A stretch of 35,668 nucleotides of DNA from contig CAMBDY010000020.1 in NCBI GenBank assembly GCA_945865525.1, forward strand, positions 1 through 35,668. The letters run 5' to 3'. The position numbers and the translations under genes were made by a program. The notes beneath the pieces were generated by a model that saw nothing but the letters and a program-made list of their open reading frames with translations, was not told where the DNA came from and made no database searches. This DNA is from Nitrospira lenta. GTDB lineage: Bacteria > Nitrospirota > Nitrospiria > Nitrospirales > Nitrospiraceae. Shown here one piece after another: positions 1-35,668 of this stretch. Position 1 is the stretch's first letter, and each line of letters begins with the position of its first letter.

Positions 1-101
1 GTCGCGCCATGGCCAACAACACTTCTGGTGGCACAGGCGTCGGACCGGGGGCCAGCAAATACCGCTTCAACATCGACGGATCCTCCTCGGATGAAACGTG
101 A
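1..101 (+). CDS. C-terminal tail of an unrecognised protein (5' end outside window)
   Basis: A frame open from the window's left edge (codons begin at base 3) ends with TGA at 99-101. It encodes a Gly/Ser/Asn-rich tail that finishes in KYRFNIDGSSSDET. Codon use looks like that of the neighbouring GC-rich genes. The ATG at 9 is probably internal. No family can be assigned from about 32 residues. It could also be a chance open frame, because only the last 100 bases are visible. Confidence 0.4.
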   Translation, partial: RAMANNTSGGTGVGPGASKYRFNIDGSSSDET

Positions 102-296
102 AAAATCCTACGCAGGACGTGGGACGATATCATTGCCCCTCAAAATCTGTCAAGGCGAAGAACCCTGTCGCTCCACATGTTTGCAAACAGTTGGAGCCTG
201 CCAAGCCCGACGCCAATAGCGTACAGGATTTTGCGCAAACGTCGAGATCCAGGCCGACGCAAGGCCTCGAGGAAAATGCTAATCCCCTACAATTTC

Positions 297-325
297 TTGA
301 CAAGCGCGAGGTCGATCGATAGTCT
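297..325 (+). promoter_or_regulatory. candidate sigma-70 promoter for the lytic transglycosylase gene
   Basis: A perfect -35 box TTGACA (297-302) is followed, after a 17-base spacer, by a weak -10 TAGTCT (320-325). Transcription would start around 332, almost on the first possible ATG (334). That would give a leaderless message, or fit the downstream ATG at 418. Apart from this the 102-333 intergenic stretch shows nothing recognisable. Confidence 0.35.
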
Positions 326-333
326 AGCTTCAC

Positions 334-1332
334 ATGAATATCACACACTACCCAGACGATACCGATAGCCTCCGCGCTTCCCTTGCGCCCCTCAAACAGG
401 GACAGGCCGCCCTCCCGATGGCGCTTCTCCTTGGGCTGTGCGTCAGCTTCACCTCTCTTATTATGGTAGCGCAGGCGGCGGCCCCTTCCGAGCTAACCAC
501 GGTTGGCGCCTCGCCTCTTCTGGACGAGAACGCAGTGGCAGAAGACGACCCGGATGATAATCTGGTCCCGCTTGACACAGAAGGACCGGCACAGGAAACC
601 GCCAACTCGCAGGCAACAACGACCAGCAGCGTCCCGCGGACCGAAGACCTCTTACAGCTGGACCAAGCGGAAAACTCCCCGGCAACCGCGCGATTCTCAG
701 ACGCCTTGAGCCCTCCGGCTGAACTGGGGCTGACTTCGGACTCGCCTCGGAGCGTGACCGCGGAATATACCGCTTACGACATGCCCATCGTTCTGGACTC
801 CTCCGTCCAGGCTCACATCCGTTACTTCAATACCGGCATCCACGATCGCTTCGAACAATGGCTCTTCCGGCTCAGCCGCTACCGGCCGATCGTCGACAAA
901 ATCTTCACGGAATTTCATCTCCCTAGCGATCTGGTCTACCTCTCGCTGGTAGAGAGCGGCTTCAATCCCTACGCCTTCTCACGGGCCAAGGCCACGGGGC
1001 CCTGGCAGTTCATGAAAGGCACGGCCAAGGCCTACGGCCTCCGCGTCGACAACTATGTGGATGAACGCCGGGATCCCATCAAGTCGACCGTCGCAGCCGC
1101 GCGCTATCTCCGCGACCTCTACGACCTCTTCGGCGCCTGGCCGCTCGCAATGGCAGCCTACAATGCCGGAGAAGGCAAAGTGATGCGCGCCCTCCATACG
1201 GCCCAGGCTGAAAGTTTTTCAGAGATTTCCCAGACACGATTGATCCGGCGGGAGACGAAGGAATATGTTCCGCGGTTCATGGCCGCCACGATCATTGCGC
1301 GGAATCCCGATCGCTACGGGTTCTCTCAGTAA
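334..1332 (+). CDS. mltD: MltD-like lytic transglycosylase, SLT domain part (prematurely stopped)
   Basis: This is a periplasmic murein lytic transglycosylase that would cleave the MurNAc-GlcNAc bond of peptidoglycan. A hydrophobic segment ending in VAQAAA (about residues 29-50) looks like a signal peptide. The ATG at 418 would put the start directly on it, so 334 and 418 are both possible starts; neither has a clear Shine-Dalgarno site. An acidic, low-complexity linker follows (about 60-140). The SLT domain then shows the catalytic Glu in VESGFNP (E207), GPWQFM (222-227) and AYNAGEG (275-281). The frame stops with TAA at 1330-1332, directly after the conserved YGFS that normally leads into the LysM part of MltD. 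The same frame continues open for 137 more codons. As it stands the enzyme keeps its catalytic domain but loses its peptidoglycan-binding tail. Confidence 0.85.
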   Translation: MNITHYPDDTDSLRASLAPLKQGQAALPMALLLGLCVSFTSLIMVAQAAAPSELTTVGASPLLDENAVAEDDPDDNLVPLDTEGPAQETANSQATTTSSVPRTEDLLQLDQAENSPATARFSDALSPPAELGLTSDSPRSVTAEYTAYDMPIVLDSSVQAHIRYFNTGIHDRFEQWLFRLSRYRPIVDKIFTEFHLPSDLVYLSLVESGFNPYAFSRAKATGPWQFMKGTAKAYGLRVDNYVDERRDPIKSTVAAARYLRDLYDLFGAWPLAMAAYNAGEGKVMRALHTAQAESFSEISQTRLIRRETKEYVPRFMAATIIARNPDRYGFSQ

Positions 1333-1743
1333 GCAGCCGAGCCGCATCAATTCGATGAAGCGATCCTCAGCCGCACCGTCCATTTCCGCGCGATCGCCAA
1401 TGCCACTGGCATCCCCTATGAAGAACTCCGGACCCTCAATCCTGAGCTACGGCGTGACGCCACCCCTCCTGGCAACGAGACTTATCATCTCAAGGTGCCA
1501 GTGGGCATGAAAGCCAAAGTGGAGGAGCTACAGGACCGCATCCCAGCCTATACGTTCCCGCCGCTTCCGGAGCAGACGCAGGTGGCAACCCCCGTTTCGT
1601 CACATTGGTATAAAGTGCGCGTGGGAGATACGCTGGGGAAAGTGTCGAAACGGTTTCGCGTCCCCGTCAAGACGCTCAAGACTAAGAACAACCTCTCCAG
1701 TCCGAACATCCGACCGGGCGATTTCCTCGTGATTAGCCGCTAA
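1333..1743 (+). pseudogene. detached LysM tail of the MltD-like gene
   Basis: The reading frame continues in phase from the TAA at 1330-1332 to the TAA at 1741-1743. It encodes the region that normally follows the SLT domain in MltD: AAEPHQFDEA, a first degenerate LysM-like unit with LNPELRRDATPPG, and then a clear LysM motif (YKVRVGDTLGKVSKRF ... NIRPGDFLVI). The phase is intact, so one substitution explains the break: CAA to TAA would restore the sequence S-Q-Q-A-A. The first ATG is at 1495, inside the first LysM unit, and has no evident ribosome site. Independent translation therefore seems unlikely. Stop-codon readthrough or a sequencing error are the alternatives. Confidence 0.8.
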
Positions 1744-1774
1744 CGACACACTTCATCGTTCGCATCACGCTGTG

Positions 1775-1800
1775 CGCAAGCAGAATTCTCGCTGCTTGCG
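1775..1800. terminator. strong hairpin between convergent genes (bidirectional terminator candidate)
   Basis: CGCAAGCAG (1775-1783) pairs perfectly with CTGCTTGCG (1792-1800) across an 8-base loop. It lies between the ends of the convergent lytic transglycosylase and TPR genes. There is no long U tract on either side, so termination efficiency is uncertain. An outer pair TCGTTCG/CGAACGA (about 1756-1762 and 1820-1826) could extend the structure. Confidence 0.5.
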
Positions 1801-1835
1801 AGACTCGCTTTACGCTTCACGAACGACGATCTTTG

Positions 1836-2621
1836 CTAGGGTTTCTTGCCTGCAGAGGGAGAGGAGGAGGGAACCGGGGCAACTGGCGTCGGGACAGCCG
1901 TCGTTTCCTGCGCTGTCTTCACATCCATAACCTTGGTCCGGATAGTCGCTTCACTGGTGAAGGGCGAGTTCGGATAGGTCTTGATGAGTTCCTGGTAATG
2001 GGCGAGCGCCCCTTCAGGCCGCGACTGCGACTCTTCCAGCCGAGCCAATTCGAACAGAGCCTGATCCCGATTCAACGTGCCGGGCGTCTCCAAAATGGCG
2101 GTAAGCGCCTTGACCGCCTGATCCCGCTCACCCTTAAGCAAGTAGGCATAGGCGAGACGTTGCTGCACCAGCCCGACCATGGATGGATTCGAACCGTAGA
2201 ATGCCAGGTACCTTTGATAGGCCTCGATTGCCGCGTTCACGTCATTGGCCTGGACCAACGTATTTCCCAAATGATACAACGCAAGTGGCGCTGTGGGGGT
2301 TCGCGGATACTGATCGACCACTTGCCGATACCGCGCAATCGCTTCCTTCAGCGCCTGATCAACCTTTTGAGGATCGTTCACAGCAGGATCGGTCAAGAAG
2401 CGCATCGCCTCACGTGCGAGCTCTTGCGCTTTCTGAGAAGACTGGCGGTCCACATAGAAGACCCCTCCCACCACAGCAGCCGCTAGTAGTACTACGCCCA
2501 ACCCGACCAGCAGGGGGCGTCGATAGTTTTGCAGCTGGTGCAGCGTATGGTCGAGCGAGCTCAACATATGGGCTTTATCGACCGGAAGAGTTTTTGCCGA
2601 GACCTTGATATGGTAGCTCAT
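1836..2621 (-). CDS. membrane-anchored tetratricopeptide-repeat protein (YfgM-like topology)
   Basis: The 261-residue protein has a short cytoplasmic N-terminus and one transmembrane helix at about residues 36-57 (LLVGLGVVLLAAAVVGGVFYV). It continues with a periplasmic stretch of TPR-type helical repeats (VDQYPRTPTAPLALYHLGNTLVQANDVNAAIEAY and similar units to about residue 225). The C-terminus is Pro/Ser-rich. This matches the layout of YfgM (ancillary SecYEG subunit) and of other periplasmic TPR scaffolds, but the sequence alone does not fix the function. It probably helps assemble or stabilise envelope protein complexes. A good promoter lies upstream at 2674-2703. Confidence 0.75.
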   Translation of the reverse strand: MSYHIKVSAKTLPVDKAHMLSSLDHTLHQLQNYRRPLLVGLGVVLLAAAVVGGVFYVDRQSSQKAQELAREAMRFLTDPAVNDPQKVDQALKEAIARYRQVVDQYPRTPTAPLALYHLGNTLVQANDVNAAIEAYQRYLAFYGSNPSMVGLVQQRLAYAYLLKGERDQAVKALTAILETPGTLNRDQALFELARLEESQSRPEGALAHYQELIKTYPNSPFTSEATIRTKVMDVKTAQETTAVPTPVAPVPSSSPSAGKKP

Positions 2622-2673
2622 GGGTAGATACTTCGACGAGGGCGGGGCTCGTTTCCTCTAAATGATGTGCGGC

Positions 2674-2703
2674 CTTATACTAAGGATGTCACAAGCTTGT
2701 CAA
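2674..2703 (-). promoter_or_regulatory. sigma-70-type promoter for the TPR gene, with palindrome in the spacer
   Basis: On the minus strand TTGACA (2698-2703) is followed after 18 bases by TATAAG (2674-2679). The spacer contains the perfect 10-base palindrome ACAAGCTTGT (2691-2700), which overlaps the -35 box and could be an operator. It lies in the divergent gap between the TPR gene and bioF. Confidence 0.55.
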
Positions 2704-2748
2704 CGAGGCGGCGGATCCCCTTCGATTCCCGGAAAACACTGAGCCCCT

Positions 2749-3909
2749 ATGTTTAAACAGCAGCTGGAAGAATTCGCCGCAAAACATCTCACCAGACGGC
2801 TGACGCCGCTCCAGTCCGGCGTCGGCCCGGTGGTGGAGATGGCAGGACGCCAGATCCTCCTCTTCGCCTCCAACGACTACTTGGGGCTGGCCATGCATCC
2901 GGAAGTCATTCGAGCCTCCGTCGAGGCGACGCAACGATTTGGCGCCGGCGCCGGCGCCGCACGATTGGTCTCCGGCTCCTTGCCCTCGCACCAGGAGCTG
3001 GAGTCTGCGCTGGCCCAGTTCAAAGGGACCGAAGCGGCCCTGACCTTTAGCTCCGGCTACCTGGCCAACATCGGCGCCATCCCAGCGCTGATCGGACGAA
3101 ACGGATTAATTCTGGCCGATCGCCTCTGCCATGCCAGCTTGCTCGACGGCTGCCGTCTCAGTGCAGCGGACTTTCGCATCTACCGCCACAACGACACCGA
3201 ACAGCTGCAGTCCCTGCTGGCCGCGCGACGCCAGGCACGGCGCACGTTGATCGTAACCGACGGGCTCTTCAGTATGGACGGAGACCTCGCCCTATTGCCG
3301 GAACTCAGCCGGTTGGCCCAGACCTATGGAGCGGACCTCTATGTCGATGATGCCCATGGCACAGGCGTGATGGGCGCCCACGGACGAGGCACGGCGGAAC
3401 ACTTCGGGCTTGAGGCCAGCATCTCGTTTCAGATGGGAACCCTGAGCAAGGCCTTCGGCAGCAGCGGCGCCTATCTCGCTGGCTCCTCGGCGGTGATCCA
3501 GTATCTGATGAATACGAGCCGGTCCTTCATCTTTACCACCGCGCCGGCGCCTGGTTCGGCTGCCGCAGCCACGGCTGCTCTCCGAATCGTCCAGCGGGAA
3601 CCGGAACGGCGGGCGCGCCTCTGGGCCAACCGGGCACAGCTCTTCAGGGGGCTGACAAAGCTGGGATTCACCCTCCCCCCCAGCGTCAGCCCGATTATCC
3701 CGATCCTCATCGGCAATGCCGACCGAGCCCTCTCCTTTGCCGAACATCTGTTCGCAGAAGGCATCTATGCCCCGGCGATCCGCCCCCCCACCGTCCCAGA
3801 CGCCACTAGCCGCATCCGTGTCACGGTGACCTCCGAACACAGCCCTAGCCAGATCGACCAGGCCCTGGCCTCGTTTCAACGGGCGGGGCAAGCCTCGAAA
3901 TTGATCTAA
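2749..3909 (+). CDS. bioF: 8-amino-7-oxononanoate synthase (biotin synthesis)
   Basis: This PLP-dependent alpha-oxoamine synthase condenses pimeloyl-ACP/CoA with L-alanine to give 8-amino-7-oxononanoate (KAPA), the first committed step of the biotin ring pathway. The length of 386 residues is normal. Visible landmarks are SNDYLGL (41-47), the cofactor-stacking His in LCHAS (128), the Asp/His pair in DDAHGTG (200-206) and the Schiff-base lysine in GTLSKAFG (K234). The C-terminal domain ends with IRVTVTSEHS. No other bio gene is in the window, so biotin synthesis is completed elsewhere. Related enzymes (KBL, HemA, serine palmitoyltransferase) share the fold, but length and motif details favour BioF. 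Confidence 0.93.
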   Translation: MFKQQLEEFAAKHLTRRLTPLQSGVGPVVEMAGRQILLFASNDYLGLAMHPEVIRASVEATQRFGAGAGAARLVSGSLPSHQELESALAQFKGTEAALTFSSGYLANIGAIPALIGRNGLILADRLCHASLLDGCRLSAADFRIYRHNDTEQLQSLLAARRQARRTLIVTDGLFSMDGDLALLPELSRLAQTYGADLYVDDAHGTGVMGAHGRGTAEHFGLEASISFQMGTLSKAFGSSGAYLAGSSAVIQYLMNTSRSFIFTTAPAPGSAAAATAALRIVQREPERRARLWANRAQLFRGLTKLGFTLPPSVSPIIPILIGNADRALSFAEHLFAEGIYAPAIRPPTVPDATSRIRVTVTSEHSPSQIDQALASFQRAGQASKLI

Positions 3910-3979
3910 CCGGGGCCTTCTCTGCGGGGCCTTAATCAGCACCGATAGCGCCAACAATCTCCGACTCAAGATCAAACTG

Positions 3980-4140
3980 GCAGGATGCTGAACAAGCCCG
4001 CCAGCGTCGTTCTCGCCTCGAAAGCATCCTCAACGCAGCCAGGGGCTAGCCTCCGGTACTTTCGTCGTCTGCGGTCTTGCTGGATGGTCTGTTTGAGCAC
4101 CTGCGCGGTGTTTCTCTGAGGCTGCGGCAACACCCTTTCA
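3980..4140. repeat. probable dispersed intergenic repeat element
   Basis: The non-coding block after bioF begins GGCAGGATGCTGAAC, contains GCATCCTCAACG about 45 bases in, and continues through CTCCGGTACTTTCGTC to a tail rich in GCTGCGGCAACA. The CAGGATGCTGAA...GCATCCT core is like intergenic elements I recall from Nitrospira genomes. That is memory, not a search. No second copy was seen in this window. The rest of 3910-4154 shows no gene. Confidence 0.35.
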
Positions 4141-4154
4141 TCGTGGATGATCGC

Positions 4155-4607
4155 TTACGGCACAACCGTCGCCCCTTGCAACTCAAGATAGGCCGCAATC
4201 TTCTCCAGCGCGAGGGCGCTGAGCTTCGCGCCATACCAGGTCGGCATCGTGCCAGCCGGATAGCCATGCACCACGAACAGCCCCGGCTCAAGAACCGACT
4301 CCATCACATACTGATGCACCGTCTTTGCCTGCCCACGATAGGACGGATCGGTCAATCGCGCAGGCCCCGTAGCGCCCAAAAGCAGAGGCGGCCCAACTCG
4401 CCCATCGGCCCCAGGAATACCGGGGACTGTGTGGCATACGGCGCATCCGGCTTTCGTAAAAATCTCCTCAATCGGTTCGTCTCCTGTCACAAGTGGCACC
4501 ATATCCAGCGCCAGCGTCACCGAAGATGAGTTAGTGGAGCGGAGGGCCCACAGGCCCCCCAGGACCAACGCAATAATGATGAACGGCGTCAGTAATCGTT
4601 CAGACAT
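4155..4607 (-). CDS. membrane-anchored monohaem cytochrome c
   Basis: This 150-residue class I c-type cytochrome carries a hydrophobic N-terminal anchor or uncleaved signal (about 4-22, LLTPFIIIALVLGGLWAL). It has one haem-binding motif CAVCH (C55, C58, H59) and a likely distal ligand Met in PAGTMPTWYG (M121). It would act as an electron carrier on the periplasmic face. It lies 39 bases downstream of the SUMF1-like gene on the same strand, so the two are probably co-transcribed. The short interhaem region between CXXCH and the Met contains the usual VGPPLLG-like turn. The partner oxidoreductase is not in the window. Confidence 0.88.
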   Translation of the reverse strand: MSERLLTPFIIIALVLGGLWALRSTNSSSVTLALDMVPLVTGDEPIEEIFTKAGCAVCHTVPGIPGADGRVGPPLLLGATGPARLTDPSYRGQAKTVHQYVMESVLEPGLFVVHGYPAGTMPTWYGAKLSALALEKIAAYLELQGATVVP

Positions 4608-4646
4608 GCAATCGATGACAGGGAAAATCAGGCGGGTCGCAGTCTC

Positions 4647-5504
4647 TCACTTCGAGCCATTCATCGCACAGCGAAATCCAATCGTCCGATCCTCGAAATC
4701 AGGCTCAGCCGACAGCCGTGCCGTCACACGCAAAGCCGCGGGCAAGTCCGCCCAGGATCCGCCTCGGATCACGCGTTTATCCCCAGCGGCAGGGCCGGAC
4801 GGGTTCTTCTCGGAACTCTGCTGATAATAGTCGCGTCCATACCAGTCTGCCACCCATTCTGCCGCATTCCCGGCCATGTGGGAGAGGCCGAAGGGGCTCT
4901 TCCCGCCCCCTTTGAGCCCATGCCGCACACTCATGCCCTCGAGCCCACTGGTGACGGGAACCAGCGTGACGGCTTCGCTCACCCACATGCCTCGATTATA
5001 GTTGGCGATATCGACAAAGGGCTGCATCTCTCCCCAGGGATATCGGCGGCCATCGCTCCCCCTGGCTGCCTTCTCCCACTCAGCCTCAGTCTGCAGCCGT
5101 TTCCCCGCCCATTGGCAATAGGCAGCTGCTGCGCTCCAACTCATCCCGACAGCCGGCCGGTCCCCCACCGTCGTCGCCGCCTCATCGTCCCAGGTGGGAG
5201 GAGAAGCCTGGCTTCCCACTTCCAGAAACTTTCGATAGAGGCGAAGGGTCACTTCATACTGATCGATGTAATAGGCATCCAGCGTCACGGTATGTACAGG
5301 CCGCTCGTTCGGGAGGCCCTCGTCGCTGCCCATAGTAAACGGGCCAGCAGGAACCAGCACCATCGTGGCGCCATCCTTCCCTCTGCCTGCTTCGGACGAC
5401 ACCGCCTGCCCACCCTTCAACGGCTCTGACTCCCCTGCCGCAGGACAAAGGACTCCTGCCATGAGGGCAACCCCCATCCACCACATGATCTGACGTCTAC
5501 ACAT
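4647..5504 (-). CDS. exported SUMF1/FGE-sulfatase-domain protein lacking the FGE catalytic cysteines
   Basis: I place the start at the ATG at 5504, not at the far upstream start that would overlap tRNA-Glu. The protein then has 285 residues with a signal peptide (MWWMGVALMAGVLCPAAG). The formylglycine-generating-enzyme fold follows: MVLVPAGPFTMGSDEG (48-63), YYIDQYEVT (78-86), RPAVGMSW (116-123), RLQTEAEWEKAARG (136-149), YPWGE (155-159), MAGNAAEWVADWY (210-222) and VIRGGSWADLPAALRV. The redox-active cysteine pair of true FGE is absent: the RGGSW segment is followed by ADLPAALRV with no Cys. It is therefore more likely a structural, ligand-binding or cofactor-related relative than a sulfatase activator. 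It precedes the cytochrome c gene. Confidence 0.85.
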   Translation of the reverse strand: MCRRQIMWWMGVALMAGVLCPAAGESEPLKGGQAVSSEAGRGKDGATMVLVPAGPFTMGSDEGLPNERPVHTVTLDAYYIDQYEVTLRLYRKFLEVGSQASPPTWDDEAATTVGDRPAVGMSWSAAAAYCQWAGKRLQTEAEWEKAARGSDGRRYPWGEMQPFVDIANYNRGMWVSEAVTLVPVTSGLEGMSVRHGLKGGGKSPFGLSHMAGNAAEWVADWYGRDYYQQSSEKNPSGPAAGDKRVIRGGSWADLPAALRVTARLSAEPDFEDRTIGFRCAMNGSK

Positions 5505-5633
5505 TGTCACCGCCACTGTTATTCTAAAGACACGACCGCGACGCCGGCCAGTGTAGCCAGCCCGCGGGATAAACTCAACGAAATGAGAAGGGGTGATGGC
5601 GTTCGCAACGAGCGAGAGAAAACCAGGATAAAT

Positions 5634-5711
5634 TGGTGTCCCCAACGGGATTTGAACCCGTGTTACTGCCTTGAAAGGGCAATGTCCTAGGCCAGGCTAG
5701 ACGATGGGGAC
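5634..5711 (-). tRNA. tRNA-Glu (anticodon UUC)
   Basis: The reverse complement folds as a cloverleaf. The acceptor arms GTCCCCA and TGGGGAC pair, the anticodon arm is TTGCC-CTTTCAA-GGCAG with TTC at 34-36, and the T arm is CGGGTTCAAATCCCG. The CCA end is encoded (5634-5636). The D arm region is two bases longer than in the E. coli homologue. It precedes the SUMF1-like gene on the same strand. Confidence 0.96.
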
Positions 5712-5766
5712 GAGAAACGCTGGATAAAATGAGGCGAATTCTTACCATACTTCAGACTCATGTGTC

Positions 5767-5800
5767 ACTAACCGACGCAGTGTGCCTCACGGCGGTTAGT
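5767..5800. repeat. 8-bp inverted repeat in the divergent gap
   Basis: ACTAACCG (5767-5774) and CGGTTAGT (5793-5800) are perfect inverted arms around an 18-base centre. They lie between the divergently oriented tRNA-Glu and a small exported-protein gene. The repeat could be an operator or an attenuator hairpin. No U tract follows. Confidence 0.35.
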
Positions 5801-5884
5801 CGCGTTTCCTGTTCGAGTTCGGTAGGATGGCCGCTCGCATGAATATTGGCGCCTCGCCTGGCAGGCCCCCAAGGAACCAGACTC

Positions 5885-6388
5885 ATGGCAAGATCATCTT
5901 TCGCGGCGTACCGATCAATACTGCTCGTCGCGGCTTCTCTGATTATGGCGAACTGTGCCCATGAGGCCTACCAACCACGCGAAACCTACCAGGAACGGGT
6001 GAAACTGATTAAGGAGCACGCCGACTCATTCTATAGCAACCTGAAAGCAAACCGAGTGGAGTCCGCGATCCAGGACAACCGGAAGATTGAAGCGATGGCC
6101 CTCCAGATGGTGGACACAACCAGGAAACGAACCGGCCAGCCAAGCACGCCGCCCGCCGAGCAGGATGTGGCCTTGCTGAACACCGTCAATGCAACCGCCG
6201 CCACCAACTGGCTTGCCCTGGGCCAGTACTACGCCATCAAACGCCAATATCCTCAGGCCCTCGCCACCTATCGCCACCTGATCGACAGCTATACCAACTC
6301 CATAGACCGGCCCTATCGCGAACAGGCCCTGCGCGCACTAAAAGATTTGGGGCGTCTCCATCCACCCACGGCAACGGCAAACCCATGA
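5885..6388 (+). CDS. small exported TPR-like protein, probably membrane-associated
   Basis: The ATG at 5885 is chosen over the upstream in-frame start because AAGGAA (5871-5876) sits nine bases before it and the signal sequence starts there. The 167-residue product has a hydrophobic leader (ILLVAASLIMANC). The Cys after MAN resembles a lipoprotein site, although Asn at -1 is atypical. The mature part is helical. Its C-terminal half looks like a pair of TPR helices (NWLALGQYYAIKRQYPQALATYRHLID). The stop overlaps the next gene's start (ATGA), so the two genes are translationally coupled. No specific function can be assigned. Confidence 0.75.
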   Translation: MARSSFAAYRSILLVAASLIMANCAHEAYQPRETYQERVKLIKEHADSFYSNLKANRVESAIQDNRKIEAMALQMVDTTRKRTGQPSTPPAEQDVALLNTVNATAATNWLALGQYYAIKRQYPQALATYRHLIDSYTNSIDRPYREQALRALKDLGRLHPPTATANP

Positions 6389-7104
6389 AACACCCACAGC
6401 CCCTGCGCCAATCCTTTCGACTCCTGCTCAGCGGGCTCCTCTTGCTCAACTGGGGGTGTGTCCACCGGATTCATGTGACCCCGGCGCCTCCGGCCACCTC
6501 AACTGCCCCTATTGCTCGGTCACTGCAAGTCATCGTGCCCTTCCTCGCAGTGGAAGGAGCCGACCGTATGCCGGGCATCGCCTTGTTCGAATGGCCCGCG
6601 CGGGATCTTCGCGCCGCCGTGATCGACTACGTCCAATCGCGCCAGACCTTTACCTCGGCAAGCGACAAACCGGCAGACCTCACCATGACCGTCAAAGCCT
6701 GGTTGAGGCTGCGAGCAGATAGCCGCTACCAATACAAGCTGCGCCTGGAAACAACCCTCGACCATTCTAAAAAGCAGCCGATCAAGTCCTATCTGGTAGA
6801 AAAAGACGCGGCAGGCCAGGAAGTCCCCTGGAGCACGGCCTCCGATCAAGCCCCCATTGCGGAAGCAGTCCAAGCCGCGCTGGAGGATCTCCTCACGCAG
6901 ATCGAAGCTGATCGCCTGCGCCTGGAAACAACCCTCGACCATTCTAAAAAGAAACCGATCAAGTCCTATCTGGTGGAAAAAGACGCAGCAGGCCAGGAAG
7001 TCCGCTGGAGCACGGCCTCCGATCAAGCCCCCATTGCGGAAGCAGTCCAAGCCGCGCTGGATGATCTCCTCACGCAGATTGAAGCCGACCGCCTCCTGTA
7101 TTGA
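6385..7104 (+). CDS. putative lipoprotein with a duplicated 59-residue module
   Basis: The gene overlaps the preceding one by 4 bases. The leader (FRLLLSGLLLLNWGC) suggests a lipoprotein with Cys about residue 26, although Trp at -2 is unusual. The region RSLQVIVPFLAVEGADRMPGIALFEW resembles the core of small predicted outer-envelope lipoproteins without a named family. The C-terminal half is two nearly identical 59-residue copies, each starting LRLETTLDHSKK and ending QIEADR. The parental protein was therefore probably about 180 residues long. Function is unknown. Coupling to the upstream TPR-like protein suggests a shared envelope role. Confidence 0.75.
   Translation: MKHPQPLRQSFRLLLSGLLLLNWGCVHRIHVTPAPPATSTAPIARSLQVIVPFLAVEGADRMPGIALFEWPARDLRAAVIDYVQSRQTFTSASDKPADLTMTVKAWLRLRADSRYQYKLRLETTLDHSKKQPIKSYLVEKDAAGQEVPWSTASDQAPIAEAVQAALEDLLTQIEADRLRLETTLDHSKKKPIKSYLVEKDAAGQEVRWSTASDQAPIAEAVQAALDDLLTQIEADRLLY
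6739..7092 (+). repeat. 177-bp perfect-length tandem duplication inside a gene
   Basis: Bases 6739-6915 and 6916-7092 are two adjacent copies of the same 177-bp unit (59 codons, frame preserved) with only a handful of substitutions, several of them synonymous. The short divergence points to a recent event. The copies encode LRLETTLDHSKKxPIKSY...QIEADR twice. Confidence 0.95.
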
Positions 7105-7439
7105 AAAGTCCAACTGAAGACGGGGGAGTTAGGAGACCTGAGACCGTCGATCGAAAAGACGCATCACGAAACATCCTGCTGCCACCAGCCCGCAGAAACA
7201 CCCGCTTGCCTTGTTTCACGACGACGGAGTTCCCGGCTGAGATTCGGTATATGGGACTCGCCTCGGCCCTGCTAAAGCTACGATGCTCCCTGTAAATATC
7301 CCGCCCGCTCAACGAGCTGTGAAATCTCACGGGAAGCCTCGGCCATCAGTGCGCTGTGTCTATTTGTCTCCATACACCCGGTAGCGCGTGATTGTTTCGT
7401 ACAGGCCCCGGCGCCAGGCTTCCGGGAAGACATGAGCCG
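7105..7439. other. gene-free stretch with possible minus-strand coding relics
   Basis: No complete gene is seen. On the minus strand a frame without a start codon runs from about 7500 to the TAG at 7360-7362. It ends DDGEILTAHVFPEAWRRGLY...YRVYGDK and looks protein-like. Just beyond it, 7346-7278 encodes a 22-residue peptide beginning MAEASREISQLVERAG. They may be remnants of a decayed gene downstream of hemD. I do not recognise the family. GAAAC/GTTTC inverted pairs at about 7165-7220 do not match a known RNA. Confidence 0.25.
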
Positions 7440-8288
7440 TCAGAATTTCCCCATCATCGATCGCACAAGAGAGACCAGCGATGCCACATTGTCTTCTTCA
7501 GCTAAAACCACAGACGGCGCCCCGCATTGGCGCGCCGCTGCTGCTGTTTGAGGCCCGATCGCCGCCATCGGCAGAGCCAGCAGCGCCTGACCAAAATCGC
7601 CAGACAGGATGGTGCGAGCCGCAGAAGAACTAGGCAGGACCACGAGATCGATCGGCGGCAAGGGAGCAGTCGGCATCCGATACACATACCGATAGGCAGC
7701 TACCGCTTCAACCTCTGCGCCAATCTTGGTCAGTTCGTTGCGTAGGTTTGGTCGGCCCTCCTCCGCTGTCACGAGAAGAAATGACCCCTCCTGGAACAAC
7801 CGTGACTGTTCACCCACTGCCTCCTGACATGCGCCTCGCAGAGCCACAACGGACTTGATGCCATGCCTTGACAGGGCCTGAGCCGCCGCCGCTCCGACTG
7901 CGATGACCGGCAAGTCGAGGGTGGGAACATGTGACAGAACTGCCTCGACCCCGGCAGCACAGCCGAAGATGATGCCACGGAATGCATGGAGCCGAGCCAA
8001 TGCCTTATCGATAGAAGAGCCTCTGTCCAACGAGACCGCTTCGACCTCGGGAATTTCCAGCACCTCTGCTCCGAGCGCACGGAGTTCCGCGGCCATCGCA
8101 GAGAGGCCAGGGCGAGCGCGAGCAACAAGCAGCCGCCGACCAGCCAAAGGACCGCCCTCGAACCAGGCAATCCGTTCACGCAATCCCACGACGTCGCCCA
8201 CGATGACGAGGGCCGGAATGGCAAGATCGATATTCTGTATTTCCCCTAGAAGGGTCGCCAAGGGGCCGACAATGGCATTAGTGCTCAA
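7440..8288 (-). CDS. hemD: uroporphyrinogen-III synthase with an N-terminal CobA (SUMT) remnant; possibly 5'-truncated gene
   Basis: HemD closes hydroxymethylbilane to uroporphyrinogen III, the branch point to haem, sirohaem and B12. The HemD fold runs from about residue 49 (GRRLLVARARPGLSAMAAELRALGAEVLEIP) through FRGIIFGCAAGVEAV and GSFLLVTAEEGRPNLR to DLVVLPSSSAARTIL and AAIGPQTAAAARQCG. The first 48 residues (IVGPLATLLGE...ALVIVGDVVGLRERIAWFEGGPLAG) match the extreme C-terminus and linker of uroporphyrinogen-III C-methyltransferase as found in CobA-HemD fusions. The methyltransferase catalytic part is missing. The only start for this frame is TTG at 8288, without a visible ribosome site, and an in-frame TAA lies at 8313-8315. 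The gene is either a shortened HemD using TTG or a decayed fusion. Confidence 0.72.
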   Translation of the reverse strand: MSTNAIVGPLATLLGEIQNIDLAIPALVIVGDVVGLRERIAWFEGGPLAGRRLLVARARPGLSAMAAELRALGAEVLEIPEVEAVSLDRGSSIDKALARLHAFRGIIFGCAAGVEAVLSHVPTLDLPVIAVGAAAAQALSRHGIKSVVALRGACQEAVGEQSRLFQEGSFLLVTAEEGRPNLRNELTKIGAEVEAVAAYRYVYRMPTAPLPPIDLVVLPSSSAARTILSGDFGQALLALPMAAIGPQTAAAARQCGAPSVVLAEEDNVASLVSLVRSMMGKF

Positions 8289-8430
8289 TGCATGACCATT
8301 CGTTGTTACGATTTATTCAGAAGCGCAGCACACAGTGCTACAACCACGGCGGGAGGTCAAGAGACTGCCGTTAGTATTAGCCAGCACCATGCAGGGAAGC
8401 AGGAAGGAAACTGTATCACCTATCGACTCT

Positions 8431-8506
8431 TGGTGAGCCGGCTGGGGGTCGAACCCAGGACCCTCGCCTTAAAAGGGCGATGCTCTACCAGCTGAGCTAC
8501 CGGCTC
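8431..8506 (-). tRNA. tRNA-Lys (anticodon UUU)
   Basis: The reverse complement gives a 76-base cloverleaf. The acceptor GAGCCGG pairs with CCGGCTC, the D arm is AGCTCAGCTGGTAGAGC, the anticodon arm is TCGCC-CTTTTAA-GGCGA with TTT at 34-36, and the T arm is CTGGGTTCGACCCCCAG. CCA is encoded. It sits between purA and the truncated CobA-HemD gene, all on the minus strand. Confidence 0.96.
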
Positions 8507-8571
8507 ACATAGTGGAGGGGTGGAATCATAGCATTGATAATCGGTCTCTGCCTAGAGAGGAGATTCATCGC

Positions 8572-9963
<1,392 letters not shown>

Positions 9964-10126
9964 TCAAGAACTGCCATGGCAAATCCTTGCTAGTACTGTC
10001 CCGTTACTCCCTCACCCCTCATCTTAAAAGGTAGGCTCGCTCGTCTCTTATTGTACGCGTCGAACAGGGGGTCGACCGCGCCGTCCGCGAGCACAGAGAC
10101 GGGTAGGCCTCTTCGCTCTCCTTTTC

Positions 10127-10156
10127 TTGACTGCCAAGAAACAGCCATGTTAACAT
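10127..10156 (+). promoter_or_regulatory. candidate promoter for tRNA-Ala
   Basis: TTGACT (10127-10132) is followed by an 18-base spacer and TAACAT (10151-10156), about 49 bases before the mature tRNA. It lies in the 9880-10204 gap between divergent purA and the tRNA. The rest of that gap shows no gene or clear hairpin. Confidence 0.45.
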
Positions 10157-10204
10157 CAGCGCTGTTTCATAAGGATTTTCGCTTATTTCCAAGTCCATTG
10201 ATGT

Positions 10205-10280
10205 GGGGCTGTAGCGCAGTTGGGAGCGCGCGTGAATGGCATTCACGAGGTCGCCGGTTCAATCCCGGCCAGCTCCACCA
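10205..10280 (+). tRNA. tRNA-Ala (anticodon GGC)
   Basis: A 76-base cloverleaf starts GGGGCTG and pairs with CAGCTCC. The D arm is AGCGCAGTTGGGAGCGC, the anticodon arm is CGTGA-ATGGCAT-TCACG with GGC at 34-36, and the T arm is GCCGGTTCAATCCCGGC. The encoded CCA ends at 10280. Confidence 0.96.
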
Positions 10281-10422
10281 AATTTTCAGGTCAGCGGGAC
10301 GGTGCAAAGAGCTAGAGGTACGAGCAATCGTCAGATAGCGCTCCTAAGTCTCACGCCAATCTAGACTTCTCAACTCATCGCCTCTAGCCTTACGCCGCTA
10401 GCCCCTAGCAGCCCAGGAAAAT

Positions 10423-12267
10423 ATGCTCCAAATCGAGTCCGTTTATAAACAGTATTCTACGCGAGTCCTGCTCGAGGGCACTGCGGCACATCTCCGCCCC
10501 GGTTCGCGGGTCGGGCTGGTGGGACCGAACGGCGCCGGCAAGACGACCCTCTTCCGCATGATCCTCGGAGAAGAGTCGCCAGACAAGGGCACCATCCGCA
10601 AACGGCCACGCCTCCGCATCGGCTATCTCCCGCAGGAGCTCGAAACTATCACAGGGAAAAACGTGCTGGACGCGACCCACCGCGACCTCTATCCCGAGCA
10701 TGAAGCGGAACGCATTCTCATGGGGTTGGGATTTTCGGAGCTCGACTTCGGACGTGAAGTCGAAAAGCTGTCAGGCGGCTATCGAATGCGCGTCGCCTTG
10801 GCCCATCTGCTACTGACCAAGCCTGACGTGCTGATGCTCGACGAGCCCACCAACCACTTGGACAAACCGACTCAACGCTGGTTCGAGCAATTCCTCCTGG
10901 ACTCGGAAATGACGCTATTGATCATCAGCCATGACACGGCGTTTCTGAATCGTGTCGTCACTCACATTTGGGACCTCCGACACCATAAAATCGAAGAATA
11001 TCGCGGCAGCTATACCTCGTTCCAAAAAATCCGTGCCGAACGGGACGCTCAGCAAGAAGCCGCTGCGGGACGCCAGGCCAAAGAAGTCGCGCGGGTGCAA
11101 ACATTCGTCGATCGATTCCGCTATCAGGCAAACAAAGCCAGCCAAGTCCAATCACGCATCAAGCAGCTGGACAAGGTCAAGATGATTGAGATCAAACGCG
11201 ACCCCAAGCGGGTGAAGTTCAAGTTCCCCATCCCCCCGGCAAGCGGCCGTCAGGTGCTCGAACTCCAAGGCGCCTCGAAACGCTATGGTGAAAAAGTGGT
11301 CTATGCGAAAGTCGATTGTTCGATCGAGCGCGGCCAACGCGTCGCGCTGGTGGGCGAAAACGGGGCAGGCAAAAGCACACTACTCAAGATGCTGGCCGGG
11401 GTGCTGGAGTCGGATAGCGGCAAACGGTCTGCTGGCCACGGTGTCACCCTGCACTACTTTGCCCAACACCAGGCGGAAACGCTGAACCCAGAACATACGA
11501 TCCTAGAATCTCTCGCCGAGGTTTCCAACCAGGCGGAAACGAATTTCCTCCGCGGGATTGCCGGTGCGTTCCTGTTTACCGGCGATGATCAAAAAAAACC
11601 GATCAAGGCGCTGAGCGGCGGCGAACGCAACCGCGTTGCGCTCGCACGCATGCTAGTCGAACCGGCCAACACCCTGCTGCTCGACGAACCAACCAACCAT
11701 CTCGACCCAGCATCCGTCGACATGCTCACCGACGCCCTCTCGGACTTTCCCGGTACGATCATCTTCATTTCCCATGACCCAACATTTCTAACCAGAGTCT
11801 GCACACGCGTCATTGAAATCGAAGAAGGTATAGCCCGCAGTTTCAGTGGCGACTATGAGTATTACTTGTGGAAGAAGGCACAGGAAATCGAATCCATCAA
11901 GGAATCGAGCGACGACTTAAAGGGGACGAATCACGGGAACACTGTCGGCCCGACCAAGGCCATGCTCCTGCAGACCCAGGCCAAACCGTCAGCTGGCGCA
12001 CGCCGCGATCTGAGTAAGACCCAGGCCCGCCTAGAGAAGCAGATTACCAAAGCTGAAGCCGAGATCGCCGAATGCGAGACGAAGATGAAAGCGCGGGACC
12101 TCGAACTAGCCAACCCGGCACTCTACAAAGATGAATCCACCAAATGGAGTGTGCTGCAGACGGAATACGATGGCTGGAAGAATGATCTGGCGCGGCTCAC
12201 CGCCCGGTGGGAAACACTTTCAGCTGAACTGGAAGACGTCAAACAGAAACTGACGACTTTCGCGTAG
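10423..12267 (+). CDS. ABC-F family ATPase (Uup/YheS-like, ribosome-associated)
   Basis: The 614-residue protein has two tandem ABC cassettes and no membrane domain, the hallmark of ABC-F proteins that bind the ribosomal E site and resolve translation problems. Cassette 1 has GPNGAGKT (34-41), LSGGYRMRVALA (116-127) and LMLDEPTNHLD (137-147). The inter-domain P-site tether region is rich in charged residues (about 195-262). Cassette 2 has GENGAGKS (311-318), LSGGERNRVALARML and LLLDEPTNHLDP. The C-terminal about 70 residues are a charged coiled coil (SKTQARLEKQITKAEAEIAECETKM), as in Uup. AGGAAA lies just before the ATG. A 7-bp-period tract (10379-10413) occupies the leader. The exact subfamily is uncertain. 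Confidence 0.9.
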   Translation: MLQIESVYKQYSTRVLLEGTAAHLRPGSRVGLVGPNGAGKTTLFRMILGEESPDKGTIRKRPRLRIGYLPQELETITGKNVLDATHRDLYPEHEAERILMGLGFSELDFGREVEKLSGGYRMRVALAHLLLTKPDVLMLDEPTNHLDKPTQRWFEQFLLDSEMTLLIISHDTAFLNRVVTHIWDLRHHKIEEYRGSYTSFQKIRAERDAQQEAAAGRQAKEVARVQTFVDRFRYQANKASQVQSRIKQLDKVKMIEIKRDPKRVKFKFPIPPASGRQVLELQGASKRYGEKVVYAKVDCSIERGQRVALVGENGAGKSTLLKMLAGVLESDSGKRSAGHGVTLHYFAQHQAETLNPEHTILESLAEVSNQAETNFLRGIAGAFLFTGDDQKKPIKALSGGERNRVALARMLVEPANTLLLDEPTNHLDPASVDMLTDALSDFPGTIIFISHDPTFLTRVCTRVIEIEEGIARSFSGDYEYYLWKKAQEIESIKESSDDLKGTNHGNTVGPTKAMLLQTQAKPSAGARRDLSKTQARLEKQITKAEAEIAECETKMKARDLELANPALYKDESTKWSVLQTEYDGWKNDLARLTARWETLSAELEDVKQKLTTFA

Positions 12268-12397
12268 CGGAATACCGCACAGGACGGGTCTCTGGAATCT
12301 GTCTTGTTTATGCGGTTCGACTGGATTCACCCAATACACCAGACAAACCGGATAGCACCAATAAACAAAACCGTCGACAGACTTGTTGTGTCTCCTG

Positions 12398-12805
12398 CTA
12401 GCTTGAGGATCTGATCCTCTCTTCGAGGTAGGTGCACAACCAGCGGTTCTTTTCTTTCGTGACCAGCCCGTCCCAGGCGACGCCAATCAGAAACCGCTTC
12501 CGCCACGGCTTGGCCCAAGCCACTGTCCCGTCGAGTCGCTCCATCTGCTCTACGCGCTTCGAATCCAGAAACGCCAATGACACGGACACAGGCAGGGCCA
12601 CCGCTAATTTCTCTTTCGTGGACAAACCTACGCCAATTCGATTGATGTTATCCAATACGGCCGTCATCGCCTTGGCTCCACTTTTCGGGGAAATCAGCGC
12701 CGAGCCAACGAGCGTCGCCTGAACCAACTTGCGCCGTTCATTCGTAGCGGCGATCAATCCAGCATTTTTTTGATTTTGTCGCTTCACAGGCCCGAGTATA
12801 ACCAC
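12398..12805 (-). CDS. small PilZ-like domain protein (tentative)
   Basis: The 135-residue product has NERRKLVQATLVGSALI followed by DNINRIGVGLST and DGTVAWAKPWRKRFLIGVAWDGL. That order resembles PilZ domains (RxxxR, then [D/N]xSxxG, then a GxVxW strand), which bind cyclic di-GMP. The second arginine and the Ser of the binding motif are not evident, so ligand binding may be lost. The start is GTG at 12805; a GTG six codons downstream is an alternative, and neither has a strong ribosome site. It lies downstream of rarA on the same strand. Confidence 0.55.
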   Translation of the reverse strand: MVILGPVKRQNQKNAGLIAATNERRKLVQATLVGSALISPKSGAKAMTAVLDNINRIGVGLSTKEKLAVALPVSVSLAFLDSKRVEQMERLDGTVAWAKPWRKRFLIGVAWDGLVTKEKNRWLCTYLEERIRSSS

Positions 12806-12841
12806 TTTTTAGTTTTTGTGTGCGGCAAAATAACTTAACAA

Positions 12842-14131
12842 TTACAGGCCTTTAGGGCGATAATACCGACGGCCCTTGAGCGATTCAGGGAGATGCTCCT
12901 GCCCCGTAGCCTGAGGATCATCATGGACATAGCGATAGCCTTTCCCATACCCGAACCCCTTCATCATCGCCGTCACGGCATTCCGCAGATGCAGCGGAAC
13001 CCCCAGATTCCCTTGCGCCTGCACATCCTCCATCGCCTCAAGCAGTCCGACGTAGGAGGCATTATCTTTGGCCCGGGTCGCGAGATACGTCGTCCCCTGG
13101 GCTAAGTTAATCTGCGCCTCAGGTAGCCCCACAAACTGGACGGCCTGAGCCACTGCAGTCGCCACCACCAGCCCCATCGGATCGGCATTCCCAATGTCCT
13201 CAGAGGCAAAAATGACCAAGCGCCTGGCAATGAATTTTGGGTCCTCCCCGCCTTCCAGCATCCTAGCAAGCCAATAGAGGGCTCCATCAGGATCGGAATC
13301 GCGGAGGCTCTTAATGTAGGCGGAGATGACATTGTAATGTTCTTCACCGGACTTGTCGTACCGGATCGATTTCTTGAGCAGCGCAGCTTCCAGCGCTACT
13401 GTATCGATCAGGCGCGTCCCGTCAGACCCAGCTGGCTGCTGCCTCACCACAAAATCTAGCGCAGTCAGAAGGGCCCTGGCATCGCCATTGCCATAGGCAA
13501 TCAGGCGTTCCCGGGCCTCATGGGACAAACAGGCCTTCCACTTCCCTAGTCCGATCTCAGCATCTGTAAGCGCTCGGTCTAGGATCTGCTCGAGCGCCTC
13601 GGGCGCAAGGGATTTGAGCACGATAACTAAAGCGCGAGATAGGAGTGGCGCGATCACTTCAAAGGACGGATTCTCCGTCGTCGCCCCAACTAGGATGATC
13701 GTCCCCCGCTCAACATGGGGAAGAAAGGCATCCTGCTGCGCCTTGTTGAACCGATGGATCTCGTCGACAAAGAGAATGGTTCGTTGACCATTGATCGCCT
13801 GGCGTTGCTCCGCAGTCTTGATAATGGCCCGCAGTTCCGGCACCCCCCCTGTGACCGCCGAGAAGGGCACGAACTGCGCTTTGGTGTGGCGTGCGACGAG
13901 ATGAGCCAGCGTGGTTTTGCCAGAACCTGGCGGCCCCCAGAAGATGACGGAAGAGAGTTGATCTGCCTCAATCGCCCGTCGCAAGGGCCGATCCGGCGCA
14001 GTCATCTCCTCCTGTCCAACAAAGTCCGCAAACTCACATGGCCGCAAACGCTCGGCGAGTGGAGCCTCAACGGGCTTTCCCCCCTCGGAGGGACCGAACA
14101 AATTGGGAGTCTGATCTCGTGACATCGCCAT
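12842..14131 (-). CDS. rarA: replication-associated recombination protein A (RarA/MgsA, AAA+ clamp-loader relative)
   Basis: RarA is a DNA-dependent ATPase of the clamp-loader/Holliday-helicase group that acts at stalled replication forks. The 429-residue protein has [17 protein letters not shown] (25-41), Walker A GPPGSGKT (66-73), Walker [21 protein letters not shown], sensor 1 [13 protein letters not shown], and an arginine finger region in LLSRALVI. The C-terminal tetramerisation domain contains [52 protein letters not shown]. Length and motifs are standard. Two ATGs (14131 and 14125) are possible starts. A 6-bp hairpin CTAGCG/CGCTAG (14181-14206) separates it from folE upstream. Confidence 0.95.
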
Positions 14132-14226
14132 CGAGTACGCGAAAGGAAAAGAGTGGAGAGACGTCGCGACGGCCCCATGGCTAGCGCAACGGGAAGGCGC
14201 CGCTAGTCACGAAACTGACCGCCTAG

Positions 14227-14874
14227 CTAGTCTGAGTCGCCAACGCTACCACGACGGATCAACTTCAAAAACTCCACGCGCGTTTGCGGCTGATCGCGGA
14301 AGGCCCCGAGCATGGAGCTTGTAACTGCGATGGTGCTCTGCTTTTCGACGCCCCGCATCATCATACAGAAGTGCCGCGCTTCTACGACCACGCCCACGCC
14401 ATGGGCATTGAGCTTATTCTTCAGGGTTTCGGCAATCTGGACGGTCAGCCGTTCCTGAACTTGGAGCCGTCGCGCAAAGGCATCTACGATGCGCGGAATC
14501 TTGCTGAGCCCGACCACCTTCTTATTGGGCAGATACCCCACGTGAACCTTGCCGTAGAATGGCAACAGATGATGCTCGCACAGGCTGAAGAAGTCGATGT
14601 CCTTCACAATCACCATCTCATCATACTCGATAGGGAAAAGCGCCCCGTTCAAGAGATGGTCGATATCCCGCTGATACCCCTGGGTCATGAAGGCGAAGGC
14701 CTTCGCCACTCGCTCGGGTGTCCTGACCAGCCCGTTCCGGCCTGGCTTTTCTCCGAGTGCGAGCAACATTTCCGTCACCAGGGATTGCAGCACGTCCAGA
14801 TCCACGGGTGTGCCGCTCCCTCTGACGTCTTCAACCTGCCGCGCACCCCGCCGCTTGAGCTCCCGCTTAACCAC
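14227..14874 (-). CDS. folE: GTP cyclohydrolase I
   Basis: FolE converts GTP to 7,8-dihydroneopterin triphosphate for folate or biopterin synthesis. The 215-residue protein starts with GTG at 14874, preceded by a GAGAGAGG ribosome site within the end of the upstream gene. Zinc ligands are visible in [12 protein letters not shown] (C99, H102) and [11 protein letters not shown] (C170), so this is the zinc-dependent IA type. [32 protein letters not shown] is the family core. Only one base separates it from the stop of the upstream PTPS gene, so the two form an operon and probably a two-step pterin pathway. Confidence 0.95.
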
Positions 14875-14875
14875 G

Positions 14876-15379
14876 CTATGCCTCTCTCAATGTCGGGACC
14901 GGACTCGCCGAGCCCGCATACTCGAAATAATTGTCACGCGTTTCAATCAAACCGACCTTTTCCAACTGCCCGGCAGGAAGATGCTTCACCAGAAGACCCC
15001 AGATCAACAAAACCAAATTTTCCCCCGTCGTCGTACAATCGGCAAACTCAGGATCTTGGTTAAGATCGTGATGGTCGAATCTGGCAACCACCTGTTCGCC
15101 GACAATCTGGTCCAACCGGCCGAGATCAAGGCCACCCCCTGACGCGGCCGACACCGCACTCTTCACCGTCACCAATACGACATAGTTATGGCCATGCCCA
15201 TTGGGATTATTGCATTTCCCGAACGTCGCCAAATTTTCTTTCGGCGATAAATAATCCGTGTGCAGCCGGTGAGCCGCACAAAACCGATATCGCCTGGTCA
15301 CGCGTGCCTGTCGCATCGTAGATTCAACGCTCATCCGGCTCATAAAAAGAGAAGCCAGGGCCGCCCGAGACTCGGGCAA
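14876..15379 (-). CDS. 6-pyruvoyltetrahydropterin synthase, class I type (PTPS/QueD family)
   Basis: PTPS enzymes remove triphosphate from dihydroneopterin triphosphate. Zinc ligands are H37 (CAAHRL), H62 and H64 (GHGHNY). The catalytic Cys56 stands in CNNPNGHGH, i.e. C-X5-HGH, the spacing reported for true PTPS (type I), not the C-X3-HGH of QueD-type enzymes. The stretch [14 protein letters not shown] is close to animal PTPS. The catalytic triad region ([24 protein letters not shown]) is present. The chosen start is TTG at 15379, because GAGGAG (15389-15394) lies nine bases upstream; the ATG at 15343 is the alternative. A GCCCGAG/CTCGGGC hairpin (15363-15377) overlaps the first codons. Confidence 0.88.
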
Positions 15380-15435
15380 TCCTAGCTTCTCCTCACAGTC
15401 AACATACTCACATGCGCCACGCCAGCGCCCGTGCC

Positions 15436-15756
15436 TTAGGCGCTAAAAGAACTGCCGCAGCCACAGGTCGTCTTCGCTTGCGGATTCTTAATCGCAAACC
15501 CAGAGCCCTGCAAACTATCGACATAATCGACTTCGGCGCCCTGCAAGAGTGGGGCGCTCTGCGAATCCATAATGACCTTCACGTCATTCTTTTCGAACAC
15601 CGTGTCGTCATCGCCCATCTTCGATTCGAAGGCCATGCCGTATTGATAGCCATGGCATCCGCCGCCTTTGACGTAGACCCGTAACCCGATGATATCTTTC
15701 TCTTCTATCATCAGCTCTTTGATCTTCTGTTCTGCCACTTCGGTAATTGTCAACAT
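15436..15756 (-). CDS. erpA: A-type iron-sulfur cluster carrier (ErpA/IscA family)
   Basis: This 106-residue A-type carrier protein accepts Fe-S clusters from the scaffold and delivers them to apoproteins. The three conserved cysteines are visible: C34 in GGGCHGYQYG, and C98 and C100 in the C-terminal TTCGCGSSF. The family core VDYVDSLQGSGFAIKNP is intact. The start is well supported by AGAGGAG eight bases before the ATG. The Tyr-rich GCHGYQYG (ErpA usually has CSGFQYG) makes the ErpA/IscA subtype uncertain. It follows the ferredoxin gene on the same strand. Confidence 0.9.
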   Translation of the reverse strand: MLTITEVAEQKIKELMIEEKDIIGLRVYVKGGGCHGYQYGMAFESKMGDDDTVFEKNDVKVIMDSQSAPLLQGAEVDYVDSLQGSGFAIKNPQAKTTCGCGSSFSA

Positions 15757-15826
15757 TGGGAATTCTCCTCTTGTGACTAGGCCGCCATTATAAGGCCTGC
15801 CTAGGGTGGCTCAGTATAACATCTCT

Positions 15827-16174
15827 CTAGGGAATTTCAATACTCTGCGACTCAGACTGCCCCGTCACGGGCGCTACCCACTTAGCCTCTGGCACCAACA
15901 CGACCACGTCTCCCAACACCTTGGCCTGGCACCCAAGGCGGTGCCACGGCTCACTAAGGGCTTCTCGGTCCAAAAGATCCTGCTCGTCAAAATCGATCTC
16001 CGACAGGTTCTCGGCCCCGCTCTGCACTTCCACCCGGCAGGTGGTGCAGGAGGCATTCCCGCCACAATCGTTATTCAACACAAACCCCAACAGCTTGGAC
16101 GCCTCCAGCAAGGACGTATTGAGCTCAACCTCTCCACTCTTACCCAGCGGATGGAGAAACGTCACGTGGGGCAT
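15827..16174 (-). CDS. [2Fe-2S] ferredoxin, adrenodoxin/Fdx type
   Basis: A soluble 115-residue ferredoxin. Four cysteine ligands follow the C-X5-C-X2-C-X35-C pattern: C37 (NDCGGN), C43 and C46 (SCTTC) and C82 (LGCQAK). The acidic segment SEIDFDEQDLLD is typical of Fdx/adrenodoxin-like proteins that interact with electron-transfer partners. AAAGGAG precedes the ATG, and the gap from the nuoF stop is only 12 bases, so it is co-transcribed with nuoF. Context suggests that it exchanges electrons with the NuoF flavoprotein or supplies Fe-S assembly with the downstream A-type carrier. Confidence 0.92.
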   Translation of the reverse strand: MPHVTFLHPLGKSGEVELNTSLLEASKLLGFVLNNDCGGNASCTTCRVEVQSGAENLSEIDFDEQDLLDREALSEPWHRLGCQAKVLGDVVVLVPEAKWVAPVTGQSESQSIEIP

Positions 16175-16186
16175 CGCTACTCCTTT

Positions 16187-17491
16187 TTACTGCGCGGCGA
16201 CTGCAGTGGCCGCAGCCGGCTGATACGGGCAGCGCTGCAAACGGATATGCTCATCGAACTCATGGCGGAACAATTTCATGCTACTCTGGACCAGCACGGC
16301 TGCGCCTGTCACCAACGTGCAATAGCCGGTTCCCTTCACAAACCCGCAGAGCTGGAGCAGGCTATCCATATCCTTCTGCGTTCCCTCGCCTTGCTCGATC
16401 TTGGTCAGGAGCGCGGTGAGATTGATCGTCCCCATGCGGCATGACGGACACTGCCCGCAACTCTCATCCCTAAAGAAGCTCGAAAAATGTAGGGTCTTCG
16501 CCACCATACAGGTCGCGTCATCGACCACGATCATGCCGGCTGAACCAAGTCCGGTACCGGCCTTCTTCAATGAATCAAAGTCCATCATCAGGTCGAGCTG
16601 ATCGGGGGTGACCATCGGAAAAGCCGGTCCACCTGGAAAAACCGCCTTGATCTTACGCCCGCCCGGCACGCCCCCACCGCAGGTTTTAATGAGCTCTCGA
16701 ATGGTGGTCCCCATCGGCCGCTCGTACACACCGGGCTTATTAATGGCGCCGCTGAGCGAGAACATCATCGTACCGGGGCACTTTTCCGTACCGACCTGCG
16801 TAAACCACGCCGCGCCCTTCTGAAAGATCCTCGGAATGTTGCACAGGGTTTCCACGTTGTTGACCAGAGTCGGGTTTCCGTACAGCCCGAAGTCTGTCGG
16901 GTAAAACGGCGGCTTCTGCCTTGGCATCGCCGGCCGCCCTTGTATGGATTCGAGCATCGCCGTCTCTTCACCCGCGACGTAGCTTCCATAACCATCAAAG
17001 ATTTGCAGGTCGAGGTCCATCCCGCTGCCCATAGCATTCTTGCCCAGAAAGCCCCGCGCCTTCGCTTGAGCCAAAGCCTTCTTGAGGCTCTCCCGCTCTT
17101 CTTGATACTCATGATTCAAATAGATGAAGGCCTCCTTCGCTTGCACCGTATAGGCCGCGATGAGGCAGCCTTCGATGAGCTGGTGGGGCGCATGCTGGAG
17201 CATATACCGGTCTTTAAACGTACCCGGCTCATGTTCTCCCGCATTGCAGACGAAGTAATGCTCTTTGATCCGGTGGTTGAGGATCTTTTCCCACTTAATA
17301 CCGGTGGGGAAGCCGGCACCGCCTCGCCCACGAAGTCCGGCCCTCTTCAATTCATTAACAATATCCGTCGCGCTCAGCTCGTTGACGCACTTCGTCCAGG
17401 CCTCGTAGCCCCCGATCCTTACATAAGCATCGATATCCCACGGCTTGCCATCAAGCGTTTGGAGAACTCGTGGATCCGTCGCAGTCGTCAT
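16187..17491 (-). CDS. nuoF: NuoF-like NADH-binding flavoprotein (51-kDa subunit), unlinked to other nuo genes
   Basis: NuoF carries FMN, the NADH site and the N3 [4Fe-4S] cluster of complex I or related hydrogenases and dehydrogenases. Visible in the 434 residues: the FMN/NADH glycine-rich GLRGRGGAGFPTGIKW (53-67), VCNAGEHEPGTFKDR (81-95), IFDGYGSYVAGEETAMLESIQGRPAMPRQKPPF, and ESCGQCPSCRMG (C345, C348, C351) with the fourth ligand C391. The VCNADE motif of typical NuoF reads VCNAGE here. No nuoE or nuoG is adjacent; instead a [2Fe-2S] ferredoxin follows after 12 bases. AAGGAAGAG precedes the ATG. It may belong to a dispersed complex I or form an NADH:ferredoxin module. Confidence 0.9.
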   Translation of the reverse strand: MTTATDPRVLQTLDGKPWDIDAYVRIGGYEAWTKCVNELSATDIVNELKRAGLRGRGGAGFPTGIKWEKILNHRIKEHYFVCNAGEHEPGTFKDRYMLQHAPHQLIEGCLIAAYTVQAKEAFIYLNHEYQEERESLKKALAQAKARGFLGKNAMGSGMDLDLQIFDGYGSYVAGEETAMLESIQGRPAMPRQKPPFYPTDFGLYGNPTLVNNVETLCNIPRIFQKGAAWFTQVGTEKCPGTMMFSLSGAINKPGVYERPMGTTIRELIKTCGGGVPGGRKIKAVFPGGPAFPMVTPDQLDLMMDFDSLKKAGTGLGSAGMIVVDDATCMVAKTLHFSSFFRDESCGQCPSCRMGTINLTALLTKIEQGEGTQKDMDSLLQLCGFVKGTGYCTLVTGAAVLVQSSMKLFRHEFDEHIRLQRCPYQPAAATAVAAQ

Positions 17492-17693
17492 GCGCTCTTC
17501 CTTGCCAGTTTAGCTTACAATGGGAAGCGTTACTATAAAGTGCCAAGACCGTATTCGTCAAGACAATGACCCGATAATAGGCCTGAATCTCAACGACTTA
17601 GGGCCACTGCCCCATCCTGGGCTGGACCGATAGGCCATCTGGCAGGTGAGTGGGAAAACGCAGAAGATGCAAACAGAGGTGGGACATGAGCTG

Positions 17694-17720
17694 GCCGCCG
17701 GCAAGCGCTCCCACCGGCGG
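17694..17720 (-). terminator. GC-rich hairpin after the PuuD-like gene
   Basis: GCCGCCGG (17694-17701) pairs with CCGGCGG (17714-17720) around a 12-base loop, a few bases after the stop of the gene ending at 17733 on the minus strand. The position fits a terminator; the lack of a U run makes it tentative. The rest of 17492-17732 shows no gene. Confidence 0.4.
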
Positions 17721-17732
17721 TCAAGAATCGTC

Positions 17733-18320
17733 TTACCTGAAGAAGTGGCCGCCGCCCATGAACAATAACATGGGGATCGACAACATGAAGTTGACCCGCG
17801 AGGCGAGCAATGCCGTCCTGCCCCACTGAGCCATCTCCGCCGGTGCCGGGGTTCCCTGAGCTGCAGCTGTAACCGCCGCGATGATCTTCTTCTGATTCGG
17901 CCAAATGATCGCATGGACGTTGGCCAGCATGATAATGCCCAAGAGTCCACCGATTCCCAACGCCCTCGCACCGATTCCTCCGTTAGAGTAGATCAGGACG
18001 TACAATGCGATCCCCGTCAGCACCGTCACCGTGGCGCCATGCCGAAACCAGTTCAATGCGGATGGCATCAACTTGGGAATCACGATATTCTTAGTTGGAC
18101 CGTCCAGACTCTTCAGGAAGGGGGCATTGATGAGGTTAAAGAAATACAACAAGCCAATCCAGGTGATACCGGCGAGGAAGTGAACCCAGCGCGATAACGT
18201 ACCGGCCCAGTCTACGCCGCCGACCGCAATACCGGCCATACCGAGAAACCCCGCCATCAACACTACGGCTAGCGCAAACCCTGCGACGATCGTCTGCATT
18301 GGATTCTCAAGAAATTTCAT
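17733..18320 (-). CDS. integral membrane protein of the PuuD/urate-oxidase N-terminal type
   Basis: The 195-residue protein has about five hydrophobic helices: IVAGFALAVVLMAGFLGMAGIA, WVHFLAGITWIGLLYFFNL, VTVLTGIALYVLIYS, GIGGLLGIIMLANVHAIIW and SRVNFMLSIPMLLFMGGG. The motif RWVHFLAGITWIGLLYFFN and the conserved histidines match the membrane domain of PuuD-like proteins (urate hydroxylase, Urate_ox_N), here without the C-terminal cytochrome c domain. No purine-degradation genes are nearby, so urate as substrate is doubtful; an electron-transfer or quinone-linked role is equally possible. An AAGGAG ribosome site (18326-18331) and a TTGACA promoter precede it. It lies downstream of mdh. Confidence 0.65.
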   Translation of the reverse strand: MKFLENPMQTIVAGFALAVVLMAGFLGMAGIAVGGVDWAGTLSRWVHFLAGITWIGLLYFFNLINAPFLKSLDGPTKNIVIPKLMPSALNWFRHGATVTVLTGIALYVLIYSNGGIGARALGIGGLLGIIMLANVHAIIWPNQKKIIAAVTAAAQGTPAPAEMAQWGRTALLASRVNFMLSIPMLLFMGGGHFFR

Positions 18321-18355
18321 TACGTCTCCTTAGTTTCAGTGAACTGCTCGGCCAT

Positions 18356-18384
18356 TCTGTACTGGAGGCCGTGGCGCTTGTCAA
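18356..18384 (-). promoter_or_regulatory. promoter for the PuuD-like membrane protein gene
   Basis: On the minus strand TTGACA (18379-18384) and TACAGA (18356-18361) are separated by 17 bases. Immediately upstream is the inverted repeat CAAATGAC...GTCATTTG (18386-18393 and 18412-18419), which could be an operator or the terminator hairpin of mdh. Confidence 0.45.
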
Positions 18385-18465
18385 GCAAATGACGCTCGTC
18401 ACACGTCACCAGTCATTTGTCACCCGAAACCCCGCGTCCCTTTTCGCGTCGATTGGCGGTTCCCA

Positions 18466-19404
18466 CTATGCCATCAGCCGATCAACGCTCGCGCAGAGTT
18501 CACGCACCGCACGAGCAGAATTTTCCAGCCCCGTCTGCTCTTCTGCGGTCAATTCATATTCGATCACCTGCTCCGCCCCGCCACGGCCCAGCTTGACCGG
18601 CACCCCAACCACAACATCACTCAATCCATATTCCCCTTCGCAGAGCACCGCACAAGGTAACACTCGTTTCTGATCCTTCGTGATCGCCTCGACCATATTA
18701 ACCACCGACGCGGACGGGGCATAGAACGCGCTACCAGTCTTCAAGAGGCCCACGATTTCAGCCCCCCCGTCGCGAGTCCGCTGCACGAGCGCCCCCAACC
18801 GCTCCTTCGACATCAACTCAGAAATCGGCGTACCCCTCACTGTCGTATAGCGCAAGAGGGGCACCATTGTATCGCCATGCCCGCCCAGCACCATCGCATC
18901 GACTTCAACGCTAGACACGCTCAACTCGGCGGCAATGAATGCACGCAGACGGGCGGAATCCAACACCCCCGCCATCCCCAAGACCTGCGCTTTCGGCAAC
19001 CCACTGATCCTACGCGCCACATGGACCATCGCATCTAGGGGGTTGGTCACGAGAATCAGAATAACGTTTGGCGAGCGGGTGACGAGCTCCGAAACAACCG
19101 ACTTCACGATCTTCGCGTTCGTAGCCAACAGCTCGTCGCGGCTCATCCCTGGCTTGCGAGGAATGCCCGATGTAATCACCGCCACCGCCGAGCCGGCCGT
19201 TTCATCGTAGCCGTTGGTGCCGACAACGCGGGTACCATAGCCGCAAACCGGCCCGGCCTGCGTAATATCAAGCGCCTTGCCTTGCGGAACCCCCTCGGCG
19301 ATATCGACGAGCACGACATCGTAGGCGTCCTTCTCCGCCAGCCGCTGCGCCGTCGTGCCACCAACGTTCCCCGCCCCCACCACCGTAATCTTGGGTCTTG
19401 CCAT
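18466..19404 (-). CDS. mdh: malate dehydrogenase (LDH-like type)
   Basis: Mdh interconverts malate and oxaloacetate with NAD(H); in an autotroph using the reverse TCA cycle it would run toward malate. The ATG at 19404 is preferred over 19407 because GGAG is better spaced. Signatures are the dinucleotide fold [17 protein letters not shown], the substrate loop [14 protein letters not shown] with the malate-specific arginine, [13 protein letters not shown], and the catalytic [11 protein letters not shown] with the active-site His. The length of 312 residues matches the LDH-like MDHs of many bacteria. It is followed by the PuuD-like gene after 145 bases. Confidence 0.95.
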
Positions 19405-19479
19405 CATCTGCTCCTACCACTGAAAGTTGAACGCTGAACAGAAATTTTTCAGCCCTTCGCGTTCATCATTCTCTCCTGA

Positions 19480-19884
19480 CTAGTGTTCGTGCTCAGTCCA
19501 GCCTGCGACTTTAAAATTGATGGTACAGACGAAATTTTCGCCATCGTAGAAATTGACTTTGATCTTCTTCTTGCCATAATTCTTGGCCAGAAAGCCATCC
19601 GGATCGTCCACCAACTCCTGATACCCGCCTGCTGGGTATTCGCCGAGGTCATGGAACACCACGATCATCCCGACTTTAACTTCTTGCAGCAGCTTAGCCC
19701 AGCACCGGGGATAGACCTCCCAGAACTTAGCTTCGATCATGTCCTTCGTCGGCTCCAGGCGATCCTCCCCGGGCTTGGTCGGCTGCGCAAATTTCGCCAG
19801 CCGGCGGACATAGGGATATTGATGCCCCGTAAACAGCTTGTGCAGCCAGGGCGGTACTACTGGGCGTTCAGATTCGTTACCCAT
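19480..19884 (-). CDS. conserved-looking small soluble protein downstream of the VWA gene, function unknown
   Basis: I do not recognise this 134-residue protein. It has no signal peptide or membrane helix. Aromatic and charged residues are frequent (PPWLHKLFTGHQYPYVRRLAKF, MIEAKFWEVYPRCWAKLLQEVKVGMIVVFHDLGEYP), and it ends NFKVAGWTEHEH. It starts 24 bases after the stop of the CbbO/NorD-like gene on the same strand, so it is probably co-transcribed. Codon use is like that of its neighbours. A role tied to the CbbQ/CbbO machinery is a context-based inference only. Confidence 0.75.
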   Translation of the reverse strand: MGNESERPVVPPWLHKLFTGHQYPYVRRLAKFAQPTKPGEDRLEPTKDMIEAKFWEVYPRCWAKLLQEVKVGMIVVFHDLGEYPAGGYQELVDDPDGFLAKNYGKKKIKVNFYDGENFVCTINFKVAGWTEHEH

Positions 19885-19908
19885 ATCGCTTTTTGCCCCT
19901 TCATCCTG

Positions 19909-22900
19909 CTAGGTCGTGAGCCGTTGATAAATCTTCGGCAAGCGCTTCGGCAAGGCTTCGATGTGATCGATCACCGCGAACTGTACGTCTCCGTACATTC
20001 GCCGGACATATCCATCGGCCTCCCGATCGATCGTGATACAAAACGGATGTACCCCTCGCTGGCGTGCCTCGCGCAAAGCCGCCTTCGTGTCTTCCAGTGA
20101 ATACTCGTCCTTGTAGCCGTCATCGAGTGGACGCCCGTCGCTAATGAGAACCAGCAGTCTCGTTCGCGCCTCCCGTTCCAATAATTTGGCCGTAGTATGG
20201 CGAATGGCCGCCCCGTCGCGGTTCTGCTGCATAGGAACCAATCCGCCCAGCCGCTGCGCCGCCTTCCCGCTCAACTGATCGTCGAAATCCTTGATCACGA
20301 GAAAGTCTACTTGCCCGCGGCCCTGGCCGGAATAGCCATAGAGCGCATATTGATCTCCGACCGATTCCAGCGCTTCACACAAAAGCACCAGCCCCTCTTT
20401 CTCCAGATCAATTACACGACGTCCACTCTCCAATTGGCGGCTGGTCGACCCACTTACATCCACCAGAAACGCAGCCGCGACATCCCGCTCTTTGCGGTCA
20501 CGTCTGACGTAGATCCGGTCGGACAGGTCTGCGCCCGCCACCCGCTCCGCGCACATGCGTACCGCCGCATCCACATCCAGCTCGTCGCCATCCGCTTGGC
20601 CAGGCACGCGCCGCAACCCCGGCGGACGCAACCCTTCGAAGAACCGTCGCAAAGCCGAGACCTCGCTCCGATGCTCACTCAAGGTGGCGCGCACAATGTC
20701 CCCGCTCCCCTCTTCCGCCACGCGCGCGACGACGCGGCACCAGTTGAGGCGATAGTCGCCAATTCTCTGATCCCATTCCGGATAACGTACCGCGCACTCG
20801 CCTGCCCCCGCATGGTCACCCGGCACCCGCTGCTCGACCTTCACGTCCAGAAGCTCTTCCACCTGGGAGGGCAACTGCCGTCCCCCCATAAGCCGATCCC
20901 CCTCGGTTTCTGTGCGCGGACCCCCTTGATTCTGCTGACCCTGAGACGAGGCCTCCTGCGACCCGCCGGCTGCGCTCGCCATACGCTGAATCTCTTCCGA
21001 CTGTGGCTGATCGTCCTGCGTCCGTCCATTCTGTGCATTCTGCTTGATGAACTCAGGATTCATCGCTCCACGATAGACCCAATTGGTAACAGGGCGATAA
21101 TTCTCACCGCTCTGGTCGGAGGCAGAAGGCCCCACGCCTAGCTCTGCCGATTCCTCATCGGCCTGCGCTCCTTGGATCATGGCACCCTTCGGCGCCAAGA
21201 GCTCTTCTAACCGCACGTACAGCGCATGGGCCAGACGCACCGATTCTTCCGCCGTTGCCGTGGGGACCAGAATCGCCTGGCACAGGGGCCAGAGAATGGC
21301 GATCTCGTCCTTGATGGCTGCGTGAATCGCAACAGGCTGCGAAGCAGCGGTCGACAATTGGAGCAATTGATCGACAACGAGTTCCTTGACGGTCAGCCCA
21401 TGGGTCAGCGACCTGGTCTCGATCGATTCCCGCGCAAATTGCTGGAGATCACGTTGCAATCCTGGATATTCCCGCTGCAACAAAAACTCTACCCGTGCAT
21501 CCTCTACGAGCGTCCATAAATCCTGGATCAAGCCGGGATGGGGATAAAAATGAAATACCGATCCCAAACTATCCGGCTCGGCCTGTTTTGTACGGCCGTA
21601 CTTCTGCCGAAGAGTCACAATCAAATCAGCGAATGGCTCAAGGGTCAGCCGATACGTCCCGAACTCTACATGTCCTGCTTCATGAGCTGCCATGACCAGA
21701 TACAGGCGCGTATTTTCTTCAGCCGTAGAATAGCGGCGGAGAAGCGACGGTAGCGAAATGGTACGCCCGTCCTGGCTCACCGTCGCCCGCGCCGTCGTCT
21801 CCTGGGTCAGCGAGTCGGGAAGCGCCTGAATCGTCATATCCGTGCCACAGAGCCCTTGTACGAACAGCTTCACCGTCCTGGCCACGTGCCTGAGCGGCAC
21901 ACCGCTCAAAGCCGCCTCCACCGAGGTCAGAGCCTTTTGCGACTCCAAGGCAAAATAGGCCCTAGCGCCTTCGACACTGTAGGCGAGAACTTCCATCCCA
22001 GCTGTGAACCAGGCCTCGAAACGGGCCTTCGCCTCGGCCGATTCGCCGATCACGCTTACCAATTCAGACCCGCGCCGCAAATAGGCTAGCGCCGCCTCTG
22101 CATCGCGCTCTGCCAGTAAGGCCCCGTACTGCAAGACCTTGAGCCGCCAGGCCTCAGTCGGCACGACACGCAATAGGCGGGGCGACTCCGACAGCCAGGC
22201 AATGCCAGACGCAGGATCGCTCTCCGCAAGCAACGATCCGACCGTAACGACCTTGGCCCGCACCGAGGGATCTTCGAGATCGCCGAGGATGAGCGGACTG
22301 GAACGGAGAAATTCAATAGTTCCAAAATAGTCTGTCTTACCGAAACTATTTTGGGAAATCAGTTTCAGCCCGAACGTCGCCCAGGCCCTGGCCTCCTGAA
22401 GAGGCAACACGCGGGCGACTGAAGAAATTTGACGGATGTACTCCAGCGCGACGACAAAATCGACCGGCGCCAATTCGAACCCAACCTCTAGCCAGGCCCC
22501 GAGTTGATCGGGCGCAATGACCGTGACGACTTCCGGCGAGATGCGAAGGAATTCTAGCGCGATATTCGCATCCTGTTCGGCCAGCTCCAGCGCGGTTTTC
22601 AGCACCAACGCCCGTGTAGCTGGCAGCTCGATCAGGCTCAGAACCAGTGGGCTCTCTTTGAAATATTTCAATCCGATCGCACCGGAAGATTCGGCCAGCG
22701 GAATCCCCAGATCCAGCCAGGCCACCGCATCGCTCAGCCGGTCCCGGCGTTGCAAATCGGGAAACGATTCAATCGCGGCACGAGTAACTTTCGAGGAAAT
22801 TTCCGCCAGCTCGCCGAGCAGCAGCAAGACACCTTCCACGTGATTGGGTTTCGTGGCAGCCTCAACGAGACCCGCGACCAGCTGCTGAGCCGGAGCCGCC

Positions 22901-22950
22901 CCCAGCTCCTCAGCCAGCTTCGCGATCAATTGTTCATGAATATCCGACAT
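19909..22950 (-). CDS. CbbO/NorD-like VWA-domain protein with helical repeats and an HEAGH motif
   Basis: CbbO/NorD proteins act with a MoxR-type AAA+ ATPase (CbbQ/NorQ) to remodel or activate metalloenzymes. This 1013-residue member starts with about seven degenerate helical repeats of 35-45 residues (about 70-340; each resembles W-x-G-x-x-LAE-x-D-x-x-x-ALEFLR-x-SP). The region AAHEAGHVEFG (421-431) contains HExxH, followed by LVEDARVEFLL (481-491). A low-complexity Gln/Ser/Asp segment (about 595-690) precedes the C-terminal VWA domain, whose MIDAS motif is DVSGSTS (831-837), with QNRDG (909-913) and ISDGRP (936-941). The matching CbbQ gene lies upstream on the same strand, separated by the oppositely oriented ftrB. 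No Rubisco gene is seen, so the target is unknown. Confidence 0.88.
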   Translation of the reverse strand: MSDIHEQLIAKLAEELGAAPAQQLVAGLVEAATKPNHVEGVLLLLGELAEISSKVTRAAIESFPDLQRRDRLSDAVAWLDLGIPLAESSGAIGLKYFKESPLVLSLIELPATRALVLKTALELAEQDANIALEFLRISPEVVTVIAPDQLGAWLEVGFELAPVDFVVALEYIRQISSVARVLPLQEARAWATFGLKLISQNSFGKTDYFGTIEFLRSSPLILGDLEDPSVRAKVVTVGSLLAESDPASGIAWLSESPRLLRVVPTEAWRLKVLQYGALLAERDAEAALAYLRRGSELVSVIGESAEAKARFEAWFTAGMEVLAYSVEGARAYFALESQKALTSVEAALSGVPLRHVARTVKLFVQGLCGTDMTIQALPDSLTQETTARATVSQDGRTISLPSLLRRYSTAEENTRLYLVMAAHEAGHVEFGTYRLTLEPFADLIVTLRQKYGRTKQAEPDSLGSVFHFYPHPGLIQDLWTLVEDARVEFLLQREYPGLQRDLQQFARESIETRSLTHGLTVKELVVDQLLQLSTAASQPVAIHAAIKDEIAILWPLCQAILVPTATAEESVRLAHALYVRLEELLAPKGAMIQGAQADEESAELGVGPSASDQSGENYRPVTNWVYRGAMNPEFIKQNAQNGRTQDDQPQSEEIQRMASAAGGSQEASSQGQQNQGGPRTETEGDRLMGGRQLPSQVEELLDVKVEQRVPGDHAGAGECAVRYPEWDQRIGDYRLNWCRVVARVAEEGSGDIVRATLSEHRSEVSALRRFFEGLRPPGLRRVPGQADGDELDVDAAVRMCAERVAGADLSDRIYVRRDRKERDVAAAFLVDVSGSTSRQLESGRRVIDLEKEGLVLLCEALESVGDQYALYGYSGQGRGQVDFLVIKDFDDQLSGKAAQRLGGLVPMQQNRDGAAIRHTTAKLLEREARTRLLVLISDGRPLDDGYKDEYSLEDTKAALREARQRGVHPFCITIDREADGYVRRMYGDVQFAVIDHIEALPKRLPKIYQRLTT

Positions 22951-23133
22951 CTCAGCTCTTGGTCCATTCAGATAAATTTACAGCAAGTGGTCGATTGTAA
23001 AGAACGCCCTGACGCTTGTAAACTACGCACGTGCACGCAAACATGGGATAAAAGTCTCGAGGCTCGAGGATGGGAATCGTGTTTACCTCTCGCCCCTAGC
23101 CCTTCGCCTCTAGCCTCTCGAAAGGATTTCGGA

Positions 23134-23559
23134 ATGGCCGAGCCCAAGCAAGAGAGTATCGAGAAGATATGGCGGTTCGTAAAGGGATTCGCGGAGAAAA
23201 GTGGGACCGCTATGCACCCCACTCCCGCCGTCACTGAAGCCGTCGTCAAAGGCCTCGCGATGCATATCGACGAGCTAGGCAAACCCCTCTGCCCCTGCAA
23301 CTTCTACAAAGATAAACAGGCAGAAGCCAAACTCCGCCGTTGGATGTGCGCCTGCGACGAAATGCAGATCTACAAATATTGCCACTGCCTGCTATTCGTG
23401 AAAGAAGATGGCATGCCGATTACGGAATATCTCCCCGAAGGCCACGAAGGACGGGAAATCTACGGCCTCGTGACAGACCCAACCCCCGACAAAGGCCGGG
23501 CCCTGAGACACAAGGCCGCGCCGACCTCTCCTGTTCCCTCCAACACAGACGCGCAATAA
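23134..23559 (+). CDS. ftrB: ferredoxin:thioredoxin reductase catalytic (beta) chain
   Basis: FTR catalytic chains use a [4Fe-4S] cluster and an adjacent disulfide to pass electrons from ferredoxin to thioredoxin. The 141-residue protein shows CPC-X16-CAC-X8-CHC: CPCNFYKDKQAE, WMCACDE and YCHCLLFVKEDG. This is the family signature, with Ala replacing Pro in the second motif. The ATG at 23134 is supported by AAGGA (23122-23126) seven bases upstream; a 7-bp-period tract (23091-23125) fills the leader and supplies that site. The variable chain (FtrA) is not present, as in many non-photosynthetic bacteria. It is the only plus-strand gene between two minus-strand partners, cbbQ and cbbO. Confidence 0.93.
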   Translation: MAEPKQESIEKIWRFVKGFAEKSGTAMHPTPAVTEAVVKGLAMHIDELGKPLCPCNFYKDKQAEAKLRRWMCACDEMQIYKYCHCLLFVKEDGMPITEYLPEGHEGREIYGLVTDPTPDKGRALRHKAAPTSPVPSNTDAQ

Positions 23560-23574
23560 ACCATCGCGCACTTG

Positions 23575-23706
23575 TCACGCGTCGCCGTGGAAGCCCACAC
23601 CTTCTGTACGGAAGGCTTTCGGCTGGATATAAATGGAAAGGACCGCCCCGGCGATGCTGTCCTGCACAATCGACGCAGGTGTTCGCGACGGGGGACTGGC
23701 AGCCAT
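23575..23706 (-). pseudogene. truncated DUF167/YggU gene (N-terminal part only)
   Basis: Five bases after the cbbQ stop an ATG at 23706 opens 43 codons that end at the TGA at 23575. The product reads SIVQDSIAGAVLSIYIQPKAFRTEGVGFHGDA, which matches the first strand, the QPKA-R motif and the GxHGD turn of DUF167/YggU proteins; these normally continue ALKIRV...A..G.AN.. to about 95-100 residues. Here a stop replaces that continuation; a few bases (CAAGTGCGC) still resemble it, and then the 3' end of the oppositely oriented ftrB begins. The gene has lost about 55% of its coding region. Function is presumably abolished. Confidence 0.65.
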
Positions 23707-23710
23707 AGCC

Positions 23711-24529
23711 CTAGAAAATGGCCTTGACCAACTCGAGAATACTCCGTTGCATATCAGGATCGTCAGTGATCGGACGGGCAATCGCGACATCACAGGCTCG
23801 GTCTGTAGCCACGCCCTGCCGGATGAGGGTCCCAGCATAGATCAGCAATCTGGTGCTAACCCCTTCTTCTAACCCATGGTTCTTAAGGTTCCGCACCTTC
23901 CCCGCAAGCTTGACCAACCGAGCCGCCAGGTCGCGATTGACCCCCGCTTCCCGCTCCACCACAGTGGTTTCAATGTCGGGTGCCGGATAATCGAACTGAA
24001 TCGCCATGAAACGCTGCTTCGTGCTTTGCTTCAAATCCTTAAGCACGCTTTGGTAGCCAGGATTGTAAGAAATCACGAGCAGGAAATCGTCGGCTGCTTC
24101 AATCACCTGCCCTTTCTTCTCGATCGGTAGCAAGCGGCGATCGTCGCTCAAGGGATGGATAATAACCGTCGTATCCTTCCGCGCCTCAACGATTTCGTCC
24201 AAATAGACGATCGCACCATGCTTCACGCCAAGCGTCAGGGGCCCATCGACCCAAACCGTCTCCTGGCCCTTAAGCAGATAGCGCCCCACGAGATCTGACG
24301 CCGTGAGGTCCTCATGACAGGCCACCGTAATCAAGGGCCGTCCAAGCCGGTAGGCCATATGCTGGACAAAGCGGGTCTTGCCGCAGCCAGTCGGTCCCTT
24401 AAGCATCACGGGCATCTTGCTGTTCGCCGCAATCGTAAACAGACCGATTTCACTCTGGACCTCCACGTAGAAGGGCTCCCGCTCGATCCGATATTGCTCA
24501 ACGTCAACTTCGCGTGACTGCTGACTCAT
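23711..24529 (-). CDS. cbbQ: CbbQ/NirQ/NorQ-type MoxR AAA+ ATPase
   Basis: This is the motor partner of the CbbO/NorD-like VWA protein encoded downstream. The start is set at the ATG at 24529 ([21 protein letters not shown]), giving 272 residues, the usual CbbQ size; the upstream in-frame start adds an unlikely 25 residues. Motifs are Walker A GPTGCGKT (45-52), the pore-loop region [10 protein letters not shown], Walker B IVYLDEI (107-113), a substrate-loop His-rich segment [15 protein letters not shown], sensor 1 SYNPGY (154-159) and the C-terminal CbbQ domain (about 205-272, [19 protein letters not shown]). It follows the YkgJ-DUF2156 gene by 87 bases. Confidence 0.93.
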
Positions 24530-24616
24530 GGTTTCTGCCCTTGTTGGTTGACACGATCGTGCACTATGGTACGCACGATAAACGGAACCGAGGATGAAGA
24601 TCAAGCAATACAGTCT

Positions 24617-26086
24617 TCATGATTCGCACACGCGGGAGGCAATGACGTTGGGAATCAGCATGGCAGGATGATAGGCTTGCTTGGAGGCGCGCAATCCTGG
24701 AAGACCGGCGTCATCCATTGTATTAATATAATCCGCGCCTTCCGCCATGGCAGTCCTGCAGATCTCCCGAAATAAATATTGAGCCAAGCCAGGGAACGTC
24801 CGGTCCGCAATTTCTACGAGGACACAGAATGTTTTACTCGTCAACCAATAGCCGAATGTATACGCGCAGACCCGGCCATGAATTCTGACCACCGTCCCCC
24901 TAACGGGCAGAACCGACACCTGCGACCATAGAATTTCATGCGCCGACTCCGCATCAGCCAACAACATCACCCCGAACGGGTCCAGTCCTTCCGCCTGCTT
25001 CTGGTATGACCATTCTCTCAACAATACGCGGCAGCCCTGTCGGTCACCAGCCTGATAGGAAGCCACCACCCACGACTGCTCCCGCTCGAATCGATTGCAT
25101 AGCGCCCGTTGAGACTTATATCGATCGCCCGCCAAGGCCGCAAGATCTGCCGCACGATAGAGATAGTCTGGCTCCTTGGGCGTGAGGCGGTACCTCAGCC
25201 GCGCCAACTCTGGCGCCAACGGGGATGACACGTTCTCCACTCGACTGACTGGCACGTTGCCGTTCCAACGATGCAACAGCTCCATCGCATCAGACAGAGG
25301 CCCCTCGATTGAGCCGGGTCCGATCGGCGGAAGGGACAGGAACCAGCCGTCCGGCGATTGCGCAAAGAGGCACACGGCGCCGTGAAGCTCCACCCACCAA
25401 TAGGACAGGACCCCCGTCCAGATATAATGGTAGACCGGCGAGTAGGCCGCAAGCGAGTACGGCCCGCAAAGGCCTGAACGATCCAGCATCATCGTCACAT
25501 ACGGAATATCCTCTAGCATGAGCCGATGCAGTGGCGACGGCCCCCACTGAGTTGCGAAGGCCTCAGTGAGGCTGGAAAGGCACGCCAGCACGATCACGTC
25601 CTCTTGAAACCGCCCAATCAGACGAGGATGTGCGACGACCTGTTCACGGACACTCGGCTGATCAAGTAAAGCTATCACCCGGTTGGCATGACGCTGGATC
25701 TCATCAGGAAGCGCCTCTCGCATGAAGGGGCATTTCGTATCCCACCCTAATAATATATGGCTGTGCGTGGCGTCCCACATCAGCGCCAAAGGATACAGCT
25801 GACAATCTAACGGGCGATGCTCATAGATGCCGCACTGTGAGGTTGCTACGTCGAAGGCTGGGCAACGATACCCTTCTCCACCCAGATCGGGCACCAGAAC
25901 CACCTGCGACCCTCGCAGATTAGGGAAGGCCGTCTTCTCAACGCCCCCGGCCAACGCCCTGGTAATTTCTTGCTCAGTGAAGTACGGGCGAAGGGCGCTG
26001 TCTGGGTCCGGAAATCGGCAACAGACATCGCACTGGAGACAGGTCCCGCTCGGCACAAGTTGTGGGAGGGTAATCGATACCGTCAC
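24617..26086 (-). CDS. fusion of a YkgJ-type cysteine cluster with a DUF2156 (GNAT-like) domain
   Basis: The 489-residue protein starts with CLQCDVCCRF (C16, C19, C22, C23), YRCPAFD (C75), CGIYEHRPLDCQLYPL (C85, C95) and CPF (C119). This is the arrangement of YkgJ/UPF0153 proteins, thought to bind Zn or Fe-S. From about residue 195 to the end it matches DUF2156: PDYLYRAADLAALAGDRYKSQRALCNRFEREQ, WVVASYQ...CRVLLREW, GTVVRIHGRVCAYTFGYWLTSKTFCVLVEIADRTFPGLAQYLFREI, and MDDAGLPGLRASKQAYHP. DUF2156 is the acyltransferase-like fold also found in MprF-type lysyltransferases. The combination suggests a cysteine-cluster-dependent transferase; the substrate is unknown. It is upstream of cbbQ, same strand. 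Confidence 0.85.
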   Translation of the reverse strand: MTVSITLPQLVPSGTCLQCDVCCRFPDPDSALRPYFTEQEITRALAGGVEKTAFPNLRGSQVVLVPDLGGEGYRCPAFDVATSQCGIYEHRPLDCQLYPLALMWDATHSHILLGWDTKCPFMREALPDEIQRHANRVIALLDQPSVREQVVAHPRLIGRFQEDVIVLACLSSLTEAFATQWGPSPLHRLMLEDIPYVTMMLDRSGLCGPYSLAAYSPVYHYIWTGVLSYWWVELHGAVCLFAQSPDGWFLSLPPIGPGSIEGPLSDAMELLHRWNGNVPVSRVENVSSPLAPELARLRYRLTPKEPDYLYRAADLAALAGDRYKSQRALCNRFEREQSWVVASYQAGDRQGCRVLLREWSYQKQAEGLDPFGVMLLADAESAHEILWSQVSVLPVRGTVVRIHGRVCAYTFGYWLTSKTFCVLVEIADRTFPGLAQYLFREICRTAMAEGADYINTMDDAGLPGLRASKQAYHPAMLIPNVIASRVCES

Positions 26087-26380
26087 AAAAATATCCAGAC
26101 GCCCATTGGCCTATAGAAATGGAGTAGAATTCTACTTAACCGGAGGCCATCTTAGCATCGTTCACCGATGCGCCCAAGGGGTCCCTTCTCACTAGCCCCT
26201 CGCCTCTTGTACCAGCCTAACTCCCATGATAGAGTTCAGCGCCCCATATGAAGAGCTTTTATTGACACTGAAATTTTGATGTACTCATGCTACTGCAACA
26301 TATTGAAATATAACTGATTTTTTATGTAAATAAAAAGTGTGTAGCGAGTTCGTAGCAGATTCGCGCTAGAGCAGTCTGCT
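26087..26380. other. gene-free stretch between the DUF2156 gene and the Sel1 fragment
   Basis: Base composition shifts from GC-rich to AT-rich at about 26240. A 7-bp-period tract (TCTCACT, AGCCCCT, CGCCTCT; 26187-26207) lies near the middle. An AT hairpin TTTTTAT/ATAAAAA occurs near 26318-26336. TTGACA occurs at 26262-26267 without a good -10 partner. No gene is visible. Confidence 0.4.
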
Positions 26381-26419
26381 CCTTCGCATCGTAATTACCT
26401 CTTCCCAGTCTTCAGTCGT
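26381..26419 (-). repeat. 39-bp direct repeat, left copy (flanks Sel1/hsd unit)
   Basis: This 39-base segment, beginning CCTTCGCATCGTAATTACCT, recurs at 33502-33540 with one mismatch (position 26405 C versus T). On the minus strand it encodes the last residues of a Sel1 protein (RLKTGKR, stop TAA) followed five bases later by ATGCGAAGG, the first codons of another Sel1-type gene that is lost here (it runs into TAG within eight codons). Confidence 0.85.
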
Positions 26420-26742
26420 GCGTAATACTCACACCCGAGTTTTTCTTTCAGATCACAGGCTTTGCCAAAGAATGTGAGGGCGTCCTTGACAGACTGCCTG
26501 ACCCCTGTGCCCTGCTGATACATCCTCCCAAGATTGAAACAGCCCATCGTCTCCTGTCCATCACAGGCTTTTCGATAGAGTTCCACCGCTTTGAAGACGT
26601 CCTGCGTGACCCCGGTGCCATCCTCATACGCAGACCCGAGCTTGAAACATCCCGCCGCATTTTTTCCATCACAGGCTTTTCGGTAAAGCTCCACCGCTTT
26701 GAAGGAGTCCTGCGTGACGCCGGTGCCCTTCTTATACATCAC
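26395..26742 (-). pseudogene. Sel1-repeat protein, C-terminal fragment
   Basis: The 115 codons (GTG then ATG start) hold about three Sel1 units (GTGVTQDSFKAVELYRKACDGKNAAGCFKLGSAYEDG and so on). The fragment lacks the signal peptide seen in the complete-start paralogue at 33510. It begins in the middle of a repeat (VMYKKGTGVTQD; intact repeats begin GCxNLGVMY). It ends with the usual cap EKLGCEYYARLKTGKR. Sequence upstream of the GTG is unrelated to Sel1 genes. It is best read as the 3' half of a gene whose 5' half is the CDS at 32977-33510, with the hsd cassette between them. It could still be translated as a small soluble protein. Confidence 0.7.
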
Positions 26743-26866
26743 CCCAACCTTTATCCTCGAACCAAGAAACTAAGTCGCCAAGATTCTTGGGTTCTGGCGT
26801 ATTCTTTCGAACATGATCAATGACTTGATCACGGATCTGAATTAGTTTCGTGGAAAATTCAAACAT
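26732..26866 (-). CDS. 44-residue small ORF immediately after hsdR
   Basis: It starts (ATG 26866) nine bases after the hsdR stop and ends TAA at 26732-26734, overlapping the start of the Sel1 fragment. The peptide (MFEFSTKLIQIRDQVIDHVRKN...SWFEDKGWGDV) is acidic and helical-looking. Its segment IQIRDQVIDHVR matches residues 38-48 of the HsdR (LIRDQVINFIR), and the underlying DNA is also nearly identical (ATCCGTGATCAxGT). Either it is a genuine small protein co-translated with hsdR, or it is debris from a rearrangement that copied part of hsdR. No ribosome site is evident. Confidence 0.45.
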   Translation of the reverse strand: MFEFSTKLIQIRDQVIDHVRKNTPEPKNLGDLVSWFEDKGWGDV

Positions 26867-26875
26867 TTTCAAAAG

Positions 26876-29842
26876 TTAACTTACGGATCGTTGTTTGCTA
26901 ATCGAAGGGAATTGTTGGTTTTTATAGTCCTTGTACATCATTTGGAAGATTAAGTTCTTCATCGAAGGGTTGTCATCCATCTTTTTGTAAAAATCAAAAC
27001 GTTCGTTGATGTAATCAATCATCATCCCTTCGAACTGTTGTTTGAAGAAGCTTTGCTTGTTGTCTTCGGTGTTATCACCCTTCATGTACTTTTGTACTTC
27101 AGGGTCTTCAATCAAGCGCTTACTCAACCGAGAAAGATCGAGACGATCCTCTTCGGTGAGATTGACACCGTAAGTTGTGTTCACTTGATTGATGATTTCA
27201 GATAAGAAGTCGTACTCTGGCTCCGTAACCCCCGTAGTTATAAATTCGGGTGGGGTGAGAATCGAATCTTCAGTAACCAAGCCCTCGATGTGCTCATGTA
27301 TTTTTTGAATACGTAAAGAATCAAGGTCGATGGTGTCGGAAATATCGAAACGATCGACCTGACGTTTAGGTAGCTTCTTGTTCAAGTACTTCAGGAATAC
27401 AAAAGACTTTTCGAGCTCAATGTCCGTGAAGCTGATGATTTGAGAGAGGTATCCGTACATACGGATGTATGACTGAATCTTTGATCTGAAATCCTCTCGA
27501 ATCTCATCATCTTCAATACGATTGAAGTTATCTACCACTCGATCAAGAATATGGTGAAGGTTTCCTTCGTCACGTCTTGGATCGAAAAAGACTTCACAGA
27601 AGCGGTTTACGTCCTCATTCGTGTAGAGATGAAAGTTATAGATTTCTCTCTGTAAGTCGTAGAGTCGATTAGGGTCGGTCTCACCCTCTAGGATTGTTGA
27701 CTGGTAAAAGCGTTGGAACGATTCTCTAATTTCTTCAGGCTCGTTAACGAAATCCAATACGAAGGTTTCTGTTTTACCTGATGTCGTTCTATTAAGACGG
27801 GAAAGCGTCTGAACACATTGAACACCACCTAGTTTTTTATCTACATACATAGATTGAACTAACGGTTCATCAAAGCCCGTCTGGAATTTATTAGCTACGA
27901 CCAGAAGTCGGAACTTAGGATTTTTAAGACCAAGAGGAACGTCACCATCATGACCAATCCCCGAGTTACAGCTTGATTCTGTAAACTTTTCATGATCGAT
28001 AGAGACCTCACCAGAGAACCCAACCAAGCAACGATAGTAAAGCCCTCGTTCCTCGAGTTGTCGGTTAATTTCTTTGAAGTACCAAACACAATGCTTTCTA
28101 GATTGAGTGACGATCATTCCTCTAGATCGACCTTGAATTTCTTTGGAGCCTTTGTCGATCCAATGATCCAGCATGATTTGAACTTTGCTACGAATGGTCA
28201 TCTCATGAGAGTCGACGTAACGAACAAGCTCTAGCTTCCCTTTACCTGTAGGAACTTTAATGTCACCATCTTTAGTCTGCTTTACTTTGAAGTAGCGTTT
28301 GTATGTTGTGTAGTTCTGAAGGACGTCTAAAGTGAAGCCTTCATGGATGGACTGGTACATCGAATAGATGTGGAACGGAACAAACTTCCCCTCCTGTGTC
28401 TTCGTACCGAATAATTCGAGAGTCTTTTCCTTGGGTGTACCTGTGAAGCCGAAGAATGAAATGTGGGATTGTTTTCCACGACTCTGAATCTCTTGACGTA
28501 GCATTTCTTCATAGTCGAATTCATCGTCATCTTCGTCAGATTTGGACAGAGACTTCTTGAGCTCTTTTGACAGTTCACCCGATTGACTCGAATGAACTTC
28601 GTCGATGATCACACCAAAAGTTTTATTCCCTAGTGAAGCGATCGTTTCGGAAATAAACGGGAACTTCTGGATAGTCGTGATGACAATATCTTTACCTTGC
28701 TCTAAGAACTTCCTGAGCTCTTGTGAGCCGTGTTCAACCCCATTAACTACTCCATCAATCTTTTCAAGCGAGCGAATTGTGTTTCGTAGCTGATCATCAA
28801 GCACAGTTCTATCAGTCACAACGATGATGGTGTCGAATAGACGCTTGGTGTCACCCTTTGATCGATATAACGAAGTCAGGGTATGAGATAGCCAGCCGAT
28901 TGAATAGGACTTTCCAGAACCTGTCGTATGTTGAACAAGGTAGTTCTTCCCGACACCATCTTCCTTGAGTTGTCGTCTGAACTTACGGATCAAATCGAGC
29001 TGGTGATATCGAGGAAAGACAAGAACTTCCTTCACTACTGAATCGATCTTTTGAGTCTTGTCGTTGAAGAAGAATTTCTTCTCTTTTGATAGATGGACAA
29101 AATTCTCCAGAACATCCAACAGTGAAGAAGGGGGAAGTATTTCTTCCCACAAATATTTGGTTCGATACCCGCTCTCGACAGACGGGTTCTCTAGGTCACG
29201 GTTGTATGGGAGAAAGAAAGTCTTCTGACCTGCTAACCGAGTCGTCATGGACACTCGGTTGTTATCAACACAGAAATGAACCATACATCGCTTGAAGTTA
29301 AGCAACGGCTCTTTCGGATCTCGATCAAATCGGTACTGGTTCTCAGAATGCTTGACGTTTTGTCCAGTTAGCTGGTTCTTTAGTTCCATCGTCACGATGG
29401 GAAATCCATTCAGAAAGAGAACCATGTCAATGGAGTTCTCATTTTGTTCTGAATAGTGAAGCTGTCTAACTACCGTGAATTGATTTGATTGGTAGAGTTT
29501 TAGGTGGTCTGGATTGAGATCGCTCTTTGGCTCGAAATAGCAGAGATTCAGGTAAACACCACGATCAACAACCTGATTTCTCAAAACATCGATGATCCCT
29601 CGCTTTGAAATTTCCGAAGACACACGAGCAAGGACTTTGTTTTCGGTGTCGACATCGTAGATTTCTTGAAGACGACCCCATTGCTCAGGTTGAGTAGATC
29701 GAATGAAGTTGATTACCTGATCACGGATCAAGCAAAGGTTACGGTCATATCCACTAAAGTGGAGGGTAGAGTAACCAACGGTCTTCAGATGGTCTTCAAT
29801 GTGCTCTTCAAATCTTTTTTCTGTAGGGCTTAGACCGCTCAT
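26876..29842 (-). CDS. hsdR: type I restriction enzyme, HsdR subunit
   Basis: HsdR is the motor and nuclease of the type I complex: it translocates and cuts unmodified DNA remote from the target. The 988-residue protein has an N-terminal PD-(D/E)xK nuclease: D139 (SIDMVLFLNGFP) and ELK (153-155, TMELKN), with QxxxY-like SENQYRF after it. The SF2 helicase domains follow: TTGSGKS (306-312), IIDEVHSSQ (412-420), FFGFTGTP, and FQTGFDEP...RLNRTTSGK. The C-terminal part is helical. Its start overlaps the hsdS stop by four bases (ATGA). All catalytic residues I can check are present, so the system appears active. The base composition is much more AT-rich than the flanks. Confidence 0.95.
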   Translation of the reverse strand: MSGLSPTEKRFEEHIEDHLKTVGYSTLHFSGYDRNLCLIRDQVINFIRSTQPEQWGRLQEIYDVDTENKVLARVSSEISKRGIIDVLRNQVVDRGVYLNLCYFEPKSDLNPDHLKLYQSNQFTVVRQLHYSEQNENSIDMVLFLNGFPIVTMELKNQLTGQNVKHSENQYRFDRDPKEPLLNFKRCMVHFCVDNNRVSMTTRLAGQKTFFLPYNRDLENPSVESGYRTKYLWEEILPPSSLLDVLENFVHLSKEKKFFFNDKTQKIDSVVKEVLVFPRYHQLDLIRKFRRQLKEDGVGKNYLVQHTTGSGKSYSIGWLSHTLTSLYRSKGDTKRLFDTIIVVTDRTVLDDQLRNTIRSLEKIDGVVNGVEHGSQELRKFLEQGKDIVITTIQKFPFISETIASLGNKTFGVIIDEVHSSQSGELSKELKKSLSKSDEDDDEFDYEEMLRQEIQSRGKQSHISFFGFTGTPKEKTLELFGTKTQEGKFVPFHIYSMYQSIHEGFTLDVLQNYTTYKRYFKVKQTKDGDIKVPTGKGKLELVRYVDSHEMTIRSKVQIMLDHWIDKGSKEIQGRSRGMIVTQSRKHCVWYFKEINRQLEERGLYYRCLVGFSGEVSIDHEKFTESSCNSGIGHDGDVPLGLKNPKFRLLVVANKFQTGFDEPLVQSMYVDKKLGGVQCVQTLSRLNRTTSGKTETFVLDFVNEPEEIRESFQRFYQSTILEGETDPNRLYDLQREIYNFHLYTNEDVNRFCEVFFDPRRDEGNLHHILDRVVDNFNRIEDDEIREDFRSKIQSYIRMYGYLSQIISFTDIELEKSFVFLKYLNKKLPKRQVDRFDISDTIDLDSLRIQKIHEHIEGLVTEDSILTPPEFITTGVTEPEYDFLSEIINQVNTTYGVNLTEEDRLDLSRLSKRLIEDPEVQKYMKGDNTEDNKQSFFKQQFEGMMIDYINERFDFYKKMDDNPSMKNLIFQMMYKDYKNQQFPSISKQRSVS

Positions 29843-31161
29843 ATTATTTCCTCCGTAACTCTTACCTTCCCAGTCACGACCGAAGATATTAGAGATTGTC
29901 TGTACTCTTTAAGCAAAGCCTTACGAGCTAACAATCTCTCAGACAATTGCTTAGTTGTTCGACTTACCATCGAAATTTTGTGGGCTATTTGTTTTTGTTC
30001 GTCTTCGGGTGGAGCTACGACTTTAAGGTTCTCAATCGACCCCTTACCTAGTCCAAATCTAGTTATCCCGCTTGATGAAACATAAAAATAGTCTTTTGCA
30101 TTTTTCGACTCAATGTATCGATAAATGAACTCTGAGTGAAAGTCAGTCGACTTCATTCGAATAATGGCTAGGTGATATCCACATACCGTGTTATCTAAGT
30201 CTTCATTCACGATTGTCGGAATCCCAATGTCATCTGGAGACTCGGAATCTTTGGTGAGAAGAATGTCACCTCTTCGTAAAGAGAATTTTTCAAATTCGTT
30301 ATCAGAGCAGGTTCCCGATGGAAGAACTGATTTTGAGTCGATGTACTCGTTCTTATAGACATCAGGATAGTGACAAATATTGACCCGTTTTTCATCCTCG
30401 TATTCGTGACGATCAACGGAACTCAGCTCTACGCTCGAGATATGCTTCAGCACCTCAATATTCCAGTGTTTCGGTATTTCACCAATCCAATCGATACCGC
30501 TGTCCTTCATCTCAACATTTGGATCGAGCCCTTTGGTCACATACTGATTGATCAATGAGGTACGTTGCTCTTTGAGTAGCTCGATTCTCTTTTTAATCTT
30601 GCTTATCAATTTGTCAATTTGGCTTGTTTTCTTGTCGAGGTAGCGGGAGATTATTTTTTGTTCATTAAGTGGAGGAAGAACTCCGAAAACATCACCAAAA
30701 GAATCATCATACAAACGCAACCGAGACATTGTTATCCCTGTTGAGTTACGTCTAAACTCAGTAATGTATTCTTCGGATCTTAAAAGGTAATTGAAATACC
30801 AAGGATCACATTCTTTGCTAAACGAGAATACTGAGTATGCTGGAGAAACTATTCCCGAATATGGGCTAACACCTAAACCTCTTTTCCAAACCAGCATTAT
30901 ATTATTTACTAAGTTTCCCTCTTCAACTAGTCTGTATCCAATTAAATCGTCAGATCGACTTAATGGTTCGTCATCACTTTTTAGTTCTTTTCTTTTAATA
31001 ATTCCTCTAGTCTCTGTCACTGAGAGTAGCTCTTCTTCACCGGTTTCAGAGAGCTCTTTCTTTGATTTTGTTAGGTACTTTAGTCTTTTTAATTTCCATC
31101 CTTCTGGAACTTCGCTAATATGACTTCGATTATTATTATGATGGATTTCATAGTTACTCAT
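29839..31161 (-). CDS. hsdS: type I restriction-modification specificity subunit HsdS
   Basis: HsdS reads the bipartite target. The start is set at the ATG at 31161 (MSNYEIHHNN), because ATGAGTAA overlaps the hsdM stop by eight bases, a typical coupling; the upstream in-frame start would overlap hsdM by 47. In 440 residues there are two target-recognition domains, each opening with a similar segment (VPEGWKLKRLKYL and IPKHWNIEVLKHI). Two conserved coiled-coil regions follow (NEQKIISRYLDKKTSQIDKLISKIKKRIELLKEQRTSLINQYVTKG and EDEQKQIAHKISMVSRTTKQLSERLLARKALLKEYRQSL). No truncation or invertible repeats are visible. The recognised sequence cannot be read from this. Confidence 0.95.
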   Translation of the reverse strand: MSNYEIHHNNNRSHISEVPEGWKLKRLKYLTKSKKELSETGEEELLSVTETRGIIKRKELKSDDEPLSRSDDLIGYRLVEEGNLVNNIMLVWKRGLGVSPYSGIVSPAYSVFSFSKECDPWYFNYLLRSEEYITEFRRNSTGITMSRLRLYDDSFGDVFGVLPPLNEQKIISRYLDKKTSQIDKLISKIKKRIELLKEQRTSLINQYVTKGLDPNVEMKDSGIDWIGEIPKHWNIEVLKHISSVELSSVDRHEYEDEKRVNICHYPDVYKNEYIDSKSVLPSGTCSDNEFEKFSLRRGDILLTKDSESPDDIGIPTIVNEDLDNTVCGYHLAIIRMKSTDFHSEFIYRYIESKNAKDYFYVSSSGITRFGLGKGSIENLKVVAPPEDEQKQIAHKISMVSRTTKQLSERLLARKALLKEYRQSLISSVVTGKVRVTEEII

Positions 31162-32866
31162 CAACGATCTCCATCGATAATTTACTGATTTCATCGTCAA
31201 GTGACTTCAAGTCTTTTGAGATCTCTTCCAAACTTCTTAATGGAGTGAATTTATAAAAGTATTTTGTGAAGTTGATTTCGTAGCCAATCTTGTCTTTAGA
31301 ACGATCCAGCCACGAATCAGATAGATGAGGCTTCACCTCACGCTCATAATATCTTTCAATACTTTCAGACAGCGGAACACGTTCGCTATCTCTTTTCGAT
31401 GTGTCGGGCTTTGGATTTCCTTGAGAATCGTTCTTGACTTTACCGTTTTCGATTAAAGGTTGTTCAACCACTACCTTTGTGTAACCGGAAAAGCTATTGG
31501 GGTAAATCTTACAAAACTCGTTTTCTTCGAATTTTTGATAGATATTAAATAGCTGTTCTGTCTGTTCTTCGGTAATGTACTTACCTTTATCCCCAAGATT
31601 TTTTTTCATTGAAGTCGAGAACGAGCTTCCATCAATCAACTGAATCTTACCTTTACGTTCTGGAGACTTTTTATTAGTCACGATCCAGATGTAGGTCGTA
31701 ATCCCCGTATTGAAGAACATGCGGTCTGGTAAAGACACGATACATTCCAACCAATCATTTTCAATCACCCATTTTCGAATCTCAGATTCACCACTACCAG
31801 CGTCACCAGTAAAGAGCGGGGAGCCGTTAAAGACGATACCGATACGGGAGCCTTCAGGATTCATCTTGTGAATGAGGTGCTGAAGGAACAGCAGTGACCC
31901 GTCTGAGGTTCGTGGTGTTCCGACAAAGAAGCGACCATTTGGATCTTTAGCTTCTTCCGTCACAAACTCTTCTTCGGATTTCCAGCTCACGCCAAAAGGT
32001 GGATTGGTGATCATATAGTCAAACTTACGACCTTGTAACCGATCGTCAGATATAGACGAACATGGTCCATGAATGTTGTCGGGGTTCTCATCCATCATAA
32101 GTAGATCGGACTTACAGATTGAATAAGTTACATCATTTAGTTCTTGACCGTATAGGTCGACCTTCAGGTTTGGATTGATGTTTTCGTGTATCCATTCCTT
32201 ACCAATGGTCAACAGACCCCCTGTTCCACAACAGGGGTCAAAAACTGAACGAATCTTTCCTTCCCCTTGAAGGTCCTTACGATCCCCTCCAAATACAAAG
32301 GAGACTAACAATTTCACAACGTCTCGTGGTGTGAAGTGGTCTCCGCTTTCCTCGTTCGACATTTCCGAGAATTTACGAAGTAGCTCTTCATAGACCGAGC
32401 CCATTTGGTGGTTGTCGATCTTGTTTGGATGAAGGTCGAATTCGGTGAACTTATCAATCAGCAAGTACAACCGTTTGTTCTTATGTAGCTTCTCTACAAG
32501 CGGATTGATCGAAAAGTTTTCGATGATGTCAAGTACATTCTTTGAGTATCCCTGAACGTAGTTGTTGAAATTTATCAACACGTTATTCGGGTCGCTCTTG
32601 ATACGGGATAGGTCGAACTTAGATGAATTGAAAAACGGGTAGCCGACCTTTCTCAAGATCACAGGAGTGGAATCGGACAGTTGGTCTTTGTATTTTGTGT
32701 AGAGCTCAAAGACTTCATCTTTTTTTGGTTCTAGTACACAGTCCAATCGTCTCATCACCACAAACGGAAGAATCACCCGTCCGTATTCGGAAGGTTTGAA
32801 TAAACCTCTTAGAACATCATCGGCTGATGACCAAATAAGTGAGGATAGGTTGGTTGTATTGTTCAT
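31154..32866 (-). CDS. hsdM: type I DNA N6-adenine methyltransferase HsdM
   Basis: HsdM methylates adenine in the target with S-adenosylmethionine. In 570 residues the N-terminal helical HsdM_N region (1-140) is followed by MGSVYEELLRKFSE and HFTPRDVVKLL (178-188). The AdoMet motif I is FDPCCGTGG (209-217) and the catalytic motif IV is NPPF (288-291). The C-terminal region contains the usual HsdM tail with a coiled coil (KDLKSLDDEISKLSMEI). It starts with ATG at 32866 after a purine-rich AAAGAGAAA leader and heads the hsdM-hsdS-hsdR operon. It is as AT-rich as the rest of the cassette. Confidence 0.96.
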   Translation of the reverse strand: MNNTTNLSSLIWSSADDVLRGLFKPSEYGRVILPFVVMRRLDCVLEPKKDEVFELYTKYKDQLSDSTPVILRKVGYPFFNSSKFDLSRIKSDPNNVLINFNNYVQGYSKNVLDIIENFSINPLVEKLHKNKRLYLLIDKFTEFDLHPNKIDNHQMGSVYEELLRKFSEMSNEESGDHFTPRDVVKLLVSFVFGGDRKDLQGEGKIRSVFDPCCGTGGLLTIGKEWIHENINPNLKVDLYGQELNDVTYSICKSDLLMMDENPDNIHGPCSSISDDRLQGRKFDYMITNPPFGVSWKSEEEFVTEEAKDPNGRFFVGTPRTSDGSLLFLQHLIHKMNPEGSRIGIVFNGSPLFTGDAGSGESEIRKWVIENDWLECIVSLPDRMFFNTGITTYIWIVTNKKSPERKGKIQLIDGSSFSTSMKKNLGDKGKYITEEQTEQLFNIYQKFEENEFCKIYPNSFSGYTKVVVEQPLIENGKVKNDSQGNPKPDTSKRDSERVPLSESIERYYEREVKPHLSDSWLDRSKDKIGYEINFTKYFYKFTPLRSLEEISKDLKSLDDEISKLSMEIVDE

Positions 32867-32976
32867 TTTTTTCTCTTTTTAATTTACTTCTCAGTTTAAG
32901 TTGTGTGGGCGAGTTAGTGGTTGTTTCTAGCTCCGACGCAACTCTTTTCTTTTGATTTCTTGCTTTCAGTTTTCAG

Positions 32977-33510
32977 CTACTGACGCTGCGAGGCTATCTG
33001 GCTAGTAAACCTCGCTACAGACTGTCGCACGCTGTTTCCCTGCTCATACATCCACCCAAGCTGCCAACATCCCCCCCCAAACTGCCCGTCACAGGCTTTC
33101 CGATAGAGCTCCACCGCTTTGAAGGAGTCCTGCGTGACGCCTTTTCCTTTGGAATACATCACTCCAAGATTGGTACATCCCCTCGCATTCTTCCCATCAC
33201 ACGCTTGCCGATAGAGTTCCACTGCCTTGAAGTGATCCTGCGTAACGCCATCGCCTTTTTCATACATCACTCCAAGATTGAAACATCCCATCGCCTCCTG
33301 CCCGTCACAGGTTTTTTGATAGAACTCCACAGCTTTGAAGTTATCCTGTGTGACGCCTTGTCCGTTGTAATACATCACTCCAAGATTGAAACATCCCACC
33401 GCATTACCCTGCTGACACGCCTTAGTTAGTTCCTCAGGTGTCTGCGCAGATGCGAAATCCACGACTCCAAGTGTCCCTATGAGCAACAGTACTGTCAGCA
33501 CCCTTCGCAT
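32977..33510 (-). CDS. exported Sel1-repeat protein, C-terminally truncated
   Basis: The ATG at 33510 is chosen because AGAGGT lies nine bases upstream and a signal peptide follows (MRRVLTVLLLIGTLGVVDFASAQ). The 177-residue product then has about four 36-residue Sel1 units (GNAVGCFNLGVMYYNGQGVTQDNFKAVEFYQKTCDGQ and so on), an alpha-solenoid used for protein-protein contacts in the periplasm. After VRQSV the frame leaves Sel1 similarity and ends ARFTSQIASQRQ; the paralogous fragment at 26395 instead continues KDALTFFGKACDLKEKLGCEYYARLKTGKR. The last repeat and cap have been replaced, consistent with interruption by the hsd cassette. Confidence 0.8.
   Translation of the reverse strand: MRRVLTVLLLIGTLGVVDFASAQTPEELTKACQQGNAVGCFNLGVMYYNGQGVTQDNFKAVEFYQKTCDGQEAMGCFNLGVMYEKGDGVTQDHFKAVELYRQACDGKNARGCTNLGVMYSKGKGVTQDSFKAVELYRKACDGQFGGGCWQLGWMYEQGNSVRQSVARFTSQIASQRQ
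32988..33015. repeat. short hairpin at the right junction of the hsd island
   Basis: GCGAGG (32988-32993) and CCTCGC (33010-33015) form a perfect 6-bp inverted repeat with a 16-base loop. It starts at the base where similarity of the Sel1 gene to its paralogue stops. It lies within the last codons of the truncated Sel1 frame. A 7-bp-period tract continues beyond it (about 32943-32985). Confidence 0.45.
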
Positions 33511-33540
33511 CGTAATTACCTCTTTCCAGTCTTCAGTCGT
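33502..33540 (-). repeat. 39-bp direct repeat, right copy
   Basis: This second copy of the segment at 26381-26419 has one mismatch. On the minus strand it still carries RLKTGKR and TAA, the tail of a now-missing upstream Sel1 gene, five bases before the ATG of the Sel1 CDS. Beyond it (33541 onward) similarity ends. The two copies lie 7.1 kb apart in the same orientation. Confidence 0.85.
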
Positions 33541-33644
33541 ATCTCGCGGCAAACCATCACCCAAACAGTAAAAAAAGTCAAAAAAGTGCTCAAATCACAC
33601 CCGGTCACATAGCATTCTCACAGGCACTATGGTATGTCGAGCCC

Positions 33645-35668
33645 ATGACGGCCCCACACGTACTCCTCCTCACGCCGCCCCTCACGCAGCTGAATACGCC
33701 CTATCCGGCCACGGCCTATCTCACGGGATTTCTCCAGAGCCACGGCATTGAGGCCCGCCAAGCCGACCTCGGTATCGACATGGTGCTCAGGATCTTCAAT
33801 CGCTCCGGACTCCAATCCGTCTTCGAGCACATCCGCCAGCGGACGGAGACGTTGCCCGGTGAAGCGCAGCAGATGCTCGTCATCGCCCCGGCCTATCTGA
33901 ACACGATCGAGCCCGTCATCGAATTCCTGCAGGGGCGCAATCCGGCGCTGGCCTGCCTCTTGGCCCGGCCAGGGTTTCTGCCGCAAGGCCCGCGATTCGC
34001 CCGGCATCGCGGACGCACGTCACCGTTACGCGCGTTACCCGAGCACGATCGTGCGAAACGCTATGCGACCCTCTACCTCGAAGACCTCGCCGATCTCATT
34101 CAGGCGACGGTCTCACCGTATTTTGCGCTGAGCCGCTATGCGGAACAGATCGCCACCGCCGCCTCATCGTTTGCGCCCCTCATCGACGCCGTCGCCGCCC
34201 CCCCGACGCTGACCGATCACTTCATGCTCGACGCCTTATGGGCCCATCTCGAGCACTTCACCCCAACCCTCGTGGTCCTCACCGTGCCTTTTCCCGGAAA
34301 TCTCTATGGCGCCTTTCGCATCGCCCACGCGCTCAAGGCCCGACGACCCGCGTGCGTGATTGCGCTCGGCGGCGGCTATGTCAACACGGAGCTGCGTCGG
34401 TTATCTGATCCCCGCGTCTTCGACTACATCGATTACGTCACGCTCGACGACGGCGAACGGCCGCTCCTGTCCTTGATCGAACATCTGGCTGGCACGCGGT
34501 CGCGTGCGCAGCTCTGCCGCACCTTCTTGCGCGAGCAGGGCCGCGTCGTCTTTACCCATACGACCACCGATCCTGAATTCAGTATGAATGCGGTCGGCTG
34601 TCCCACCTATCGCGGACTGGACCTCAGTCGCTATCTCACGATCCTCGACAGCACGAACCCCATGCACCGCCTCTGGTCGGAAGGCCATTGGAATAAACTC
34701 ACGGTTGCCCACGGCTGTTACTGGAAGCAATGTACGTTTTGCGATATTGGGCTCAACTACATCAGCCGCTATGAAATGACGCCGACCGATCGGCTCGTCC
34801 AACAGATCGAGCAACTGATCGCCGAGACAGGCTGTCGTGGATTCCACTTTGTCGATGAAGCAGCCCCTCCCGCTGCTTTGAAAGCGCTCGCCTTGGCACT
34901 ATTAGAACGAGGCATCACCATTTCATGGTGGGGCAATATCCGCTTTGAAGAAGCGTTCACGCCGGACCTCTGCCGCCTCCTGGCGGCTTCCGGCTGCATC
35001 GCCGTGACCGCTGGACTTGAAGCTGCCTCGGATCGTCTATTGGAGAAGATCAAGAAAGGGATCACCGTCGATCAGACTGCGCTTGTGGCAGCAGCCTTCA
35101 AAGACGCAGGCATTCTCATTCATGCCTATCTCATGTACGGCTGTCCCTCTGAAACCGTACAAGAAACGGTGGACTCGCTCGAACGGGTGCGACAACTGTT
35201 CGCGGCGGATCTGATTCAATCAGCCTTCTGGCATCGTTTCACTGCGACAGCCCATAGCCCGATCGGCCTCCAGCCGGCTGCCCATGGATTGCGCATCCTC
35301 GGGCCTGAATTTCAGGGCTTTGCAGAAAACGATCTCCTGCATCAGGATCGACATGGCAAGACACCGGAATGGCTAGGCGAAGGGTTACGCCGGTCGATCC
35401 TAAATTACCTCGAAGGGAGCGGACTCACACTCGATGTCCGCCAGTGGTTCGACCATGCCGTGCCAAAACCTCATGTCTCTTCTTCGTGGGTACGTCGTCT
35501 ACTCAAGGACCGAACGGTTCAAGATGACCCACGAGCAGAACGGCGGTTCGTATGGCTTGGCGGGCAACCAGTCTGCGAGCCTGTCGGAAGAAGAATCCGG
35601 CTCATTCTACCGGGACGCACCAGCGATCAGGCCATCACTGTCTCCAACCCGCAAGCCCAGTGGCTTGA
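33645..35668 (+). CDS. B12-binding-domain radical SAM protein (3' end outside window)
   Basis: The frame is open from the ATG at 33645 to the window edge (674 codons, no stop). The N-terminal part (HVLLLTPPLTQLNTPYPATAYLTGFLQSHGIEARQADLG) and LALGGGYVNTELRRL are typical of cobalamin-binding Rossmann domains fused to radical SAM enzymes. The [4Fe-4S]/AdoMet motif is GCYWKQCTFC (C358, C363, C366), i.e. C-X4-C-X2-C, one residue longer than the classic spacing. Core SAM strands follow: GFHFVDEAAPPAAL, SWWGNIRFEEAFT, GLEAASDRLLEKIKKGI and HAYLMYGCPSET. The substrate is unknown; the family includes methyltransferases and other C-C/C-H chemists. It is divergent from the Sel1 gene. Codon use is GC-rich like the host. 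Confidence 0.88.
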   Translation, partial: MTAPHVLLLTPPLTQLNTPYPATAYLTGFLQSHGIEARQADLGIDMVLRIFNRSGLQSVFEHIRQRTETLPGEAQQMLVIAPAYLNTIEPVIEFLQGRNPALACLLARPGFLPQGPRFARHRGRTSPLRALPEHDRAKRYATLYLEDLADLIQATVSPYFALSRYAEQIATAASSFAPLIDAVAAPPTLTDHFMLDALWAHLEHFTPTLVVLTVPFPGNLYGAFRIAHALKARRPACVIALGGGYVNTELRRLSDPRVFDYIDYVTLDDGERPLLSLIEHLAGTRSRAQLCRTFLREQGRVVFTHTTTDPEFSMNAVGCPTYRGLDLSRYLTILDSTNPMHRLWSEGHWNKLTVAHGCYWKQCTFCDIGLNYISRYEMTPTDRLVQQIEQLIAETGCRGFHFVDEAAPPAALKALALALLERGITISWWGNIRFEEAFTPDLCRLLAASGCIAVTAGLEAASDRLLEKIKKGITVDQTALVAAAFKDAGILIHAYLMYGCPSETVQETVDSLERVRQLFAADLIQSAFWHRFTATAHSPIGLQPAAHGLRILGPEFQGFAENDLLHQDRHGKTPEWLGEGLRRSILNYLEGSGLTLDVRQWFDHAVPKPHVSSSWVRRLLKDRTVQDDPRAERRFVWLGGQPVCEPVGRRIRLILPGRTSDQAITVSNPQAQWL

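What the first reader, a model, noticed from the sequence alone, without database searches (positions are those of the whole stretch)
26381..33540. Type I R-M cassette splits a Sel1-repeat gene and the whole unit is bracketed by a 39-bp direct repeat
Seen: the Sel1 CDS at 32977-33510 has a signal peptide but loses Sel1 similarity after VRQSV. The fragment at 26395-26742 starts mid-repeat without a signal peptide but has the natural C-terminal cap. The hsdMSR cassette lies exactly between them and is AT-richer. Both ends of the 7.1-kb unit carry the same 39-bp segment (Sel1 tail + 5 bases + ATGCGAAGG). Inference: an ancestral tandem array of Sel1 genes was invaded, and the 39-bp repeats could recombine to excise the whole unit, leaving one copy.
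Basis: partly seen in the sequence, partly recalled or inferred. Interest (0 to 1): 0.6.

Follow-up and report, generated by a model that had tools for sequence, protein, structure and literature searches.

The report
Restriction system inside a sel1 array
A horizontally acquired type I restriction-modification operon sits between two truncated members of a tandem sel1 gene family in a Nitrospira-like bacterium; the 39-bp repeat around it is the normal sel1-to-sel1 junction of that family, so this looks like an ordinary insertion scar and not a new mobile unit.

Summary
Two 39-bp segments (26381-26419, 33502-33540) match at 38/39. Between them lie a signal-peptide-bearing sel1 gene that loses similarity after VRQSV, an intact AT-rich (41% GC) hsdM-hsdS-hsdR operon, and a sel1 C-terminal piece. 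The interpretation needs correcting. The pieces are remnants of two paralogs, not halves of one gene: both contain the final VRQSV repeat, and their overlap is only 73% identical. The 39-bp segment is sel1 stop region + TTACG + ATGCGAAGG of the next gene. It recurs between two uninterrupted tandem sel1 genes on another contig (36/38) and after a third sel1 tail (87%), so it neither marks nor defines the cassette. No congener carries the operon as DNA or has the two flanks adjacent, so no empty site was found. The LPG-synthase flank ends (26271) where its usual neighbour was split off; that neighbour now sits beside a tyrosine integrase on contig C4, and both sides share GTGTCAAT. This suggests integrative-element activity. 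A better excision substrate than the 39-bp pair is a perfect 35-bp in-frame repeat inside the two sel1 pieces. Ordinary horizontally acquired type I R-M; low interest.

The parts
24617..26086 (-). Flanking core gene: CxxCxxCC + LPG_synthase_C domain protein
   Evidence: Pfam; next to the same ~490-aa divergent gene in congeners
26272..26380 (.). AT-rich (35% GC) spacer; congener homology of the LPG-side flank stops at 26271 (shared core GTGTCAAT / ATTGACAC)
26381..26419 (-). 39-bp segment, copy 1: sel1 C-terminus + stop + TTACG + ATGCGAAGG
26395..26742 (-). sel1 paralog remnant B: C-terminal three repeats and cap, no signal peptide
   Evidence: Pfam Sel1, paralog alignment
26687..26721 (-). 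35-bp perfect in-frame direct repeat, copy 1
26732..26866 (-). Truncated ORF downstream of hsdR (MFEFSTKLIQIRDQVIDHVRKNTPEPKNLGDLVSWFEDK...), cut at the sel1 junction near 26746
   Evidence: no Pfam match
26876..29842 (-). hsdR, type I restriction subunit, 988 aa
29839..31200 (-). hsdS, specificity subunit
31154..32866 (-). hsdM, N6-adenine methyltransferase subunit
32914..33016 (.). 103-bp non-coding stretch at the sel1 breakpoint; 85% identical to a thiD/tenA spacer in congener G001, which has neither sel1 nor hsd there
32977..33510 (-). sel1 paralog A: signal peptide and five repeats, truncated after VRQSV, ends in foreign sequence
33107..33141 (-). 35-bp perfect in-frame direct repeat, copy 2
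33502..33540 (-). 39-bp segment, copy 2: leader, RBS and start codon of sel1 paralog A
33645..35668 (+). Flanking core gene: B12-binding/radical SAM protein, open to the contig end; congener homology begins at about 33602-33610

Best explanation
A horizontally acquired, apparently intact type I R-M operon (hsdM-hsdS-hsdR) was inserted by non-homologous or element-borne recombination into a tandem array of sel1 genes. It removed the 3' end of one paralog, the junction between paralogs and the 5' part of the next. The 39-bp direct repeat predates the insertion: it is the array's normal gene-to-gene junction (tail of one sel1, RBS and start of the next), and one copy survives on each side. The region is also a chromosomal junction. 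On the LPG-synthase side an integrative element appears to have split a conserved gene pair, and the R-M operon probably came with that or a related AT-rich element. The operon acts as ordinary host defence (HsdMS methylates, HsdMSR cleaves unmodified DNA); sel1 paralog A may still make a secreted Sel1-repeat protein without its C-terminal cap. Shown: anatomy, paralogy, extra 39-bp copies, broken synteny. Inferred: order of events, vehicle, activity.
For: 39-bp copies elsewhere: C21:2733-2770, between two uninterrupted tandem sel1 genes (2 mismatches in 38), and C4:57805-57843 (87%) after a sel1 tail. Both window pieces contain the terminal VRQSV repeat; paralog A is 84% identical to C21 gene 2 but 73% to piece B. 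Third-position-biased differences show both were coding. GC is 41% for hsd versus 58-60% for the flanks. hsd DNA is absent from 31 congeners apart from matches under 100 bp; HsdR's nearest relatives in the order are only 43% identical. The LPG gene's usual neighbour is now at C4:1360-2835 beside a 409-aa tyrosine integrase at 42% GC, and both broken ends share GTGTCAAT.
Against: No empty site was found, so the array's pre-insertion state in this lineage is reconstructed from paralogs. The window has no integrase or transposase at this locus, and the integrase on C4 cannot be linked to this contig because both contigs end. The host is a draft genome in 39 contigs, so a misassembled join cannot be fully excluded. 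How the radical SAM gene came to lie on the other side is unexplained.
Confidence: 0.7

Rival explanations
1. One reading: the 7.1-kb segment is a discrete cassette that excises by recombination between the 39-bp repeats.
For: Two 39-bp direct repeats at 38/39 identity on both sides.
Against: The same segment is the ordinary sel1 junction at other loci without R-M. The longest exact run is 23 bp over 7.1 kb. No excised or empty allele was found in congeners. A 35-bp perfect in-frame pair is a better substrate.
Confidence: 0.1
2. Insertion with long target duplication, as described for R-M systems in Helicobacter: one sel1 gene was hit and about 250 bp of it was duplicated on both sides, then diverged.
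For: The two pieces overlap by about 259 bp ending at the two junctions, and they share the longest exact match (35 bp) either has with any paralog examined.
Against: The overlap is only 73% identical, no closer than to other paralogs. The end repeats differ in register. The 39-bp segment at both ends needs a tandem array, not one gene.
Confidence: 0.13
3. Assembly artefact: the contig is a false join at repeated sel1 sequence.
For: sel1 paralogs are repeated in the genome, the genome is in 39 contigs, and neither flank pairing is seen in congeners.
Against: The joins between sel1 and hsd DNA are unique sequence, not shared repeats. The genome is rated 99.7% complete and 1% contaminated.
Confidence: 0.07

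Closest known systems
Horizontally acquired type I restriction-modification systems on genomic islands
   Same: Complete hsdM, hsdS and hsdR operon, low GC, patchy distribution, integrase gene at a linked synteny break
   Different: The integrase is on another contig and the link is inferred; the landing place is a sel1 array
R-M insertion with long target duplication (Nobusato et al. 2000, cited in PMC3031569)
   Same: R-M genes between direct copies of host sequence
   Different: Here the copies are diverged pre-existing paralogs (73%), not fresh duplications
R-M complexes flanked by direct IS repeats (PMC3031569)
   Same: R-M operon between direct repeats that could in principle recombine
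   Different: No IS; the repeats are host sel1 gene ends

Membership tests
Type I restriction-modification system | HsdM: HsdM_N plus N6_Mtase domains | tested here: met
   Pfam PF12161 and PF02384, PADLOC MTase_I E=8e-232
Type I restriction-modification system | HsdS with target-recognition domains | tested here: met
   PF01420 in Pfam (one stretch), PADLOC Specificity_I E=3e-97 over residues 25-450
Type I restriction-modification system | HsdR with HSDR_N nuclease and SF2 ATPase domains | tested here: met
   PF04313, PF18766, PF04851
Type I restriction-modification system | Methylates and cleaves DNA | not testable with these tools
   Needs methylome sequencing or a plating assay
Composite or excisable unit bounded by specific repeats | Boundary repeats specific to the unit | tested here: not met
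   The 39-bp segment also occurs at C21 and C4 sel1 loci without R-M
Composite or excisable unit bounded by specific repeats | Empty site in relatives | tested here: inconclusive
   No fetched congener locus holds both flanks together, so there was no empty site to read
Insertion with long target duplication | Flanking copies near-identical and mutually closest | tested here: not met
   72-73% identity, no closer than to other paralogs
Integrative element (genomic island) | Tyrosine integrase at one end and shared core at both broken ends | tested here: inconclusive
   Integrase at C4:2-1228 (Pfam E=4e-5, below the curated cut-off) and GTGTCAAT on both sides, but the contigs are not linked

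The most novel reading that the evidence does not exclude
Tandem sel1 arrays in this lineage serve as recurrent landing and excision sites for defence cargo: recombination between in-frame repeats (35 bp here) in the two truncated paralogs would delete the R-M operon and leave an in-frame chimeric sel1 gene, making the R-M system reversibly losable.
Probability: 0.06. Interest if true: 0.5.

Novelty: new member of a known kind. Interest (0 to 1): 0.17.

Why it matters
It is a worked example of how a striking 'bracketing repeat' can be the ordinary junction of a tandem gene family, and of an R-M operon at a chromosomal rearrangement point in a small-genome Nitrospira relative. It does not change what is known of R-M mobility.

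Tried and rejected
Rfam on 24000-35668 and on the 103-bp stretch and its G001 relative: no credible family. The 103-bp stretch was not found in plasmids, its 26-nt core not in viral contigs, and it was absent from the rest of 236 genomes of the order. Folding gave z -1.3, no sign of a structured RNA. tRNA attachment site: the window's tRNAs lie at 5.6-10.3 kb, none near the locus. The truncated ORF after hsdR has no Pfam match and no counterpart beside HsdR relatives; a short stretch resembles HsdR's own N-terminus. The usual upstream neighbour of the radical SAM gene was not found in this genome (an empty answer without a positive control). A paper search for Nitrospira with Sel1 gave nothing on this.

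Full report
What is there. The window is contig C20 of a 1.80-Mb, 39-contig genome (99.7% complete) of a Nitrospira-like genus. On the minus strand, from high to low coordinates, the region reads: 39-bp copy 2 (33502-33540), which is the leader, RBS and start codon of sel1 gene A (32977-33510); a 103-bp non-coding stretch; hsdM, hsdS and hsdR; a truncated ORF; sel1 piece B (26395-26742); and 39-bp copy 1 (26381-26419). The R-M operon is complete by domain content and AT-rich at 41% GC against 58-60% in the flanking core DNA.

The 39-bp repeat. It matches at 38/39 and is not chance. Read on the minus strand it is RLKTGKR-stop + TTACG + ATGCGAAGG, so it overlaps the end of one sel1 gene and the start of the next. 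A genome-wide scan found a third copy at C21:2733-2770 with 2 mismatches in 38. It lies exactly between two uninterrupted tandem sel1 genes with no R-M system. A fourth copy (87%) follows a sel1 tail at C4:57805-57843. In congener G001 the sel1 tail is followed after a similar gap by ATGCGAA as well. The sel1 tails at C1, C2 and C19 lack it.

One gene or two. The related sel1 genes most similar to these end with a final repeat GVRQS..DALTF.GKAC followed by the cap. Piece A reaches VRQSV and piece B has its own VRQSV, so they overlap by about 259 bp. In that overlap they are 73% identical, no closer to each other than to other paralogs, and A is 84% identical to C21 gene 2. They are best read as remnants of two paralogs. 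Differences are concentrated at third codon positions, so both were coding until recently. The breakpoint in A sits where the native family often has CGAGGACGC and the foreign stretch has GCGAGGTTTAC, a possible microhomology join (inference from one case).

A second, better repeat. The longest perfect match between the two pieces is 35 bp (26687-26721 and 33107-33141), 6420 bp apart and in frame. Recombination there would delete the operon and give an in-frame chimeric sel1. This is a prediction only; another paralog pair (C21 gene 2 and C4) also shares 35 bp, so the length is normal for the family.

Relatives. The hsd DNA is absent from 31 congeners except for matches of under 100 bp; HsdR relatives in the order are at most 43% identical. 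The radical SAM flank is found in 28 congeners, with homology starting near 33602-33610 at the earliest; the LPG-synthase flank was studied in 21 loci. No locus held both flanks, so no empty site could be read. In those 21 loci a divergent ORF of about 480-560 aa lies beside the LPG gene (judged by position, size and N-terminus). The Baikal-G1 version of its protein was searched in this genome and found at C4:1360-2835, directly beside a 409-aa tyrosine integrase in 42% GC DNA at the contig end. Window and C4 lose homology to the ancestral spacer at the same place and share GTGTCAAT. This fits one integrative element that split the pair; whether it carried the hsd operon cannot be decided because both contigs end.

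Verdict. A type I R-M operon acquired by horizontal transfer, set in a tandem sel1 array at a chromosomal junction. Interest is low, and the remaining openness is whether sel1 repeats allow its loss.

Noticed in passing
window 32914-33016; L159 5985-6087 (G001:C29:125984-126086): A 103-bp non-coding stretch, 85% identical, in two small-genome congeners at unrelated loci and in no other of 236 genomes of the order. In G001 it fills the thiD/tenA spacer, where congeners hold about 1.6 kb of other DNA.
   Followed up: partly
L197 3384-3457 (G000:C8:45383-45456): Sequence that lies immediately left of the 103-bp stretch in G001 also occurs in this genome beside a serine resolvase gene and a tyrosine integrase next to a tRNA gene, an apparent genomic island.
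   Followed up: partly
L201 2-1228 (G000:C4:2-1228): Tyrosine integrase at a contig end, inserted at the start codon of a conserved gene that is normally the divergent neighbour of the window's LPG-synthase gene.
   Followed up: partly
L010 3823-4332 (G000:C4): An ORF that joins a lipoprotein-like N-terminal half to the C-terminal repeat and cap of a sel1 gene, with a sel1 signal-peptide remnant just upstream; another rearranged sel1 copy.
   Followed up: no
L012 3452-3481, L011 2610-2636: A conserved promoter-like motif (TTTGACATAYCCCTTCATGTAG) upstream of the C1 and C2 sel1 genes; its reverse complement borders the 103-bp stretch in G001.
   Followed up: no
L201 1069-1090 and L012 3515-3536: 22 bp of perfect identity between the C4 integrase gene and the DNA upstream of the C2 sel1 gene, perhaps an integrase remnant.
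   Followed up: no
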